Positions 1-64,000 of a DNA stretch of 64,000 bases are shown here, one piece after another; position 1 is the stretch's first letter, and each line of letters starts with the position of its first letter. Location of the stretch: assembly GCA_026393985.1 (NCBI GenBank), contig JAPKZB010000091.1, positions 62,001-126,000 on the forward strand, read 5' to 3'. The notes beneath the pieces were generated by a model. It had not been told where the DNA came from, did no database searches, and worked only from the letters and a program-made list of their open reading frames with translations. A program made the position numbers and the translations under genes. Origin of the DNA: Acidobacteriota bacterium. GTDB lineage: Bacteria > Acidobacteriota > Terriglobia > Bryobacterales > Bryobacteraceae.

Positions 1-1
1 C

Positions 2-130
2 ACCGGGGCCATGGTGGGCGCGCATCCCTTCGGCGGGTTCAACCTCTCCGGCACCGATTCAAAGGCCGGCGGGCCGGACTACCTGCTGCAGTTCCTGCAG
101 GCCAAGTCGATCGCTACCAGACTGCCATGA
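2..130 (+). CDS. L-glutamate gamma-semialdehyde (1-pyrroline-5-carboxylate) dehydrogenase, C-terminal end
   Basis: This open frame enters from the left edge and carries only the last 42 residues. It contains the motif [19 protein letters not shown] followed by PDYLLQF, which is the characteristic C-terminal tail of the aldehyde dehydrogenase that oxidises glutamate semialdehyde to glutamate in proline catabolism. Whether it is a stand-alone RocA-type enzyme or the end of a PutA fusion cannot be told from this piece. Its TGA stop overlaps the ATG of the next gene (ATGA at 127-130), so the two are probably cotranscribed. Confidence 0.85.
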
Positions 131-438
131 GAATCCTCTCTGCCCTGATCCTGTCCGCTGTTCTGCTGCGGGCCAACGAAGCCTGCCGGCAGCACTATCA
201 GGCGCAACTTCCCCACGGGCAGACCTTCCGCATTCCGGCCCGCCAAAAGCTGCTCATTGAGTCGCGCCCGGCGGACTCCAAGGCCGCCCAGATCCTCTGG
301 GGCATTGGCTTCGTTTCGCAAAATGCGGGGGCGACCGAACAGCGCGAGTTCGTCTGCCTGCTCGATGCCCGTGGCAAGGCCACGGCCGTCTATCTGAAGC
401 CGCTGCCGCCTTCCGCCCCCAGCCTCGCGCGCCGCTAG
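127..438 (+). CDS. Small secreted protein of unknown function
   Basis: A 103-residue protein with an N-terminal hydrophobic stretch of about 17 residues after MRIL, consistent with a Sec signal peptide, followed by a short soluble domain with two cysteines (one just after the leader, one near residue 77). I do not recognise a family. It starts inside the stop of the upstream dehydrogenase gene (ATGA), which suggests translational coupling. Its 3' end overlaps the 3' end of rfbB on the other strand by 4 nt. Two shadow frames on the minus strand over the same DNA look unlike protein. Confidence 0.6.
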
Positions 439-1445
439 CGGTTGGCGTAGTTCTGGGCGTAGTATTCGCGATAGGCGCCGGAGCGCACCCGCTCAATCCA
501 CGCGGTGTTCTGCCGGTACCAGTCAATGGTGGCCGCCAGGCCCGTTTCAAACTCCATCTCCGGCGCCCAGCCCGTTTCGCGCGTGATCTTATCGCTGGTT
601 AGCGCATAGCGCCGGTCATGGCCCGGCCGGTCCTTGACGTATTGGATTAGCGAACGGTCACGGCCCGTGGCGGCGATAATCCGTTCGACCACTTCGAGAT
701 TCGGCAGCGCGCGGCTGCCGCCGATGTTGTACACCTGCCCCGGACGGCCGCGTTCGAGCACGGCGCGGATGGCCCGGCAGTGGTCGTCAACGTAGAGCCA
801 GTCGCGCACCTGCTGCCCGTCTCCGTAAACCGGCAGCGGTTTGCCTTCGAGGGCGTTGGCAATCATCAGCGGGATGAGCTTTTCGGGGAACTGGTAGGGC
901 CCGTAGTTGTTCGAGGCGCGGGTCACCGTGACCGCCATCTTATAAGTGGTGTGGTAAGAGAGTGCGAGCAGGTCCGAGCCGGCCTTCGAGGCCGAATACG
1001 GGCTGCTGGTCACCAGCGGATAGTTTTCGTCGGCCTCGTGCGGTTCGGGGATCGAGCCGTAGACCTCGTCGGTGGAGACGTGCAGAAAACGCCCAACGCC
1101 ATACTTCCGCGCGGCTTCGAGCAGCGTGAACGTCCCGAACAGGTTCGTCCGCACCACCGGTTCCGGGGACAGAATGCTGCGGTCCACGTGGCTTTCGGCC
1201 GCGAAGTGCACGATGGCGTCAGGTTGCTCCTGTTCGACCAACGCATTCACAGCCGCCGGGTCGGCGATGTCGCCCTGCACGAAACGATAGCGGGCATCGG
1301 CGGCCACCGGGGCGAGGTTGTCCAGGTTCCCCGCGTAGGTGAGCGTGTCGAGAACGGTGAGACGAACCGGCTCTGAACCCGCCAACAGCAGACGAACGAA
1401 GGCCGAACCGATAAATCCGGCGCCGCCGGTGACAATTAACTTCAC
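435..1445 (-). CDS. rfbB: dTDP-glucose 4,6-dehydratase
   Basis: Converts dTDP-D-glucose to dTDP-4-keto-6-deoxyglucose, the second step of dTDP-L-rhamnose synthesis. The 336-residue extended-SDR protein has the NAD-binding GGAGFIGS motif near residue 7, the STDEVYG segment at about 124-130 and the catalytic YSASK (Tyr150, Lys154). Length is normal for RmlB. It is the last gene of a minus-strand operon rfbA-rfbC-rfbB and its start overlaps the rfbC stop by 4 nt (1442-1445). Confidence 0.95.
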   Translation of the reverse strand: MKLIVTGGAGFIGSAFVRLLLAGSEPVRLTVLDTLTYAGNLDNLAPVAADARYRFVQGDIADPAAVNALVEQEQPDAIVHFAAESHVDRSILSPEPVVRTNLFGTFTLLEAARKYGVGRFLHVSTDEVYGSIPEPHEADENYPLVTSSPYSASKAGSDLLALSYHTTYKMAVTVTRASNNYGPYQFPEKLIPLMIANALEGKPLPVYGDGQQVRDWLYVDDHCRAIRAVLERGRPGQVYNIGGSRALPNLEVVERIIAATGRDRSLIQYVKDRPGHDRRYALTSDKITRETGWAPEMEFETGLAATIDWYRQNTAWIERVRSGAYREYYAQNYANR

Positions 1446-1954
1446 TTGTGTTGTAACTCCCAGTCGTAGGCGATGGCGGCGTCGTTGTGGGGGATACGCC
1501 CTTCGTCGGAGGGATCGTAAAGCCGGTTGGTGAGATAGACGAGCACGCCGGGATCTCCGCTAATCACCTTGTAGCCGTGTGCCACGCCCGGTGGAATCAG
1601 CAGTTGCCACGGGCGAAGCGCGCCGATGTAGAGGGTGTTCCGCAGGCCGTAAGTGGCCGAGCCTTCGCGCAGATCCACCAGCGCCACCTGAAACATGCCG
1701 GCCGCGGCGAGCCAGCAATCGGTCTGTTTTTGATGAATGTGAAACGCCTTGATGGTGCCGGGGTAGCTGAGCGCCGTCGATACCTGCGTGGATTCGGGCG
1801 GGAACTCCGCCACCAGCCCTTGTCCGAGGCGCGCCACTTCGAGGAAGTAGCCCCGGTCGTCCGGCCAAAGATCGACCTTGACGATCCGAACGCCAGGAAT
1901 CAGATGCTCACTATCCGGCTTCAGAATGACTTTGCCGATGCCCTTCTCGTTCAA
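1442..1954 (-). CDS. rfbC: dTDP-4-dehydrorhamnose 3,5-epimerase family protein
   Basis: A 170-residue cupin-fold protein placed between rfbA and rfbB, so it most likely epimerises dTDP-4-keto-6-deoxyglucose at C3 and C5. The active-site histidine region reads AFHIHQKQTDCW rather than the usual GLHYQ-type motif, so it belongs to a divergent branch of the RmlC family. The later PGVAHGY segment near residue 125 is family-like. It overlaps its neighbours by 4 nt on each side, so the three genes are translationally coupled. A 3-epimerase or a different keto-sugar specificity is possible. Confidence 0.85.
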   Translation of the reverse strand: MNEKGIGKVILKPDSEHLIPGVRIVKVDLWPDDRGYFLEVARLGQGLVAEFPPESTQVSTALSYPGTIKAFHIHQKQTDCWLAAAGMFQVALVDLREGSATYGLRNTLYIGALRPWQLLIPPGVAHGYKVISGDPGVLVYLTNRLYDPSDEGRIPHNDAAIAYDWELQHK

Positions 1955-2688
1955 TCGTCTGACTCCGTTTTTCCCTTCGTTTCCGCCACCAGATTGTTGG
2001 CGCGGAGGAGGCTTTCAAAGGTGCCGGCGTCGGTCCACCAGCCCTTGAGATAAGAAAACGCCATGGTCCCATCGGCGATGTAGGAGTTATTGACGTCGGT
2101 GATCTCTAACTCGCCACGTTCGGAACGCTTGAGCCCCTTTACTTTTTCAAACACGTGCTCGTCGTAGAGGTAGAAACCGGTTACGGCGAGGTTCGACTTG
2201 GGCTGTTTCGGTTTCTCTTCGATTCCGATAATCTTGTCGCCGACGATCTCGGCGACGCCGAACCGTTCGGCGTCCTCCACCTCTTTGAGCAGAATCCGCG
2301 CGCCGCCCGGTTGGGCGCGGAAGGCTTCGACGGCCTCTTCGATGGACCCTTCAATGATATTGTCGCCGAGCACGACGCAGATGCGTTCGCCGTCGGCGAA
2401 ATGTTCGGCCAGCGAGAGCGCCTCGGCGATGCCGCCTTCGCCCTCCTGATAGGTGAAGTCCAGGTGCGTTAATCCAAACTCCTTGCCGTTGGCGAGCAGG
2501 CGGAGAAAATCCCCGGCGTTCCGCCCGCCGGTCACCACCAGAATGTCTCGGATGCCCGCGTCTACCAGCGTCTGGATCGGGTAATAAATCATCGGCTTGT
2601 CGTAGATCGGCAGCAGATGCTTATTCGTAATCTTCGTTAAGGGGAAAAGCCGGCTTCCCGTGCCTCCCGCCAGTACTACACCTTTCAT
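1951..2688 (-). CDS. rfbA: Glucose-1-phosphate thymidylyltransferase, short form
   Basis: Forms dTDP-glucose from dTTP and glucose 1-phosphate. The nucleotidyltransferase signature LAGGTGSRLFPLT is at residues 6-18, followed by NKHLLPIYDKPMIYYP, VLGDNI near residue 107 and the WWTDAGTFESLL segment near the C-terminus. At 245 residues it is shorter than the roughly 290-residue proteobacterial RmlA because the C-terminal helical part is missing; short forms are known in other phyla. It is the first gene of the rfb operon. A short AAAGG-like ribosome site precedes the ATG. Confidence 0.92.
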   Translation of the reverse strand: MKGVVLAGGTGSRLFPLTKITNKHLLPIYDKPMIYYPIQTLVDAGIRDILVVTGGRNAGDFLRLLANGKEFGLTHLDFTYQEGEGGIAEALSLAEHFADGERICVVLGDNIIEGSIEEAVEAFRAQPGGARILLKEVEDAERFGVAEIVGDKIIGIEEKPKQPKSNLAVTGFYLYDEHVFEKVKGLKRSERGELEITDVNNSYIADGTMAFSYLKGWWTDAGTFESLLRANNLVAETKGKTESDD

Positions 2689-2758
2689 TGAAACCTTTTC
2701 AATCCACTCAGTTTAGCCAAGCAATTTAAGACTCCTGTTAGAATACACGATCAACCCC

Positions 2759-3109
2759 ATGCAGCTCCATCAATGGAAGGCTATCCCCCTTGAACAGCTC
2801 AGCGCGGCGCTCGCCCGCCGGGCCATCCACACCGACCGGATCACCATTGCCCGCCTCGAACTGAAGCAGGGCGCCGTGGTGCCCGATCATCATCACGAAA
2901 ACGAGCAGGTCACGATTCTCATGGCCGGCAAGCTGCAGTTCATCACGGCCGACCAGGACCTGACCATCGAAGCCGGCGAGGTGATGCAGATTCCGTCCAA
3001 CGTTGTTCACCGGGTGATTGCGCTCGAAGACTCCTGGGTGTTTGACCTGTTCGCCCCCGTCCGCGCCGATTGGCTCCGCGGCGACGACGCCTATCTCCGG
3101 CGCGGCTGA
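2759..3109 (+). CDS. Cupin-domain protein
   Basis: A 116-residue single-domain cupin. The metal-binding cupin motif 1 appears as VVPDHHHENEQVTILMAGKL (residues about 40-60) and motif 2 as MQIPSNVVHRVIA (about 79-91), supplying the expected histidine and glutamate ligands. Small cupins of this type can be isomerases, dioxygenases or sensory domains, and nothing here separates these. It is divergent from rfbA across 70 nt, and its 3' end overlaps the opposing VCBS-like gene by 19 nt. Confidence 0.8.
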   Translation: MQLHQWKAIPLEQLSAALARRAIHTDRITIARLELKQGAVVPDHHHENEQVTILMAGKLQFITADQDLTIEAGEVMQIPSNVVHRVIALEDSWVFDLFAPVRADWLRGDDAYLRRG

Positions 3110-4002
3110 CCAACGGCTTCCGGGCTGACCACGACGCCACCCGGGAGCAGCGCGACGACGGGAGCCCCGGAGGCAATCGGCCGGCCGGAGGGCCACTCGG
3201 TCACGCCGCTGGCGTGGCCGATCCACAGCGACGCGCCGGCGACGGCCACCGCCCGCGGGGCCGTGAAGCTCCCGTCGGCCACCTCCGGCCAAAGCTGCCG
3301 GGGGTCGCCCGGCCGGGCGAAGTAGCGCAGCGGCGCCTCGGCCACCTCGCGCTGCAGCGCCACCACGCCGCCGCGCCAGGGCGCGAGCACGAAGTTGGCG
3401 TCCGCTGGGTTGGTCGACAGCAGGTTGATGGCAAAAATGCGCCACGGCAGATCGAACCGCTCCGGGCTGCGGACCCAGTAGTTGCCGCAGAAGATGTCCG
3501 GGCGCCCGTCGCCATCGACATCGGCCAGCGCCAGGCCCCCCTGCCGCGAGGGCGTGTAGATCGAGTAGATCTCCCGCATCTGCCAGCGCCCGCGGTCCCG
3601 CCAGTAGAAACGGACCTGCTGGGCGCGGTGGACCATCAGAAACCCGCTGCGGCCGAACAGAGTGGCCGGCCGGCACTCGTGCAGTTCGACGTCCTCGTCG
3701 ATCGTTTCGGCCCGGTAGGCCGGGGCCGCCAGGAACACGAGGCGCCCGAGCGTGCCTTCGGCCGGGCGCTCGGCCAGCACCAGATGGCGCCCGACGAGCA
3801 CGCAGCCCCCGTCGTCGTAGCCGTGCGCGGCCCGCGCCAGTTCCTGGAACGCGGGGCCGTTCCAGGCGAGCACTCGCCGCCCCCACGTAAACTGGCCGGC
3901 GCCACCCCGCAAGCCCTCGCCCGGCAGCTCACGCCGCCACTCCCACTCCCACTCCTGGCCGAGCAGTACCATTCCCCAGAGGCCGATTAAACTGAGCCGC
4001 AC
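3091..4002 (-). CDS. Secreted VCBS/FG-GAP-repeat-like protein
   Basis: A 303-residue protein with a short hydrophobic leader (MRLSLIGLWGMVLLG). It contains one clear calcium-binding FG-GAP/VCBS repeat, GLALADVDGDGRPDIFCGN, near residues 155-173, and the remainder looks like degenerate beta-propeller blades. Proteins of this type are exported beta-propellers with unknown ligands. The gene sits between the cupin and the SirB1-family gene and is convergent with the cupin. Only one repeat is well conserved, so the propeller assignment is partly inference. Confidence 0.65.
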   Translation of the reverse strand: MRLSLIGLWGMVLLGQEWEWEWRRELPGEGLRGGAGQFTWGRRVLAWNGPAFQELARAAHGYDDGGCVLVGRHLVLAERPAEGTLGRLVFLAAPAYRAETIDEDVELHECRPATLFGRSGFLMVHRAQQVRFYWRDRGRWQMREIYSIYTPSRQGGLALADVDGDGRPDIFCGNYWVRSPERFDLPWRIFAINLLSTNPADANFVLAPWRGGVVALQREVAEAPLRYFARPGDPRQLWPEVADGSFTAPRAVAVAGASLWIGHASGVTEWPSGRPIASGAPVVALLPGGVVVSPEAVGQPRRR

Positions 4003-4019
4003 GCTCTGCTATTCTAGCC

Positions 4020-4844
4020 ATGCCTGCCATGGATGCGCTGATCGACATCTTGACACGCGCGGAATCCGACGCTCCGTTGGATCTCGCGGCTCTTGAATTG
4101 GCATCCATAGAGTTCCCCCGTCTCGATCCGGCGCCCTTCATCGACATCCTCGACTCCTACGCCAACGAGGTCGACGAGCGGATGCGGATGGAGTATGACG
4201 GCGTCGAACGACTGCAGGTGCTGCACGATTTCCTGTTCCAGGAGCAGGGATTTACGGGCAACGAGCGCGACTACTACAACGCCCGCAACAGCTGCCTGAA
4301 CGAAGTGATCGCCGCGCGGACGGGCATTCCCATCACGCTCTCGGTGGTCTACATGGCCATCGCCGAACGCCTGGAGATGCCGGTTTACGGCATCGGGCTG
4401 CCGGGCCATTTTCTGTGCAGCTACGAAGACGAAGGCTTCCAGACCTACATCGACGTCTTTCATCAGGGCACGCTAATGACGGCCGAGCAGTGCGTCGACT
4501 TTGCCCGCTCGCTGACTGGTATGGACATCTCCGATGCGCCGCAGTTGCTCAAGCCGGTGACCCCGCGCCAGATTCTGATCCGGATGCTGAACAATCTCCG
4601 CAGCATCTACCTGCGCGGCAAGGAGTATCCGAAGGCGTCGCAGGTGCTCGACCTGTTGTTGCAGGCCAGCCCCACCGACGCCGACAGCTACATTTTGCGC
4701 GGGGCGGTGAACGTGGAGTTGAAAAAGTTCCAGGCCGCCCGCGCGGATTTTGAACGCTACCTGGCGCTGGTGCCGGACGCCCGGGACCGCGACCGCGTGG
4801 AACAGCAGATCGCGATCATCGACCGGCGCCTGTCGCGTTCTTAA
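4020..4844 (+). CDS. SirB1-family protein (transglutaminase-like core plus TPR)
   Basis: A 274-residue cytoplasmic protein. Residues about 30-160 form the SirB1 transglutaminase-like core, with Cys92 in NSCLNEVI, His130 in GHFLCSY and Asp145 in TYIDVFHQG, a plausible Cys-His-Asp triad. Residues about 195-265 hold two TPR-like helical repeats (KEYPKASQVLDLLLQASPTD and following). The family's substrate is not established. It reads away from the neighbouring VCBS-like gene with 17 nt between starts. An in-frame ATG 9 nt downstream is an alternative start. Confidence 0.85.
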   Translation: MPAMDALIDILTRAESDAPLDLAALELASIEFPRLDPAPFIDILDSYANEVDERMRMEYDGVERLQVLHDFLFQEQGFTGNERDYYNARNSCLNEVIAARTGIPITLSVVYMAIAERLEMPVYGIGLPGHFLCSYEDEGFQTYIDVFHQGTLMTAEQCVDFARSLTGMDISDAPQLLKPVTPRQILIRMLNNLRSIYLRGKEYPKASQVLDLLLQASPTDADSYILRGAVNVELKKFQAARADFERYLALVPDARDRDRVEQQIAIIDRRLSRS

Positions 4845-4852
4845 GTTTCCCG

Positions 4853-7800
4853 TTACAAGACGGTTACCGACTTCAGGTTGTCAGCGGGCAGCCGGTCGAT
4901 CAGCTGCCGGAACGGGTCCACGCCCGCTTTTTCCGGCAACTCGTCGACGGTAAAGGTGAACTCGGCTTCGCCCGACCGCAGCGGCACCCGCTGGCGGTGG
5001 AGCGTCCGGCCGTAGCGCTGGCCCTTCTCCGGTTTGGCGAAGGCGCCGATTTCGATCTGGTCGGCGACCGGCACCTCGGTCTCGTTGCCCTTCTCGTCGG
5101 CCTTGTACTTGCGGGTCTCGATGCGGATGGTCACGTCGAACTTACCGTCGGCCCGCTTTTTGGCCGTGGCGGCAGTGGTGCGGTTGGCAAAGAGGGTGAT
5201 GTCTTCGAACAGGTCTTTGAGCAGCGGCCGCAGTTCGGCGGGGGTCTCCTCGGCGAGGGCGTCGAGGAGGGCGTAGGAGGTCGGATAGGGCGGTGGCTGA
5301 TAGGCGTACTGCGCGATGACCTTGCGCAGGGCGCGGTTGATGGCCTCTTCGCCGATCATCTCCTTCAGGTGGTACACGGCGGCGCTGCCTTTCTGATAGT
5401 GGATGTAGCCTTGCGAGGCTTCGACGCGGAGCAGGGGCCGTTCCTTCAAACGCTCCTGCCCGCGGGCGGCGAGATAGCGGTCAACCTCGTATTCAAGGAA
5501 CTTCCGCATCATGTCCCGGCCGTACTCCTTCTCCATCACCATCAGCGCCGAGTACTGCGCCAGGGTTTCCGACAGCAGCGTACCGCCCTGCATGTAAGCT
5601 CCGGTGACTTGATGCGCCCACCACTGATGGCCCATTTCGTGGGCCACGATGTAGCGGACCATGTCGATGTCGTCTGGCTTGTCGAGTTTGGAGATGAAGC
5701 CGATGGCCTCGGAGTAGGGCATGGTGCCGGGGAAGGCCTGGGCGAAGGTGGCCACGCGCGGGAACTCGATGATCCGCGCCTGTTTGTGCGCGTAGGGGCC
5801 GAAGTTCTTGGTGTAGTAGTCGAGCGAGGCCTGAATCGCCTTCATCATCTTCGGCACGTTCCAGTGGTGTTCGGGATGGTAGTAGACCTCGGTCCGGATT
5901 CCGTTCCATTCTTCGCGGGCGACGGCGTAGCGGGCCGACATAAAACTGTAGAAGTTGAGCGAATCGCGGTCGACGCGGTAGTGGAAGTAGCGGCGGCCGT
6001 TTTCGTTCCACTCCCGGGTGAGCGAGCCGGGGGCGATGGCGATCTGGTCGGCCGCGGTGCCGATGGTGGTTTCCACACTCACCCAGTCGGCGTTGTTGCT
6101 GATGTAGGTGTTGCGGCAGCGGGCGGTGCAGTTGCGTTCGAGGGCGGGCATGAGATCCTTTTCCGGGAGTCCGCGCTTGGTCCGGTCGTTCCGGTTGTCG
6201 ATCTCGTATTGGTCCTGGTAGCCGATCTGGGGCAGGATCGAGTTGTTGAAGAACGTGCCGTTGGGGGAGACTTCGACGGCGGGAGTCGTGTTCTGGATGC
6301 CTTGGGGCCGGAACGAGGTGGTGAGGCGCAGCTGGCGCTTTTCGCCCGGTGCGAGGGGCGGGGAAAGCTTGTAGATGCGATAGGAGAGCCGGGGGTCGTC
6401 CTTTTCGACCGTGGCGCCGTCCATCTGGATCTCGTGCCGGTAGCCGCGGTCGAGCACGAGGTGCATGGCGGTGAGCGGGGCGGCGTGGGGGTTGATCAAC
6501 TGCTGGTCGGCCTTGACGACGAGTTCCCGCCGGTCCGGATAGAGTTCGATGTGGTAGCGGACGCTCGTGATGCGCGGCTGAGGCAGATTTTCAAACTGTT
6601 TGTAGGTCTTTTCGTATTCGGCCTGGAGGTTCAGGATCGTTTCGGGGCCCAGGAGTGGGTTGAGGACGGCGGTGTTGTAGTAGAGCCACCCGCCCAGGGC
6701 GGCGGCGGCGGAGGCGCACAGCAGGGCGGCGGTGCGGAGAGCGCCGGAGAGGGCGAAGCGGCGCTGCTTGCCGCGCGGCCAGAAGGCCACGGTGAGCAAG
6801 GCGAGGACGGCGGCGATGAGCAGCCAGTAGCCGGTGAAGCTCCACCAGTTGAGGAGGTAGGGGCCGTAGCCATAGAAGTCCGAGTAGGTGTAGGGCGGGC
6901 GCGAGGCGTAGCGGACGAGGCGCGTGGCTACGTTGAGCGGCGCCCAGACAAGGCCATTGGCCACCAGGAGAATGATGTAGCTGAAGTAGCCCACATACTT
7001 GTTGGGCGAGAGCACATGGATGAAGAACGCCAGCACGGCCTGCAGGACGAACAGCGAGAAGTCGTAGACGAAGAGCTCGGTGGCGTAGAGGCCCAACTGG
7101 TAGCGAGTGTAGCCTTGCGAGGCCTGGAAGGCGATGCCAACGGCCATCATCAGCGCCTGGATCATGGCGATGACCCCGAGCAGGGCGGTGAACTTGGCGG
7201 CGTAGGTGAGGGCGGAGGCGTGGGGCGCGGCGTCGGTGATCTCGTCCATGCGGGCGTCGCGTTCACGCCAGACGAGGACGCCGGCGTAGTAGGTGATCAT
7301 GGCCAGCAGGAAGATGTAGAGCGAACTCTGAATGGTCTCGACTATCCGGTAGGTTACTGGCAGAAAGGTGTTGCCGTAGCCTTCGCTGGTCGAGAAGATC
7401 AGACTCGGCGCGGTATGCAGCAGCGCGGCAACGAGCAGCACGAGAAAGCTGGTGGTGCGGACGAGACCCCAGAACTCGAACCGGAGCAGACCGGCAAACT
7501 GCGGCCAGGCGGAGAGCCGGTAGCTGACGGCGGGCAACTCGAACGTGCCCGAGGGGCTGCCCGCGGGGGCGGCGTCGACCGCGGCGGGCGCGGCGCCGGC
7601 GCGGGAACGTTCGGCGAAGGAGAATCGCCTGTAGCCGAAGCCGAAGACGAGCGCGCCGATGCCAAGCCACAGCAGGCGGTTCCAGAGCAGCATCCCCTCC
7701 CAGCCGAGCGAGAGCGTATTCTTGTCGGCCACGGTCCAGTATTTGGTCATCAGGCCGAAGGTCCGGGCGCCGAAGGGGTCGATGAGGGCGGCGATGGTCT

Positions 7801-8404
7801 CGTTGTCGAGATCCTGGGTGAGGACCTCGGAGACGCCGTAGCCGGTGAGCAGAAGCAGGCTGCCGATGAAGCTGGTGGCGGTGCTGCGGGTGAGGATGGC
7901 GATGGTAAAAATGATCGCGCCGGAGAAGAGCGTGTTGGGAATGGCGAACACCAGGATGCTCTTCCAGTGCGCCGCGGCGACGACGGGCCCCCATCGCTCG
8001 GCGTCGTTCCAGGGCATGACGGCGGAGAGCAGAATGCCGGCTGAGATGCCGAGGAAGGGGATGACGGCGACGGCGGCCGACCCGAGGAACCGGCCGAGCA
8101 GGTAGTCGCGTTTGCGAATCGGCGCGGTGAACAGGAGTTGGTGGGTGTTGTAGGCAAACTCCCGGCTGGCGGCCGAGTTGACGAACGCCGTCGTCATCAT
8201 CAGCGTGAATACGCCCATGATGGAGTAGAAATTCTGGACGACGAAGGGAGCGTTGCGGAAGGTGTTTTCGAGGCTGGAACCCAGGGTGACCTTGTCGGTG
8301 GAGGTGGCGGCGAACACGAGCGTGCCGATGATGAAGAAGAACACCCACAGCATCATGCCGCGGAGCCAGAAGCGCAGTTCAAAGCTCAGGAAGCCGGTTA
8401 GCAT
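4853..8404 (-). CDS. ABC transporter permease fused to an M1-family aminopeptidase
   Basis: An 1183-residue fusion. Residues 1 to about 590 form a polytopic ABC-2-type permease with roughly a dozen hydrophobic segments. Residues about 610-1183 form a gluzincin peptidase domain with the zinc motif HEMGHQWW (His922, Glu923, His926) and a downstream Glu946 in LLSETLAQYSALM. The peptidase would lie on the extracytoplasmic side after the last membrane segment. The start overlaps the ATPase gene by 7 nt, so the two make one transporter. Such fusions are known in Acidobacteria and Bacteroidetes, but the substrate is unknown. Confidence 0.9.
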   Translation of the reverse strand: MLTGFLSFELRFWLRGMMLWVFFFIIGTLVFAATSTDKVTLGSSLENTFRNAPFVVQNFYSIMGVFTLMMTTAFVNSAASREFAYNTHQLLFTAPIRKRDYLLGRFLGSAAVAVIPFLGISAGILLSAVMPWNDAERWGPVVAAAHWKSILVFAIPNTLFSGAIIFTIAILTRSTATSFIGSLLLLTGYGVSEVLTQDLDNETIAALIDPFGARTFGLMTKYWTVADKNTLSLGWEGMLLWNRLLWLGIGALVFGFGYRRFSFAERSRAGAAPAAVDAAPAGSPSGTFELPAVSYRLSAWPQFAGLLRFEFWGLVRTTSFLVLLVAALLHTAPSLIFSTSEGYGNTFLPVTYRIVETIQSSLYIFLLAMITYYAGVLVWRERDARMDEITDAAPHASALTYAAKFTALLGVIAMIQALMMAVGIAFQASQGYTRYQLGLYATELFVYDFSLFVLQAVLAFFIHVLSPNKYVGYFSYIILLVANGLVWAPLNVATRLVRYASRPPYTYSDFYGYGPYLLNWWSFTGYWLLIAAVLALLTVAFWPRGKQRRFALSGALRTAALLCASAAAALGGWLYYNTAVLNPLLGPETILNLQAEYEKTYKQFENLPQPRITSVRYHIELYPDRRELVVKADQQLINPHAAPLTAMHLVLDRGYRHEIQMDGATVEKDDPRLSYRIYKLSPPLAPGEKRQLRLTTSFRPQGIQNTTPAVEVSPNGTFFNNSILPQIGYQDQYEIDNRNDRTKRGLPEKDLMPALERNCTARCRNTYISNNADWVSVETTIGTAADQIAIAPGSLTREWNENGRRYFHYRVDRDSLNFYSFMSARYAVAREEWNGIRTEVYYHPEHHWNVPKMMKAIQASLDYYTKNFGPYAHKQARIIEFPRVATFAQAFPGTMPYSEAIGFISKLDKPDDIDMVRYIVAHEMGHQWWAHQVTGAYMQGGTLLSETLAQYSALMVMEKEYGRDMMRKFLEYEVDRYLAARGQERLKERPLLRVEASQGYIHYQKGSAAVYHLKEMIGEEAINRALRKVIAQYAYQPPPYPTSYALLDALAEETPAELRPLLKDLFEDITLFANRTTAATAKKRADGKFDVTIRIETRKYKADEKGNETEVPVADQIEIGAFAKPEKGQRYGRTLHRQRVPLRSGEAEFTFTVDELPEKAGVDPFRQLIDRLPADNLKSVTVL

Positions 8405-9270
8405 AGGCCACCGATCCGGGAAAAGAAGACGTCTTCGAGGCCCGGGGCCGCGGGGGTGAACCCGTCGCCGGGCGAGGTGTCGGCGTAGACGTGCACGAGC
8501 GGCTGGCCGGCCACCATTTTGCTCGAGATCACGCGGTGGCCGGCTTCGAGGGCGGCGAGGTCGGCCTTCGGCACGCGCCGCTGCCAGACTTTGCCGGCGA
8601 GCGCGGCGACGGCGGCTTCCGGCTCGCCTTCGTAGAGCACGCGGCCCTGGTGGATGATGGCCATGCGGCTGCAGAGTTCAAGGACGTCCTCGACGATGTG
8701 GGTGGACAGGATGACGATGACGTTTTCGCCCACTTCGGCCAGCAGGTTGTAGAAGCGGTTCCGCTCGCCGGGGTCGAGGCCGGCCGTGGGTTCGTCGACG
8801 ATGAGCAGTTGGGGGTTGCCGATAAGCGCCTGCGCAATGCCGAAGCGCTGCCGCATGCCGCCTGAGAAGCTGGCGAGGGCTTTTTTGCGGTGATCGAAGA
8901 GGTTGACGCGTTCGAGCATGGCGCCCACCATGGCGCGCCGCTCCCCGGGGTGGACAAGACCCTTGAGCAGGGCCAGATGGTCGAGCATGTCCAGCGCGCT
9001 GATGCGCGGGTAGACGCCGAAATCCTGTGGCAGGTAGCCCAGACGGCGGCGCACGGCGTCCTTTTCCCGGAGCACGTCGAGACCGTCGAGGCGTATGGAG
9101 CCGGCGTCGGCATCCTGCAGCGTGGCGATGGTTCGCATCAGCGTACTTTTGCCCGCCCCGTTCTGCCCGAGTAACCCGTACATGCCCTTGGGGACGCGGA
9201 GGGACACGTTGTCGAGCGCCTTCACGCCGTTGGCGTAGGTTTTGGATAATCCTTCGATGACGAGTTCCAT
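8398..9270 (-). CDS. ABC transporter ATP-binding protein
   Basis: A 290-residue nucleotide-binding subunit with Walker A GQNGAGKS (about 35-42), signature SFSGGMRQR (about 134-142), Walker B LLIVDEP (about 155-161) and a switch histidine in LSTHIVEDV. It powers the permease/aminopeptidase fusion encoded immediately downstream, with which it overlaps. An AAGGAG ribosome site precedes the ATG by 5 nt. It is divergent from the VWA gene pair across about 125 nt that holds an inverted repeat. Confidence 0.93.
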   Translation of the reverse strand: MELVIEGLSKTYANGVKALDNVSLRVPKGMYGLLGQNGAGKSTLMRTIATLQDADAGSIRLDGLDVLREKDAVRRRLGYLPQDFGVYPRISALDMLDHLALLKGLVHPGERRAMVGAMLERVNLFDHRKKALASFSGGMRQRFGIAQALIGNPQLLIVDEPTAGLDPGERNRFYNLLAEVGENVIVILSTHIVEDVLELCSRMAIIHQGRVLYEGEPEAAVAALAGKVWQRRVPKADLAALEAGHRVISSKMVAGQPLVHVYADTSPGDGFTPAAPGLEDVFFSRIGGLC

Positions 9271-9316
9271 GTTTGCTCCTTACGACTCCGGTGGTCGAAT
9301 TGTTCCAGAAATGAAA

Positions 9317-9339
9317 CGATTCTCCCGTTTTCAGAATCG
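9317..9339. promoter_or_regulatory. Inverted repeat between divergent ABC and VWA operons (candidate operator)
   Basis: CGATTCT at 9317-9323 and its exact reverse complement AGAATCG at 9333-9339 are separated by 9 nt. The repeat lies in the only non-coding stretch between the divergent ABC transporter and VWA genes, where a dimeric repressor could control both. There is no T-run, so it does not look like a terminator. A chance occurrence cannot be excluded. Confidence 0.4.
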
Positions 9340-9358
9340 AGACAATGTGGGTGGATGA

Positions 9359-9364
9359 TATACT
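9359..9364 (+). promoter_or_regulatory. Candidate -10 element for the VWA operon
   Basis: TATACT matches the sigma-70 -10 consensus at five of six positions and lies 33 nt before the GTG start at 9397. No convincing -35 hexamer is seen at 16-18 nt upstream. If it is real, it lies over the alternative upstream ATG at 9355 and so favours the GTG start. Confidence 0.3.
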
Positions 9365-9396
9365 TTGACAAGTGGAGTGAGGCAGAGGGAATTCTT

Positions 9397-10437
9397 GTGA
9401 AGTTGCGTCAACTCGTTCTCCTCGTAACGATCGTCGGCGCCACTTGGATCACTGGGGCGCTGGCGGCGGATAAGAACCAGAAGCCGCCGGAGCAGGGCGC
9501 CGGCCCCGCGAAAAGCTCGACCCGCGACGCCGTGGCCCCTCGCCGGAAGGCGCCGGTGGCGAGTGCGGAAGATAAAGAGTTGAGCAGCCGTCCTCCGAGC
9601 ATTCGCGTCGATACGAATCTGGTGCTGATTAACGTCACAGTGACCGATCCGCTCAACCGCTTTGTGACCGGGCTCGAAGCCGAACACTTCAAGCTGCTCG
9701 AGGATAAGGCCGAACAGAAGATTGCCAGCTTCGCGAGCGAAGATGCGCCGCTGTCGGTGGGCCTGGTTTTTGACGCGAGCGGCAGCATGGGATCGAAGCT
9801 GCAGAAGGCGCGCCTGGCGACGGCCCAGTTTTTTAAAACCGCCAATCCGGAAGACGAGTTTTTTCTCGTGCAGTTCAACGACCGCCCGGAGTTGACGCAG
9901 CCGTTTACCACCAACACCGAGGAGATCCAGAACCGGCTGACCTTTACCCAGGCCAAAGGCCGGACAGCGCTGCTCGATGGGGTCTATATGGCGCTGAACC
10001 ATATGAAGAAGGCGCGCAACACGCGCAAGGCGATTCTGATTCTCTCCGATGGCGGTGACAATTCCAGCCGTTACACCGAAAGCGAGATCAAAAATCTGGT
10101 CCGCGAAGCCGACGTGCAGATTTACGCCATCGGGATCTTTGAACCCGTCTCGGCCCGCGGCCGCACGGCCGAGGAGCTCTCCGGCCCGGGGCTGCTGAGC
10201 GAGATGGCCGAGCAGACCGGCGGCCGCCACTTTCCGATTGAAAACCTGAACGATCTGCCGGACGTCGCCGGGAAGATTGGCATGGAGCTGCGCAACCAGT
10301 ACGTGATTGGTTACGTTCCCACCAACGGGAATCGGGACGGCAAGTACCGGCGGGTGCAGGTGAAACTGGTACAACCGCGAGGACTGCCGCCGCTGCGGCC
10401 GTTCTGGCGCCAAGGATATTATGCTCCAGCTCAATAG
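9397..10437 (+). CDS. VWFA-related Acidobacterial-type secreted protein 1
   Basis: A 346-residue exported protein with a von Willebrand factor A domain of the type frequent in Acidobacteria. The start is set at GTG 9397 because GAGGGA lies 6 nt upstream and the product then begins with a clean signal peptide (MKLRQLVLLVTIVGATW, predicted to end near LAA); an ATG at 9355 would only add residues before it. The domain has the metal-site motif VFDASGSMG and later ILILSDGGDN. A beta-strand region (NLVLINVTVTDPLNRFVTGL) precedes it. Its 3' end overlaps the next gene by 17 nt. Confidence 0.85.
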   Translation: MKLRQLVLLVTIVGATWITGALAADKNQKPPEQGAGPAKSSTRDAVAPRRKAPVASAEDKELSSRPPSIRVDTNLVLINVTVTDPLNRFVTGLEAEHFKLLEDKAEQKIASFASEDAPLSVGLVFDASGSMGSKLQKARLATAQFFKTANPEDEFFLVQFNDRPELTQPFTTNTEEIQNRLTFTQAKGRTALLDGVYMALNHMKKARNTRKAILILSDGGDNSSRYTESEIKNLVREADVQIYAIGIFEPVSARGRTAEELSGPGLLSEMAEQTGGRHFPIENLNDLPDVAGKIGMELRNQYVIGYVPTNGNRDGKYRRVQVKLVQPRGLPPLRPFWRQGYYAPAQ

Positions 10438-11344
10438 ACGCGACTTTGCCCGGCGCCTGGCGCAGGCGGTCGCCGCCAGCAGTCTGCATGGCCAGGATAC
10501 GGGAGGGCTGACATTCCGCTCCGATACGCGCGAGGTGCTGCTGCACGCCACGGTGGTGGACAAGAAAGGCACGTTTATCACCGATCTGAAGCGCGAAGCC
10601 TTCCGGGTGTTTGAAGACGGCGTCGAACAGCCGATCAAGGTGTTCAAGCAGGAGGACGTGCCGGTTTCACTCGGGCTCATCATTGACAACTCGGGCAGCA
10701 TGCGGCCGAAGCGCAAGCGCGTCGAAATAGCCGCGCTGCAGTTGGTGAAGGCCTCGAACCCGATCGACGAAGTCTTTATCGTCAACTTCAACGAAGACGC
10801 CTATCTCGACGTTCCGCTCACGAGCGACATCAAGAAGCTCGAAGCGGGGCTGACGCGGATCGATTCGCGCGGCGGCACGGCGTTTCGCGATGCGCTGTCG
10901 ATGTCGCTCGATCACGTGAAAGATAAGGGCAAGAAAGATAAGAAAGTCCTGCTGCTGATTACGGACGGGGACGATACCGCTTCGAACGACACGAACCCGC
11001 TTGAGAAGCTGCTCGCGAAGGCGCAGCGGACGGAGGTGCTGATTTTCGCCATCGGCATTCTGAACGAAGAGCGGGTGCGAGAGGCCAAGCGCGCCAAGCG
11101 CGCCCTCGATATGCTGACCAGGCAGAGCGGCGGCGTGGCTCATTTCCCCGAGACGCTTGAGGCTGTTGAGGCAATGGCGATTGCCATTGCCAAGGAGATT
11201 CGCAGCCAGTACATCATTGCCTACAGCCCGACCAAACCGGACGACGGGGCGTTTCACCAGGTGAAACTGACGGTGAAGGCGCCGGGTAACCCGACCGTGC
11301 GGACGCGGAGCGGCTACTACGCCAAGCCGGAGGCGAAGTCCTAG
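10421..11344 (+). CDS. VWFA-related Acidobacterial-type protein 2
   Basis: A 307-residue paralogue of the preceding gene with the same layout: a strand region (EVLLHATVVDKKGTFITDLK), the metal site LIIDNSGSM and a later LLLITDGDDT. Its N-terminus, LNRRDFARRLAQAVAASS, resembles a twin-arginine export signal, whereas protein 1 has a Sec-type leader. It starts within the last codons of protein 1, so the two are cotranscribed and probably coupled. The function of this family is unknown. Confidence 0.85.
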   Translation: MLQLNRRDFARRLAQAVAASSLHGQDTGGLTFRSDTREVLLHATVVDKKGTFITDLKREAFRVFEDGVEQPIKVFKQEDVPVSLGLIIDNSGSMRPKRKRVEIAALQLVKASNPIDEVFIVNFNEDAYLDVPLTSDIKKLEAGLTRIDSRGGTAFRDALSMSLDHVKDKGKKDKKVLLLITDGDDTASNDTNPLEKLLAKAQRTEVLIFAIGILNEERVREAKRAKRALDMLTRQSGGVAHFPETLEAVEAMAIAIAKEIRSQYIIAYSPTKPDDGAFHQVKLTVKAPGNPTVRTRSGYYAKPEAKS

Positions 11345-11347
11345 CCG

Positions 11348-11548
11348 ATGCTGATCTATTTGTGGCGGGCGGCGAAGGGATACCGGCTGCGGCCGTGGGC
11401 TAGCCCCTACATCCGCTGGCGGATTGAGACGTATTGGGGGACCCACGCCGAAACCATCGGTTTTCGCGACTTTGTTTCGTTCGGTTGGACCCACCGCCGG
11501 GAGCTGTGGCGCTTCCTGCGGTGGGCCGAGCGGATGGCCGAAGGCTAG
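11348..11548 (+). CDS. Small basic/aromatic protein of unknown function
   Basis: A 66-residue ORF starting 3 nt after the second VWA gene. It is rich in Trp, Arg and Tyr (YIRWRIETYWG, REAW-like segments) with no signal peptide or clear membrane segment. The spacing suggests it belongs to the VWA operon. I do not recognise it. Its stop overlaps the end of the opposing SIS-domain gene by 4 nt. It could be a non-coding frame, but the immediate start after the upstream stop argues for a gene. Confidence 0.5.
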   Translation: MLIYLWRAAKGYRLRPWASPYIRWRIETYWGTHAETIGFRDFVSFGWTHRRELWRFLRWAERMAEG

Positions 11549-12612
11549 AGCGTTTGCGTGACCTTCGATAGCGTGCGGGGCTGATCGGGGTTGAGCCCCT
11601 TCTCCGCGGCCAGGCAGGCGGCGAACATCTGCGCCGGAATGACGTAGGGGATCGGGGTGTACAGCTCTTCAGGCAGCGCCTTTTTGCTGGCCAGTTTGGC
11701 CGGAATCACGATGGGGCGGCTCGATTGCAGGGCGGCCGCGGCCTTGTTGCTCTGGTCGGTAATCAGGAGCGTTTCGGCGCCCAGACCGGTCAGCTTACTG
11801 AGCAGTTCCTGCATGGAGGGCCAGGTCACGCCGGGTGGGGTGAACAGGAAGACGGGGAAGGCTGCTTCGACCATGGCGATGGGGCCGTGCAGGAAGTCGG
11901 CCGAGGAGAACCGCTCGGCGACGACGTAGCTGGTCTCCATCATTTTCAGGGCGAATTCGAGAGCGTTGGCGTAGTTCAGACCGCGTCCGACCACGACGGC
12001 GTGCTCCATGAAACGGTAGCGGATGGCGCGTTCGGCGACCTGAGGGTAGAGGCTGAGCGCGGCGTTGGCCCATTCGGGCAGCTGCCGCAGCGCGTCGAGA
12101 TCGATCGGGGCGCCGAGGGCGTAGGCGATCAGATACATGGCCAGGAGTTGGCCGGTGTAGGTCTTGGTGGCGGCGACGCTCTTTTCGCGGCCGGCGCGGA
12201 CGAGGAAGGCATGGCCGGCCATTTTCGCCAGCGAACTTTCCGGCTCATTGGTGATGCCGATGGTAAAGGCGCCGGCGGCCTTGGCGCGTTCGAGTACGAG
12301 GTTGGTGTCGGTCGACTCTCCGGACTGGGAGATGGCGATGACCAGGGTATCTTCGCTGTAGGCTACGGGCGCCCCGTACAAAGTGACGATGGAGGGCGCG
12401 GCGAGCGAGACCGGGATCCCGGTGGCAATTTCCAGCAGATACCGGCCGAACTGAGCCGCGTTGTCTGACGTTCCGCGCGCCGACAGGATGATAAATTTCG
12501 GACGGCGGGCAGTGAAGTGTTTCTTCAATTTTTCTATGGAGCGCAGTTCGGCACGGAACGTGCGCTCGAGAGCCGCCGGTTGCTGGCGGATCTCTTCGAG
12601 CATCTTAGACAT
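11545..12612 (-). CDS. SIS-domain aminosugar-phosphate protein (GlmS isomerase-like, no glutaminase domain)
   Basis: A 355-residue protein with two SIS domains. SIS1 contains LSARGTSDNAAQFGRYLLE (about 46-64) and AISQSGESTDTNLVL (about 93-107), and SIS2 contains VVGRGLNYANALEFALKM and FSSADFLHGP. This equals the C-terminal half of glucosamine-6-phosphate synthase without the N-terminal glutaminase. Stand-alone versions act as aminosugar-6-phosphate deaminase/isomerases of the NagB-II/AgaS type, so a catabolic or salvage role is the best inference. An alternative in-frame ATG lies 3 codons downstream. Confidence 0.85.
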   Translation of the reverse strand: MSKMLEEIRQQPAALERTFRAELRSIEKLKKHFTARRPKFIILSARGTSDNAAQFGRYLLEIATGIPVSLAAPSIVTLYGAPVAYSEDTLVIAISQSGESTDTNLVLERAKAAGAFTIGITNEPESSLAKMAGHAFLVRAGREKSVAATKTYTGQLLAMYLIAYALGAPIDLDALRQLPEWANAALSLYPQVAERAIRYRFMEHAVVVGRGLNYANALEFALKMMETSYVVAERFSSADFLHGPIAMVEAAFPVFLFTPPGVTWPSMQELLSKLTGLGAETLLITDQSNKAAAALQSSRPIVIPAKLASKKALPEELYTPIPYVIPAQMFAACLAAEKGLNPDQPRTLSKVTQTL

Positions 12613-12645
12613 CTAACCATTAACGCACGCCGCGGGAGGCCGTCA

Positions 12646-13407
12646 CTACCGGGGTGGGGGAAACGAGTCCCGTATTGGGGGTAGGTGCCCAGGATGAAGC
12701 GGCGCGTGCAGGGGGCGGGTACGGGCGCGGGGGCGAGCACGGTTTCAACGCGCCGGTAGCGGCTGAAGTTGTCGAACGCCATTTCAGAAAGATACTGGCC
12801 GTCGGGCCGGAAGGAGTATTGGTAGGTGTTGCGGGACTGGTTGAGCGCGGCCACCGGATCGTGCTCCCATGGTCTGTTGAACACGTTGTAACGCGTGGCC
12901 ACCTGGCTGGCTTGCACCCGCTGCCAGACACCGGTGAGCGTGCCCGGGGTGGCCGGTGGTGAGCCGGCTAACGACAGACTGGGCAAAAGGAGGGAGAGGT
13001 CGGTTGAGCAGGCCTCAAAGGCTTGTTCGTGGGGCGCGAACTGCATCGCGCCGACGTAGCGGCCTGGGAAGCGGAGGATATAGAGGCTGCCGAGGACGCG
13101 GCTCTTCTCCCCCTAGTTTGTGGTGTCGGCAATCCGGCTCGGGCAGGGGCAGGTCGCGCTGCAGGATCTCTTTGCGGGTCTCGAAGGAGGGGTCGACGAC
13201 CGCCTTCCATTCGGTGGCCAGGTCAGCGGCGGCAGAGCCGAGCGACCGCTGGGATTCGAAAAGGACGATCTGACGGTAGAACTTCCTGGTCTGGTCGACC
13301 CTGGTCCACGTGATGCGGTCGGGGCCTGGTCGGTGTCTTGGTTAAATCGCCGGGACTGCGCCAGAGCCAGCCCGATCGGGAAAAAGAAACAGGACGCCGG
13401 CCCGCAT
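12646..13407 (-). pseudogene. Frame-broken gene for a secreted protein of about 250 residues
   Basis: No single frame spans this block, but protein-like segments join if the frame changes at homopolymer runs. Reading leftward from ATG at 13407: MRAGVLFLFP, shift at A5 (13381-13385), IGLALAQSRRFNQDTDQAP, shift at G4 (13321-13324), TRVDQTRKFYRQIVLFESQ and EWKAVVDPSFETRKEILQRD, shift at C5 (13109-13113), then SRVLGSLYILRFPGRYVGA and GVWQRVQASQVATRYNVFNR. A fourth shift at G5 (12656-12660) would end it at 12646 instead of running 78 nt into the SIS gene. The product would carry a signal peptide (MRAGVLFLFPIGLALA) and has no family I recognise. It may be a decayed gene or one damaged by sequencing indels. 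Downstream in-frame part: 12646-13046. Confidence 0.6.
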
Positions 13408-13482
13408 GTTGGCAGGGTACTCTTTCGAGGCGGCGGGACGGCGGCAGCATCTTGCATCCGGGACTTCGATTGCCGATTCTGG

Positions 13483-14853
13483 ATGCTAGTGAGCCAGGCC
13501 AACTCTGCCCGCATTCTGATTGCCGACGACCAGCCGGACGTGCTGGCCGCGCTGCGCCTGTTGCTGAAGGCTGAAGGGTACCAGATGGAGACGGCCGCCT
13601 CGCCCGCCGCCATTCTGGCCGCGGTCGCCCTGCATGACTACGACCTGCTGCTGATGGACTTGAACTATGCGCGGGATACGACGTCGGGGCAGGAGGGCCT
13701 GGACGCGCTACGGCAGTTAATGGCCAGGGACCCGGCCCTGCCCGTGGTGGTGATGACGGCCTGGGGTTCGGTGGAGCTGGCCGTCGAGGCGATGCGGCAC
13801 GGGGCGCGAGATTTTGTGCAGAAGCCGTGGGACAACGCGCGGCTGCTGGCGATTGTTCGGACCCAACTCGAACTTCGCCAGGCGCTGCGCCGCAGCCAGC
13901 GGCTGGAGGGCGAAAACCGCCTGCTGCACGGCGAGGGCCGGCCGGCGCTGATTGCCGAGAGCGCGGCGATGCAGCCGGTGCTGCAGTTGATGGCGCGCGT
14001 GGGGCCCTCGGACGCCAACGTGCTGATCACCGGCGAGCCCGGCACCGGCAAGGAGGTGGTGGCGCGGACGCTGCATTCGCTGTCGCTGCGGCGGGACCGG
14101 CCAATGATTACGGTCAACGCGGGCGGGTTGGCCGAAGGTGTCTTTGAGAGCGAGTTGTTCGGCCACGTCAAGGGCGCCTTTACCGACGCCAGGGTCGACC
14201 GCGTGGGACGCTTTGAGCTGGCCGATGGAGGAACGCTGTTTCTTGACGAGATTGCCAACGTGCCCTTTCCGCTGCAGGCGAAATTGCTGCGGGTGCTCGA
14301 GATCGGGGAGATGGAGCGCGTGGGGTCGTCGCGGACGCAGCGCGTGGATGTGCGGGTGATTTCGGCCACCAACGCCAACCCCGAACAGGAGGTGGCGGAG
14401 AACCGGCTGCGGCAGGATCTGCTCTTCCGTTTGAATACGATTGAGATTCATCTGCCGCCGCTGCGCGAGCGGCGGGAGGACATTCCGCATTTGGCGGCGT
14501 ATTTTCTGGCGCTGCACGCACGGCGCTATCGGAAACCGCTCGGGGGTTTTGAGCCGGCGGCGATGCGGCTGCTGCGGGAGAACGCTTGGCGGGGTAACGT
14601 GCGGGAGTTGAACCACGTGGTGGAGCGGGCGGTGCTGATGGCGCAGGATGCGATGGTCCGGGCGGCCGATGTGGCGGTGCGTCCGGCGCGGGAGGGGGCG
14701 GGGCGGCTGGAGGAGATGAGTCTTGAAGAGGTGGAGGGATTCCTGATCCGGAAGGCGTTGGCCCGGCACGCCGGCAACGTCAGCCACGCCGCGCGGGCGC
14801 TGGGTTTATCGCGCAGCGCGCTCTACCGGCGGCTGGAACGTCATGGCCTATAA
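13483..14853 (+). CDS. Sigma-54-dependent response regulator (NtrC family)
   Basis: A 456-residue regulator with receiver, AAA+ and helix-turn-helix domains. The receiver has DDQPD, the phosphoacceptor Asp59 in LLLMDLNY and Lys in FVQKPW. The AAA+ domain has Walker A GEPGTGKE, the sigma-54 contact loop as GAFTDA (231-236) rather than GAFTGA, and Walker B TLFLDEIA. The C-terminus NVSHAARALGLSRSALYRRL is a Fis-type HTH. The frame is open back to 13120, but ATG 13483 is chosen because the receiver domain begins right after it and the upstream part is antisense to the frame-broken gene. It overlaps the kinase gene by 11 nt. Confidence 0.93.
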   Translation: MLVSQANSARILIADDQPDVLAALRLLLKAEGYQMETAASPAAILAAVALHDYDLLLMDLNYARDTTSGQEGLDALRQLMARDPALPVVVMTAWGSVELAVEAMRHGARDFVQKPWDNARLLAIVRTQLELRQALRRSQRLEGENRLLHGEGRPALIAESAAMQPVLQLMARVGPSDANVLITGEPGTGKEVVARTLHSLSLRRDRPMITVNAGGLAEGVFESELFGHVKGAFTDARVDRVGRFELADGGTLFLDEIANVPFPLQAKLLRVLEIGEMERVGSSRTQRVDVRVISATNANPEQEVAENRLRQDLLFRLNTIEIHLPPLRERREDIPHLAAYFLALHARRYRKPLGGFEPAAMRLLRENAWRGNVRELNHVVERAVLMAQDAMVRAADVAVRPAREGAGRLEEMSLEEVEGFLIRKALARHAGNVSHAARALGLSRSALYRRLERHGL

Positions 14854-16159
14854 GCTGCCGCACGAGGTGTCCGTGCAGGGGCTCGCGTGGGCGGCGGGTC
14901 TGCCGGGGGTGGCGTTTGCCGGGTGGGCGATCGCCACGGGCGACTATACGCCGAAGGCGGCCTGGGCTCTGGGGCTGGCGATCGGCGGGGCCTGGCTGGG
15001 CTTGGGCCTGCTGGTGCGACGCCGGGTGGCCGCGCCACTGCGCACGGTTTCGCGGCTGCTGGCCGCGATCCGCGAAGGGGACTACTCGATCCGGGCGGCC
15101 GGGGCGTCGGGGACGGATGCGTTGGCCGAGGTGATGCGGCAGGTGAACGCGATGGGCGCGACGATGCACGTGCAGCGACTGGGGGCGCTCGAGGCGACCA
15201 CGCTGCTGCGGAAGGTGATGGAGGAGATCAACGTGGCCGTCTTTGCCTTCGATGAGCAACGGCGGCTACGGCTGGTGAACCGGGCCGGCGAGCGGTTGCT
15301 GGGGCAGTCGGCCGGCACGATGGTGGGCCGGGAGGCTGGCGAGTTGGGGCTGGCCGGATACCTCGAAGAAGAGGCACTCAAGACCGTGCAGCGGGCGTTT
15401 CCGGGCGGGTCGGGACGGTGGGGGATTACGCGGAGTGCGTTTCGGGAAGGTGGATTGCCGCACCGTCTGCTCGTCCTGACGGACCTGACGCGGCCACTGC
15501 GGGAGGAGGAGTTGCGGGCCTGGCAGCGGCTCGTGCGCGTGCTGGGGCATGAGTTGAACAACTCGCTGGCGCCGATCAAGTCGATTGCCGGCTCGCTCGA
15601 GGCGATCGCCCGGCGCGACCCGCTGCCGGCGGACTGGCGGGAGGATATGCAGGAGGGGCTGGGCGTAATTGCGGCGCGGAGCGAGGCGCTGGCGCGGTTT
15701 CTGGGGGCCTACGCCCGGTTTGCCGCGCTGCCGCGGCCGGCGCTCGAGCCGGTGCGGTTGGCGGAGGTGGTGCGGCGCGTGGGGCGGATGGAGGTGCGGC
15801 TGCCGGTGCTGGTGGCGGAGGGGCCGGAGGTGACGGTGCGGGGCGATGGGGACCAGTTGGAGCAGCTGCTGATCAATCTGTTGAGGAACGCGGTGGAGGC
15901 GGCACTCGAGACGCGGGGCGGGGTGGGGGTCCGGTGGGCAGTTTCGGCCGGGCAGGTGGAGCTGCGGGTGGAGGATGAGGGGCCGGGGTTGGCGGAGACG
16001 GCGAATCTATTCGTGCCGTTTTTTACCACCAAGCCGGCCGGCAGCGGGATTGGGCTGGTGCTGTGCCGGCAGATTGCCGAAGGGCACGGGGGCACGCTGA
16101 CGCTCGAGAACCGGCCGGAGCGTGGCTGCGTGGCAGTGCTGCGCTTACCGTTACAATAA
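14843..16159 (+). CDS. Membrane sensor histidine kinase, NtrY-like
   Basis: A 438-residue kinase. Two hydrophobic segments (about 11-28 and 33-50) are followed by a HAMP-like linker, a PAS-like domain (about 120-225), the H-box VLGHELNNSLAPIKSIA with His236, an N-box LLINLLRNAVEAAL and G-boxes VEDEGPGL and GSGIGLVLC. The HELNN form of the H-box is typical of NtrB/NtrY-type kinases paired with sigma-54 regulators. It overlaps the upstream regulator gene, so the two form a cognate pair. The periplasmic loop is very short, so the signal is probably sensed in the membrane or cytoplasm. Confidence 0.92.
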   Translation: MAYKLPHEVSVQGLAWAAGLPGVAFAGWAIATGDYTPKAAWALGLAIGGAWLGLGLLVRRRVAAPLRTVSRLLAAIREGDYSIRAAGASGTDALAEVMRQVNAMGATMHVQRLGALEATTLLRKVMEEINVAVFAFDEQRRLRLVNRAGERLLGQSAGTMVGREAGELGLAGYLEEEALKTVQRAFPGGSGRWGITRSAFREGGLPHRLLVLTDLTRPLREEELRAWQRLVRVLGHELNNSLAPIKSIAGSLEAIARRDPLPADWREDMQEGLGVIAARSEALARFLGAYARFAALPRPALEPVRLAEVVRRVGRMEVRLPVLVAEGPEVTVRGDGDQLEQLLINLLRNAVEAALETRGGVGVRWAVSAGQVELRVEDEGPGLAETANLFVPFFTTKPAGSGIGLVLCRQIAEGHGGTLTLENRPERGCVAVLRLPLQ

Positions 16160-16165
16160 AAGGAT

Positions 16166-17083
16166 ATGTCAATTGTCGTGGTTGGCTCCGTCGCCTATGA
16201 CGGGGTGGAAACGCCGCATGGAAAAGTAGAGCGGATGCTCGGCGGCTCGTGCACTTATATCTCGCTGGCGGCGAGTTACTTTGCCAAGGCGAAGATAGTC
16301 GGCGTGGTCGGGGATGACTTTGCCGAGGAGGATGTCGCGCTGCTGGAGAACCACGGCGTGGACGTGGAAGGCCTGGAGCGCGTACCGGGCAAGACATTCT
16401 ACTGGAAAGGCGTGTACACGCCGGATATGAATGACCGGACGACGCTGGTGACCGACCTGAACGTCTTCGCGGGCTTCGACCCGAAGCTGCCGGATAGTTA
16501 CAAGGACGCCAATTATTTATTTCTCGGTAACATTCAGCCCACGCTGCAGCGCAACGTGCGGGCGCAGATGAAGGCGCCGTGGGTTACCGGCGGCGACACG
16601 ATGAACTACTGGATTTCCGACTTCCGCGACGAGTTGCTGGAGACGCTGAAGGGCTGGAACTTCGTGCTGCTGAACGACCACGAGGCGCGGCAGCTGTCAG
16701 GCGAGACGAATCTGCGACGGGCGGCGCGAGCGATTCAGGCGATGGGACCGAACACCGTGGTGATCAAGCGCGGGGAGTACGGCGCGATGGCGTTCCGCGG
16801 GGATGACTACTTCATCATGCCCGGCTATCTGCTCGAGAACGTGTTCGACCCGACGGGCGCGGGGGACTGCTTTGCCGGCGGCTTCATGGGGTATCTGGCG
16901 CAGGAGGGTATCGACCTGCAAAAGGGCCACATCGACCGGCGGGAGTTGAGCCGGGCGGTGATCTACGGTTCCGTGATGGGCAGTTACTGCTGCGAGAACT
17001 TTGGCGTCGACCGGTTCCGTACGTTGCAGCGCTCGGAGATTGATGCCAGGTTCCAAGAGTTCCGCAAGTTTACGGACTTCTAA
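16166..17083 (+). CDS. PfkB/ribokinase-family sugar kinase
   Basis: A 305-residue kinase with the ribokinase N-terminal GGSCTYISLAAS glycine region (about 30-41) and the C-terminal PfkB signature DPTGAGDCFAGGFMGY, whose Asp in GAGD is the catalytic base. NDHEARQLSGE near residue 172 fits the family's substrate/phosphate region. The sugar substrate cannot be told from sequence. The gene follows the histidine kinase by 6 nt and continues the plus-strand run; the following membrane protein starts within its last codons. Confidence 0.9.
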   Translation: MSIVVVGSVAYDGVETPHGKVERMLGGSCTYISLAASYFAKAKIVGVVGDDFAEEDVALLENHGVDVEGLERVPGKTFYWKGVYTPDMNDRTTLVTDLNVFAGFDPKLPDSYKDANYLFLGNIQPTLQRNVRAQMKAPWVTGGDTMNYWISDFRDELLETLKGWNFVLLNDHEARQLSGETNLRRAARAIQAMGPNTVVIKRGEYGAMAFRGDDYFIMPGYLLENVFDPTGAGDCFAGGFMGYLAQEGIDLQKGHIDRRELSRAVIYGSVMGSYCCENFGVDRFRTLQRSEIDARFQEFRKFTDF

Positions 17084-18575
17084 GCGAAGGCCGAAGAAAG
17101 GGACACGAGGGGCGCCGGCGCCTTTATGGCCGGCGCATTTATGGTTGGTGGTGCCCCTATTGCTGGCGCTGAGCGTGGCGGCGACGGCCTGGTTCTGGCG
17201 CCACGGCTATCTGCATTATTGGGGAGATGCGAGCGCTCATTTGAACATTGCCCGGCGGCTTGTGGATTCGCGGACGCCGGGCTATGAGCAGATCGGGACG
17301 GTGTGGCTGCCACTGCCGCATGTGTTGATGGCGCCGCTTGTGTCCGTGGATGCGTGGTGGCGCACGGGGCTGGCTGCTTCGGCGGTGATGGGCGTTTGCT
17401 TTGTCTGGGCGGGGTGTCTGTTCTTCAGCGCGGTTGGGCGGGTGTGGGATGCGCGGGCGGCGGCGTGGACGGCGGTGCTGCTGTTTGCCTTGAATCCGAA
17501 CGTGTTATACCTGCAGACGATCGCGATGACCGAAGCGCTGTTTTTTGCCTGCACGATGACGGTGCTGTATGCGCTGGTGCGGCCGGCCTGGTGGCTGGCG
17601 GGCCTGGGTCTGCTGGGGGCGACGATGACGCGCTACGAGGGGTGGTTTTTGATTCCTGGCGTGGTGGGGCTGTTCTGGTTTCGGGAGGGCTGGCGCGCGG
17701 CGTTGGGGGTGGGCGCGGTGGCGGCGTTGGGGCCTCTGTACTGGTTTGGTCACAACGCGGTGTTTCATGGCGACTGGTTGGCGTTCTACCGCGGACCGGG
17801 TTCGGCGATGGCGATTCAGGGCGGGTTGGACTATCCGGGCCGGGGAGATTGGCTGAAGGCCGGGCAGTATTTCGGGGCGGCTGGGCAGTTGGTGAGCGGT
17901 TGGGGTCTGGTGGCGGTGGGGACGACCGGGGTGGTGGTGGCGCTGCTGCGGCGGCAGGGGTGGATTGTCTTTTTTCTGGCGCTGGCTCCGGCGTTTTACA
18001 TCCTGAGCCTACACGGTTCCGGAACGCCGATCCATGTGCCTTATCTGTGGCCGCATAGCTACTACAACACGCGGTACGGCATGGCGGTAATTCCGTTGCT
18101 GGCTTTCGGCGGCGCGGCGCTGGTGGCGATGCGGCCGCGGGCGACGACGGCGGCGGCGGTGGTGCTGGCGGCGGTGCTGCCGTGGGTGTTCTATCCGAAG
18201 GCCGATGGGTGGGTGACTTGGAAGGAGTCGCAGGTGAACTCCGAGACGCGGCGGGCTTGGACGGCCGAGGCAGCGAAGTATCTGGCGGAAAACTACGAAC
18301 CTGGTACGGGCATCGTGGCTTCGTTTGGCGATTTGACGGGTATTTTTCGCGACGCGGGAATTCCGCTGCGCGAGACGGTGCACGAGGGCAACGGCCTGTA
18401 CTTTCAGGCCGTGCTGCAGCGTCCGGATCTTTTTCTATGGCAGGAGTGGGCCGTGGCGCGGCGGGACGACTCGGTTAGCGAGGCGCTACGCAAGTTCCCT
18501 CGTTATGGTCGTGTGAAAATAATATTTGTGGAAAATTCCGCTCCTTTAGAGATTTATCGCCGGGTGCGGCGCTAA
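17043..18575 (+). CDS. Integral membrane glycosyltransferase-like protein (GT-C/GT39 type)
   Basis: A polytopic protein of about 510 residues with about ten hydrophobic segments. The first extracytoplasmic loop has YWGDASAHLNIARRL, where an acidic pair position after the first helix matches the catalytic loop of lipid-linked GT-C glycosyltransferases, followed by GYEQIGTVWLPLPHVLM. TMTRYEGWFLIP is another conserved-looking loop. A lipid-phosphate sugar donor is likely and the acceptor is unknown. ATG 17043 is chosen because GGAG lies a few nt upstream; the frame is open back to 17001, and GTG at 17148/17151 is possible. It overlaps the PfkB gene by about 40 nt. Confidence 0.75.
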   Translation: MPGSKSSASLRTSKRRPKKGTRGAPAPLWPAHLWLVVPLLLALSVAATAWFWRHGYLHYWGDASAHLNIARRLVDSRTPGYEQIGTVWLPLPHVLMAPLVSVDAWWRTGLAASAVMGVCFVWAGCLFFSAVGRVWDARAAAWTAVLLFALNPNVLYLQTIAMTEALFFACTMTVLYALVRPAWWLAGLGLLGATMTRYEGWFLIPGVVGLFWFREGWRAALGVGAVAALGPLYWFGHNAVFHGDWLAFYRGPGSAMAIQGGLDYPGRGDWLKAGQYFGAAGQLVSGWGLVAVGTTGVVVALLRRQGWIVFFLALAPAFYILSLHGSGTPIHVPYLWPHSYYNTRYGMAVIPLLAFGGAALVAMRPRATTAAAVVLAAVLPWVFYPKADGWVTWKESQVNSETRRAWTAEAAKYLAENYEPGTGIVASFGDLTGIFRDAGIPLRETVHEGNGLYFQAVLQRPDLFLWQEWAVARRDDSVSEALRKFPRYGRVKIIFVENSAPLEIYRRVRR

Positions 18576-18580
18576 GAACC

Positions 18581-19423
18581 ATGCAGATTCCTTTTGCCAA
18601 GGCGCACGGCGCCAAAAACGACTTTCTGTTGACCTGGGCCGACGAGGCGCCGGCGGAGGATCTGACGGCCGTGGCCGTCGCCATCTGCGAAAGGAACACG
18701 GGCATTGGCGCTGATGGGTGGCTGGTGTGCGACCGGCCGGCCGATGGCATGCGCATTCGCCTGTTCAATCCCGACGGCGGCGAGGTGGAGATGTCCGGCA
18801 ACGGCACCCGTTGCGCGGCGGCTTGGGCGATGGCCAACGGCTATGAGCCGGAGGCGATCCGCATCCGCACCGGGGGCGGCGAGAAGCAGCTGCGCCGCTT
18901 GCGGCGGGAAGGGCCGCGGTTTGTCTTTGAAATGAACATGGGTAGGCCGGTCATTGAGACCGCGCGCGAGGCGCTTGCGGTGGGCACTGAGATTGTTAAC
19001 TGCACCATATTGAACGTTGGCAACCCGCAGTGTGCCGTGTTTGTGGAGAATTTTGACTTCGACTGGGCCGCGATGGGGGCCATGATCGAGCGGGATCCCC
19101 GCTTTCCGCACCGGACGAATGTATCGTTCGTGCGGCATGTGGACGGACTGACGCTGGACGTCCGCTTTTTCGAGCGCGGTGTCGGGGTGACCAACAGCTC
19201 GGGTACAGGATCGACGGGCGCGGCGGTGGCGGCTATCGTCCGGGGGATTGTTGGCCGGGGGATTGTCGGCCGGGAAGTTACCGTGCAGACCCCGGCCGGT
19301 CCCCTGGAGTTTCGGTGGCCATCTGACGATAGCGCTGTATTGATGGTTGGCCCGGCCGAGTTGATCGGCACCGGGTTGTTTTACTTTCAGGACGGATATG
19401 ACGCAACAAGAGAGACTCGCTGA
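18581..19423 (+). CDS. dapF: Diaminopimelate epimerase homologue with a Cys-to-Ser active-site change
   Basis: A 280-residue protein with the two-lobe DapF fold. The first catalytic cysteine is present in GNGTRCAAAWAM (Cys78), and NVGNPQCAVFV and FERGVGVT are family motifs. The second catalytic cysteine, normally in ACGTGA/ACGSGA, is replaced: the sequence reads NSSGTGSTGAA with Ser207 at the Cys217 position. DapF converts LL- to meso-diaminopimelate for lysine and peptidoglycan synthesis using two Cys bases. It lies 5 nt after the membrane glycosyltransferase and overlaps the next gene by 26 nt. Altered chemistry or a different epimerase substrate is possible. Confidence 0.85.
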   Translation: MQIPFAKAHGAKNDFLLTWADEAPAEDLTAVAVAICERNTGIGADGWLVCDRPADGMRIRLFNPDGGEVEMSGNGTRCAAAWAMANGYEPEAIRIRTGGGEKQLRRLRREGPRFVFEMNMGRPVIETAREALAVGTEIVNCTILNVGNPQCAVFVENFDFDWAAMGAMIERDPRFPHRTNVSFVRHVDGLTLDVRFFERGVGVTNSSGTGSTGAAVAAIVRGIVGRGIVGREVTVQTPAGPLEFRWPSDDSAVLMVGPAELIGTGLFYFQDGYDATRETR

Positions 19424-20702
19424 GAAAATCAAAAGCCGGACCGCGATGGCGGGGATTGTGGGCTTGGGTTATGTCGGGTTGCCCCTGGCGATGGAGTTCG
19501 GGCGGGCTGGTTTTGCAGTGGTGGGCTTCGATGTGATCGAAGATAAAGTGGCCTCTTTGAACCAGGGAAAGTCCTATATTCAGGACGTTCATCCGGAGGT
19601 GATCGAGCCGTTGGTGGCCCACGGGCGGTTCCGGGCTACGACCGATTTCTCGAAGCTGGCCGAGATGGACACCATTAACATCTGTGTTCCGACGCCGCTG
19701 CGGAAGACCAAGGACCCGGATATGAGTTTCATCGTGAACTCGACCGAGCAGATTGCGAAGTATCTGCGGCCGGGGACGCTGGTGATTCTCGAGTCGACCA
19801 CCTACCCGGGGACGACCGATGAGCTGGTGCTGCCGATGCTTGAGAAGTCGGGCTTAAAGGTTGGCGAGGACTTCTTCGTCTGCTTCTCCCCGGAACGGGT
19901 TGATCCGGGCAACGCGAAGTATCAGACGCGCAATATTCCGAAAGTGGTGGGAGGGATTACCCCCGCCTGTACGGAGTTGGGGGCGTTGTTCTATCAGCAG
20001 TCGCTCGATACGGTGGTACCGGTGACGTCGACAAGCGTGGCGGAGATGGTGAAGCTGCTTGAAAACACCTTCCGGATGATCAACATTGGTCTGGTGAACG
20101 AATTGGCGATGATGTGCAGCCGGATGGGGATCAACGTTTGGGAGGTGATTGACGCGGCGGCTACCAAGCCGTTCGGCTTCATGCCCTTCTATCCGGGGCC
20201 GGGTTTGGGCGGCCACTGCATTCCTGTTGACCCATTCTATTTAGCCTGGAAGACGCGGCAGCAAGGCATTGAGGCGCGGTTCATTGATCTGGCGGGTTAC
20301 ATCAACGGCCAGATGCCGCACTTCGTGGTGGACAAGGTGCAGCATGCGTTGAACGAGCACCGGAAGCCGCTGCGGGATTCGAGAATCCATGTGCTTGGCG
20401 TGGCCTACAAGAAGAACATTGAAGACGTACGGGAGTCGCCGGCGCTCGACATCATCCATCTACTGCAGCAGCGGGGCGGCGTAATAACCTACAGCGATCC
20501 GTTTGTCCCGGAGTTGCGGATCGACGGGCTCGAGATCAAGTCCCGGGATTTGGTGGCGGGCTGTGCGGCGGCCGATTGCGTGGTTCTCATCACCGACCAT
20601 GCGGCGTTTGACCGGGACGCGATCCTGACGACGTCGCCGATTGTGGTGGATACGCGGAACTTCTTTAAGGGCGTGCAGTCAGAGAAGTTGTTCCGGCTTT
20701 AG
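19398..20702 (+). CDS. wbpA: UDP-N-acetylglucosamine 6-dehydrogenase-type nucleotide-sugar dehydrogenase
   Basis: A 434-residue NAD-dependent four-electron dehydrogenase. It has the Rossmann motif GLGYVGLPLAMEF (about 22-34), FSPERVDPGNAKY (about 162-174), the catalytic cysteine in GPGLGGHCIPVDPFYL and a C-terminal UDP-binding domain. The combination of SPERVDPGN and PVDPFYLAWK matches the WbpA/TviB branch acting on UDP-HexNAc better than UDP-glucose dehydrogenases. It would supply uronic-acid nucleotide sugars for an envelope polysaccharide. It overlaps dapF by 26 nt and its 3' end overlaps the opposing methyltransferase gene by 4 nt. Confidence 0.88.
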   Translation: MTQQERLAEKIKSRTAMAGIVGLGYVGLPLAMEFGRAGFAVVGFDVIEDKVASLNQGKSYIQDVHPEVIEPLVAHGRFRATTDFSKLAEMDTINICVPTPLRKTKDPDMSFIVNSTEQIAKYLRPGTLVILESTTYPGTTDELVLPMLEKSGLKVGEDFFVCFSPERVDPGNAKYQTRNIPKVVGGITPACTELGALFYQQSLDTVVPVTSTSVAEMVKLLENTFRMINIGLVNELAMMCSRMGINVWEVIDAAATKPFGFMPFYPGPGLGGHCIPVDPFYLAWKTRQQGIEARFIDLAGYINGQMPHFVVDKVQHALNEHRKPLRDSRIHVLGVAYKKNIEDVRESPALDIIHLLQQRGGVITYSDPFVPELRIDGLEIKSRDLVAGCAAADCVVLITDHAAFDRDAILTTSPIVVDTRNFFKGVQSEKLFRL

Positions 20703-22069
20703 GCCAGCATCAGACCCATGCGGTAGAGCGTGGCGAGTACCTCCGGGTTCACTCCTAGACCGGCGACCGGGCATGTGCCGTCGAGCCGCACTAAGAACTC
20801 GCGCGCCGAGGCCTCAGTGAACTGGACCTGCGTATGGAGGAGGGTGGTGAGTTGCGGCCGGGACGCCGCCTGCAGGCGGGCCAGCGGACTGGCCAGCGGC
20901 CGGGGGCCGGGCTGGTAGGCGACCGGCAGCGCGAAGCGGCGCAGGTGGACCAGCGAGACGGCGGCGAGAGCCAGCAACTGGTCCAGCACGACCGGATCGG
21001 CGGGCTCCGACAGCAGCGCGGAGAGCGGTTCGGCCTGGGGCCAGATCTGCTCGAGACGGTGGAGGATAGCGAGTAGTTGCGGATGGTTCAGTTCGACCTG
21101 TCCCGGGCCGGGCTCGTTCCGGAACGTCTCGCCGCCCTGCGCGGAACGGCTCACAAAACGGAGCGGGGAGGCGAGCCGGAGCTTGGGCACGTGGCGGGTG
21201 AAGTTGCCGCGTTCGATCGGAAGTTCGGCGCGGCAGAGCAGCGTGCGGCGGAAGCCCCGAAAGGTTGCCAGGTCGAGCGCCTGCTGGTAGGCGATTTCGT
21301 CGGGCTGGGCCAGCGCCTCCCGGCTAAAGGCGGGGCGGAGCAGAGCGGCGGGTTTGGCTTCGCTAAGAAACTGCAGGCCGAAGGCGGCGGCGCGGTCGAG
21401 AAAGTCGGCGACGTAGAAGCAATGGTAGGTTTCGCCGAGTTCGTCGTGGTAGGTGACGCTTTCGTCGCGGTCGTTCAACCGCTGCGTTTCGGCATCGAGG
21501 ATCGTGGTCCAGACCGGGTCGGTGGCTTGGCGGCGGACCGTAGCGAGGTACTCCTTCGCCCCGGCGACGGTGGGGCTGTTTGCGTGGCGCAGAATGCGGC
21601 GGGTGGCCTCGCGGAGGTGGCCCTGCGGATAGGTGTTGTAGCTCGTGTAGACGACGCCGTGGGGCGAAAGATGCCGCTGGCACAGGGTGAAGAAGGCGTC
21701 GAGGACGAAGGGCGGCACCCAGGAGCAGAAGCCGTGGGCGAGGATGTAGTCGAAGGGCGCGGCCGGGGCAGGGAAGTCCAAAATATTGGCGGCGTGGAGT
21801 TCGATATTGGCGAGGCCGAGGCGGGCGATGGTGGCCTGTCCGATCTCGATGGGGCGGGCGGCGAGATCGATGCCGGTGAAGTGGCAATGGGGTAGCGCTA
21901 CGGCGAGGGGGATGAGATTGCTGCCGTCGCCGCAGCCGACCTCGAGGACGCGGCAGTCGCCGGTGGGCGGCTCGAGGCCATGCAGCGTGGCGACGGTAGC
22001 CAGGCGGTCCGGGTGGGTGTCCTGGAAGGCTTTGCTGGGGTAGAGAACCTGGTCGTAGGTATTGGGCAT
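20699..22069 (-). CDS. SAM-dependent methyltransferase with methyltransferase regulatory domain
   Basis: A 456-residue protein. Residues about 35-180 form a class I methyltransferase with motif I VLEVGCGDGSNLIPLA, an acidic motif II near TGIDLAARPIEIG and FDYILAHGFCSWV. The middle and C-terminal parts match the predicted methyltransferase regulatory domain that usually follows such catalytic domains. The substrate is unknown. It is the last gene of a three-gene minus-strand group, starting 9 nt after the acetyltransferase stop. Confidence 0.82.
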   Translation of the reverse strand: MPNTYDQVLYPSKAFQDTHPDRLATVATLHGLEPPTGDCRVLEVGCGDGSNLIPLAVALPHCHFTGIDLAARPIEIGQATIARLGLANIELHAANILDFPAPAAPFDYILAHGFCSWVPPFVLDAFFTLCQRHLSPHGVVYTSYNTYPQGHLREATRRILRHANSPTVAGAKEYLATVRRQATDPVWTTILDAETQRLNDRDESVTYHDELGETYHCFYVADFLDRAAAFGLQFLSEAKPAALLRPAFSREALAQPDEIAYQQALDLATFRGFRRTLLCRAELPIERGNFTRHVPKLRLASPLRFVSRSAQGGETFRNEPGPGQVELNHPQLLAILHRLEQIWPQAEPLSALLSEPADPVVLDQLLALAAVSLVHLRRFALPVAYQPGPRPLASPLARLQAASRPQLTTLLHTQVQFTEASAREFLVRLDGTCPVAGLGVNPEVLATLYRMGLMLA

Positions 22070-22078
22070 GGGAACGAT

Positions 22079-22855
22079 TCAGCGGGGCGGCGGGGCGAAG
22101 TACCGTTCGAGCCAGGCGATGCCGAAACGGACGAGTTCCGGGGCGGGGAACAGGTAAGAGGACGCGGCGCCGACCGGTCCGGCGCTGGCCTGGCCCGTGG
22201 TGAGGAAATCGGCGGCGATGCGGGCGAAGACATCAATGGGGAGTTCGCTGTTGACCGGGTCGGCGGTGTCGAACTCTTCGAAGTCGGTCCATTGCGGCCC
22301 CTGCGGCGTGGGCATGAGCCGGCGATAGCGCCGGATGCGTTTGCCGGGGATGCGGGCTTCGTGCTCGGCGTAGTGGAGGAGCGTGATGGAATCGAGCGGG
22401 GCACCGAGCAGGAGGACCTGCGCGTTGGCCTGCAGGATTTTTGCGAACGGGGTGCCGGGGCCGTAGCCGTAGTGGAAGGGGTGCTCGGCCGTGAGCCAGG
22501 CGGCGAGGGGGCCGATGGCGGCGACGCCGGCGTCGGGATGGTCGCTGCGCAGGGCGCCGGGCCAGGTGCGGATGGTTTCGTGCAGGATGCCGTGGTCACG
22601 GGCGGCGGGGGCGATGCGCTTGTCAAAGACAGGGACCTCCGCGGTGTCGTCGTCTTCGTAGAAGGGTTCGAAGTCGACGTAGGCAGCCAGGGTTCCCGCG
22701 GGGCCAAGAGCGTCGAGCAGAGCTTGCAGAACGACGTTGGCGCCGCCGGTGACCGGCCCGAGCGCGCGCAGGCCAGCGTGGACCATAAGCACGCCGCCGG
22801 GGCGGACGCCTAAGCGGGCGAGGTCGGCTAGAAGGGAGGAGCGGGTGAAGGCCAT
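22079..22855 (-). CDS. AAC(3)-family aminoglycoside N3-acetyltransferase-like protein
   Basis: A 258-residue acetyl-CoA-dependent N-acetyltransferase of the AAC(3)/YokD family. It has GVLMVHAGLRALGPVTGGA near the N-terminus, RSDHPDAGVAAIGPLA (about 85-100), YGPGTPFAKIL and VLLLGAPLDSITLLHYAEH. The frame is open further upstream, but ATG 22855 gives the family N-terminus (MAFTRSSLLADLARLGVRPG) and lies 10 nt after the beta-helix gene stop. Chromosomal members are not proof of antibiotic resistance; in this operon it may acylate a sugar amine or natural product. Confidence 0.85.
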   Translation of the reverse strand: MAFTRSSLLADLARLGVRPGGVLMVHAGLRALGPVTGGANVVLQALLDALGPAGTLAAYVDFEPFYEDDDTAEVPVFDKRIAPAARDHGILHETIRTWPGALRSDHPDAGVAAIGPLAAWLTAEHPFHYGYGPGTPFAKILQANAQVLLLGAPLDSITLLHYAEHEARIPGKRIRRYRRLMPTPQGPQWTDFEEFDTADPVNSELPIDVFARIAADFLTTGQASAGPVGAASSYLFPAPELVRFGIAWLERYFAPPPR

Positions 22856-22865
22856 GGGCCGGCGT

Positions 22866-24773
22866 CTAGCGGTAGAAGGGCTTCCAGTTGAGCCAGCGCG
22901 GGCCGTAGTGGGGTTCGGGTTGGCCGGCTTCGAGCGCGCCCAGGTCGGGGGCCTTGCCCGTGAAGCCGTCGTTGACGGTCGGCAGGAGCTGGCCGGCGTC
23001 CACCGCCGTAGAGCCCGGCTTGAGGCGGAAGTTGAGGTCCATCGCGTGGTAGACGTGATAGCGGCGTTTGAGGTCGGGCGCCAGGAGGCTTTCAAAGATG
23101 TCGTAGTCGACCTCGATGCCGTGCGTCTCCTGGCCGGTGGCATGGCGGAGTTCGGCGAGGGTGGCGAACTCCTGCCAGTCCTTGGCGGGCGGGGCGAGCC
23201 AGCTGTACTGCTTGGCGACGTTGCGGTTGGGGCGGAAGCCATTGTAGTCGGAGCTGAACTGGGGCGAGCCGAAGGCCCAGGTCATGATGCCCTTGCCGGG
23301 CTGGTCGCGGCCGAGGAAGAGATTGTTGCGGAAGTGGGCGTTCGAGTACGTTTCGCGGGCGGCCTGTTCGGCGATCATCGTGTTGTGGTAGGCGATGATG
23401 CCGGCGGGCGAGGCGCTGAGTTTGAAGGCGCCGCCGCCGGGGATGTTGTAAGCGATGTTGCGGTAAAAGTACACCGGGCCGCCGAACAGGGGTTGGGCGC
23501 TGTAGCCATTGTGGGCGGCGTTGACGCCGCGATTGCCGAAGATGCGGATGTTGTGGGCGCCGCCGTCGGATTCAACGAAGTCGTCGTTAGACAGGTGGAT
23601 GTCGTTGTTGTAGATGTCGATCGAGGAGGCGCGGCGCTCGGGGTCGGCGTCGGGCGGGCCATAGGTGGAGATGCAGATGCCGTCGTGGAAATAGGCGATG
23701 GCGTTGTGGGCGATGATGTGGCCAGGGCCGTAGACCTTGACGGCGAAGAAGCTGCGGAGCTGGTGCGAAGGGTAGATGCCGGCGGCGCGGGAGCCGGCCT
23801 GGTTCCAGCCGATGAGCCGCATCTGGTCTTCGCGGCCGAGGAAGAGGTTGTCGGTGATGAGGAAGTCGCGCGAGTCGGCGTTCTCGGTCCAGACGCCGGC
23901 GCCGATGTCTTCAAACCGGCAGTTGCGGACGGTGAGGCCAACGGCGCCCATCACCTCCTTGTCGCCGGCGAACAGGGCGACTTCGGTGTTGCGGAAGGTG
24001 AGGCCTTCAAAGATGTGATGGTGGGTGGCCTGGACATCGAAGAGTTTGTGGTTGCCGGCGCCGTCAAAGATAGCTTCGCCGTCGCCGGCGCCTTTAATGG
24101 TGATGGGCTTTTCGGCGGTGCCTTTGAGGGTGAGTGGCCAGTAGCCGGTGAAGGGGGCGCTGAGCGGGTCGACGTAGTTGAGGCGGTCGGGGCGGTAGAG
24201 GCCGGCGTGGATGAGGATGGTGTCGCCGGGCTGGGCTTTGGTCATGCGGACGGCGGTCCAATCGCCGCGGCCTTCGCCGTAGTAGGCGGCTTTGAAGCCG
24301 ATGAAGCTCGGTTCGAGTTTGGGGCCTTCGTGGTCGGCGGGATAGACGTGGAGGACGCGGCCACCGGGATAGGGGCGGGGTTCGCTGCGCGTGGCGACGG
24401 TGACCTTCTGCAGGGCCTGGCCGGTGATGCCGTCCGGGTCGCGGAGCGTGAGTTCGCACTCATAGCGGGTGGCGGGTTCGAGGTTGAGAATGCTGCCGGC
24501 GAAGCCATGCGGGACGGTATAGCTCATGCTCTCGCGGTCCCGGTGGGGCCGTTCGCCGCCGAGGCGGAGCAGCGGCAGAGCGGGCCGCCACGCCATGGTG
24601 CCGGCCTTGCGGAAACGGACTTCGACCATGGCGTTACGGTTCTCGTCGCCTTCGATCAACCACTCGAAACCGAGGTTGAGGAGCGTGGGGTGTTCGACGT
24701 GGAACCGTCCGGGCTTGGTGGAGTTCTGGGCCTGCAGAGTGCAGGCGGCGAGGAGCAGGAGAGCGGCGCGCAT
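22866..24773 (-). CDS. Secreted right-handed parallel beta-helix protein
   Basis: A 635-residue protein with signal peptide MRAALLLLAACTLQAQ. An N-terminal fibronectin-like region (about 30-150, ending ATRYECELTLRD) is followed by GDTILIHAGLYR, the usual start of a pectate-lyase-like helix, and many turns with asparagine ladders (FEGLTFRNTEVALF, VRNCRFEDIGAGVW, ITDNLFLGRED). The C-terminal ALEAGQPEP tail is typical of this class. It probably binds or cleaves a polysaccharide outside the inner membrane. It is the first gene of the group with AAC(3) and the methyltransferase. Confidence 0.82.
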   Translation of the reverse strand: MRAALLLLAACTLQAQNSTKPGRFHVEHPTLLNLGFEWLIEGDENRNAMVEVRFRKAGTMAWRPALPLLRLGGERPHRDRESMSYTVPHGFAGSILNLEPATRYECELTLRDPDGITGQALQKVTVATRSEPRPYPGGRVLHVYPADHEGPKLEPSFIGFKAAYYGEGRGDWTAVRMTKAQPGDTILIHAGLYRPDRLNYVDPLSAPFTGYWPLTLKGTAEKPITIKGAGDGEAIFDGAGNHKLFDVQATHHHIFEGLTFRNTEVALFAGDKEVMGAVGLTVRNCRFEDIGAGVWTENADSRDFLITDNLFLGREDQMRLIGWNQAGSRAAGIYPSHQLRSFFAVKVYGPGHIIAHNAIAYFHDGICISTYGPPDADPERRASSIDIYNNDIHLSNDDFVESDGGAHNIRIFGNRGVNAAHNGYSAQPLFGGPVYFYRNIAYNIPGGGAFKLSASPAGIIAYHNTMIAEQAARETYSNAHFRNNLFLGRDQPGKGIMTWAFGSPQFSSDYNGFRPNRNVAKQYSWLAPPAKDWQEFATLAELRHATGQETHGIEVDYDIFESLLAPDLKRRYHVYHAMDLNFRLKPGSTAVDAGQLLPTVNDGFTGKAPDLGALEAGQPEPHYGPRWLNWKPFYR

Positions 24774-24831
24774 ACAGGCCAGTCTACGATGATCGCCGAC
24801 GGCTCGGGCGGGATGGGCTACCCTGGGTCTT

Positions 24832-26721
24832 ATGTCCGCAAATCATGACCACCAGGCCAGCTTCCGCGGTCTGGCCCTGGGCGCGTTGGGCGTCGTTTTC
24901 GGCGACATCGGAACCAGCCCCCTCTATACCCTCAAAGAGTGCCTGCACGCTGCCGGGCACCACCGCGCCACGCAGGAAGACCTTTACGGCATCCTATCGC
25001 TGATCTTCTGGGCGCTGATGCTGGTGGTGACCATGAAGTATCTGACCTTCATCATGAAGGCCGAAAACAAAGGCGAGGGCGGCATCTTCGCACTGCTGGC
25101 GCTCGTGCCGGAGCAGATGCGGGGCGCCAAGCCGGGCCGGATTTCGGCCGTTGCGCTGTTCGCTGTGATCGGCGCCGCCCTGTTGTACGGTGACGGCATC
25201 ATCACGCCGGCGATCTCCGTGCTGGGCGCCGTCGAGGGTTTGGCAGTGGCCGATGCGCGCTTCAGCGGGGCGGTCGTGCCGATCAGTTGCGCCATCCTGA
25301 TAGGCCTTTTTGCGATTCAAAGCCAAGGAACGGCCACGGTGGGCAAACTGTTCGGCCCGATCATGATCGTCTGGTTCCTGACGCTGGGCAGCCTGGGCGC
25401 CTATCACATCAGCCACAATCCCGAGATTCTCGGCGCGGTACTGCCGCATCACGCGGTGAACTATTTCCTGCACCATGGTTTTTCCGGACTCCATATTCTG
25501 GCTTCGGTCGTCCTGGCGGTGACCGGTGGCGAGGCGCTCTACGCCGATATGGGCCACTTTGGCATTAAACCCATCCGCGCCGTCTGGCTCGGCTTCGTTA
25601 TGCCGGCGCTGCTGCTGGCTTACTTCGGCCAGGGGGCGCACGCCCTGCGGGAGCCCCGGTCGATGGACAATCCGTTTTTTGATATGGTGCCGGCCGGTTG
25701 GGCGACCTATGCGCTCGTGGTGCTTTCGAGCATGGCGGCGATTATCGCCTCGCAGGCGCTGATCTCCGGGGCGTTCTCGCTGACGCGGCAGGCGATGCAG
25801 TTGGGCTTCTTCCCGCGGGTACAGGTGCGTCACACGGCGCATCATACCGAAGGCCAGATCTACATTCCACAGGTGAACTATCTTCTGGCCATCGGTTGTC
25901 TGGCGCTCGTGATCAGTTTCGGCGCCTCGTCGCGGTTGGCGGCCGCCTACGGCATCGCGGTCACCGGGACGATGGTCATCACCTCGGTGATGTACTTCCT
26001 GGTGGTGCGCCATCGCTGGCATTGGCCGCTTGCGAAGGCCGCGGGCTTACTTGTTTTGTTCCTGCTGGTCGATCTGCCGTTTCTCGGCGCCAACCTGGGC
26101 AAGTTTCTCGACGGTGGCTGGGTGCCGGTGCTCATCGGCGCCGCGGTGCTGACGGTGATGGTGATCTGGAATCGGGGGCGGACATTGATTGCCCTCCGCT
26201 ACCGCCACCGCTTCCCAACTAAAGAGTCGGCCGAATCCCGCTACCGCGCGCGGTTGGCGGTGCGGGTGCCGGGCACGGCGGTCTTCATGGCCTCAAGCGC
26301 GGACATGCTGCCGCCGGTGCTGGTCCACCATGTCGAACGCAGCCGCGCGCTGCAGGAGACCGTCATCCTACTGACGATTCAGATTTCCGACGACCCTATC
26401 GTCGCCGCCGGGCAGCGGTACACGACCACGGCGCTCGACGATGGCTTTTACCGCGTGGTGGTTCGCTTCGGGTTCATGGAAGAGCCCAACGTGGTTCCCG
26501 TTCTCGAGGAGGCGGTTCGCAGCCTCAATATTCCTTTCGCCTACCCGGATGTCACCTACTATCTGGGCCGCGAAAACTTCGTCGCCTCGTCGAAAGGTCA
26601 CATGGGCCAGTTCGCCGAGTCGATCTTCATGATGCTGCAGAAGAACGCCGTGGCGGCGGACCGCTTCTTCGGTCTGCCGCACCGCCACGTGGTCGAGATC
26701 GGCACGCAGATGGACTTGTAA
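24832..26721 (+). CDS. kup: Low-affinity potassium transporter Kup
   Basis: A 629-residue potassium/proton symporter of the KUP/HAK/KT family. The N-terminal GDIGTSPLYTLKECL (about 24-38) is the family signature, twelve hydrophobic segments follow to about residue 450, and the remaining part is a cytoplasmic domain. MKYLTFIMKAENKGEGGIFALL and ILASVVLAVTGGEALYADMGH are strongly family-like. The 58-nt gap to the divergent beta-helix gene is too short for a c-di-AMP riboswitch of the kind sometimes found before kup genes. Confidence 0.95.
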   Translation: MSANHDHQASFRGLALGALGVVFGDIGTSPLYTLKECLHAAGHHRATQEDLYGILSLIFWALMLVVTMKYLTFIMKAENKGEGGIFALLALVPEQMRGAKPGRISAVALFAVIGAALLYGDGIITPAISVLGAVEGLAVADARFSGAVVPISCAILIGLFAIQSQGTATVGKLFGPIMIVWFLTLGSLGAYHISHNPEILGAVLPHHAVNYFLHHGFSGLHILASVVLAVTGGEALYADMGHFGIKPIRAVWLGFVMPALLLAYFGQGAHALREPRSMDNPFFDMVPAGWATYALVVLSSMAAIIASQALISGAFSLTRQAMQLGFFPRVQVRHTAHHTEGQIYIPQVNYLLAIGCLALVISFGASSRLAAAYGIAVTGTMVITSVMYFLVVRHRWHWPLAKAAGLLVLFLLVDLPFLGANLGKFLDGGWVPVLIGAAVLTVMVIWNRGRTLIALRYRHRFPTKESAESRYRARLAVRVPGTAVFMASSADMLPPVLVHHVERSRALQETVILLTIQISDDPIVAAGQRYTTTALDDGFYRVVVRFGFMEEPNVVPVLEEAVRSLNIPFAYPDVTYYLGRENFVASSKGHMGQFAESIFMMLQKNAVAADRFFGLPHRHVVEIGTQMDL

Positions 26722-26730
26722 ACCAGCCGG

Positions 26731-27757
26731 CTACTTGATGGGCGTGCCCGGCCGGATCTCGTCCGAAGCCCGGCGCAGCACGCGGTCGCCCGCGGCGAGT
26801 GCGCCAAACACTTCCACCAGTTCCCCGGCCGCCGCGCCCTTCACCACCGGCACGTGTTCGGCGCGGCCCTGATTGTTCCGGATGACGAACACCTTCTCCG
26901 TGTTCACCGCCACCGCCGTGGGCGGCACGAGAATCGAAGGCTGCGCCCGGCGCGCCGGCCACGTAGCTTCGGCGTACATGCCGGGGCTGAGCTTGCCGGA
27001 AGCGTTGGCCACCTCAAGCTCCACGGGCATCGTCCGCGTCTTCGGGTCTACCGACCGCGCGATGCGCGTGATCACACCGCTGCCTGTCAGGCCCCCCGCG
27101 ATCGCGAACGGCACACTGGCGCCCGCAATCATCGTCGCCACTTCGGACTCCGGCACGGCCACCACCACCCGCAGCCGGTTCACCTGTTCAATGCGCAGCA
27201 GCGGCCCGTTGGCGAGCGCCCCCGGGTGCACGTGGCGGGCGGTGATGACCCCGTCAAACGGCGCGGTCACCTTGAGATAGCCGATGAGTTCGCCGATGGC
27301 TGCCGCCGAGGCGCGTGTCGCCCGCGCCTGGCTCTGGATGCTCGCAATCTGCGACCGCAGTGCATCGGCCGCCTTCTGCGCCTGAATCACTTCGATCCCG
27401 GCCACCGCCCCGGCCGTTACCGCCGCCTGCCGCAGGCGTTCGAGCACGGCCTCCTGGCTCGCGAGCCGGGCTTCGGCCTCGGCTCGCTGGCTCTCGACAG
27501 CCACGGCCTTGGCTTCGACTTCGGCCAACTGCGCCTTCAGCTCCGGCGCGGACAGTTCGATCAGCAACTGCCCCTTGCGGACGACGCTGCCGCGGTCCAC
27601 CTCGACCTTCTCGACAAAACCCTGCACGCGGGCGTGGAGATCAACGGCCTGATACGGCAGGATCTCGGCCGGCAGGCGGAGCTTGCGGTCGAGCGGCTGC
27701 ACGACCACCGGAACAGTCTCCTGGGCAGACAGGCCGAGGGCGCAGAGTAGAGCGAGG

Positions 27758-27774
<17 letters not shown>
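26731..27774 (-). CDS. RND efflux periplasmic adaptor (membrane fusion protein)
   Basis: A 347-residue HlyD/AcrA-type adaptor. ATG 27774 is chosen since it gives signal peptide MKRTLSLALLCALGLSA; an upstream GTG at 27792 would add six residues. The biotinyl-lipoyl halves are LHARVQGFVEKVEVDRGSVV and VTAPFDGVITARHVHPGAL, separated by an alpha-helical hairpin (about 75-145). It overlaps the pump gene by 17 nt and is the last gene of the tolC-pump-adaptor group. The order adaptor-last is the reverse of the common mexAB-oprM order. Confidence 0.9.
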
Positions 27775-30829
<3,055 letters not shown>

Positions 30830-30833
30830 GGCT

Positions 30834-32171
30834 TTACGGCACCTTGCTCAAAAACGAGTTGAGGTCCCCTTGCGTGGCGGCCAGGGCGAGTTCGGCGCGC
30901 CAGACGTTGAGCAGGGCCAGCGCGTGGTCGATTTCGGCCTGCGTCAACAGACGCTGCGTGTCGGTCACTTCGTTCAGGTTGGCGAGGCCGGCGCGGTAGC
31001 GGGCCGTGGTCTGTTCGAGGGTCTGGCCGAGCAGGGCGACCTGCCGGGGCGTGATGGTGGCGAGGTTGCGCGCCGTGGCGACAACGATGCGGGCGCGGTC
31101 GAGGGCGGCGGTCAGTTCCCGTTCGAGCAGCGACTGGCGGGAGGATTCGCGCGAGATGCGCTGCTGCTCCACCTGCCGGCGGGCGCGCAGGGTTTTGTAC
31201 TCGAGCAGGGGGAAGGTGACCGTTGCGCCGATGGCCCAGTTGCCCGTGTTGGGCGCCAGACCCGCAGCCCCGCCCGGAAACGGGCCGTTGAGATTGGTGC
31301 CCGCGCCGCGGCCGAAAACGTTGGCCTGCGTGTTCAGACGCGGGTACCAGCTTTTGTCGAGCACTGTCTGCCGGGACTTGATCTCGTCGATGGCCGCCTG
31401 CTGTTCGCGGATGACGGGATGCGTGGCGGCGAGGCCGGCGGGCGGCGCGGCGGGAGGCAGGGCGCGGAACGAGTTGACGGGCGTTCCCGGGCCGGCGAAC
31501 TGCGCGAGCGTGGCGTGGGCGGTGGCGACCGCTTGTTCGGCACGGACCACCTGGGCTTGGGCGAGCAGCACTTCGGATTGGATGCGGGAGAGGTCGGCGC
31601 CCGGCCGCAGGTCGGCGTGGACGAGCGCCTCGGTCAGGCGCACGAGCTCCTGCGACCGCGTGACGGCGGCCCGGGCCGAGAGCACGGTCTGTTCGGCGGC
31701 CAGCGCCGTGAGATAGGCATCGGCCGTGGCGGTGGCGACTTCGAGTTCGGTGCGCGCCACGGCGGCCTCGGCGCGGGTCTTGCCGGCGGCGGCGGCGGCC
31801 ACTTCGGCTTCGCGGCGGCCGAAGTCAAACGGCTCCCAGTTGATCATCAGGCCGACGGCGGTGCCCCAGACGTTGGTGAATTGAGCACCGGTGGGCAGCA
31901 GCGGACCCGAGATCGGCGAAACCACCGTCTGCGGCAGCAGCAGGCCGAAGACGTTATTGGCCGTGGCCCGGTTGACCTGGCCGAGCATTTCGGCCCGCGG
32001 CAGATAGGCCAGGCGCGCGAGATTCACCCCGGCGGCGGCTTCAGCAACCTGGTCGAGAGAAACCTGCACGGAAGGGTACTTGGCCGTCGCCTGCTTGACG
32101 GCATCGGGCAGGCGAAGCTCCTGCGCGATGGCGCAGCAGGACAGGACGAGAAACACAGAAATACGGCGCAA
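30834..32171 (-). CDS. TolC-family outer-membrane efflux channel
   Basis: A 445-residue outer-membrane factor with signal peptide MRRISVFLVLSCCAIAQ and two outer-membrane-efflux repeats, each rich in long amphipathic helices (VARTELEVATATADAYLTAL, ERELTAALDRARIVVATA). The start codon is TTG and follows the lpxA stop directly with no spacing, implying translational coupling. It would complete the tripartite pump with the adaptor and RND protein encoded next. Confidence 0.9.
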   Translation of the reverse strand: MRRISVFLVLSCCAIAQELRLPDAVKQATAKYPSVQVSLDQVAEAAAGVNLARLAYLPRAEMLGQVNRATANNVFGLLLPQTVVSPISGPLLPTGAQFTNVWGTAVGLMINWEPFDFGRREAEVAAAAAGKTRAEAAVARTELEVATATADAYLTALAAEQTVLSARAAVTRSQELVRLTEALVHADLRPGADLSRIQSEVLLAQAQVVRAEQAVATAHATLAQFAGPGTPVNSFRALPPAAPPAGLAATHPVIREQQAAIDEIKSRQTVLDKSWYPRLNTQANVFGRGAGTNLNGPFPGGAAGLAPNTGNWAIGATVTFPLLEYKTLRARRQVEQQRISRESSRQSLLERELTAALDRARIVVATARNLATITPRQVALLGQTLEQTTARYRAGLANLNEVTDTQRLLTQAEIDHALALLNVWRAELALAATQGDLNSFLSKVP

Positions 32172-32984
32172 CTAGGTCAATGTATCACCCGGACGGCCTT
32201 CCCTTGCGATGCCGCGCTTGGAGGAGCGAATGAAGTCGACCAGATGTTGGGTATGCTCGCCGGGCAGCTCGGCCTCGATGCGGGCGAGGGCATCGGCGAG
32301 CTTGAGGCCGGAGCGGTAGAGGAGACGGTAGGCCTGCTTGAGTGGGGCAATGTCGGCCACGGTGAAGCCGGCGCGGCGCAGGCCGACGAGGTTCAGGCCG
32401 CGGGGCGCGATGTTGAACTCGGAGTAGAGAAAGTAGGGTGGAGCGTCGAGATTGACGCGGATGTTGCCGCCGATCATGGCGAGGCGGCCGATCTTTGAGT
32501 ATTGGTGGATGCCCACGCCACCCGAGATGAAGGCGCGATCTTCGACGGTGACGTAGCCGGCGATGAGGGCGCAGCTGGCGATGGTGCAATGGGAGCCGAT
32601 GGTGGCGTTGTGGGCGATGTGGCCGGAGGTCATCACGTAGTTGTGATCGCCGATGGTAGTGGTGGATTCGGGCTTGGTGCCGCGGGAGATGGTGTAGTGT
32701 TCGCGGATCTGGTTGTGATGGCCGATGGTGAGGTAGGAGCGCTCGCCGGTGAAGGCCCGGTCGAGCGGGTCGGTGCCGAGGACGGTGTGGGCGGAGATTT
32801 CGTTGTGGTCGCCGAGCGTAGTCCAGCGTTTGATGAAGACGTAGGGTTCAATCCGGCAGTGGGCGCCGATGCGGACATCGGACTCGATCAGACAGAAATC
32901 GCCGATGACGGTCTGGGGCCCGATGTGGGCGTCGGGGTGGACGCGCGCGGTGGGGGCGATGCGCGCGGAAGGATCGATGGCCAT
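32172..32984 (-). CDS. lpxA: Acyl-ACP--UDP-N-acetylglucosamine O-acyltransferase
   Basis: Catalyses the first step of lipid A synthesis, 3-O-acylation of UDP-GlcNAc. The 270-residue protein has the left-handed beta-helix hexapeptide repeats (IAPTARVHPDAHIGPQTVIG and following) up to about residue 190, the catalytic histidine in GHIAHNATIG, and the C-terminal helical domain (GLRRAGFTVADIAPLKQAYR). It is divergent from lpxD with only 25 nt between start codons, and it is followed without a gap by the efflux genes. Confidence 0.93.
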   Translation of the reverse strand: MAIDPSARIAPTARVHPDAHIGPQTVIGDFCLIESDVRIGAHCRIEPYVFIKRWTTLGDHNEISAHTVLGTDPLDRAFTGERSYLTIGHHNQIREHYTISRGTKPESTTTIGDHNYVMTSGHIAHNATIGSHCTIASCALIAGYVTVEDRAFISGGVGIHQYSKIGRLAMIGGNIRVNLDAPPYFLYSEFNIAPRGLNLVGLRRAGFTVADIAPLKQAYRLLYRSGLKLADALARIEAELPGEHTQHLVDFIRSSKRGIAREGRPGDTLT

Positions 32985-32985
32985 T

Positions 32986-33004
32986 GAACGCTATCATAGC
33001 GTTC
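32986..33004. promoter_or_regulatory. Perfect palindrome between divergent lpxA and lpxD
   Basis: GAACGCTA at 32986-32993 and TAGCGTTC at 32997-33004 are exact reverse complements separated by TCA. The 19-nt palindrome fills almost the whole 25-nt space between the two divergent start codons (32984 and 33010). It could be an operator shared by the two lipid A genes or a structure in the 5' end of both transcripts. With so little space, each promoter must lie inside the opposite gene or the mRNAs must be nearly leaderless. Confidence 0.5.
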
Positions 33005-33009
33005 GAGCT

Positions 33010-34029
33010 ATGAAAGTACGGGAAATTGCGGCGATGCTGGGGGCCGAGTGGTCCGGCGACGGGGAGTGCGAGATTACGGGCGCGGCGCCGATTGAAGAGG
33101 CCGGGCCGGCGGAGCTGAGTTTCGTCGGCAACGCCAAGGGCGCCAAGGCGGCCGAAACGACGGCGGCCGGCTGCCTGCTGGTCGCCCCCGGCAGCGAACT
33201 CGGCCGGACGCGGATCTACGTGCCGCAGCCGCGGGGTGCGTTTGCCCGCTGTCTGATGGCGCTCTACCCGCGGCGGCGGGCGGCGGCGGGGGTGCATCCG
33301 TCGGCGGTGCTCGGCGAAGGCGTCGAACTCGGCCCGGGCGTCAGCGTCGGGCCGCAGACGACGATCGGCGCGGGGACGAAGATCGGCGCGGGTAGCGAGA
33401 TCGGGGCCGGGTGCGCCATCGGCGCCGGGGTGACCCTGGGCGACCAGGCGCTGCTGCACGCCCGGGTCACGATCTACGATGGCGTCACCATTGGCGCCCG
33501 GGCCGTGCTGCACGCCGGCTGCGTCATCGGCGCGGATGGGTTTGGCTTCGTTTTGCACGAGGGCCGCTACCAGAAGTTCCCGCAGGTGGGCCGCGTCGAG
33601 ATTGGTGATGACTTTGAACTCGGCGCCAACGCCTGCATCGACCGCGCGGCGCTGGGGGTGACGCGTATCGGCCACGGCGTCAAACTCGACAACATGGTTC
33701 ACATCGCGCACAATTGCCAGATCGGGAACCATGTGGTGATTGCCGCGCAAACGGGACTGTCGGGCGGCGTCGTGGTGGAGGATTACGCGATCATTGGCGG
33801 GCAGGTGGGCATTGGGGATAAGGCGCGGATTGAGTCCAAAGCGGTGCTGGGAAGCGGCTGCGGCGTGCTGACGTCGAAGATTGTGCACGGCAACCAGGTG
33901 GTTTGGGGCACGCCGGCGCGGCCGCTGAAAGAGTATCTGGCGCAGTTGGCCAATGTGGCGAGGCTGGGCGATTTGAAGGCAGAGGTGAAAGAGCTGCGCG
34001 TCCGTGTGGAGGAGCTATGCAAAAAGTAG
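33010..34029 (+). CDS. lpxD: UDP-3-O-(3-hydroxyacyl)glucosamine N-acyltransferase
   Basis: Adds the N-linked acyl chain in lipid A synthesis. The 339-residue protein has the N-terminal uridine-binding domain (KVREIAAMLGAEWSGDGECE, then GPAELSFVGN), hexapeptide repeats from about residue 97 to 280, the catalytic histidine region MVHIAHNCQIG, and a C-terminal helix. ATG 33010 is chosen because it gives the family N-terminus; the frame is open into lpxA. It overlaps the next gene by 13 nt. Confidence 0.93.
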   Translation: MKVREIAAMLGAEWSGDGECEITGAAPIEEAGPAELSFVGNAKGAKAAETTAAGCLLVAPGSELGRTRIYVPQPRGAFARCLMALYPRRRAAAGVHPSAVLGEGVELGPGVSVGPQTTIGAGTKIGAGSEIGAGCAIGAGVTLGDQALLHARVTIYDGVTIGARAVLHAGCVIGADGFGFVLHEGRYQKFPQVGRVEIGDDFELGANACIDRAALGVTRIGHGVKLDNMVHIAHNCQIGNHVVIAAQTGLSGGVVVEDYAIIGGQVGIGDKARIESKAVLGSGCGVLTSKIVHGNQVVWGTPARPLKEYLAQLANVARLGDLKAEVKELRVRVEELCKK

Positions 34030-35678
34030 TGGCTTTGGCCATCGCCCTGGCGGCGGGACTGGCGGCGCAGGAGTTCGACCTGGTCGTCTATGGTGCGACG
34101 GCAGGCGGGGTGATGACCGCCGTCTCCGGCGCCCGGCATGGATTGAAGACCGTGCTGCTTGAACCCGGCCGGCACGTGGGCGGCATGGTGACCGGGGGCC
34201 TGTCCGGAACCGATATGGGCAAGGGCGAGGTCATCGGTGGCATGGCGCTGGAGTTCTACTGGCGCATGGGCCGGCACTATGAGATGGACCGCCATCTGCA
34301 ACAGGTGGCTTGGATGCCCGAACCTGGGGCCGCCGAAAAGGTGATGCGGCAGATGCTGGCCGACGCCGGGGTGACCGTGCTCTACGGGCACCGCCTGCGC
34401 GAGAAAACGGGTGTCCGCAAGCAGGGCGACCGCGTGGCCGAAGTGACGATGGAGAACGGCGCCCGCTTCCGGGCCAGGGTTTTCGCCGATTGCAGCTACG
34501 AAGGCGACCTGATGGCGCAGGCCGGCGTCTCCTACACCTACGGCCGCGAGGGTCAGAAGGATTACGGCGAGTCGCTGGCCGGCGTGCTGGCCCACACCCG
34601 CAACCACAACTTCGCCGTCGACATCCCTGCCCGTGATGCGAACGGAAAACTGCTGCCAGAAATTTCGGCCGAACCGCGCGGCGAACCCGGCAGCGGCGAC
34701 AAGCGCATTCAGGCCTACAACTTCCGCGTCATCGCCACCAAGGTCCCCGCCAACCGGCTGCCCTGGCCCAAGCCGGCCAACTACGACCCGGCCCGCTACG
34801 AACTGCTCGCCCGTTACCTGACCGCGATGACCGGCTACATGGGCCGGGCGCTGACCATGAACGAGGTGGGTTTGATTCGCATTATTCCCAACGGCAAGGC
34901 CGACTTCAACAACCGCGGCGGCTTTTCGACCGACTACATCGGCCGCAACTACACCTATCCCGAAGGCAGCTACGCTGAACGGGCGCGCCTCTGGCAGGAG
35001 CACATCGACTACCAGCAGGGCTTCTACTACTTCCTCGCCAACGACCCGCGCGTGCCGCCGGCCCTGCAGGCCGAGGCCCGCGAGTGGGGCCTGGCCAAAG
35101 ACGAGTTCGCCGATACTGGCCACTGGCCGCACCAGCTCTACGTGCGTGAGGCCCGGCGGATGGTGGGCGGCTTTGTCGCCGCGCAGAAAGACCTGCAGAC
35201 CGAGCGCACCAAGCCGGACGTGATCGGCATGGGCAGCTACAACTCGGACTCGCACAACGTCCAGCGCCATGTCTCGTCCGAAGGGTTTGTCGTCAACGAA
35301 GGCAACGTCGAGGTGCCCGTGCAGCCCTACCAGATTCCTTACCGCGTCCTGTTGCCGAAGGCATCCGAGGCCGTTAACCTGCTGGTGCCCGTCTGCTTCT
35401 CGGCGAGCCACGTGGCTTATTCGAGCCTGCGCATGGAGCCGCAGTACATGATTCTGGGTCACGCGGCCGGCGTGGCGGCGGCGCTGGCCGTCGAGAAGGG
35501 CGTAAGCGTACAGGCCGTGCCAGTGGCCGACCTGCAGAAGACGCTGCTCGACGAAGGCGGCATCTTCGAGCAGGGCATCGAGATTCAACTGAAGGCCTTG
35601 GCGAGAATCCGGGCCCGATTCCAACCGTCGGCCCCGCCGGGCAAGGCGCCCTGGGCGCGGCCGGAGCGGCCGCGCTAA
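34017..35678 (+). CDS. Secreted FAD-dependent oxidoreductase (FAD_oxidored family)
   Basis: A 553-residue protein with signal peptide MQKVVALAIALAAGLAAQ followed by the nucleotide-binding fold FDLVVYGATAGGVMTAVSG and LLEPGRHVGGMVTGGLS. This matches the FAD-dependent family often mislabelled as xanthan lyase, common in Acidobacteria, Planctomycetes and Bacteroidetes, whose substrate is not established. HVAYSSLRMEPQYMILGHAAG near residue 465 is a conserved C-terminal block. ATG 34017 lies within the end of lpxD; the longer frame upstream lacks a leader. Confidence 0.85.
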   Translation: MQKVVALAIALAAGLAAQEFDLVVYGATAGGVMTAVSGARHGLKTVLLEPGRHVGGMVTGGLSGTDMGKGEVIGGMALEFYWRMGRHYEMDRHLQQVAWMPEPGAAEKVMRQMLADAGVTVLYGHRLREKTGVRKQGDRVAEVTMENGARFRARVFADCSYEGDLMAQAGVSYTYGREGQKDYGESLAGVLAHTRNHNFAVDIPARDANGKLLPEISAEPRGEPGSGDKRIQAYNFRVIATKVPANRLPWPKPANYDPARYELLARYLTAMTGYMGRALTMNEVGLIRIIPNGKADFNNRGGFSTDYIGRNYTYPEGSYAERARLWQEHIDYQQGFYYFLANDPRVPPALQAEAREWGLAKDEFADTGHWPHQLYVREARRMVGGFVAAQKDLQTERTKPDVIGMGSYNSDSHNVQRHVSSEGFVVNEGNVEVPVQPYQIPYRVLLPKASEAVNLLVPVCFSASHVAYSSLRMEPQYMILGHAAGVAAALAVEKGVSVQAVPVADLQKTLLDEGGIFEQGIEIQLKALARIRARFQPSAPPGKAPWARPERPR

Positions 35679-36340
35679 AGCGGTAGTTCGATACGCAGCG
35701 CCAGGCGGTGCCCGGGTTCGGTGAGCAGCCGGCAGTCGCCGCCGTGCGCTTCGGCAATGCGGCGGACGCTGGCGAGGCCCAGCCCGGCCACCGCCGTGGG
35801 ATGGTCTTCAAACGGCGTGAATAGATCGTCGGGCGAGAGCAGATCGAGCTGCGGCGCCGTGGTGGCAAAGCTCAGCACGGCGCGGGCGTTTTGGACGCGC
35901 GTAGTCACCTCGACGGGATGCGCCCGCCGGCTGGCGCGGAGGCAGAACCGCAGGGCTGCTCCGAGCAGGTGCTGCATCTGGATCAGGTCGAAGTTGAGGA
36001 GCGGGAAAGGATCAGCCAGATCGAATGCCAGCAGGTTCTGATCGAGCGTGGCCAGCCGGCCTGCGCTCTCGGCGAGCGCCTCGTGCAGGTCGCGGCGCTC
36101 GGGGCGGGCGGGCGCGGCCTGTAGATAGTGGACGGCGTCGGAGAGAATAGATCCCGACTGGTCAATCAACTGCCGCAGTTTCTCGATCTGGGCGCGCGTA
36201 CGGGCATCGTCGACCACCGTCAGTTGCAGGTAGTAGACGATCGCCTCCATGGCGCTTAGCGGCTGACGAAGTTCGTGCGCCAACTGGCCCACGATCTCGG
36301 CCGCGTTCTCGGTGGGGAGGTCGGGTCGGGTAAGCAACAA
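35675..36340 (-). CDS. Small soluble histidine-kinase-like protein
   Basis: A 221-residue protein consisting only of a dimerisation/phosphoacceptor helix (QLAHELRQPLSAMEAI, His22) and an ATPase-like domain ending AGLGLASVRRIAEAHGG. There is no sensor, membrane segment or PAS domain. The N-box equivalent, QMQHLLGAALRFCLRAS, lacks the usual conserved asparagine, so catalytic competence is doubtful. It has no adjacent response regulator. Its stop overlaps the opposing FAD oxidoreductase gene by 4 nt. Confidence 0.75.
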   Translation of the reverse strand: MLLTRPDLPTENAAEIVGQLAHELRQPLSAMEAIVYYLQLTVVDDARTRAQIEKLRQLIDQSGSILSDAVHYLQAAPARPERRDLHEALAESAGRLATLDQNLLAFDLADPFPLLNFDLIQMQHLLGAALRFCLRASRRAHPVEVTTRVQNARAVLSFATTAPQLDLLSPDDLFTPFEDHPTAVAGLGLASVRRIAEAHGGDCRLLTEPGHRLALRIELPL

Positions 36341-36404
36341 CAGGTAAGTGTAGCGCGGCTCCGGCCGACATTCCGCAGTCGAAATGTTCTTGCCAGAGGC
36401 CGCC

Positions 36405-37859
36405 TTATTTCAGCTTTTCCGCCAGAATCGCGTTTACCGTAGCCGGGTTGGCCTGGCCACGCGACTGCTTCATCACCTGGCCCACGAAGAAGCCGATCAC
36501 GGTGGTCTTGCCGGCCTTGTACTGCTCGACCTGCTTGGGATTGGCGGCAATCACCTCTTCGACAATTTTTTCGAGGGCGCCCGTGTCGCTGATCTGTTTG
36601 AGCCCTTCGCGTTCGGCGATCACCGACGGCGCATCGCCCGTTGCGTACATCTTTGGGAAGATCTCCTTGGCCAGTTTGCCCGACAGTTCGCCCTTGGTGA
36701 TGAGCGTGACGAGCTCGCCAATGTGCTCGGGCGGAATGGGCGAGTCCGGGATCTCTTTGCCGTCGGCTTTAAGCAGGCCGGCCAGGTCGCCCATCACCCA
36801 GTTGGCGGCCTGCTTGGGGTCAGAGGCCGCGCGGGCGGCGCCTTCAAAGTAGTCGGCGGTTTCGCGCGAAGCGGTCAGGATCTGTGCGTCGTATTCGCGC
36901 AGGCCGTATTCGCTGACAAAGCGGGCGCGCCGGGCCTGGGGTAGCTCGGGCATCGAAGCCTGCAGCCGGGCGAGCCACTCCGGGCTGATGCGCACCGGAA
37001 TCAGGTCCGGTTCGGGGAAGTAGCGGTAGTCGTGCGCCTCTTCTTTCGAACGCATCGAAAGGGTTTCGCCCAACTCGGGGTTGAACAGGCGGGTTTCCTG
37101 GATGACGCGGCCGCCGGATTCGAGGATCTCCACCTGCCGCTCCATCTCGAACTCGATCGCCTGTTTGAGGAAGCGGAACGAGTTGAGGTTTTTCACCTCG
37201 GCGCGGGTGCCGAACTCTTTGGCGCCCTTGCGCCGCATGGAGACGTTGGCGTCGCAGCGCAGATGGCCCTTCTCCATGTCGCAGGCCGAAACCTCGGCGA
37301 ACACGAGGGCCTGGCGGACCTCGTTGAAGTACTCGACGGCCTCGTCGGCGCTGCGGATATCGGGTTCGGAGACGATTTCAATTAACGGCGTGCCCGAGCG
37401 GTTCAGGTCGACATAGGTGAAGCGGTCGGAGTCCTTGAAGCCGTCGTGGACCGACTTGCCGGCATCGTCTTCCATGTGGACGCGGGTGATGCCGATGCGT
37501 TTGGTGTCGCCGTTGACGTGGACGTCGAGGTGGCCGGCGAGAGCGAGCGGTTTATCGAACTGCGAGATCTGGTAGCCCTTGGGCAGGTCCGGATAGAAGT
37601 AGTTCTTCCGGGCGAAAACCGACTCCGGCTGCACCGCGCAGTTCAGCGCGAGCGCACCCTTGGCGCCGAGTTCAACCGCGCCGCGGCTGAGTACCGGCAG
37701 CGCCCCCGGCAAACCGAGGCAGACCGGGCAGACGTTCGTGTTAGGCTGGGCGCCGAAGCTGGTGGGGCAGGAGCAGAAGATTTTCGTGCGCGTGCTGAGT
37801 TGGGCGTGCACTTCGAGGCCGATGACCACCTCGTATTTCGCCATCACTTCCGGAGACAT
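36405..37859 (-). CDS. gatB: Aspartyl/glutamyl-tRNA(Asn/Gln) amidotransferase subunit B
   Basis: Subunit B of GatCAB, which amidates misacylated Glu-tRNAGln and Asp-tRNAAsn. The about 484-residue protein begins MAKYEVVIGLEVHAQL, has the two zinc-type CxxC pairs (CSCPTSF, CPVCLGLPG), DAGKSVHDG and a C-terminal YqeY-like tail domain. The frame is open further upstream but the family N-terminus fixes the start at 37859 or 37844. gatA and gatC are not in this window. It is divergent from the amidohydrolase gene across 40 nt. Confidence 0.95.
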   Translation of the reverse strand: MSPEVMAKYEVVIGLEVHAQLSTRTKIFCSCPTSFGAQPNTNVCPVCLGLPGALPVLSRGAVELGAKGALALNCAVQPESVFARKNYFYPDLPKGYQISQFDKPLALAGHLDVHVNGDTKRIGITRVHMEDDAGKSVHDGFKDSDRFTYVDLNRSGTPLIEIVSEPDIRSADEAVEYFNEVRQALVFAEVSACDMEKGHLRCDANVSMRRKGAKEFGTRAEVKNLNSFRFLKQAIEFEMERQVEILESGGRVIQETRLFNPELGETLSMRSKEEAHDYRYFPEPDLIPVRISPEWLARLQASMPELPQARRARFVSEYGLREYDAQILTASRETADYFEGAARAASDPKQAANWVMGDLAGLLKADGKEIPDSPIPPEHIGELVTLITKGELSGKLAKEIFPKMYATGDAPSVIAEREGLKQISDTGALEKIVEEVIAANPKQVEQYKAGKTTVIGFFVGQVMKQSRGQANPATVNAILAEKLK

Positions 37860-37899
37860 CCCCTTAGTATATTCCCCTGGATCTGGCAGACTGGAAATC

Positions 37900-39543
37900 A
37901 TGCGTGTTTTGCTGGTTTTTCTCATCGCCGCCCTGTCTCCGGGCCAGGATCTGGTCATTCGCAACGGGCACGTGTGGACCGGTGACGAAACGAAGCCATT
38001 TGCCTCGACGGTGGTGATGCGGGACGGGCGCGTTGTGGCCGTCGGCGGCGACGAGGTGGCGACGCCGCCCGGGGCCCGCGTCGTCGATGCCAAAGGCCGT
38101 CTGGTCACCCCGGGTTTCAACGACGCCCATCTGCACTTTCTTGGCGGCGCGCTGGGGCTGCGCGAGATCGACCTGACGGGCATCTGCACGCTCGAGACCA
38201 TTCAGAAGGCGGTGGGTGATTTCGTGGCCCGCAACCCGGGCACCGGGTGGGTTACGGGACGGGGTTGGGAGTATCTCTGTTTCCCGGGCGGCAAACTGCC
38301 CGTGAAGGAGTGGCTCGACGCCGTCGTGAAAGACCGGCCGGTGTTTCTGAGCGCCTACGACGGACACACGGCGTGGGTGAATTCGAAGGCGCTGGCCGTG
38401 GCCGGGGTCACGGCGGCCACCGAATACAAGGGATTTGGCGAAGTGGTGAAGAACGCGGCCGGCGAGCCGGCGGGCGCCTTGAAGGAGGGGGCGCAGGGTC
38501 TCGTCCGCAAGTTCGTTCCCCGGCCGGACCGGGCGCGGAACCTGCAGGCGCTGGCCGATGGGATGCCTGTGCTCGCGCGCTTGGGCATAACCAGCATGCA
38601 GAATGCCAGCGGCGACGAGGAGACCATCTCTCTATTCAGCGAGTTTGCCAAGGCCGGCAAGCTGACGGTGCGCACCGCCATCGCGCCCAGCGTGGGGCCG
38701 CTTACCGACGGGGCGACCCTGCGCGAGTGGGCCGCCCACAAAAGCCGCTTCCCCGGACCGGACCTGCGCGTGGCCGCGATCAAAATGATGATGGACGGGG
38801 TGATCGAGTCCCACACCGCCGCCATGCTCGAACCGTATGCGAACAAACCCGGCGAGACCGGCAAGGCCGCCTGGACCCAGTCCAAGTTCAATGCGACGGT
38901 CGCGCTGGCTGACAAACTGGGACTCCAGGTCCTCACCCACGCCATCGGCGACCGCGCCGTGCGCATGGCGCTCGATGGCTACGAACACGCCCGCCGCGTC
39001 AACGGCGTGCGGGATTCCCGCTTCCGCATCGAGCATATTGAAACGATCGCTTCGTCCGATATCCCGCGCTTCGCCGCCCTCGGCGTGCTGCCGTCGATGG
39101 AGCCGATTCATGCCGACCCGGGTACGGTGGAGATCTGGTCCCACGCCATTGGCCCCGCGCGGCTGCCAAACTCCTTTGCCTGGCGCAGCCTTGAAATGGC
39201 CGGCGCCCGGCTCGTTTTCTCAAGCGACTGGCCGGCGTCGATCAGCCTCGACCCGATCCGCGGCATGCACAACGCCGTCAACCGGCAGACCACCACCGGC
39301 TTGCCCGCCGGCGGTTGGCTACCGGCGCAGCGGGTGAGCGTGGAAACTGCGCTGCGGGCCTACACCGTCCATGGCGCCTACGCCAGCTTTGAAGAGACCC
39401 GGAAAGGGCAGATCAAACCCGGGATGTTGGCCGACATCGTCATCCTGTCGCAGGACCTGTTTCGTATTCCACCGGCCGACATCCACAAGACCCGCGTGGA
39501 CGCGACCATCTTCAACGGGCGGGTCATTTACACGCGCAACTAA
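37900..39543 (+). CDS. Secreted amidohydrolase (amidohydrolase 3 / YtcJ-like)
   Basis: A 547-residue metal-dependent hydrolase with signal peptide MRVLLVFLIAALSPGQ. Metal-site motifs are DAHLHFLGG (about 80-88), HAIGDRAV, RIEHIE and FSSDWPAS, in the order expected for the amidohydrolase-3 family. The substrate is unknown; family members cleave cyclic amides and formamides. ATG 37900 gives the leader; the open frame starting at 37660 overlaps gatB antisense and is not protein-like there. Confidence 0.87.
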   Translation: MRVLLVFLIAALSPGQDLVIRNGHVWTGDETKPFASTVVMRDGRVVAVGGDEVATPPGARVVDAKGRLVTPGFNDAHLHFLGGALGLREIDLTGICTLETIQKAVGDFVARNPGTGWVTGRGWEYLCFPGGKLPVKEWLDAVVKDRPVFLSAYDGHTAWVNSKALAVAGVTAATEYKGFGEVVKNAAGEPAGALKEGAQGLVRKFVPRPDRARNLQALADGMPVLARLGITSMQNASGDEETISLFSEFAKAGKLTVRTAIAPSVGPLTDGATLREWAAHKSRFPGPDLRVAAIKMMMDGVIESHTAAMLEPYANKPGETGKAAWTQSKFNATVALADKLGLQVLTHAIGDRAVRMALDGYEHARRVNGVRDSRFRIEHIETIASSDIPRFAALGVLPSMEPIHADPGTVEIWSHAIGPARLPNSFAWRSLEMAGARLVFSSDWPASISLDPIRGMHNAVNRQTTTGLPAGGWLPAQRVSVETALRAYTVHGAYASFEETRKGQIKPGMLADIVILSQDLFRIPPADIHKTRVDATIFNGRVIYTRN

Positions 39544-39561
39544 AATCACGAGATACACTTA

Positions 39562-39589
39562 TTGTTTGGCTGGCGCGTCCCGCTAAAAT
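39562..39589 (+). promoter_or_regulatory. Candidate sigma-70 promoter of the tol operon
   Basis: TAAAAT at 39584-39589 is a good -10 match, with TTGTTT at 39562-39567 as a weak -35 after a 16-nt spacer. It sits in the 64-nt gap before the TTG start of tolQ. Transcription would begin about 12 nt before the start codon, leaving just enough room for the GGAG ribosome site at 39598-39601. Confidence 0.4.
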
Positions 39590-39607
39590 AGAGGGCTGGA
39601 GATTCTG

Positions 39608-40303
39608 TTGAGCGCATTCTTTATCCTGACCGCCGCGGCGCCTTCGCCCGGACCCAGTTGGTGGAGCATTATCGGGTCCGATAACCCCATCTCGCTGGCT
39701 GTCCTGGGACTGCTGGTGGCTGCCTCCGTCTACTCCTGGACGATCGTGTTTCAAAAGTACGGCCGCCTCAAGAAGGCTACCGAGGAGAATGGCAAGTTCC
39801 TGCGCACCTTCCGCAAGGCCGCGGACATGAACGTCATCACCGCCGCGTGCGAACAGTTCCCGACGGCGCCCGTCGTTGGGGTGTTCGACGCCGGATGGGC
39901 CGAAGTGGATCGCCAAGTGCGCGGCAAAGGGAAGCTCACCAACCGCCCTGCGATTGAGCGCAGCCTGCAGATCGGCATCAGCCAGGAGATCAGCGAACTC
40001 GAACAGAGCCTGAACTGGCTGGCGACGATTGCGGCCATCACGCCGTTTATTGGCCTGTTCGGCACGGTGTTGGGTATCATTGACGCCTTTCAGGCCTTGA
40101 GTTCGGCCGGCAGCGCCAGCCTGCGCGCCGTGGGGCCGGGGATTGCGGCGGCGCTGGTGGCGACCGCGGCAGGCTTGGCGGCGGCGATTCCGGCGGCCAT
40201 CTTCTACAACTACTTCGGCGCGTCCGTGCGCGAAATCGGCGCTCGGCTCGAGGACTTTTCACTCGAGTTCCTCAACCTGGTTGAGCGCGCCTACGAGGTT
40301 TGA
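39608..40303 (+). CDS. tolQ: Tol-Pal system proton channel subunit TolQ
   Basis: A 231-residue MotA/TolQ/ExbB-family inner-membrane protein with three hydrophobic segments (about 25-45, 130-155, 170-195) and the conserved cytoplasmic/TM region ATIAAITPFIGLFGTVLGII. With TolR it converts proton flow into motion of the TolA-like partner, helping outer-membrane constriction. The start is TTG, supported by GGAG 6 nt upstream. It is the first gene of the tol-pal cluster. Confidence 0.92.
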   Translation: MSAFFILTAAAPSPGPSWWSIIGSDNPISLAVLGLLVAASVYSWTIVFQKYGRLKKATEENGKFLRTFRKAADMNVITAACEQFPTAPVVGVFDAGWAEVDRQVRGKGKLTNRPAIERSLQIGISQEISELEQSLNWLATIAAITPFIGLFGTVLGIIDAFQALSSAGSASLRAVGPGIAAALVATAAGLAAAIPAAIFYNYFGASVREIGARLEDFSLEFLNLVERAYEV

Positions 40304-40306
40304 CCG

Positions 40307-40750
40307 ATGGCGTTTTCGATGGGCAGCCGGAACGGACGGGGATCGCGCTTTCGCGGCTCCACCTCCACGCTGGCCGAAATCAACATCATTCCGCTGGTCG
40401 ACGTCGTGCTCGTGCTGCTGATCATCTTCATGCTGACGGCGCATGTCATGGAGTTCGGCCTCGAAGTCGACGTGCCGAAGGTGAAGCAGGTGCGCCAGTC
40501 GGCCGAAGATCTGCCGGTGGTGACCATCACGCGCGAAGGCGAGATGCAGCTGAACGAAAAGCCGGTCAACATCAACGAACTCGGTGATGCCATCAAACAG
40601 CGCTTCCCCGGCCAGAAGGCCGTCTACGTGCGCGCCGACAAGGCCACGCCTTGGGATCCGATTGCGCAGGTGGTCTCCCAACTCGGCGAAGCCAAGCTCG
40701 ACGTCCGCATGGTTACCCAGCCCGTCGACGAAGCCGGACGCCGGAAATGA
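40307..40750 (+). CDS. tolR: Tol-Pal system subunit TolR (ExbD family)
   Basis: A 147-residue single-span protein. The membrane segment INIIPLVDVVLVLLIIFMLT carries the essential proton-handling aspartate (Asp32). The periplasmic domain follows (GLEVDVPKVKQVRQSAEDLP). It starts 3 nt after tolQ and its TGA overlaps the ATG of the TolA-like gene. Confidence 0.93.
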   Translation: MAFSMGSRNGRGSRFRGSTSTLAEINIIPLVDVVLVLLIIFMLTAHVMEFGLEVDVPKVKQVRQSAEDLPVVTITREGEMQLNEKPVNINELGDAIKQRFPGQKAVYVRADKATPWDPIAQVVSQLGEAKLDVRMVTQPVDEAGRRK

Positions 40751-41520
40751 CGACGGCCACGCGCCAGCGTAAAGCATCGAACGCTCTCGCCCAGAGCCTG
40801 GTGCTGCACGGGCTGGTGCTGTGCGCCGTCATCGGTTACGGCCTGTTGCCAGGCTGGCGGCGGGAGGAGTGGGGCGACCCCAATGCACTGCCGGGCGGCG
40901 GCTTTGCCATCACGCCCGTCAGCAAGATTCCTCTGATGGTGCGGCAGGCGAAAGCCAATCCCGTGGCCGCCGAAACGGAATCAGAGGTCAAACAGAAAGA
41001 GCCGGAGCCGGAAAAGACCCGGCCGAAGGAAGATCCCCGGGCGATTGCGCTGAAAACCGAGCGCGAAAAGCGGCGGATTGCCGATGTTGCCGCCGAAGCC
41101 AACCGCTACCGGCCCAAGGAGCCGGACCGCCCCAACGAACTGAAAACGGTCGTGGGCCGGACGATGTCGAACCCGATGTTTGGCGTACCCGGCGCGGGCG
41201 GCGTTGGCATCGGCACCGGCACCCCGCTCGGCACCCGCTTTGGCGCCTACGCCGACCTGATCAAGCGCCGGATTGCCGAGAAATGGCGCACCAACGACAT
41301 CGACCCGAACATCCGAACGGCGAATCTGGTCGCGGTAACCTTCGACATTTTGCGCGATGGCAGCGTCCGTAACATCAGGGTGTCGCAGCGCAGTGGAATC
41401 ATGCCCCTCGACTACTCGGCGCAGCGGGCCGTGCAGGAAGCCTCCCCCTTCCCGCCGCTGCCCCGGGAATTCGAGCGGGATTCGGCCAACGTAGAATTTC
41501 AATTTCAACTACAGCGATGA
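40747..41520 (+). CDS. TolA/TonB-like energy transducer
   Basis: A 257-residue protein with one N-terminal membrane anchor (about 14-34), a charged, proline-containing linker (KQKEPEPEKTRPKEDPRAIA) and a C-terminal TonB-like domain starting FGAYADLIKRRIAEKW. Its position between tolR and tolB makes it the functional TolA, although the long helical domain of proteobacterial TolA is replaced by a short linker and the C-terminal domain looks TonB-like. ATG 40747 overlaps the tolR stop (ATGA). Confidence 0.85.
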   Translation: MTTATRQRKASNALAQSLVLHGLVLCAVIGYGLLPGWRREEWGDPNALPGGGFAITPVSKIPLMVRQAKANPVAAETESEVKQKEPEPEKTRPKEDPRAIALKTEREKRRIADVAAEANRYRPKEPDRPNELKTVVGRTMSNPMFGVPGAGGVGIGTGTPLGTRFGAYADLIKRRIAEKWRTNDIDPNIRTANLVAVTFDILRDGSVRNIRVSQRSGIMPLDYSAQRAVQEASPFPPLPREFERDSANVEFQFQLQR

Positions 41521-42872
41521 AGAACTTATTTCTCCCTTGTCTTTTGACCTTGGCCGCTTCGCTTGCATATGGGCAGCCGGGCGCCGATATCGTGGGCCGG
41601 ATTGTTGGCGGCCAGAAAGCGGTCATTGCGATTCCGGATTTCCGCGGCGCCGGCCGGGCGGCGAATCTAACCGCCGTCTTTAACGAGACGCTATTCCAGG
41701 ACATCGACCAGGCGGGCGTATTTAAAATGGCGCCCAAGAGCATGTTTCCTCTGAACGTGCCCCAGCGGCCGGAAGATTTCCGTAAGCCGCTGCAGTACGA
41801 TCCGAACAACCGCACGCGCGCTCCGTGGCTGCTCGATTGGAGCGAACCCCCGGTCAGCAGCGATTTTCTCGCCTTCGGCTACACCGCCGAACAGGACAAC
41901 CAGTTGGTATTATTTGGCTGGCTGTTCAATGTCCGCCAGCCGGAGGTGTCGGCGGCGCAGGTGATCGGGAAGATCTATCACGGCTCTTTGGACGAAGAAG
42001 GGGCCAGAAAGGTCGCCCACGAGTTCGCTACTGACATTTTGCGGCAGTTTGGCGTGGAGAGTCTGGCGGGATCGAAGATCTACTTTGTATCGAACCGGTC
42101 GGGCTCGAAGGAGATCTGGGTGATGGACTACGATGGCTCGAACCAGAAACAGTTCACGTTTTACAAGAATCTGGTCACAATGCCGAACGTTTCCCCGGAC
42201 GGCACCCGCATTGCCTTCACCAGTTTCGCCGGCGGCGTACCGCAGATCGTCGTGCATTCGCTCGAAACCGGCAGGAAGATCCCATTCTACAACCAGCGGG
42301 CTTCGATGAACGCCACCGCCGCCTACACCCCGGACGGCAAACAGCTGATCTACTCCTCCACGGCGAGCGGCTGGGCCCAGCTCTACCGCGCCAACGCCGA
42401 CGGCAGCAAGCTCGAACGCTTGACCAACACCCGGTCGATCGAAGTCGAACCCAAGATCAATCCGAAGACCGGGAATGAGATATTATTTGTTTCGGGTCGC
42501 GGCGGACCGCAACAAGTATATAAAATGAATATTGATGGTACAGACGTAACGCGTTTGACCACCGGAGAAGGAGAGGCCTCGAATCCGGCGTGGAACCCGC
42601 AGGGTTCGCACATGGCTTTCGCCTGGACCAAGGGCTACTCCCCGGGCAATTGGAATATCTTCATAATGGATGTAGCGACGAGAGAATACGTGCAGCTCAC
42701 GCAGGGCGCCGGGCGTAACGAAAACCCGACGTGGGCGCCCGACGGGCGGCATATTGTTTTCTCGTCCAATCGCGGTGGCTCGATGCAGATCTGGTCGATG
42801 CTCGCCGACGGAACTCAACTCCGGCAGTTAACTTCGGCCGGGGTGAATGAGAAGCCGGTGTGGACGAAATGA
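41517..42872 (+). CDS. tolB: Tol-Pal system periplasmic beta-propeller TolB
   Basis: A 451-residue periplasmic protein with signal peptide MKNLFLPCLLTLAASLAYG, an N-terminal TolB domain (about 25-180), and PD40-type propeller blades such as IYFVSNRSGSKEIWVMDYDG, GNEILFVSGRGGPQQVYKM and RHIVFSSNRGGSMQIW. It links TolA to Pal. The start overlaps the upstream stop (ATGA at 41517-41520). Confidence 0.95.
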   Translation: MKNLFLPCLLTLAASLAYGQPGADIVGRIVGGQKAVIAIPDFRGAGRAANLTAVFNETLFQDIDQAGVFKMAPKSMFPLNVPQRPEDFRKPLQYDPNNRTRAPWLLDWSEPPVSSDFLAFGYTAEQDNQLVLFGWLFNVRQPEVSAAQVIGKIYHGSLDEEGARKVAHEFATDILRQFGVESLAGSKIYFVSNRSGSKEIWVMDYDGSNQKQFTFYKNLVTMPNVSPDGTRIAFTSFAGGVPQIVVHSLETGRKIPFYNQRASMNATAAYTPDGKQLIYSSTASGWAQLYRANADGSKLERLTNTRSIEVEPKINPKTGNEILFVSGRGGPQQVYKMNIDGTDVTRLTTGEGEASNPAWNPQGSHMAFAWTKGYSPGNWNIFIMDVATREYVQLTQGAGRNENPTWAPDGRHIVFSSNRGGSMQIWSMLADGTQLRQLTSAGVNEKPVWTK

Positions 42873-42944
42873 TCCGGCACTCGATTTTTGCGAAACTTCA
42901 AAACAGAATTGTATTGCAGCAGAACTGAGGAGGCAGATTTTAGG

Positions 42945-43718
42945 ATGAACATCAGACGCGTTAGTGTACTCGCACTCGCTCTCTCGCTTTCGTTTTTCGC
43001 GGCGGGTTGCCGGAAGAAGGTGGCCGCTCCACCTCCTCCCCCCGCTCCCGCGCCGGTCGCACCGAAGGCAGTGGTGCAGAAGCCGATGATTGTATTCTTC
43101 ACGGCGGAACCCTCGACGATTGAACGGGGCCAGGCTTCGGTCCTGAAATGGGAAGTCAAGGGCGCCGACTCGGTCTCGATCAGCCAGGGTCTCGGCACGG
43201 TGTCGGCCACGGGCAACCGGAGCGTCTTCCCGTCGTCGACCACCAGCTACACTCTGACGGCCACCAATGCCGGCGGCACGGCTACCGAATCGGTAACCGT
43301 GAACGTGACGGCTCCTGCCGCTGTGGCGCCTCCGGCGACCCCGGCCCCGTCCGATGACTTCGGCACCATGGTCGCCAAGCTGATTCAGGACATCTACTTC
43401 GACTACGACAAGAGCGAAATTCGGGAAGACTCCCGCGCGACCTTGACCAAGAACGCTGATGCGCTGAAGACCATCTTCGGCAAGTTCCCGAACAACACTC
43501 TGACGATCGAAGGCCATTGCGACGAACGTGGCTCGGCCGAGTACAACCTCGGACTGGGCGACCGCCGCGCTACCGCCACCAAGGAGTTCCTGACCCAGTT
43601 GGGCGTTTCCGCCGACCGGCTCCGGACCATCTCCTACGGCAAAGAGCGCCCGACTTGTACCGAAAGCAACGAAGGTTGCTGGTCCAAGAACCGCCGGTCG
43701 CACTTCGCGGCGCAGTAG
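42945..43718 (+). CDS. pal: Peptidoglycan-associated lipoprotein Pal (OmpA-C domain)
   Basis: A 257-residue lipoprotein. The leader ends FFAAGC, a lipobox with the lipidated cysteine near residue 22. A proline-rich stretch and an Ig-like/bacterial surface domain (about 40-120) precede the OmpA-type peptidoglycan-binding domain, recognised by IYFDYDKSEIREDSRATL and TIEGHCDERGSAEYNLGLG. The extra Ig-like domain makes it longer than E. coli Pal. ATG 42945 is chosen to give the lipoprotein signal. A strong terminator follows the gene. Confidence 0.93.
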   Translation: MNIRRVSVLALALSLSFFAAGCRKKVAAPPPPPAPAPVAPKAVVQKPMIVFFTAEPSTIERGQASVLKWEVKGADSVSISQGLGTVSATGNRSVFPSSTTSYTLTATNAGGTATESVTVNVTAPAAVAPPATPAPSDDFGTMVAKLIQDIYFDYDKSEIREDSRATLTKNADALKTIFGKFPNNTLTIEGHCDERGSAEYNLGLGDRRATATKEFLTQLGVSADRLRTISYGKERPTCTESNEGCWSKNRRSHFAAQ

Positions 43719-43740
43719 TTGTTTCCCCAACACCAATAGC

Positions 43741-43772
43741 CGGGGGCGGATGGCAGCATCCGCCCCCGTTTT
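43741..43772 (+). terminator. Rho-independent terminator after pal
   Basis: A perfect 12-bp stem, CGGGGGCGGATG at 43741-43752 and CATCCGCCCCCG at 43757-43768, with a 4-nt loop GCAG, is followed by TTTT. It lies 22 nt after the pal stop and 19 nt before the cpoB start, so it likely ends or attenuates the tolQ-pal transcript before cpoB. Confidence 0.85.
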
Positions 43773-43790
43773 CCTATTCTTGATCCCGTT

Positions 43791-44663
43791 ATGAAACTTA
43801 CCTCTCGTTTTGCCCTGTTTGGCCTGTTGCTGGTTCCTTCGGTTTTCGGGCAGAAGAAGGAAATTCTCGAAATGCAGCGCGACATCCTGCAGATGCAGGA
43901 CCAGGTTCGTTCGCTGCAGCGGTCGCAGGATGAAAAGCTGGCCGCCATTCAGGTGCTGCTCCAGCAGACGCTCGATGCCGCCAACAAGGCCAATACTGCC
44001 ACCGCCGTCCTCGAAGCGAGTTTGCGCGATAAGTTGAAGGACCAGGAGAAGAATCTCGTCGTGCCCGTCGCGGGCCTGGGTTCAAAGGTGGACCAGATGT
44101 CGAGTGATTTTTCGAGTGTGCGGGAGTCGGTCGCCGACCTCACCTCCCGGCTGGGCAAGCTACAGAATCAGGTAGCCGACCTGAGCCAAGCCATTCGCAC
44201 CCTCAGCGCCCCGCCGCCGCCCCCGGGCGCCACGCCCACCGCCGCCGGTCCGCCCGCCGGGGTCTCTGCCGAACAGCTCTACAATGCCGCCATGCGCGAC
44301 CGCACCTCCGGCAACGCTGATCTGGCCATTGCGCAGTTTAAAGACTACATCCAGTATTTCGGCTCCTCGGACCTGGCGCCCAACGCCCAGTTCTACATCG
44401 GCGAAATCGAGTATCTCCGCGGCGACTACACGTCCGCCCTCGCCGCCTTCGACAAGCTGCTCGAGGCCTACCCCGACAACGCCAAGACCGCGGACGCCCT
44501 TCTGCTCAAAGGCCGGGCGCTCGTCAAGAGCGGCTTTAAGGCCGAGGCCCGCACCGAATTCGAAACTCTGATCAAGAAGTTCCCCTCCCACGAGAACGCC
44601 GCCAAGGCGAAGATGGAACTCCGGGCCCTGGCCCCGGCCGCCCCGGTCCGGAAAAAGAAGTGA
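43791..44663 (+). CDS. cpoB: Cell-division coordinator CpoB (YbgF)
   Basis: A 290-residue periplasmic protein with signal peptide MKLTSRFALFGLLLVPSVFG, an N-terminal coiled coil (about 25-145, ILQMQDQVRSLQRSQDEKL), a proline-rich linker and a C-terminal TPR domain (EQLYNAAMRDRTSGNADLAI and FDKLLEAYPDNAKTADALLL). CpoB coordinates Tol-Pal with peptidoglycan synthesis at division. It lies downstream of the terminator, so it may have its own promoter or receive read-through. Confidence 0.9.
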   Translation: MKLTSRFALFGLLLVPSVFGQKKEILEMQRDILQMQDQVRSLQRSQDEKLAAIQVLLQQTLDAANKANTATAVLEASLRDKLKDQEKNLVVPVAGLGSKVDQMSSDFSSVRESVADLTSRLGKLQNQVADLSQAIRTLSAPPPPPGATPTAAGPPAGVSAEQLYNAAMRDRTSGNADLAIAQFKDYIQYFGSSDLAPNAQFYIGEIEYLRGDYTSALAAFDKLLEAYPDNAKTADALLLKGRALVKSGFKAEARTEFETLIKKFPSHENAAKAKMELRALAPAAPVRKKK

Positions 44664-45529
44664 CCCCCGTGCGCTGCGCCCTCCTGTTTGCTGCTTCCTT
44701 GGCGGCCTGGGCCGGAGACTTTCCCAGGACCATGGAGGCCTTCCCGGGCGTAACCCCGAGCATCGATGGCGTCCTGGCGCCGGGCGAGTGGACTGACGCT
44801 ATGTCCTTTGCCGGCGTCACGAGCTGGATCTCCACCTTCTCGCCCGTCGCCGATCCGCAAGATCTCGCCATCAAAGGCTACGTCAAGCACGACGGCCGCC
44901 GGCTCTATTTCGGCTTCGATGTCACTGACGACGTCCTTTACGGCATCGACACCCCCCGCTGGCTGCCCGACGAAAATCCCCGGGCCCACGAATTGACCCG
45001 CGCCGGCTTTCCCTGGTTCGGCGACGAGATGGAGATTCTAATGAACGCCACCAACCGGTGGAGTTCGCCCGAAGAGAACGCCGCCGGCAACGGGCAAAGC
45101 TGGCAGATGGTTTGTAACCTGACGAAATCGCGTCTCGGCGGCATCGGCGCCGCTGGTCTGATGGAGGGCGAGCCGCGGTCGAGCCTCGCCGCCTGGACTA
45201 CCTACCAGCGCTGGATTCAAACCCACGCCATGGACTGCGCGGCCAAGCCGAAACCGGGCGGCAAAGGATATGTCCTCGAATGGGCCATCAGTTTCGATCC
45301 GTGTCTCGAGGTCGCCCCGGGCCAGTTCTACTCGCCCGGGCTCGGCGACCGGCCCATGGGATTGAACATCGCGCTTGGCGACCTCGACCAAAAGGAGCGC
45401 GGCGCCGGGAACTTCGGCAACTTTCACCACGAGGATTGGTGGACGGGGACGCCCCAAGGCCGTACCCGCATTAAGGAATGGGGAACACTATGGATCCGCA
45501 CAGCGAGCAGGAAGCCCGGCCCGCGCTAG
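44660..45529 (+). CDS. Secreted carbohydrate-binding (CBM9-like) protein
   Basis: A 289-residue protein starting with GTG that overlaps the cpoB stop. A signal peptide (TPVRCALLFAASLAAWA) is followed by a CBM9-type beta-sandwich: PSIDGVLAPGEWTDAMSF, KGYVKHDGRRLYFGFDVTDD, DEMEILMNATNRW and a C-terminal LEWAISFDP strand. Such domains bind sugars on surfaces, and no catalytic domain accompanies it here. Its end overlaps the deoC-like gene by about 50 nt. Confidence 0.78.
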   Translation: MTPVRCALLFAASLAAWAGDFPRTMEAFPGVTPSIDGVLAPGEWTDAMSFAGVTSWISTFSPVADPQDLAIKGYVKHDGRRLYFGFDVTDDVLYGIDTPRWLPDENPRAHELTRAGFPWFGDEMEILMNATNRWSSPEENAAGNGQSWQMVCNLTKSRLGGIGAAGLMEGEPRSSLAAWTTYQRWIQTHAMDCAAKPKPGGKGYVLEWAISFDPCLEVAPGQFYSPGLGDRPMGLNIALGDLDQKERGAGNFGNFHHEDWWTGTPQGRTRIKEWGTLWIRTASRKPGPR

Positions 45530-46251
45530 AAACCTACGAAGATCTCGCCCGCCTGATGGAGCACTCGCTCACGCGGCCCGACCTGTCGGAGGAGGACGTT
45601 ATCACCGGCCTCTGGCTGGCCCGCGAGTACCGCGTCGCCGCCGCCGTGGTGCGCCCCTGCGATGTGGACCTCGCCATCCGCACGCTCGACGGCTCCGGTG
45701 TTGCCGTGGCCACCGTGGCCGGCTTCCCGCACGGCTCTTCGAGCACCGCCGCGAAACTCTATGAAGGCCGCGACCTGCTGCGCCGCGGCGCCAAAGAGAT
45801 CGGCCTGGTCGTCAACATCGGCAAGATGATCTCGCGCCAGTTTCAGCACATCGAAACCGAGATTCTGCAGATGAGCGAAAGCTGCCGGCAGGAGGGTGCC
45901 CTCTCGAAGGTGATCTTTGAAAACGGCTACCTGGCCGACGATCTCAAAGTCATCCTTTGCCGCATCTGTAAACGCTGCGAGGTCGATTACGCCGAAACGT
46001 CCACCTGCTTCGGCCCCTCCGGCTACACGCTGCCGGATCTGGCGCTGATGAAGTCCATCCTCAAGGACCGGGTGAAGATGAAGGCCTCTGGCGGCGTCCG
46101 TACCCTCGAAAGCGCCTTTGCGGTATACAATGCAGGCTGCGACCGCTTCGGCTCTACCGCCACGGCCGTCATCCTCGAAGACTGGAAGAGAATCCTCGCC
46201 GAACGCGAAGCAGAAAAGAAACGCGCCGCGGCCCAGGCCCAAGCCACATGA
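45478..46251 (+). CDS. DeoC-family aldolase homologue lacking key catalytic residues
   Basis: A 257-residue TIM-barrel protein of the deoxyribose-phosphate aldolase family, recognised by VATVAGFPHGSSSTAAKLYE, LVVNIGKM, ETSTCFGPSGYTLPDL and KASGGVRTLESA. The Schiff-base lysine in the family motif KTSTGF is replaced by Glu (Glu173 in YAETSTCF), and the catalytic Asp of EIDMVIN is Gly109 in EIGLVVN. The second lysine, Lys202 in MKASGGVRT, is kept. Canonical aldolase activity is therefore doubtful. An internal ATG at 45490 is an alternative start. It overlaps the next gene by ATGA, so the pair is coupled. Confidence 0.8.
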   Translation: MGNTMDPHSEQEARPALETYEDLARLMEHSLTRPDLSEEDVITGLWLAREYRVAAAVVRPCDVDLAIRTLDGSGVAVATVAGFPHGSSSTAAKLYEGRDLLRRGAKEIGLVVNIGKMISRQFQHIETEILQMSESCRQEGALSKVIFENGYLADDLKVILCRICKRCEVDYAETSTCFGPSGYTLPDLALMKSILKDRVKMKASGGVRTLESAFAVYNAGCDRFGSTATAVILEDWKRILAEREAEKKRAAAQAQAT

Positions 46252-47078
46252 CGATTATCGATACCCACCACCACTTCTGGAAGTATTCGGCCGCCGAGTA
46301 CGGCTGGATCAGTGACGAGATGAAGACCATTCGCCGCGACTTTCTGCCGGCGGATTTGAAGAAGACGCTCGACGAGGCCGGCGTCTCCGGCGCCGTCTCC
46401 GTGCAGGCGCGCACGACGGTAGAAGAGAGCGACTGGCTGCTGGGCATGGCCGAAAAACACGACTTTCTGCGCGGGGTGGTCGGCTGGGTCCCGCTAACGG
46501 AGAGCGATGTTGAGAAGCACCTCGAGCGGCTCGCCACGCACAAGAAGTTTAAGGGCGTGCGCCATGTCATTCAAGGCGAGCCGGACGACAACTACATCCT
46601 GCGCCCCGACTTTAACGCCGGGGTGAAGAAGCTGCTCAAGTACAAGCTGCGCTACGACATCCTGATCTACGAGCGGCATCTGAAACCCTCGATCCGTTTT
46701 GTCGACCAGCATCCCAATCAGCTCTTCATCCTCGACCACGTCGCCAAGCCCAAGATCAAAGAGCGCATTCTCTCGCCCTGGCGCGAGGACATGATCGAAC
46801 TCGGCAAACGGCCCAACGTCTACTGCAAGCTCTCGGGCATGATCACCGAAGCCGATTGGAAAAAGTGGAGTTCGGCCGACCTTGCGCCCTACCTCGACAC
46901 CGCCCTCCAGGCCTTTGGCCCCAAGCGGCTGCTATTCGGCTCCGACTGGCCCGTCATGCTGGTCGCCGGGCAGTATAAGCCCTGGGTGGAGCTCATCAAG
47001 CAGACCATTAAGCGGTACTCGGTTGCCGAACAGGAGCAGATTCTCTCCCGCAACGCGATCGCGGCTTACGGGTTATAG
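46248..47078 (+). CDS. Amidohydrolase-2 / sugar-lactonase-like metal-dependent hydrolase
   Basis: A 276-residue TIM-barrel hydrolase of the COG3618 type, which includes L-fucono- and L-rhamnono-lactonases. It has the metal motif DTHHHFW near the N-terminus, FILDHVAKP at about 163-171, YCKLSGMITEADW and LLFGSDWPV. The start lies inside the stop of the DeoC-like gene, which suggests the two act in one sugar or polyol pathway. The exact lactone is not predictable. Confidence 0.85.
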   Translation: MTIIDTHHHFWKYSAAEYGWISDEMKTIRRDFLPADLKKTLDEAGVSGAVSVQARTTVEESDWLLGMAEKHDFLRGVVGWVPLTESDVEKHLERLATHKKFKGVRHVIQGEPDDNYILRPDFNAGVKKLLKYKLRYDILIYERHLKPSIRFVDQHPNQLFILDHVAKPKIKERILSPWREDMIELGKRPNVYCKLSGMITEADWKKWSSADLAPYLDTALQAFGPKRLLFGSDWPVMLVAGQYKPWVELIKQTIKRYSVAEQEQILSRNAIAAYGL

Positions 47079-47096
47079 CGCCGCCCCCGGCGGCGC
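47078..47096. repeat. GC-rich hairpin at the start of a structured intergenic block
   Basis: GCGCCGCC at 47078-47085 and GGCGGCGC at 47089-47096 form an 8-bp perfect stem with a CCC loop, overlapping the stop codon of the amidohydrolase gene. The 152 nt between this gene and the convergent aminotransferase gene hold further inverted repeats (CGGGC/GCCCG at 47110-47123; CCTCGA/TCGAGG at 47142-47165). There is no T-run, so it may act as a bidirectional transcription barrier rather than a classical terminator. Confidence 0.45.
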
Positions 47097-47230
47097 GGTG
47101 GCAACGAGGCGGGCCGATGCCCGTTCAGCCTGCAGCGCGGTCCTCGAGCCAAGGGTGCGTCGAGGCAGCCGCGGGGCCCGGTCCGGTGCCCGGCGGGCCC
47201 GCCCGGGCGCTTCGGCAGTCAGGGGCGGCT

Positions 47231-48325
47231 CTATAGCGCGGCGAGCAGCCGGTCGATGTCGTTCTCGTCGTTGTAGAAATGCGGCGACACGCGCAGCCGG
47301 CCGCAGCGGGCCGACGTCAGAATGTTGTGTTCGGCTTTGAGGCGGGCGGCCAGCCCTCCTGCCTCGCGCCCGGCAAAGCGCGCGCTGGTGATCGGTGTCG
47401 GGCCGGTAGCAGGAAACTCGTCGCTGTATAGCGTCACGCCGGGCACCCGCCGCAGCGCCGCTCGCAGCGTCTCGTTCAACGCCAGCGCGTAGCGCGCCAC
47501 CGGCTCCGGGCCCAACTCGAAGAGCGTATCGACGGCGGCTTCGAGGGCATACAGGCTCGGGAAATCGAGCATGCCGCCTTCGTACTTCTCCGCCGCTTCG
47601 GCAAACACCGGCGCGTCCGTATGGAGATTGTTTACGTTGCGCCAGTCGAAGTGGCTGCGCCACCCGATGACCTGCGGCGCGAGCTGCGCCCGCAGCGCGG
47701 GCGAAACGGCGTAGAACGCCGCGCCATTCGGCGCTAGCATCCATTTGTAGCCGTTCACGGCGAGCAGGTCCGGGCGCACGGCCGCGCCGTCGAACCGCAG
47801 CGCGCCCAGGCACTGCGTGGCATCGACATAGAGCAGCGCGTTGCGCCGGTCGAGTGTTTCCAGATGCGGCGGGCGGAAGCCGGTCGAATAACTCACCTGG
47901 CTGATGACAATCAGGCGCGTCCGCGCGGTGATCTGATCCTGCAGCCGCTCCCAGGGCGCGGCGACGAACTTCACGCCCCGGTTAGCCAGCAGGGCGGGGA
48001 AGTAGAGCTGGTTCGGGAACTCGTTTTCGAGCGTGACGATCTCGTCGCCGGGCGCCCAGTCCAGACCGTTCAGCAGCAGCGAGAGCGGCGTGGCCGCGTT
48101 GGGAGCAAAGGCGATGTCGTCCGCCTGCGCTCCCACCAAACGGGCCAGTTTGGCGCGCAGCCGGTCTATATCGTCAAACCACGCCAGGAAATCGCCGCAA
48201 GCAAAGTCGTCCCGCCGGTCGAGATGGCCCACCATGGCCGCCCGTCCCCGGCGGGACAGGAGGCCATAGGTGGCCGTGTTCAAATAGGTAAACCGCGCAA
48301 GCGCTGGAAACTGATCGCGGAGCAC
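47231..48325 (-). CDS. Class-V aminotransferase (cysteine desulfurase/isopenicillin-N epimerase-like)
   Basis: A 364-residue PLP enzyme. YVDATQCLGALRFD supplies the aspartate that contacts the pyridine nitrogen and VNGYKWMLAPNGAAF supplies the Schiff-base lysine. The N-terminal FTYLNTATYGLLSRRG is typical of the epimerase-like branch. A cysteine-bearing CGRLRVSPHFYN near the C-terminus is in the usual RxSPHFYN position. Start codon is GTG, 4 nt after the proS stop, so it is in the proS operon. The substrate is unknown. Confidence 0.85.
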   Translation of the reverse strand: MLRDQFPALARFTYLNTATYGLLSRRGRAAMVGHLDRRDDFACGDFLAWFDDIDRLRAKLARLVGAQADDIAFAPNAATPLSLLLNGLDWAPGDEIVTLENEFPNQLYFPALLANRGVKFVAAPWERLQDQITARTRLIVISQVSYSTGFRPPHLETLDRRNALLYVDATQCLGALRFDGAAVRPDLLAVNGYKWMLAPNGAAFYAVSPALRAQLAPQVIGWRSHFDWRNVNNLHTDAPVFAEAAEKYEGGMLDFPSLYALEAAVDTLFELGPEPVARYALALNETLRAALRRVPGVTLYSDEFPATGPTPITSARFAGREAGGLAARLKAEHNILTSARCGRLRVSPHFYNDENDIDRLLAAL

Positions 48326-48329
48326 CGCC

Positions 48330-50033
48330 CTAGCCCCGCAGCAGCCGCGCCACGTGGGCCGCCGCGTCCGCCACCGCCACCTCTTCGGCCGACTTGCTCC
48401 GGCGCGTCACGACTTCGACAATCCCCTGCGGCAGCTTCTTGCCGATCGTGATGCGATAGGGAATCCCAATCAACTCAGCATCTTTGAACTTCACGCCCGG
48501 ACGCTCGTCGCGATCATCGAGCAGCACGTCGATGCCCAGCGCCTTGCACTCGCGGTAGAGCGCGGCCGCGGCTTCCCGCTGAGCGGCGTCGGCATAGTAG
48601 ACCGGGGTGATGACCACCTGAAACGGAGCGATCGACGCCGGCATCGCGATGCCGCTGTCATCGTGATAGAGCTCAATGGCCGCGCACAAAATCCGCTCGA
48701 CGCCGATCCCGTAGCTGCCCATGATTACGGTGACCTCTTTGCCGTCCTGATCGAGCACCTTTAGGCCCATTGACTCCGAATACTTATAGCCGAGCTTGAA
48801 GATGTGCCCGATCTCGACGGTCTTGACGAGTTTGAGCGGCGCGCCGGTTTCGACATGCGTATCGCCCTCGGCCACCTGCCGCAGGTCGTGCGTCACGGCC
48901 GCGAAGTCCTCCCCGGGCGTCACGTGGCGCAGATGGTAGTCGTCTTTATTGGCGCCCGCAATCAGGTTCTTGCGGCCGGCGAGCGCCGCATCGAGCAGAA
49001 TGGGCATGTTCCGCACGCCCACCGGGCCAAGCGATCCGGGAGCGGCGCCGAACCAGTCCTGGATCTCGGCCGGGTGCGCCGGGCGCAGGTCGGAGGCGCC
49101 GGTGGCCGAGCCGAGTTTGGCTTCGTTCAGTTGATGATCGCCGCGCAGCAGGCACAGGTACGGCTTGCCATCGCCCACATACACCACCGACTTCATCAGA
49201 TTCGTCGCCGGCACGCCCGTAAAGGCCGCCAACTGGTCAATCGTCTTCTGGCCGGGGGTATGAAACTCTTCCGGCTCCAGATCGCCCTCGACATCGGGTG
49301 CGGCCGGCGGCATCGGCGTCGAGACCGCCTTTTCGAGGTTGGCCGCATAGCCGGCCTCTTCGCAAACCGCCACAAAATCTTCGCCCGCCGCCGACTCCAC
49401 CATGAACTCGTGCGACTGGCTGCCGCCCATGGCGCCCGAATGCGCCTCTACGGCGAGAAACTTCAGCCCGCAGCGCTCGAAAATGCGATAGTAAGCCGCC
49501 CGGTGCTTCTCATAGGAGACGTCGAGCCCCGCCGGCAGCAGATCAAACGAGTAGCTGTCCTTCATCAGAAACTGCCGCACGCGGAGCAGGCCCGATTTTG
49601 GGCGCGGTTCGTCGCGGAACTTGGTCTGAATCTGGTACCAGATCTGCGGCAGCTGCTTGTAGCTGCGCACTTCGCCGCGCGCGAGCGCCGTCATGACCTC
49701 TTCGTGCGTCATGCCGAGGCAGAGGTCGCGCCCAAAACGGTCCTTCAGCCGGAACATGTTGTCGCCCATCACGTCCCAGCGTCCGGACTCCTTCCAGACC
49801 TCGGCCGGGTTCAGCGCGGGCAACAGCATCTCCTGCGCGCCGATGGCGTCCATCTCCTCCCGGATAATCTGCTGAATCTTCAACAGGCTGCGCTGGGCCA
49901 GCGGCAGATAGTTGTAGATGCCGGCCGCCAACTGGCGGACATAGCCGGCGCGCAGCAGCAGTTGATGGCTGACCACCTCGGCCTCGGCGGGGGTTTCCCG
50001 CAGAGTAGGAACGTACAATTGACTCCAAAACAT
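48330..50033 (-). CDS. proS: Prolyl-tRNA synthetase, bacterial (ProS) type
   Basis: A 567-residue class II synthetase. Motif 1 is near [20 protein letters not shown], motif 2 near [22 protein letters not shown], motif 3 near [12 protein letters not shown], and the anticodon-binding domain follows ([15 protein letters not shown]). The editing (INS) domain between motifs 2 and 3 is present (about 225-385, with [19 protein letters not shown]), as in the bacterial-type enzyme. It is followed by the aminotransferase gene and is divergent from rpiB across 47 nt. Confidence 0.96.
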
Positions 50034-50080
50034 AGAGAATTGACCGATTTTAGCATGGTAGAATAAAGGTTTAAGCGGTT

Positions 50081-50524
50081 ATGAAGATTGCCATCGGCTC
50101 TGACCATGCGGGTTTCGAATTGAAAGAGCAACTTCGCGATACGCTGCGCGCCGCCGGGTACGAGGTGGCCGACCTGGGTACAGCCTCCACCGAATCGACC
50201 GACTACCCCGATTTCGCCGCGGCCGTGGCGCGCGCCGTCCGTGACGGGCAGGCCGGCAAGGGGATCCTGATCTGTTCGAGTGGTGTCGGCATGTCGATAG
50301 CCGCCAACAAGATCAAGGGCATCCGCGCGGCGCTGGGTACCAATCCGGAGGAGGTCTCCTTCGTCCGGCGCCACAATGACGCGAACGTCCTGGCCATCGG
50401 CGCTAAGTACACCGGCGCCGCCTTGGCCGGCGAACTCGTCAATATCTTTCTGACCACCGAGTTTGAAGGCGGCCGCCACCAGCGCCGCCTCGACAAAATC
50501 AAAGTTCTGGAGCAGACGGAATAA
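50081..50524 (+). CDS. rpiB: Ribose-5-phosphate isomerase B
   Basis: A 147-residue RpiB/LacAB-family isomerase interconverting ribose 5-phosphate and ribulose 5-phosphate. It shows SDHAGFELK at the N-terminus, the active-site cysteine in [20 protein letters not shown] and [13 protein letters not shown]. Start ATG 50081, 5 nt before glyA, so rpiB, glyA and the glycosyltransferase form a plus-strand run. Confidence 0.94.
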
Positions 50525-50529
50525 AAGGA

Positions 50530-51816
50530 ATGAGCAACACAATGCAACGGCCCCTGGCTGAAGTCGATCCACAGGTCTACGAGGCGATCCAGCACGAGGC
50601 CGAGCGGCAAAACAGCCGCCTGGAACTGATCGCCAGCGAGAACTTCACCTCCGAGGCGATTCTTGAAGCCGCCGGCAGCGTCTTTACGAATAAGTACGCC
50701 GAAGGCTATCCCGGCAAACGCTACTACGGCGGCTGCGAGTATGCCGATGTGGTGGAAAACCTGGCGCGCGACCGCGCCAAGCAGCTCTTTCAGGCCGAAC
50801 ACGCCAATGTTCAGCCCCACTCCGGCTCCCAGGCCAACGCCGCTGCTTACATGGCCCTGCTCGAGCCCGGCGACACCATCCTTGGCATGGACCTCGCGCA
50901 CGGCGGCCATCTGACGCACGGGCATAAGCTGAACTTTTCCGGTAAGCTCTACCGCGTCGTCAGCTACGGGGTGAAGCAGGACGATGAGCGCATCGACTAC
51001 GACCAGGTCGCTCGCCTGGCCGAAGAGCACAAACCGAAGCTGATCATCGCGGGAGCAAGCGCCTACCCGCGCATCATCGATTTTGCCCGCTTCCGCGCGA
51101 TTGCCGACTCCGTCGGCGCGTACTTCCTCGTCGACATGGCCCACTTCTCGGGCCTTGTGGCGGCCGGTCTATATCCCAACCCCATGGCGCATGCGGATGT
51201 GGTCACCACCACCACCCACAAAACGCTGCGCGGACCGCGGAGCGGTCTGATTCTGTGCCGCAGTCAGCATGCGGCCCTCATCGACCGCTGCGTCTTTCCC
51301 GGCCAGCAGGGCGGACCGCTCGTGCATATCATCGCCGCCAAGGCGACCTGTTTCCTCGAAGCCCTGAAGCCCTCTTTCGTCGACTATCAGCGGCAGGTGA
51401 TCGCCAACGCGCAAGCGATGGCCGCGGCCATCGCCGAAGGCGGCTACCGCGTCGTCAGCGGCGGCACCGATACCCATCTGGCCCTCATCGATGTCTTTGC
51501 CAAAGGCGTCAAGGGTAAGGACGCCGAAAAGGCGCTCGACGAAGCCTATATCACGGTGAACAAGAACGGCATTCCGTTCGACAAGAACCCCCCGCTGAAC
51601 CCGAGCGGCATCCGCGTCGGCTCGCCGGCGCTCACCACCCGCGGCTTCACCGCCCCCGAGATGCGCACCGTGGGCGCGCTCATCGCCGAAGTGCTCGATG
51701 CTGTGGCCGCTCACGGGCTCGAGGGCGCCGAACCGGCCGTTCACGCCGTCCGCGCCAAGGTCGGGCAGTTGACCGATCTCCATCCGCTGTATGACTGGAA
51801 ACTGGCGCGGGCCTAG
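50530..51816 (+). CDS. glyA: Serine hydroxymethyltransferase
   Basis: A 428-residue PLP enzyme interconverting serine/glycine and feeding one-carbon units to tetrahydrofolate. [40 protein letters not shown] and the PLP-lysine motif [19 protein letters not shown] are all present. It starts 5 nt after rpiB and overlaps the glycosyltransferase gene by 26 nt. Confidence 0.97.
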
Positions 51817-52966
51817 CGCGGATGGCCCGGGTCGCGATTCCCGGGTCGCGATTGATGTTCGCCATTGGCGGGATTTCGGATATGGTACCTACATCCGGAA
51901 TCTCGTCCGGACGCTGGCGAAGGTCGACAGCGAATTCCAATTTCAGCTCATCGCCCGGTCCGAACATCTGCAGGAACTCGCGGCGCTGCCCTCGCACTTT
52001 ACCGCCATCCCCTACGATCGCACCGACAAGGACCGGCTCGACAACATCGCCTTGCCCTGGTTTCTGCGCAAGCTCCGCCCGGACCTCGTCCATATTCCCC
52101 TCAACTCGGTGCCCTGGTTCCTCCCCCGGCCCTATGTGGTCACCATCCACGACCTCTCCACGCTCGTCTTCGGCCTCGGCAACCAGGCGCGCGACCGCCT
52201 GCACCGCATGCGCTTTCGCCGCGGGCTCGTCCGTGCCGACCGGGTGATTGCCGTCAGCGACTCCACCCGGCGGGACGTGCAGAACCTGTTGAATATCCCC
52301 CCGGGGCGCGTCCGCCGCATCTACAACGCCATCGACGGCGACTTTTCCGCCTCCGGCGCCGCCGCCGAAGTTCAGGGCACCCTCGACCGCTATCAGATCG
52401 ACTACCCCTTCCTGCTCTATGCCGGATCGGTGCGGCCGCAGAAAAACGTCGCCCGCATCATTGAAGCCTTCGCCGTGCTCCGGGAGGATCTCGAACAGCA
52501 TCCCCGGTACCGGGACCTGCGCCTGGTCATCATCGGGGACGAGATGTCCAAATATCCCAACATTCGCCGGGCCGTGCTGCAGGGCCGCGTCGAAAAGCAG
52601 GTGCGGTTCCTCGGCTTTGTTCCGGCCGAGGCGCTGCATGCCTTCTACCGGGCCGCCGAGGTCTTCGTCTTCCCATCGCTTTACGAGGGCTTCGGCCTGC
52701 CTCCGCTGGAGGCCATGGCCTCCGGCACCCCGGTGGTCACCAGCGGCGTCAGTGCGCTGCCCGAAGTCGTCGGTGAAGCGGCCATGATCGTCAAGCCGGA
52801 AAACGTCTTCGATATCGCCCGCGGGATCAAAGAGGTGTTGCTTAATGAGACGCTCCGCTGCTCGCTCGTCGAGCAGGGTTTGGAGCAGGCCCGCCGGTTC
52901 AGCTGGTACGACACGGCAACCCAGGTGCTCGATACCTACCGCGAAGTGCTAGCTGCCCGCCGCTAG
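51791..52966 (+). CDS. Family 4 glycosyltransferase
   Basis: A 391-residue GT-B glycosyltransferase. The donor-binding half has [20 protein letters not shown] (about 210-229), [20 protein letters not shown] and the characteristic [19 protein letters not shown] with [17 protein letters not shown]. Sugar donor and acceptor are unknown. The start overlaps glyA by 26 nt, and its 3' end overlaps the end of the opposing HTH gene by 18 nt. Confidence 0.9.
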
Positions 52967-53671
52967 GTCGGTCCAGCGCCGGCGCTGGTTTAACCAGACC
53001 ACCCGCGCCAGCACCAGCCGCAGCAGATCCGTGCCGGCCAGCGGAATCCGTGTCGCGCCCGCCTCGGCCGGCCCCTGCTCGTCGGTTTCCCGCGTCAGGA
53101 GCGTCAGATGGTCGCTCTCGCGCCGGATCGCCCGGACCAGCGCGCCAGCCGGGGTGTTCACCACGTAGTAGCCCTGGGGCTGCAGGTGGCTCCGCAGCGT
53201 CTCGGACTGATCGAGCAGAACCAGATCCCCCTCGGCGAACACCGCAACCATCTCCGGGTCCGCCGCCAGCCGCGCCACCATCGGCTGCGTGGTCTGGCTG
53301 GCCTGCTGGTAAGGTACCGTGTGCACTTCGGGGGTGAGGACGTGGAGCGGAAGCGGGTATCCAGGGCCCAGGAGTCCCTCTAGTACCGGGACCGCCACGA
53401 CGCGCGACTCCAAATTCGCGTTACGGTTGAGAAAGGCCATCATCTCCTGGCGGTCGATGAGATCAAAAAGGGAGATCTCCAGTCTTTGCAGAATCACATC
53501 GGCTAGGTCGCTTGAGAGCAGCCGCTGTCCTTTCAACACGTTATGCATGTGGGGCTGCGAGATTCCGGTGAGCTTGGCGAGCGCACGCTCGGTGGACTCC
53601 CCGTTGCGGACCCGGCGGCGCAACTCCTCGACGAGGTTTTCCTGGACATGGGAAAGGAGCAAAAAACGCAA
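52949..53671 (-). CDS. HTH transcriptional regulator with a degenerate LexA/CI-like C-terminal domain
   Basis: A protein of about 240 residues from TTG 53671 (another in-frame TTG lies at 53662). The frame is open to a GTG at 54046, but the upstream part lies over AT-richer control DNA and the divergent gene. An XRE-type HTH, ERALAKLTGISQPHMHNVLK, is near the N-terminus. The C-terminal half (MVAVFAEGDLVLLDQSETL, YYVVNTPAGALVRAI) resembles a peptidase S24 repressor domain, but the serine position (DPEMVAVF) and the lysine position (Arg) are changed, so self-cleavage is unlikely. It is divergent from the Zn-finger gene. The C-terminal assignment is tentative. Confidence 0.65.
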   Translation of the reverse strand: MRFLLLSHVQENLVEELRRRVRNGESTERALAKLTGISQPHMHNVLKGQRLLSSDLADVILQRLEISLFDLIDRQEMMAFLNRNANLESRVVAVPVLEGLLGPGYPLPLHVLTPEVHTVPYQQASQTTQPMVARLAADPEMVAVFAEGDLVLLDQSETLRSHLQPQGYYVVNTPAGALVRAIRRESDHLTLLTRETDEQGPAEAGATRIPLAGTDLLRLVLARVVWLNQRRRWTDLAAGS

Positions 53672-53672
53672 G

Positions 53673-53806
53673 TGGGGGTGATTCCTTTGGGAAATAGGTA
53701 CTGGAGCTAATGGTAATGGTAGCAAGAATTTATTGAAATCAGATGGGGGTATTTCAAATAGGAATACCCGCAAGCTACTGAAATCATTACCCTGCGTGGG
53801 GGTATT
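53673..53806. promoter_or_regulatory. Repeat-bearing control region between divergent regulator genes
   Basis: The non-coding stretch between 53672 and 53946 is visibly richer in A and T than its surroundings. It holds TGGGGGTATT twice exactly (53744-53753 and 53797-53806) and a near copy TGGGGGTGATT (53673-53683). The middle copy also pairs with a downstream inverted copy: GGGTATT at 53747-53753 and AATACCC at 53763-53769. These are candidate binding sites for the adjacent HTH protein or its partner. A TTGACG at 53848 might be part of a promoter but has no well-spaced -10. Confidence 0.5.
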
Positions 53807-53946
53807 GCGACTGTTCCACTTATTCTCGAAAAAAAAATCACATTTCGTTGACGAAAATCGAGGCCAAAATACTCTGGGATTGGAATTGGAAGCAAGGCGC
53901 ACTCCCGGGAGCACATCGGGAGGCTTACCTTGAGGAGATAGTACAA

Positions 53947-54531
53947 ATGGAATGGACTCGTACAGAAACAATCGCGCTTGCCGCGTCCCAGTGCGTGCAC
54001 TGCCACGGTTTGGGCCTTCGCCTCGGCAAAAGAGGCGGATCATCACCTTGTCTTTGTGTGATGCGCACGATTTTTCGCGCCTGCTACCGGCGCTTCCGGG
54101 AATGCGCGGTTAAAGAAAAGAGCTTGACGCAGGTGAGCCTCGAGTATTCGGGCGGTCCTGCCCGGCGCAACACCTGGGGCCGGAAGGATGAGGAGTATAT
54201 GGCCGACTTCATCCTGGTAACCAAGCGGACGCTGACCCCCGAGCAGTACGAGATCTTCAAATTTCACTATCTGCTCGGCGCCAGCAATACCATGTGTTGC
54301 AAACGCCTGAATATTGACAAAGGTACGTTTTTTCACACCATCTACCGCATTGAAGAGACCCTCGGTCGCGTCTTCCGCGAGTTGCGCCCCTTTGCCCTAT
54401 TCCCTCTCGATGAGTATTTCAAGGGCGCCAAGCCGGAAGACATCTCCGCGATCCGTCTGCAGCGGGTCGTGCACATGGAGCGGACCCACGAACCGCTCTC
54501 GAATCTGGTGCCGCTGAAGAAGGCTGCCTGA
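53947..54531 (+). CDS. Small Zn-finger/HTH protein, possible sigma- or antitermination-like regulator
   Basis: A 194-residue protein. Start ATG 53947 is preferred because GAGGAG lies 9 nt upstream; an open frame from TTG 53848 is possible. The N-terminus has CVHCHGLGL and, about 14 residues later, CLCVMR, a likely zinc-binding cysteine cluster. The C-terminal half, LTPEQYEIFKFHYLLGASN then MCCKRLNIDKGTFFHTIYRI, resembles a sigma region-4 type HTH, as found in small sigma-like proteins and phage Q-type antiterminators. I do not know a named family. It is divergent from a repressor-like gene and convergent with tadA (stops adjacent). Confidence 0.6.
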   Translation: MEWTRTETIALAASQCVHCHGLGLRLGKRGGSSPCLCVMRTIFRACYRRFRECAVKEKSLTQVSLEYSGGPARRNTWGRKDEEYMADFILVTKRTLTPEQYEIFKFHYLLGASNTMCCKRLNIDKGTFFHTIYRIEETLGRVFRELRPFALFPLDEYFKGAKPEDISAIRLQRVVHMERTHEPLSNLVPLKKAA

Positions 54532-54999
54532 TCATCGTGCCGCGCGCTTGCGGGCGAAGAACTCCTGCAGAAGCGTAGCGCAAACGTCGCCCAAGACACC
54601 CTCGACGATAGTGACCTGATGGTTCAACAGGTCGCTGTCGGCGAGGGTGAACTTACTGCGGACTCCGCCAAAACGGAGGTCGCGAGCCCCGAAAACCAAC
54701 GTTCCAATGCGGGCGTGGACGATGGCCCCGGCGCACATCACGCAAGGTTCGAGCGTAGCGTAGAGCGTGGCGCCCTCGAGCCGGTAGTTGGCCCGCCGTT
54801 GGCCGGCCGCGCGCAGTGCGACGATTTCGGCATGCGCGGTCGGGTCGTGCCGCGAAACCGGAGCATTATGGGCCGCCGCCAGGATTTCACCCTGCTCATC
54901 GACGACTACCGCGCCAACGGGTACCTCGCCCGCCGCCTCGGCCAGCCGGGCTTGTTCAAGGGCCAGACGCATGTAGCTTTCATGGGGCGAAATGGGCAC
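54532..54999 (-). CDS. tadA: tRNA-specific adenosine-34 deaminase
   Basis: A 155-residue zinc deaminase converting A34 to inosine in tRNA-Arg. It has the HAE catalytic motif in DPTAHAEIVALR and the zinc cysteines in TLEPCVMCAGAIVHAR, with GARDLRFGGVRS after it. Length is normal. The stop directly abuts the stop of the opposing Zn-finger gene. Confidence 0.95.
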   Translation of the reverse strand: MPISPHESYMRLALEQARLAEAAGEVPVGAVVVDEQGEILAAAHNAPVSRHDPTAHAEIVALRAAGQRRANYRLEGATLYATLEPCVMCAGAIVHARIGTLVFGARDLRFGGVRSKFTLADSDLLNHQVTIVEGVLGDVCATLLQEFFARKRAAR

Positions 55000-55040
55000 C
55001 GAACCCTTATTTTACCGTGTCCGGAAGCACCGGCCGGCCT

Positions 55041-55067
55041 TTGACTTGGTGGGTTAATTGGGATAAT
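55041..55067 (+). promoter_or_regulatory. Candidate promoter for the PSCyt/DUF1501 operon
   Basis: TTGACT at 55041-55046 and GATAAT at 55062-55067 resemble -35 and -10 hexamers with a 15-nt spacer (shorter than the ideal 17). They lie in the 120-nt gap between tadA (minus) and the cytochrome gene (plus), the only non-coding space available to start this operon. A GAGGTG ribosome site precedes the ATG at 55120. Confidence 0.45.
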
Positions 55068-55119
55068 TTAAGAATGCGGGTGGTCTAGATGCTCGCATGG
55101 CCTTGAGGTGGGTTCCTTC

Positions 55120-57939
55120 ATGATGGTTTCACGTTCAGCGTGGCTGCTTGCGATGTTTGCCGGAGCGTTAGCCGCTCAGGTGCCGAAGCCGGAACAAGCC
55201 GAATTCTTTGAAAAGAATGTCCGCCCTGTGTTGGCGCAAAAGTGCCAGATGTGCCACAACGCCAAGGTGAAAACCTCGGCGCTCGACATGTCCACCGCGG
55301 CGGCTTTCATGGCCGGCGGCGGCAGCGGATCGCTCGTGAATGTCGAAAGCCCCGACCAGAGCCTGCTATTGCAGGTCACCACCTATGAAGGCAAGCTCAA
55401 AATGCCGCCGATGGGCAAGTTGAAGGATCACGAGATCGCCGCGCTGCGCGAATGGATCTCGATGGGAGCCCCCTGGCCCGGCTACGATCCCAAAGCGGGC
55501 GTCGTGGCTACCGGTGGCACGGGAACCCGCAAGCACGGCAACAAGTTGACGGAAGAGGACAAGCAGTTCTGGGCGTTTCAGCCAGTGAAGAAGCAGCCGC
55601 TGCCGCCGGTGAAGAACAAGGCGTGGGTGCAGGCGCCGGTTGACGCCTTCCTGCTCGCGAAACTCGAAGAGAAAGGCGTTCCGCCCGCCCCGCCGGCCGA
55701 CCGCGCGACCCTGCTGCGCCGGGCGACCTTCGACCTGACCGGTCTGCCCCCCACCGAACAGGAGATGAAGGAGTTCGCCGCCGACCGTTCGCCCGACGCC
55801 TTCGGCAAGGTGGTCGAGCGCCTCCTCGCTTCCCCCCGCTACGGCGAAAAGTGGGGCCGCCACTGGCTCGATATCGCCCGCTACGCCGACTCTACCGGCA
55901 ATGACGAGGATCACCGCTACCCCTACGCCTACAAGTACCGCGACTATGTGATCAAAGCCTTCAACGACGACCTGCCCTACCACCAGTTTGTGAAGGAGCA
56001 GGTGGCGGGTGATCTGCTCCCGGCTCGCGACGGCAAGCCCGGCCTCAATCGGGAAGGCATCATCGCCACCGGCTTCCTGGCCCTGGGCGCCAAGGCCATC
56101 GCCCAGCAGGATAAGCAGAAGATGCTCTACGACATCTACGACGAGCAGGTGGACACCGTCACGAAGACCTTCCTGGGCCTGACCCTGTCCTGCGCCCGGT
56201 GCCACGATCATAAGTTCGATCCGCTGTACACGAAGGACTACTACGGCATGGTGGGAATCTTTGCCTCCACCAAGAACTTTAAGGACGACCAGAGCCACGT
56301 CTCCAAGCTTCTGTTCACCCCGCTCGTGCCCAAAGAGCAGTATGAGAGGTACGAGGCCGCCGAAGCCCTCGTCCAGCACAAGCAGATTGATCTCGAAATC
56401 GCCATGGAGAAGGAGCGGCGGCGGTTGCACGAAAAGCTGGCGCCGCAGATTCCGGTTTACATGATGGCCGCCCGCGAAGTGGAGTTGAAGAAGGCGGACG
56501 TGGCCGCCGTGGCCGCGGCGCGGCAACTGGACGCCAAAATGCTCGGCCGCTGGGTGAAGTACTTCGCCGCCCGCGAGGTGCCCCGCCCCTGGCTCGCCGA
56601 ATGGGACAAGGCGGCCGATGACGCCGCCGCGCAGCCGATCGCGAATGGCTTCGTTTCGTCAAGTCTCGACAGTCTCGCCGCCTGGCACAAGAAGCTGGAG
56701 GCCTACCGCAAGCCCCAGCGCCGCCAGATCGAAGAGAAAAACATGCTCAGCGAGAAGCCGAAGCTGATCAATGAGAAGGATCGCTTCTTCGGGCAAGTGT
56801 TCGATAACAATGGCCCCATGGGCATCTCCGACGCCCAGCTCAACGCCGAGGCCAGCCTGGCCGCCCAGCAGGAGTTCGCCGCCATCAAGGCCGAGCAGAA
56901 GCGGCTCAAGGACGCCCTGCCGCCCGAGCCCGAAATGGCCTGCGCCGTGCAGGACGGCCACCCGGTGCAGCAAAAGGTTTTTGTGCGCGGCGATTACAAC
57001 TCGCTCGGCGAAGACGCCCCGAAGCACTTTCCGGTGGTCATGGCCGGCGGCCGGCAGCCGCAGAACGTGCAGGGAAGCGGACGGCTGGAGTTGGCCGAAT
57101 GGCTGGCGAGCCCCGAAAATCCGCTGGCGGCGCGCGTGATGGTCAATCGCATCTGGCAGGGACACTTCGGCGAAGGCATCGTGCGGACCCCGGACAACTT
57201 CGGCCGCATGGGCGAGCGCCCGACGCATCCGGAACTGCTGGACTATCTCGCCACCCAGTTCATCGGCTCCGGTTGGAGCGTCAAGTCGATGCACCGCAAG
57301 TTGATGTTGTCAAGCGCCTACCAGATGGCTAGCGCGACGACGCCCGGGCAGTTCGAGGCCGACCCGGAAAACAAGCTCTTCTCGCGCGCCGTGCGGCGCC
57401 GTCTGCAGGTCGAGGAGATGCGCGATGCCCTGCTTGGCATCGCCGGTAAGCTCGACCTCACCATGGGCGGCACGATGCAGAGCGGGTTCGGCACCGACGG
57501 GGAGAACTCGAATGGCCGGCTGAGCATCAATCCGGAGGAGCAGGTGCGCCGGACCGTGTATCTGCCGCTGCGCCGGGCCAACCTGCCCGCGCTGTTCAAC
57601 CTGTTTGACTTCGGCGACGCCACCACGCCGCAGGGCCGCCGCATCATCACCAACGTAGCGCCTCAGGCGCTGTTCATGATGAACAGCAAGTTCGTCGCGG
57701 AACAGGCGCAGACCCTGGCGGCCGCGCTCGTCAAAGAAATTCCCGCCGGCCGGTCCCGCGCGGACAAAGCGATCTCCCGGATTCTGAACCGGGAGGCCTC
57801 GGCGGCCGATGCCGACGCCATGCTCAGCTACGTCGACAGCTTCCAGAAGAAGTTCGCCGGCAAGATGACCGAAGCCGATGCCTGGCAGAGCGCTTGCCGG
57901 GTGCTGTTTGCTTCGAACGAATTCATGTACGTCGACTAA
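55120..57939 (+). CDS. Planctomycete-type cytochrome C / DUF1549 / DUF1553 protein
   Basis: A 939-residue exported protein with signal peptide (MMVSRSAWLLAMFAGALAAQ). Residues about 25-115 form a PSCyt1-type cytochrome domain with heme motif CQMCH (Cys42, Cys45, His46). DUF1549 follows (WGRHWLDIARYADSTG), containing a second CARCH motif (358-362) in the block leading into KFDPLYTKDYYG, and then DUF1553 (GRLELAEWLASPENPLAARV, VNRIWQGHFGEGIV). A helical segment lies between. The function of this large family is not established. ATG 55120 is chosen over GTG 55108 because it starts the leader. Confidence 0.92.
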   Translation: MMVSRSAWLLAMFAGALAAQVPKPEQAEFFEKNVRPVLAQKCQMCHNAKVKTSALDMSTAAAFMAGGGSGSLVNVESPDQSLLLQVTTYEGKLKMPPMGKLKDHEIAALREWISMGAPWPGYDPKAGVVATGGTGTRKHGNKLTEEDKQFWAFQPVKKQPLPPVKNKAWVQAPVDAFLLAKLEEKGVPPAPPADRATLLRRATFDLTGLPPTEQEMKEFAADRSPDAFGKVVERLLASPRYGEKWGRHWLDIARYADSTGNDEDHRYPYAYKYRDYVIKAFNDDLPYHQFVKEQVAGDLLPARDGKPGLNREGIIATGFLALGAKAIAQQDKQKMLYDIYDEQVDTVTKTFLGLTLSCARCHDHKFDPLYTKDYYGMVGIFASTKNFKDDQSHVSKLLFTPLVPKEQYERYEAAEALVQHKQIDLEIAMEKERRRLHEKLAPQIPVYMMAAREVELKKADVAAVAAARQLDAKMLGRWVKYFAAREVPRPWLAEWDKAADDAAAQPIANGFVSSSLDSLAAWHKKLEAYRKPQRRQIEEKNMLSEKPKLINEKDRFFGQVFDNNGPMGISDAQLNAEASLAAQQEFAAIKAEQKRLKDALPPEPEMACAVQDGHPVQQKVFVRGDYNSLGEDAPKHFPVVMAGGRQPQNVQGSGRLELAEWLASPENPLAARVMVNRIWQGHFGEGIVRTPDNFGRMGERPTHPELLDYLATQFIGSGWSVKSMHRKLMLSSAYQMASATTPGQFEADPENKLFSRAVRRRLQVEEMRDALLGIAGKLDLTMGGTMQSGFGTDGENSNGRLSINPEEQVRRTVYLPLRRANLPALFNLFDFGDATTPQGRRIITNVAPQALFMMNSKFVAEQAQTLAAALVKEIPAGRSRADKAISRILNREASAADADAMLSYVDSFQKKFAGKMTEADAWQSACRVLFASNEFMYVD

Positions 57940-57954
57940 GGGAGAACAGACATC

Positions 57955-59412
57955 ATGCAAAAGCCTACCTACGATCCGATCCGCGAAGTTTACTCCCGCC
58001 GCGTAAAGCCCCTGTCGCGCCGGGCGGCCTTCCGCGCCGCGGCGGGCGGCCTGGGTTACCTGGGTTTCCTGAGCATGATGGCCGAAGGCGCTCCGGCCGT
58101 CGGCGGGGCGGTCAATCCGCTGGCACCGCGCAAGCCGCACTTTGCCCCGCGCGCCAAGAAAGTCATCTTCCTGTTCATGCACGGCGGGCCGTCGAGCATC
58201 GACACGTTCGATTTCAAAGAGCGCCTGGTCCGCGACCACGGCAAGCCGCTGCCCATCAAACGGCCGCTGGCGTTTGCCGATGAGGCGCCGGGGCCGCTCA
58301 TGAAATCGCCCTGGGAGTTCCGGCCGGGCGGTAAGAGCGGCATTCTGGTGAGCGATCTGTTCCCGCATGTGCGCGACTGCGTGGACCAGTTGTGCGTGGT
58401 GCGGTCGTTGGTGGGCGAAGGCGTCGACCATGGCGCGGCGCTGCTCCAGTCCTTCACCGGCAGTTCCACCTTTGTCCGGCCCAGCATGGGCGCCTGGAGC
58501 GTCTACGGCCTCGGCACGGAAAACCAGGATCTGCCGGGCTACATCACTATCAAGCCGACCCTGTCGCACGGCGGCGCCAAGAACTTCGGTTCGGCCTTTC
58601 TGCCCGGCGCCTACCAGGGTACGCCCATCGGCCACTCCGGCATGAAGGTCGAAGAGATCAAGTCCGAGCCGATACAGTATCTGGTCAATAAGGGCCTGAC
58701 GCCCGAGCAGCAGCGCTACGAACTGGACATGATCCAGAACATCAACCGCCGCCACGCCGACATGCGGCAGTTCGACCCGAACATGGAAGCCCGGATTCAG
58801 GCCTTCGAACTTGCCTTCCGCATGCAGACGCAGGCTCCGGAGATCTTCGCCGTGGATAAAGAGAGTGAGGCGACAAAGAAGCTCTACGGTCTCGACGACC
58901 CCCGCACCGCCGACTTCGGCTGGCAATGTCTGCTCGCCCGCCGGCTGAGCGAGAAGAACGTCCGCTTCGTGCAGGCGACCCATAGCTACAAGTGGGACCA
59001 GCACTCGGACCTGTTCAATAAACACACCTCGAACGCCTACGAAGTCGACAAGCCCATCGCCGGCTTGCTCAAGGACCTGAAGGCCCGCGGCATGATGGAC
59101 GACACGCTCGTCATCTGGGCCGGCGAGTTCGGCCGGACCCCGATTTCGGAAGGCGGCAACGGGCGCGACCATAATCCTTATGGCTACACCATCTGGATGG
59201 CGGGCGCGGGCGTCAAGCCCGGCTTCGTCTACGGCGCGACCGACGAGATCGGCTACCACGCGGCCGAAGACCGGATGCACATCCACGACTTCCACGCCAC
59301 GGTGCTGCACATCCTGGGCCTCGATCACGAGAAGCTCACCTACCGCTACAGCGGCCGCGACTTCCGGCTGACCGACGTGGCCGGCGTGGTCCACAAGAAG
59401 ATCCTCTCCTAG
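57955..59412 (+). CDS. DUF1501 protein (sulfatase/phosphatase-fold), Tat-exported
   Basis: A 485-residue protein with a twin-arginine-like leader, LSRRAAFRAAAGGLGYLGFL. The core motifs are VIFLFMHGGPSSIDTFDFKE (about 62-81), the middle block RLSEKNVRFVQATHSYKWDQH, LVIWAGEFGRTPISEGGNGRDHN, and DFHATVLHILGLDHEKLTYR near the end. DUF1501 proteins belong to the alkaline-phosphatase/sulfatase superfamily and nearly always sit next to DUF1549/DUF1553 genes, as here (15 nt downstream). The substrate is unknown. Confidence 0.92.
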   Translation: MQKPTYDPIREVYSRRVKPLSRRAAFRAAAGGLGYLGFLSMMAEGAPAVGGAVNPLAPRKPHFAPRAKKVIFLFMHGGPSSIDTFDFKERLVRDHGKPLPIKRPLAFADEAPGPLMKSPWEFRPGGKSGILVSDLFPHVRDCVDQLCVVRSLVGEGVDHGAALLQSFTGSSTFVRPSMGAWSVYGLGTENQDLPGYITIKPTLSHGGAKNFGSAFLPGAYQGTPIGHSGMKVEEIKSEPIQYLVNKGLTPEQQRYELDMIQNINRRHADMRQFDPNMEARIQAFELAFRMQTQAPEIFAVDKESEATKKLYGLDDPRTADFGWQCLLARRLSEKNVRFVQATHSYKWDQHSDLFNKHTSNAYEVDKPIAGLLKDLKARGMMDDTLVIWAGEFGRTPISEGGNGRDHNPYGYTIWMAGAGVKPGFVYGATDEIGYHAAEDRMHIHDFHATVLHILGLDHEKLTYRYSGRDFRLTDVAGVVHKKILS

Positions 59413-59418
59413 GCGGGA

Positions 59419-60339
59419 ATGCAGCGCTTCGCCTGGTTCTACGTTGGCTATCTGGTGGCCGTGATTCTGTTTGGCGCCTGGGTGCGGATCACCGGCGCCG
59501 GCGCCGGGTGCGGCGACCACTGGCCCATGTGCAACGGCGAAGTGGTGCCGCAGGCGCCCGGCGCCAAGACGATCATCGAGTTCACCCACCGCGTGACCAG
59601 CGGGCTGTGCGGCGTGCTCGGCCTGGGGCTGCTCGGGTGGGTGTGGCGGCGGCAGGGCCGCAGCCGCGCCCTTTACGCCGCGCTGGCCTCTTTCTTTTTC
59701 CTCCTCGTCGAAGGTTTCATTGGCGCGGTGCTGGTGAAGAAGCAGCTGGTGGTGGACGACGCCTCGGTCAGCCGGGCGCTGGTGATTTCGATTCACCTCG
59801 CCAACACCCTGCTGCTGACGGCTACCGCCGCGGCCACGGCGTGGTGGAGCGGCCCGGCCGGCTCCCGCGCGGGATCCCGTCTCGGTTTCCGCTGGCTGGG
59901 CGCGGCGCTGGGGGTGTTGATTCTGACCAATATCACCGGCGCTATCACGGCGCTTGGAGATACCCTTTTCCCCGTGCCGCCCACCGTTGGCGCCGGGCTG
60001 TTCGCGCGCATCCGCGAGGATCTCAGTGCCGGTCAGCATTTTCTCGTCCAGCTGCGGATCGTCCATCCGCTGGTGGCGGCGGGCACGGCGCTCTTTCTGC
60101 TCGGGGTGTTTGCCGCGCTGCGGAGGCAGCGTTCGACACAGAGTTTGATGCAGGGCCGGTTGTTGGCCTGGACCGCCGGTGTCGTGCTGCTGCAGGTGAG
60201 TCTGGGCCTGTTGAACATTGCGCTGGCCGCGCCGGGCTGGATGCAGATTGTACACCTGCTGGTTTCGCAGGGAATCTGGATTCTGACGGCCATTGCGTGG
60301 TTGAACACCTGGCCCGCTCCCCATGGCCAGCGAACTTGA
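59419..60339 (+). CDS. ctaA: Heme A synthase CtaA
   Basis: A 306-residue integral membrane protein with about eight hydrophobic segments. The expected four heme/heme O ligand histidines are in FTHRVTSG, SIHLANTL, IVHPLVAAG and IVHLLVSQG, and GAGCGDHWPMC near the N-terminus holds the cysteine pair of the first loop. It converts heme O to heme A for cytochrome oxidase. It lies 6 nt after the DUF1501 gene in the same orientation. No heme O synthase or oxidase genes are in this window. Confidence 0.93.
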   Translation: MQRFAWFYVGYLVAVILFGAWVRITGAGAGCGDHWPMCNGEVVPQAPGAKTIIEFTHRVTSGLCGVLGLGLLGWVWRRQGRSRALYAALASFFFLLVEGFIGAVLVKKQLVVDDASVSRALVISIHLANTLLLTATAAATAWWSGPAGSRAGSRLGFRWLGAALGVLILTNITGAITALGDTLFPVPPTVGAGLFARIREDLSAGQHFLVQLRIVHPLVAAGTALFLLGVFAALRRQRSTQSLMQGRLLAWTAGVVLLQVSLGLLNIALAAPGWMQIVHLLVSQGIWILTAIAWLNTWPAPHGQRT

Positions 60340-61039
60340 ACTGGCCGCCGCGCGGCGATTACTCGCCGCGGCCGGGTCGCTGGTGGTGCTGACCGGCGCC
60401 GGGATCTCGGCCGAAAGCGGCATCCCCACCTTTCGCGGCCCGGGGGGGCTGTGGCGGAACTTCCGGCCCGAGGCGTTGGCCACACCGGAGGCCTTTGCGC
60501 GCGACCCGCTGACAGTTTGGGAGTGGTATCTGTGGCGGCGTGGGTTGATCGACGCCGCCGAGCCCAACGCCGGCCATCGCGCGCTCGTCACCCTTGAACA
60601 GCGGTACGAGCGCTTTACGCTCATCACGCAGAACGTGGATGGTCTGCACGACCGGGCCGGTTCCCGGCGGATATTGAAGGTGCATGGCGATCTCTGGCAT
60701 ACCCGCTGTACCGGCTGCGCGTACCAGCGTAAGGACCGCGCCCTCGCCTATCCCGCCCTGCCGCCGCCGTGCCCGGAGTGCGGGGCACCGCTGCGCCCGG
60801 GCGTGGTCTGGTTCGGGGAGTCGCTGCCTCGCATCGTCTGGGCCGAGGCCGAACGGGCGGTCGCGCAGGCGGATCTACTGCTGGTGGTGGGGACTTCGGC
60901 GCAGGTCTATCCGGCGGCGGGTCTGATTGACCTGGCGCGCTGCGCCATTGAGGTTAATCCCGCCGCAACGCCCTTCTCCTCGCGCGTGGCCGTCGCGCTC
61001 GCCGGCGGGGCCGGCGAGATTCTGCCGGCGCTGGTTTGA
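60323..61039 (+). CDS. cobB: NAD-dependent protein deacylase (sirtuin, SIR2/CobB)
   Basis: A 238-residue sirtuin with GAGISAESGIPTFRG (about 27-41), QNVDGLHDRAGS, the catalytic histidine in HGDLWHTRC and a Zn site of two cysteine pairs (CTGC and CPEC). PLTVWEWYLWRR carries the Tyr-x-x-Arg pair that in CobB and SIRT5 binds acidic acyl groups, so desuccinylase/deacylase activity is likely as well as deacetylation. It overlaps ctaA by 17 nt. Confidence 0.93.
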   Translation: MASELELAAARRLLAAAGSLVVLTGAGISAESGIPTFRGPGGLWRNFRPEALATPEAFARDPLTVWEWYLWRRGLIDAAEPNAGHRALVTLEQRYERFTLITQNVDGLHDRAGSRRILKVHGDLWHTRCTGCAYQRKDRALAYPALPPPCPECGAPLRPGVVWFGESLPRIVWAEAERAVAQADLLLVVGTSAQVYPAAGLIDLARCAIEVNPAATPFSSRVAVALAGGAGEILPALV

Positions 61040-61062
61040 AGCCAGCGCGATAAGATGACAAC

Positions 61063-62331
61063 GTGCCTGCCGCCGATCCCCACGGGCCCCCCGCCCGGTT
61101 TCGCCTCCCGTTTTTCGCGGCCCAGGACCTGGTGTGGTTGCTGTTCTTTACGGCTCTGGCGATGGGCAGTCCCTTTCACGATGTGCCATCGGTGGTCTGT
61201 ATCGTCGCCCTGGCGTTGTTTCAGTTGGCCGAGCCGCGCATCGCACTGTTCCGCACCGACCGCGGCAAGCTGCTGCCCATCACCATCAAGCTGCTGCTCT
61301 GCTGGCTGGTCATTGGCTATACGGCCGCGATCAACTCGAGCTACTACCCCATTCTGATGCTGCCCGTGGTGAGCGCCGCCACCACGACCGGTCCGCTGGC
61401 GACCACTATCTTCACCGCGCTGGCCTGCGTGGCCTATGTCTCGTTTCTGGGGTTTCTCGACTGGACCGAGCTGAAAAACTATCTGGTGATCTGGGAGGAG
61501 TTGCTGCTGCGGATCATCTTCCTGCCCGTGGTCGGCTACCTGACCTATCAGTTGGCGAAGGCGAACCGGGCCGAAGCCCAGCGTTACCAGACCGTGGCGA
61601 AGGAGTTGGCCGAGGCCAACCGCCACCTGCAGGAGGCCGCAGAAGCCGTCCGGCGCTCCGAGCGCCTGGCGGCGCTGGGCCAGTTGACCGCCGGGTTGGC
61701 GCATGAGCTCCGCAACCCGCTGGGTACGATTCGCGCTTCGGCCGAGGTGCTTGCCAAGCAGCTACCGGAGGGCAACGACCTGGCGCGGGAGATGGCCGGT
61801 TATATCGCCTCCGATGTCGACCGGGCCAATTCGCTGGTGGCCCGGTTCCTCGAGTTTGCCCGCCCGCTCGTCCTGCACCGGGAGCCGGTGGAGTTGCATG
61901 GGCTGCTCGACCGCGTGGTGCAGGAGTTTGAGCGGATGACGCCGGCGCCCGCGGTGACGGTTTACAAGAACTATGACCCAGCCGTCCGGCCGTTGGCCTT
62001 GGACGCCGAGTGGATGGAGCGGGTGGTGCTCAACCTGTTGGTAAACGCGGCCCAGGCGAGTTCTTCGGGCTCGGTGGTCACGCTGCGGACGCGCCAGGTC
62101 AGCGGGGCGGAAACCGAGATTGCGGTGATCGACCGGGGCAGCGGCGTGGCGCCGGAGCATCGGGGGTCGATTTTCAATCCCTTCTTCACGACGAAGAAGG
62201 AGGGGGTGGGCTTGGGCCTGGCGATTGTGGCCAAGATTGTGGACGAGCATGGCGGACGTCTGGAGTTTGACAGTGAGCCGGGCAGGGGGAGCGTCTTTCG
62301 GCTCCTGCTGCCGGCGGTGGCGGGAGTATGA
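61063..62331 (+). CDS. Membrane sensor histidine kinase
   Basis: A 422-residue kinase starting with GTG. The N-terminal region (about 20-165) has five to six hydrophobic segments with little periplasmic loop, so it probably senses an internal or membrane signal. A coiled coil (about 168-205) leads into the H-box GLAHELRNPLGTIRAS with His214, N-box VLNLLVNAAQAS, and G-boxes VIDRGSGV and GVGLGLAIV. It overlaps the following regulator gene by ATGA, so they form a two-component pair. Confidence 0.92.
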   Translation: MPAADPHGPPARFRLPFFAAQDLVWLLFFTALAMGSPFHDVPSVVCIVALALFQLAEPRIALFRTDRGKLLPITIKLLLCWLVIGYTAAINSSYYPILMLPVVSAATTTGPLATTIFTALACVAYVSFLGFLDWTELKNYLVIWEELLLRIIFLPVVGYLTYQLAKANRAEAQRYQTVAKELAEANRHLQEAAEAVRRSERLAALGQLTAGLAHELRNPLGTIRASAEVLAKQLPEGNDLAREMAGYIASDVDRANSLVARFLEFARPLVLHREPVELHGLLDRVVQEFERMTPAPAVTVYKNYDPAVRPLALDAEWMERVVLNLLVNAAQASSSGSVVTLRTRQVSGAETEIAVIDRGSGVAPEHRGSIFNPFFTTKKEGVGLGLAIVAKIVDEHGGRLEFDSEPGRGSVFRLLLPAVAGV

Positions 62332-63710
62332 ACAATCGGGTTCTGGTGATTGAAGATGAAGAGCGGCTGCGGCGCGTGGTGCAGCTGCATTTGGCGTCGG
62401 CGGGTTTTGAGGTGGAGACGGCCGGGTCGGCCGAAGCGGCTTTGCCGCGCCTCGAATGGGCGGGGCTGGTGCTGACCGATCTCCGGCTGCCGGGCGAAGA
62501 CGGCTTGGCGCTGGTAGCGCGGATGCAAGCGGCGCGCCCCGGGATGCCGGTGGTGGTGATGACGGCCTTTGGGAGCGTCGAAACCGCTGTGGCGGCGATG
62601 AAGGCTGGCGCGGTGGACTTCGTGCAAAAGCCGTTTTCGCTCGACCATCTGCAGACGGTGCTCGAAAAGGCGTTCGAAGTGAAGGCGCTGCGGGAGGAGA
62701 ACCAGCGGCTGCGGGAGGAGTTGGGCGGGCGCTACCAGGTCGACAACATCATTGGCCGGAGCGCGGCGATGCAGGAGGTTTTCGCCACCGTGCTACGGGC
62801 GGCGCCGAGTCGGGCCACGGTCCTGCTGGCGGGGGAGAGCGGCGTAGGCAAAGATATGATCGCGCGGGCGATGCATCAGCACTCGCCGCGGCGGGACAAG
62901 CCGTTTGTGAAAATTAACTGCACGGCCATTCCCGAGAATCTGATGGAGAGTGAGCTGTTCGGCTACGAGAAAGGGGCCTTTACCGGCGCGACGGTGGCCA
63001 AGCCGGGCAAGTTCGAGCAGGGCGACGGGGGCACCGTGTTTCTCGATGAAATTGGCGACGTGCCGCCGTCGATTCAGGTGAAGCTGTTGCGCATTCTGCA
63101 GGAGCGGGAGTTTGAGCGGCTGGGCAGTAACAAGACCCGGCACATCGACGTGCGGGTGATTGCAGCGACCAACGTGGATCTGCGGGCGGCGCTTGAACAG
63201 GGGACCTTCCGGCAGGATCTCTACTACCGGCTCAATGTGTTGCCGATCAACATTCCACCGCTGCGGGACCGCCGCGAGGATATTCCGTACCTGGCGGAAT
63301 TTTTCGTGCGGAAGCATGCCCGGGAGCTCGATTCGCCGGTGCGCTCGCTGGCGGCGGGGGCGATCAACAAGCTGGTGGCCTACCACTGGCCGGGCAATGT
63401 ACGGGAGCTCGAAAACGTCATGGAGCGGAGCCTGGTGCTGGCCAGCGGCCCGGTACTGGAGGAGGCCGAGGTGCGCCTCGATATGGCGCCTTCGCGCCGG
63501 AGCGCTCCGCCCGGCGAGAGTGGTTTTCTGCCGCCGGGCATGACGCTGGACGAATACGAGCGTTCGTTGATTCGCGAGGCGCTGCGGCGCGCGGGCGGCA
63601 ATAAGAGCCAGGCGGCGCGATTGTTGGGCCTGACGCGGAACGCCCTGCGCTACCGTCTTACGCAGATGGGCGAATCAGATCCGGAAACTCCGGCCGGTGA
63701 GGAGAACTGA
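62328..63710 (+). CDS. Sigma-54-dependent response regulator (NtrC family)
   Basis: A 460-residue regulator with receiver (EDEERL, phosphoacceptor Asp51 in LVLTDLRLPGEDG, FVQKPF), AAA+ (Walker A LAGESGVGKD, canonical sigma-54 loop GAFTGA, Walker B TVFLDEIGDV, ATNVDLRAAL) and a Fis-type HTH at the end (NKSQAARLLGLTRNALRYRL). It is coupled to the upstream kinase. It is a paralogue of the regulator at 13.5 kb, but with the normal GAFTGA loop. Confidence 0.94.
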   Translation: MNNRVLVIEDEERLRRVVQLHLASAGFEVETAGSAEAALPRLEWAGLVLTDLRLPGEDGLALVARMQAARPGMPVVVMTAFGSVETAVAAMKAGAVDFVQKPFSLDHLQTVLEKAFEVKALREENQRLREELGGRYQVDNIIGRSAAMQEVFATVLRAAPSRATVLLAGESGVGKDMIARAMHQHSPRRDKPFVKINCTAIPENLMESELFGYEKGAFTGATVAKPGKFEQGDGGTVFLDEIGDVPPSIQVKLLRILQEREFERLGSNKTRHIDVRVIAATNVDLRAALEQGTFRQDLYYRLNVLPINIPPLRDRREDIPYLAEFFVRKHARELDSPVRSLAAGAINKLVAYHWPGNVRELENVMERSLVLASGPVLEEAEVRLDMAPSRRSAPPGESGFLPPGMTLDEYERSLIREALRRAGGNKSQAARLLGLTRNALRYRLTQMGESDPETPAGEEN

Positions 63711-63763
63711 GCAGCGGAACACGCAACGGGTATGACACAATATTGGAGGTATCCGTATCTCGC

Positions 63764-64000
63764 ATGAATCCCGCTAACCCTGCCGACCAACCGATAGACG
63801 AACCGGTGAATAACCCGGAAGAATCGAATTTCGGTGAGATCCTTCAACAATTCGAACTCCAGCAGACTGTACCGGTCGAGCCGCAACCAGCCGAAGGAGG
63901 CGTCCTGCAAGGGACCGTCGCCGCGGTCAACGAGGACTCGATCTTTGTCGATCTCGGGGGCAAGTCTGAAGGCGTTCTGCTGAAGTCTGCTTTTGCAGAT
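63764..64000 (+). CDS. rpsA: 30S ribosomal protein S1, N-terminal part
   Basis: The first 79 residues of a protein that runs off the right edge. An acidic, Pro/Glu/Asn-rich N-terminal tail (MNPANPADQPIDEPVNN) is followed by the start of an S1 RNA-binding domain: VLQGTVAAVNEDSIFVDLGG and KSEGVL. This matches bacterial S1 with a phylum-specific acidic extension. A GGAGG at 63745-63749 lies 14 nt before the ATG, further than usual. The gap to the upstream regulator is 53 nt. Confidence 0.87.
   Translation, partial: MNPANPADQPIDEPVNNPEESNFGEILQQFELQQTVPVEPQPAEGGVLQGTVAAVNEDSIFVDLGGKSEGVLLKSAFAD

Follow-up and report, generated by a model that had tools for sequence, protein, structure and literature searches.

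LpxA and LpxD are canonically encoded in an lpxD-fabZ-lpxA operon. Bidirectional promoters with a symmetric -10 element are said to have been described by Warman et al. in Nat Microbiol in 2021. Two sources describe, in E. coli and Salmonella, promoters with a symmetric -10 that initiate in both directions, with a preferred spacing of 18 bp between opposite-strand starts (10 and 23 are also common) and with A at +1 and T at -18 as usual, not obligatory, bases (PMC12825309, PMC10268837). Their -11A and -7T are reciprocally paired (PMC10268837). Basal activity is reported there as too low for competition, and strong activation in one direction can repress the other (PMC12825309, PMC10268837). 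One of these texts quotes a 7-bp optimum, used below to predict the lpxA start from its -10 element, and it calls bidirectional promoters hardly studied in many bacteria (PMC12825309). Leaderless genes were tabulated in 3/3 Acidobacteria genomes, at 13.3% on average (Zheng et al. 2011, PMC3160421, Table 2); the word "divergent" does not occur in the main text of that paper. Duplication of lpxA or lpxD in individual lineages is on record (PMC3087551). Our literature search, which had most subscription journals outside its scope, found no shared leaderless lpxA/lpxD promoter and no acidobacterial start-site map.

The window is the whole 64,000-nt stretch of DNA analysed here, from a Bryobacteraceae assembly of 5.9 Mb in 96 contigs. 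The first-pass annotation had placed lpxA and lpxD on opposite strands, 25 nt apart across a perfect palindrome, and these coordinates were confirmed: lpxA starts at 32984 on the minus strand, lpxD at 33010 on the plus strand, and the gap of exactly 25 nt (32985-33009) reads TGAACGCTATCATAGCGTTCGAGCT. Both proteins scored above the curated NCBIfam equivalog cut-offs. The palindrome is laid out as GAACGCTA-TCA-TAGCGTTC at 32986-33004. An in-frame ATG at 32977, antisense to the lpxA start, was rejected as the lpxD start, since alignments to the LpxD profiles begin at residues 1-5 of the protein started at 33010. The features of the locus are as follows.

32172..32984, minus strand: lpxA, UDP-GlcNAc O-acyltransferase, 270 aa (NF003657, 292.3 bits, cut-off 226; Pfam Acetyltransf_11)
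32984..32986, minus strand: predicted lpxA transcription start with a 0-2 nt leader, from the -10 position, the genome peak and the 7-bp optimum in PMC12825309
32985..33009, no strand: 25-nt gap separating both start codons; 23-25/25 positions identical in 14 printed pair comparisons within an 8-genome subclade
32986..33004, no strand: 19-bp perfect palindrome GAACGCTATCATAGCGTTC, with 8-bp arms and a 3-nt centre; arms beyond the core are lineage-specific
32992..32998, no strand: TATCATA, the symmetric core (centre 32995) and a proposed -10 element for both genes, from the conservation of TATNATA
32992..32997, plus strand: candidate -10 hexamer TATCAT toward lpxD, 12 nt to the lpxD ATG
32993..32998, minus strand: candidate -10 hexamer TATGAT toward lpxA, 8 nt to the lpxA ATG
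32997..33002, plus strand: alternative weak lpxD -10, TAGCGT, 7 nt to the ATG, overlapping the core and fitting TANNNT only
33004..33006, plus strand: predicted lpxD transcription start with a 4-6 nt leader and no Shine-Dalgarno motif, from the -10 position
33010..34029, plus strand: lpxD, UDP-3-O-acylglucosamine N-acyltransferase, 339 aa (TIGR01853, 295.9 bits, cut-off 242.5; Pfam LpxD)

With a gap of only 25 nt, the promoters must overlap coding sequences or yield nearly leaderless transcripts, as the first-pass annotation had argued; the sequence supports this. On the same strand after lpxA, 27758-32171 (minus) encodes a TolC-family outer membrane protein and an RND permease, so that the lpxA transcript may carry an efflux system. 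After lpxD, a frame at 34017-35678 (plus), FAD-dependent oxidoreductase-like by eye, overlaps the lpxD 3' end by 13 nt.

The locus had been set against genomes in which lpxD and lpxA share one operon. The divergence stands, and the premise has to be amended, as this genome also has another lpxA after a fabZ-like frame and an unlinked lpxD. The second lpxA (42% identity) lies at C17:194480-195259 and is preceded by a frame that reads as fabZ by eye (HRYPFLLVDR); the second lpxD (34% identity) lies at C85:9215-10207 (loci L072 and L074, respectively). The window genome holds two lpxA/lpxD sets. An lpxD match at E <= 0.001 was found in 61/61 genomes, and for most of them a further match of 33-38% identity was among the matches listed.

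We propose, with a probability of roughly 0.8, that one symmetric -10 promoter is common to both genes and gives a leaderless lpxA mRNA and a leaderless or very short-leader lpxD mRNA. The core reads TATCAT on the plus strand and TATGAT on the minus strand, with -11A and -7T reciprocally paired. TATCATA would serve as a -10 element on either strand and form a minimal bidirectional promoter; sigma-RNA polymerase would bind the palindrome itself in either orientation, never in both at once, and the same DNA would be melted for an lpxA start leftward or an lpxD start rightward. Since the hexamers are separated by 8 nt from the ATG of lpxA and by 12 nt from that of lpxD, the lpxA mRNA would be leaderless (0-2 nt) and the lpxD mRNA would have a leader of about 4-6 nt with no Shine-Dalgarno site. 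The start codons are 26 bp apart, and the predicted starts would be about 18-22 bp apart. A spacing of exactly 18 bp would put C, and not the preferred A, at both +1 positions; A residues are found 1-2 nt farther out on each side. We counted in favour of the shared promoter that a hairpin in a transcript started upstream could enclose the lpxD AUG (z only -1.76), and against it that lpxD in the window's subclade lies 12 nt from the hexamer, beyond the leaderless optimum, and that TAGCGT at 7 nt could serve instead. The geometry, the symmetry, the conservation, the repeated occurrence between divergent genes and the lack of a Shine-Dalgarno-like motif can be read directly from sequence; the transcription starts, the mutual exclusion and any balancing of the two enzymes we infer. 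If the E. coli rule applies here, low activity need not set one direction against the other, and balancing is a hypothesis, not a conclusion.

The leaderless signature of the window genome was surveyed in 405 kb (20 stretches plus the window) with 247 first starts, taken crudely as the first ATG or GTG of long open frames. TANNNT peaked exactly 6 nt before these starts (18/247), with 0-7 occurrences at every other position from 0 to 39, including 7, 5 and 7 at the next three positions (7-9 nt). A peak at this position is the signature of leaderless genes. Leaderless genes are taken to have TANNNT about 10-14 nt upstream and no Shine-Dalgarno site; lpxA conforms, with TATGAT 8 nt from its ATG, and lpxD has TATCAT 12 nt away, TAGCGT 7 nt away and no Shine-Dalgarno-like motif. 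Among the 30 leaderless-type -10 elements in the 405 kb, one was TATNAT and none was TATNATA, and the symmetry is therefore unusual for the window genome. No -35 consensus was seen among these 30 promoters. TATNATA occurred at three sites in the 405 kb, in a survey in which the greedy ORF picker chose a wrong-frame ORF over lpxD.

Conservation was assessed on loci drawn from 61 relatives, 20 further stretches, 200 family genomes and 60 upstream stretches. The closest related contig encodes an LpxA of 96% identity, and lpxA was found at E <= 1e-60 in 184/200 family genomes. The count itself covers 111 family loci from 68 genera and is not one locus for each of the 184 genomes. It leaves out loci of other families (L021, L031-L033, L035, L037, L038, L040-L049), two family loci with lpxD and no lpxA on the stretch (L012, L036), duplicates (L082-L087, L090, L092, L105) and 80 loci, many on the same contigs (L171-L250). 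Divergent lpxD lay within 150 nt of lpxA in 89 of the 111 loci (55 genera), farther away in 7, and was absent from the stretch in 15. TATNATA was present between the starts in 58/89 adjacent loci, against a mean of 0.58 and a maximum of 4 of 89 after letter-shuffling of the gaps. By genus, 36/55 had it in at least one locus and 33 in all loci examined; it was missing from 31/89 loci (19/55 genera). Conservation of the palindrome in relatives, on which the first-pass annotation had staked its idea, held for this core; the 19-bp palindrome as a whole was not conserved, and its arms were kept in the window's subclade only.

The core lay mostly 6-9 nt from the lpxA start codon, and in most loci its spacing to a start codon equalled or approached that of leaderless genes in the window genome. 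TATNAT was found 6-10 nt from it in 63/89 adjacent loci (34 compact, 29 longer-gap). TATNATA was present in 34/45 compact loci, with gaps of at most 26 nt, and in 24/44 loci with longer gaps. A Shine-Dalgarno-like motif preceded lpxD in 2/45 compact loci versus 33/44 longer-gap loci. In one locus each of genera g4, g38, g40 and g75, the core hexamer was instead 5-6 nt from lpxD. Outside the family, lpxA and lpxD were about 900 nt apart with an open frame in between in L031-L033 and L040 (family f3), and in L042, of another family, they were close and divergent without TATNATA.

The core might alternatively be a one-way element, with TATGATA as lpxA's own leaderless -10 and lpxD served by TAGCGT at 32997-33002, a TANNNT 7 nt from its ATG, or by a promoter inside lpxA; we consider this unlikely. 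The core does occur at lpxA without an adjoining lpxD: TATNATA was kept in 7/12 lpxA promoters with TATNAT and no neighbouring lpxD, among 37 distinct loci (a hand count that omits L195, where the aligned start is not a start codon), in L031-L033, where lpxD is 912-955 nt off, and, at about 900 nt, in L149 and L170, two of the 7 loci with distant lpxD. The symmetric core therefore belongs in part to lpxA's own promoter. Some genera also have a separate -10 for lpxD (L160, L150, L111, L139). Many compact genera, however, have TATNAT 5-9 nt from the lpxD start and no other TANNNT within 3-14 nt, and in L124, L129 and L135 the core adjoins lpxD at 5-6 nt and is remote from lpxA. Among loci with a -10 for each of the two genes, the symmetric base was lost in g71 (L160) and g43 (L111, L139), which also speaks against a one-way element, and kept in g72 (L150).

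That seventh base of lpxA's TATNATA is needed only by the opposite strand, as its -12T. It was A in 32/34 compact and 20/29 longer-gap loci with TATNAT; with one locus per genus the figures were 15/17 and 18/23, a weak contrast. In L153 (genus g35), where lpxA has no adjoining lpxD, the same TATCATA may separate it from a different divergent frame that starts about 8-26 nt away.

The symmetric core recurs between other compact divergent gene pairs. The loci read were matches to the forward patterns, with control patterns counted only, and the names hom, sulfatase, permease and antitoxin come from reading translations by eye. The pattern AACGYTATSATARCG was found in 16/200 family genomes versus 1/200 for its reversed control. 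Ten places read by eye comprised one lpxA/lpxD pair, two hom-like pairs, three dut/thyX-like pairs, a site with a sulfatase, another with a permease, a match within a coding frame (L256) and an unassigned place (L269). The pattern CGYTATSATARCG gave 74 forward sites versus 28 for the control in 120 genomes. In 30 of its loci (L281-L310), an open frame started at most 20 nt off centre on one side or both in 22, on both sides in 8 and on neither in 8; by translation, 15 were dut/thyX-like and 3 were lpxA/lpxD.

The dut protein scored above its family cut-off. Its partner passed Pfam Thy1 (91.2 bits, cut-off 24.8) and fell below the TIGR thyX cut-off (27 against 87.9), and is therefore called thyX-like. 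In 30 dut loci read (L311-L340), out of 31 places listed among the closest members of the family, a thyX-like gene was divergent within 400 nt in 28, and TATNATA lay within 40 nt at 14, these 14 coming from 14/17 genera. At the dut/thyX-like pair of the window's own genus, TATNATA was found in 0/14 loci.

The wider pattern CATN{6,10}TATSATAN{5,10}ATG occurred 139 times versus 25 for its reversed control in 101 family genomes. Of 30 loci read, 27 were parsed, with coding-like sequence on both sides in 14, on one side in 11 and on neither in 2. The window genome has three such sites: a hom-like/99-aa pair (L371, C74 ~52552) with starts 11 and 9 nt from the TATSATA centre, a 97-aa/359-aa pair (L372, C63 ~81051) with starts 10 and 9 nt from it, and a site that adjoins an antitoxin-like 84-aa frame and has no clear partner.

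The first-pass annotation had favoured a protein bound to the palindrome that balances both acyltransferases, and had expected the palindrome at other lipid A genes. A dimeric regulator that co-represses or balances lpxA and lpxD from the 19-bp palindrome, on top of a shared promoter or in its place, appears somewhat less likely still than a one-way core. The perfect 8-bp arms would suit such an operator, and so would their conservation among close relatives. Within the 8-genome subclade of the window the arms were 10-12/12 identical in 14 printed pair comparisons. The two members farthest from the window genome share 11/12 arm positions with it, against 41-53% of four-fold sites; one arm position pair was C..G in three genomes, T..A in two and T..G in the other three. 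The arms-only pattern GAACGYTNNNNNARCGTTC, at up to 2 mismatches, had 52 matches in the genome versus 29 for its reversed control, an unexplained excess in which the best other matches carry 1 mismatch. One other genus also has the inner AACG..CG arms at lpxA/lpxD, and they occur at further divergent pairs.

Between genera, however, the arms vary, with no coupling of left and right: among 37 lineage representatives, 76 symmetric pairs were counted at offsets 4-9 versus 75.5 after permutation of the right arm (P = 0.49), and the arms were rejected as a family-wide palindrome on this test. The window's own arm symmetry (6/6) is extreme among these representatives. The 3.2-4.0-kb loci fetched for lpxC, lpxB, lpxK, fabZ-lpxA2 and lpxD2 contained no TATNATA. 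The 19-mer has a sole window site within 3 mismatches, and GAACGNTATNATANCGTTC had no other match with fewer than 3 mismatches in the 5.9-Mb genome; at up to 3 there were 6 sites, including the lpxA/lpxD one, versus 8 for the reversed control. The expectation of further copies at lipid A genes was thus not borne out. The sites that do recur lie mostly at promoter-like distances from start codons, as in the 22/30 loci above. Whole-genome searches with the palindrome and the arms and the scan of lipid A loci showed no regulon, and an operator was rejected as the leading explanation on these searches. A separate balancing protein is not supported: the part that is conserved is the symmetric -10 pair, the arms are uncoupled across the lineage representatives, and TATNATA did not turn up in the other lipid A loci fetched. 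LexA-type boxes have the form GAAC-N11-GTTC, which does not fit the palindrome.

Conservation of the outer arms is confined to the window's subclade. Their constraint there exceeds the needs of a -10 element alone and could reflect a lineage-specific operator or a preference in the discriminator or spacer; in the window lineage these arms may contribute something further.

Of perfect inverted repeats with arms of 8 or longer and a loop of 3 nt, the window contains 6. The bare palindrome is unremarkable within the window; its place and its core are far from chance. That it is a chance inverted repeat, or a hairpin in a longer lpxD leader, is very improbable: such repeats are common here (35 with loops of 0-8 versus a mean of 17.9 and a maximum of 26 in 20 mononucleotide shuffles) and a hairpin of -19.4 kcal/mol can form on 32975-33040, but its z-score is weak (-1.76, with 12/200 shuffles as stable), for which the RNA hairpin was rejected, it would hide the lpxD AUG, and other genera differ in the arms yet keep TATNATA.

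The shared symmetric -10 promoter would be a natural case of two nearly leaderless mRNAs made from one hexamer pair, and near the smallest possible shared promoter for two enzymes of the same pathway. Orthologous pairs in many genera seem to have kept the symmetric core, and a few split-promoter lineages show the fate of the symmetric base; comparative genomics could therefore test selection on bidirectionality itself. A broader idea, which we hold tentatively and at somewhat less than even odds, is that acidobacteria of the Bryobacteraceae type use minimal palindromic promoters genome-wide, with about 20-30 bp from start codon to start codon and one symmetric -10 giving two leaderless mRNAs. 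Same-pathway pairs such as lpxA/lpxD and dut/thyX would be held on them across many genera, and mutually exclusive polymerase binding would couple their output without a regulator.

Like the canonical lpxD-fabZ-lpxA operon, this locus encodes the same two acyltransferase families; unlike it, lpxA and lpxD diverge here, and the genome has lpxA2, behind a fabZ-like frame, and lpxD2 as separate genes. With the symmetric -10 promoters already known, the locus shares a short sequence that can suffice, a position between divergent genes, which is favoured on chromosomes, and a near-symmetric -10 on both strands with reciprocal -11A and -7T (PMC12825309, PMC10268837). It differs from them in that no more than about 6 nt would separate either start codon from its predicted start, and both mRNAs would therefore be leaderless or nearly so; its divergent starts are predicted from sequence, and 36/55 genera have kept the core at one orthologous gene pair. 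With the TA-led leaderless genes of Zheng et al. 2011 (PMC3160421), lpxA, and perhaps lpxD, has in common a TANNNT just before the start codon and no Shine-Dalgarno site; the difference is that here two such genes would use one element, in opposite directions.
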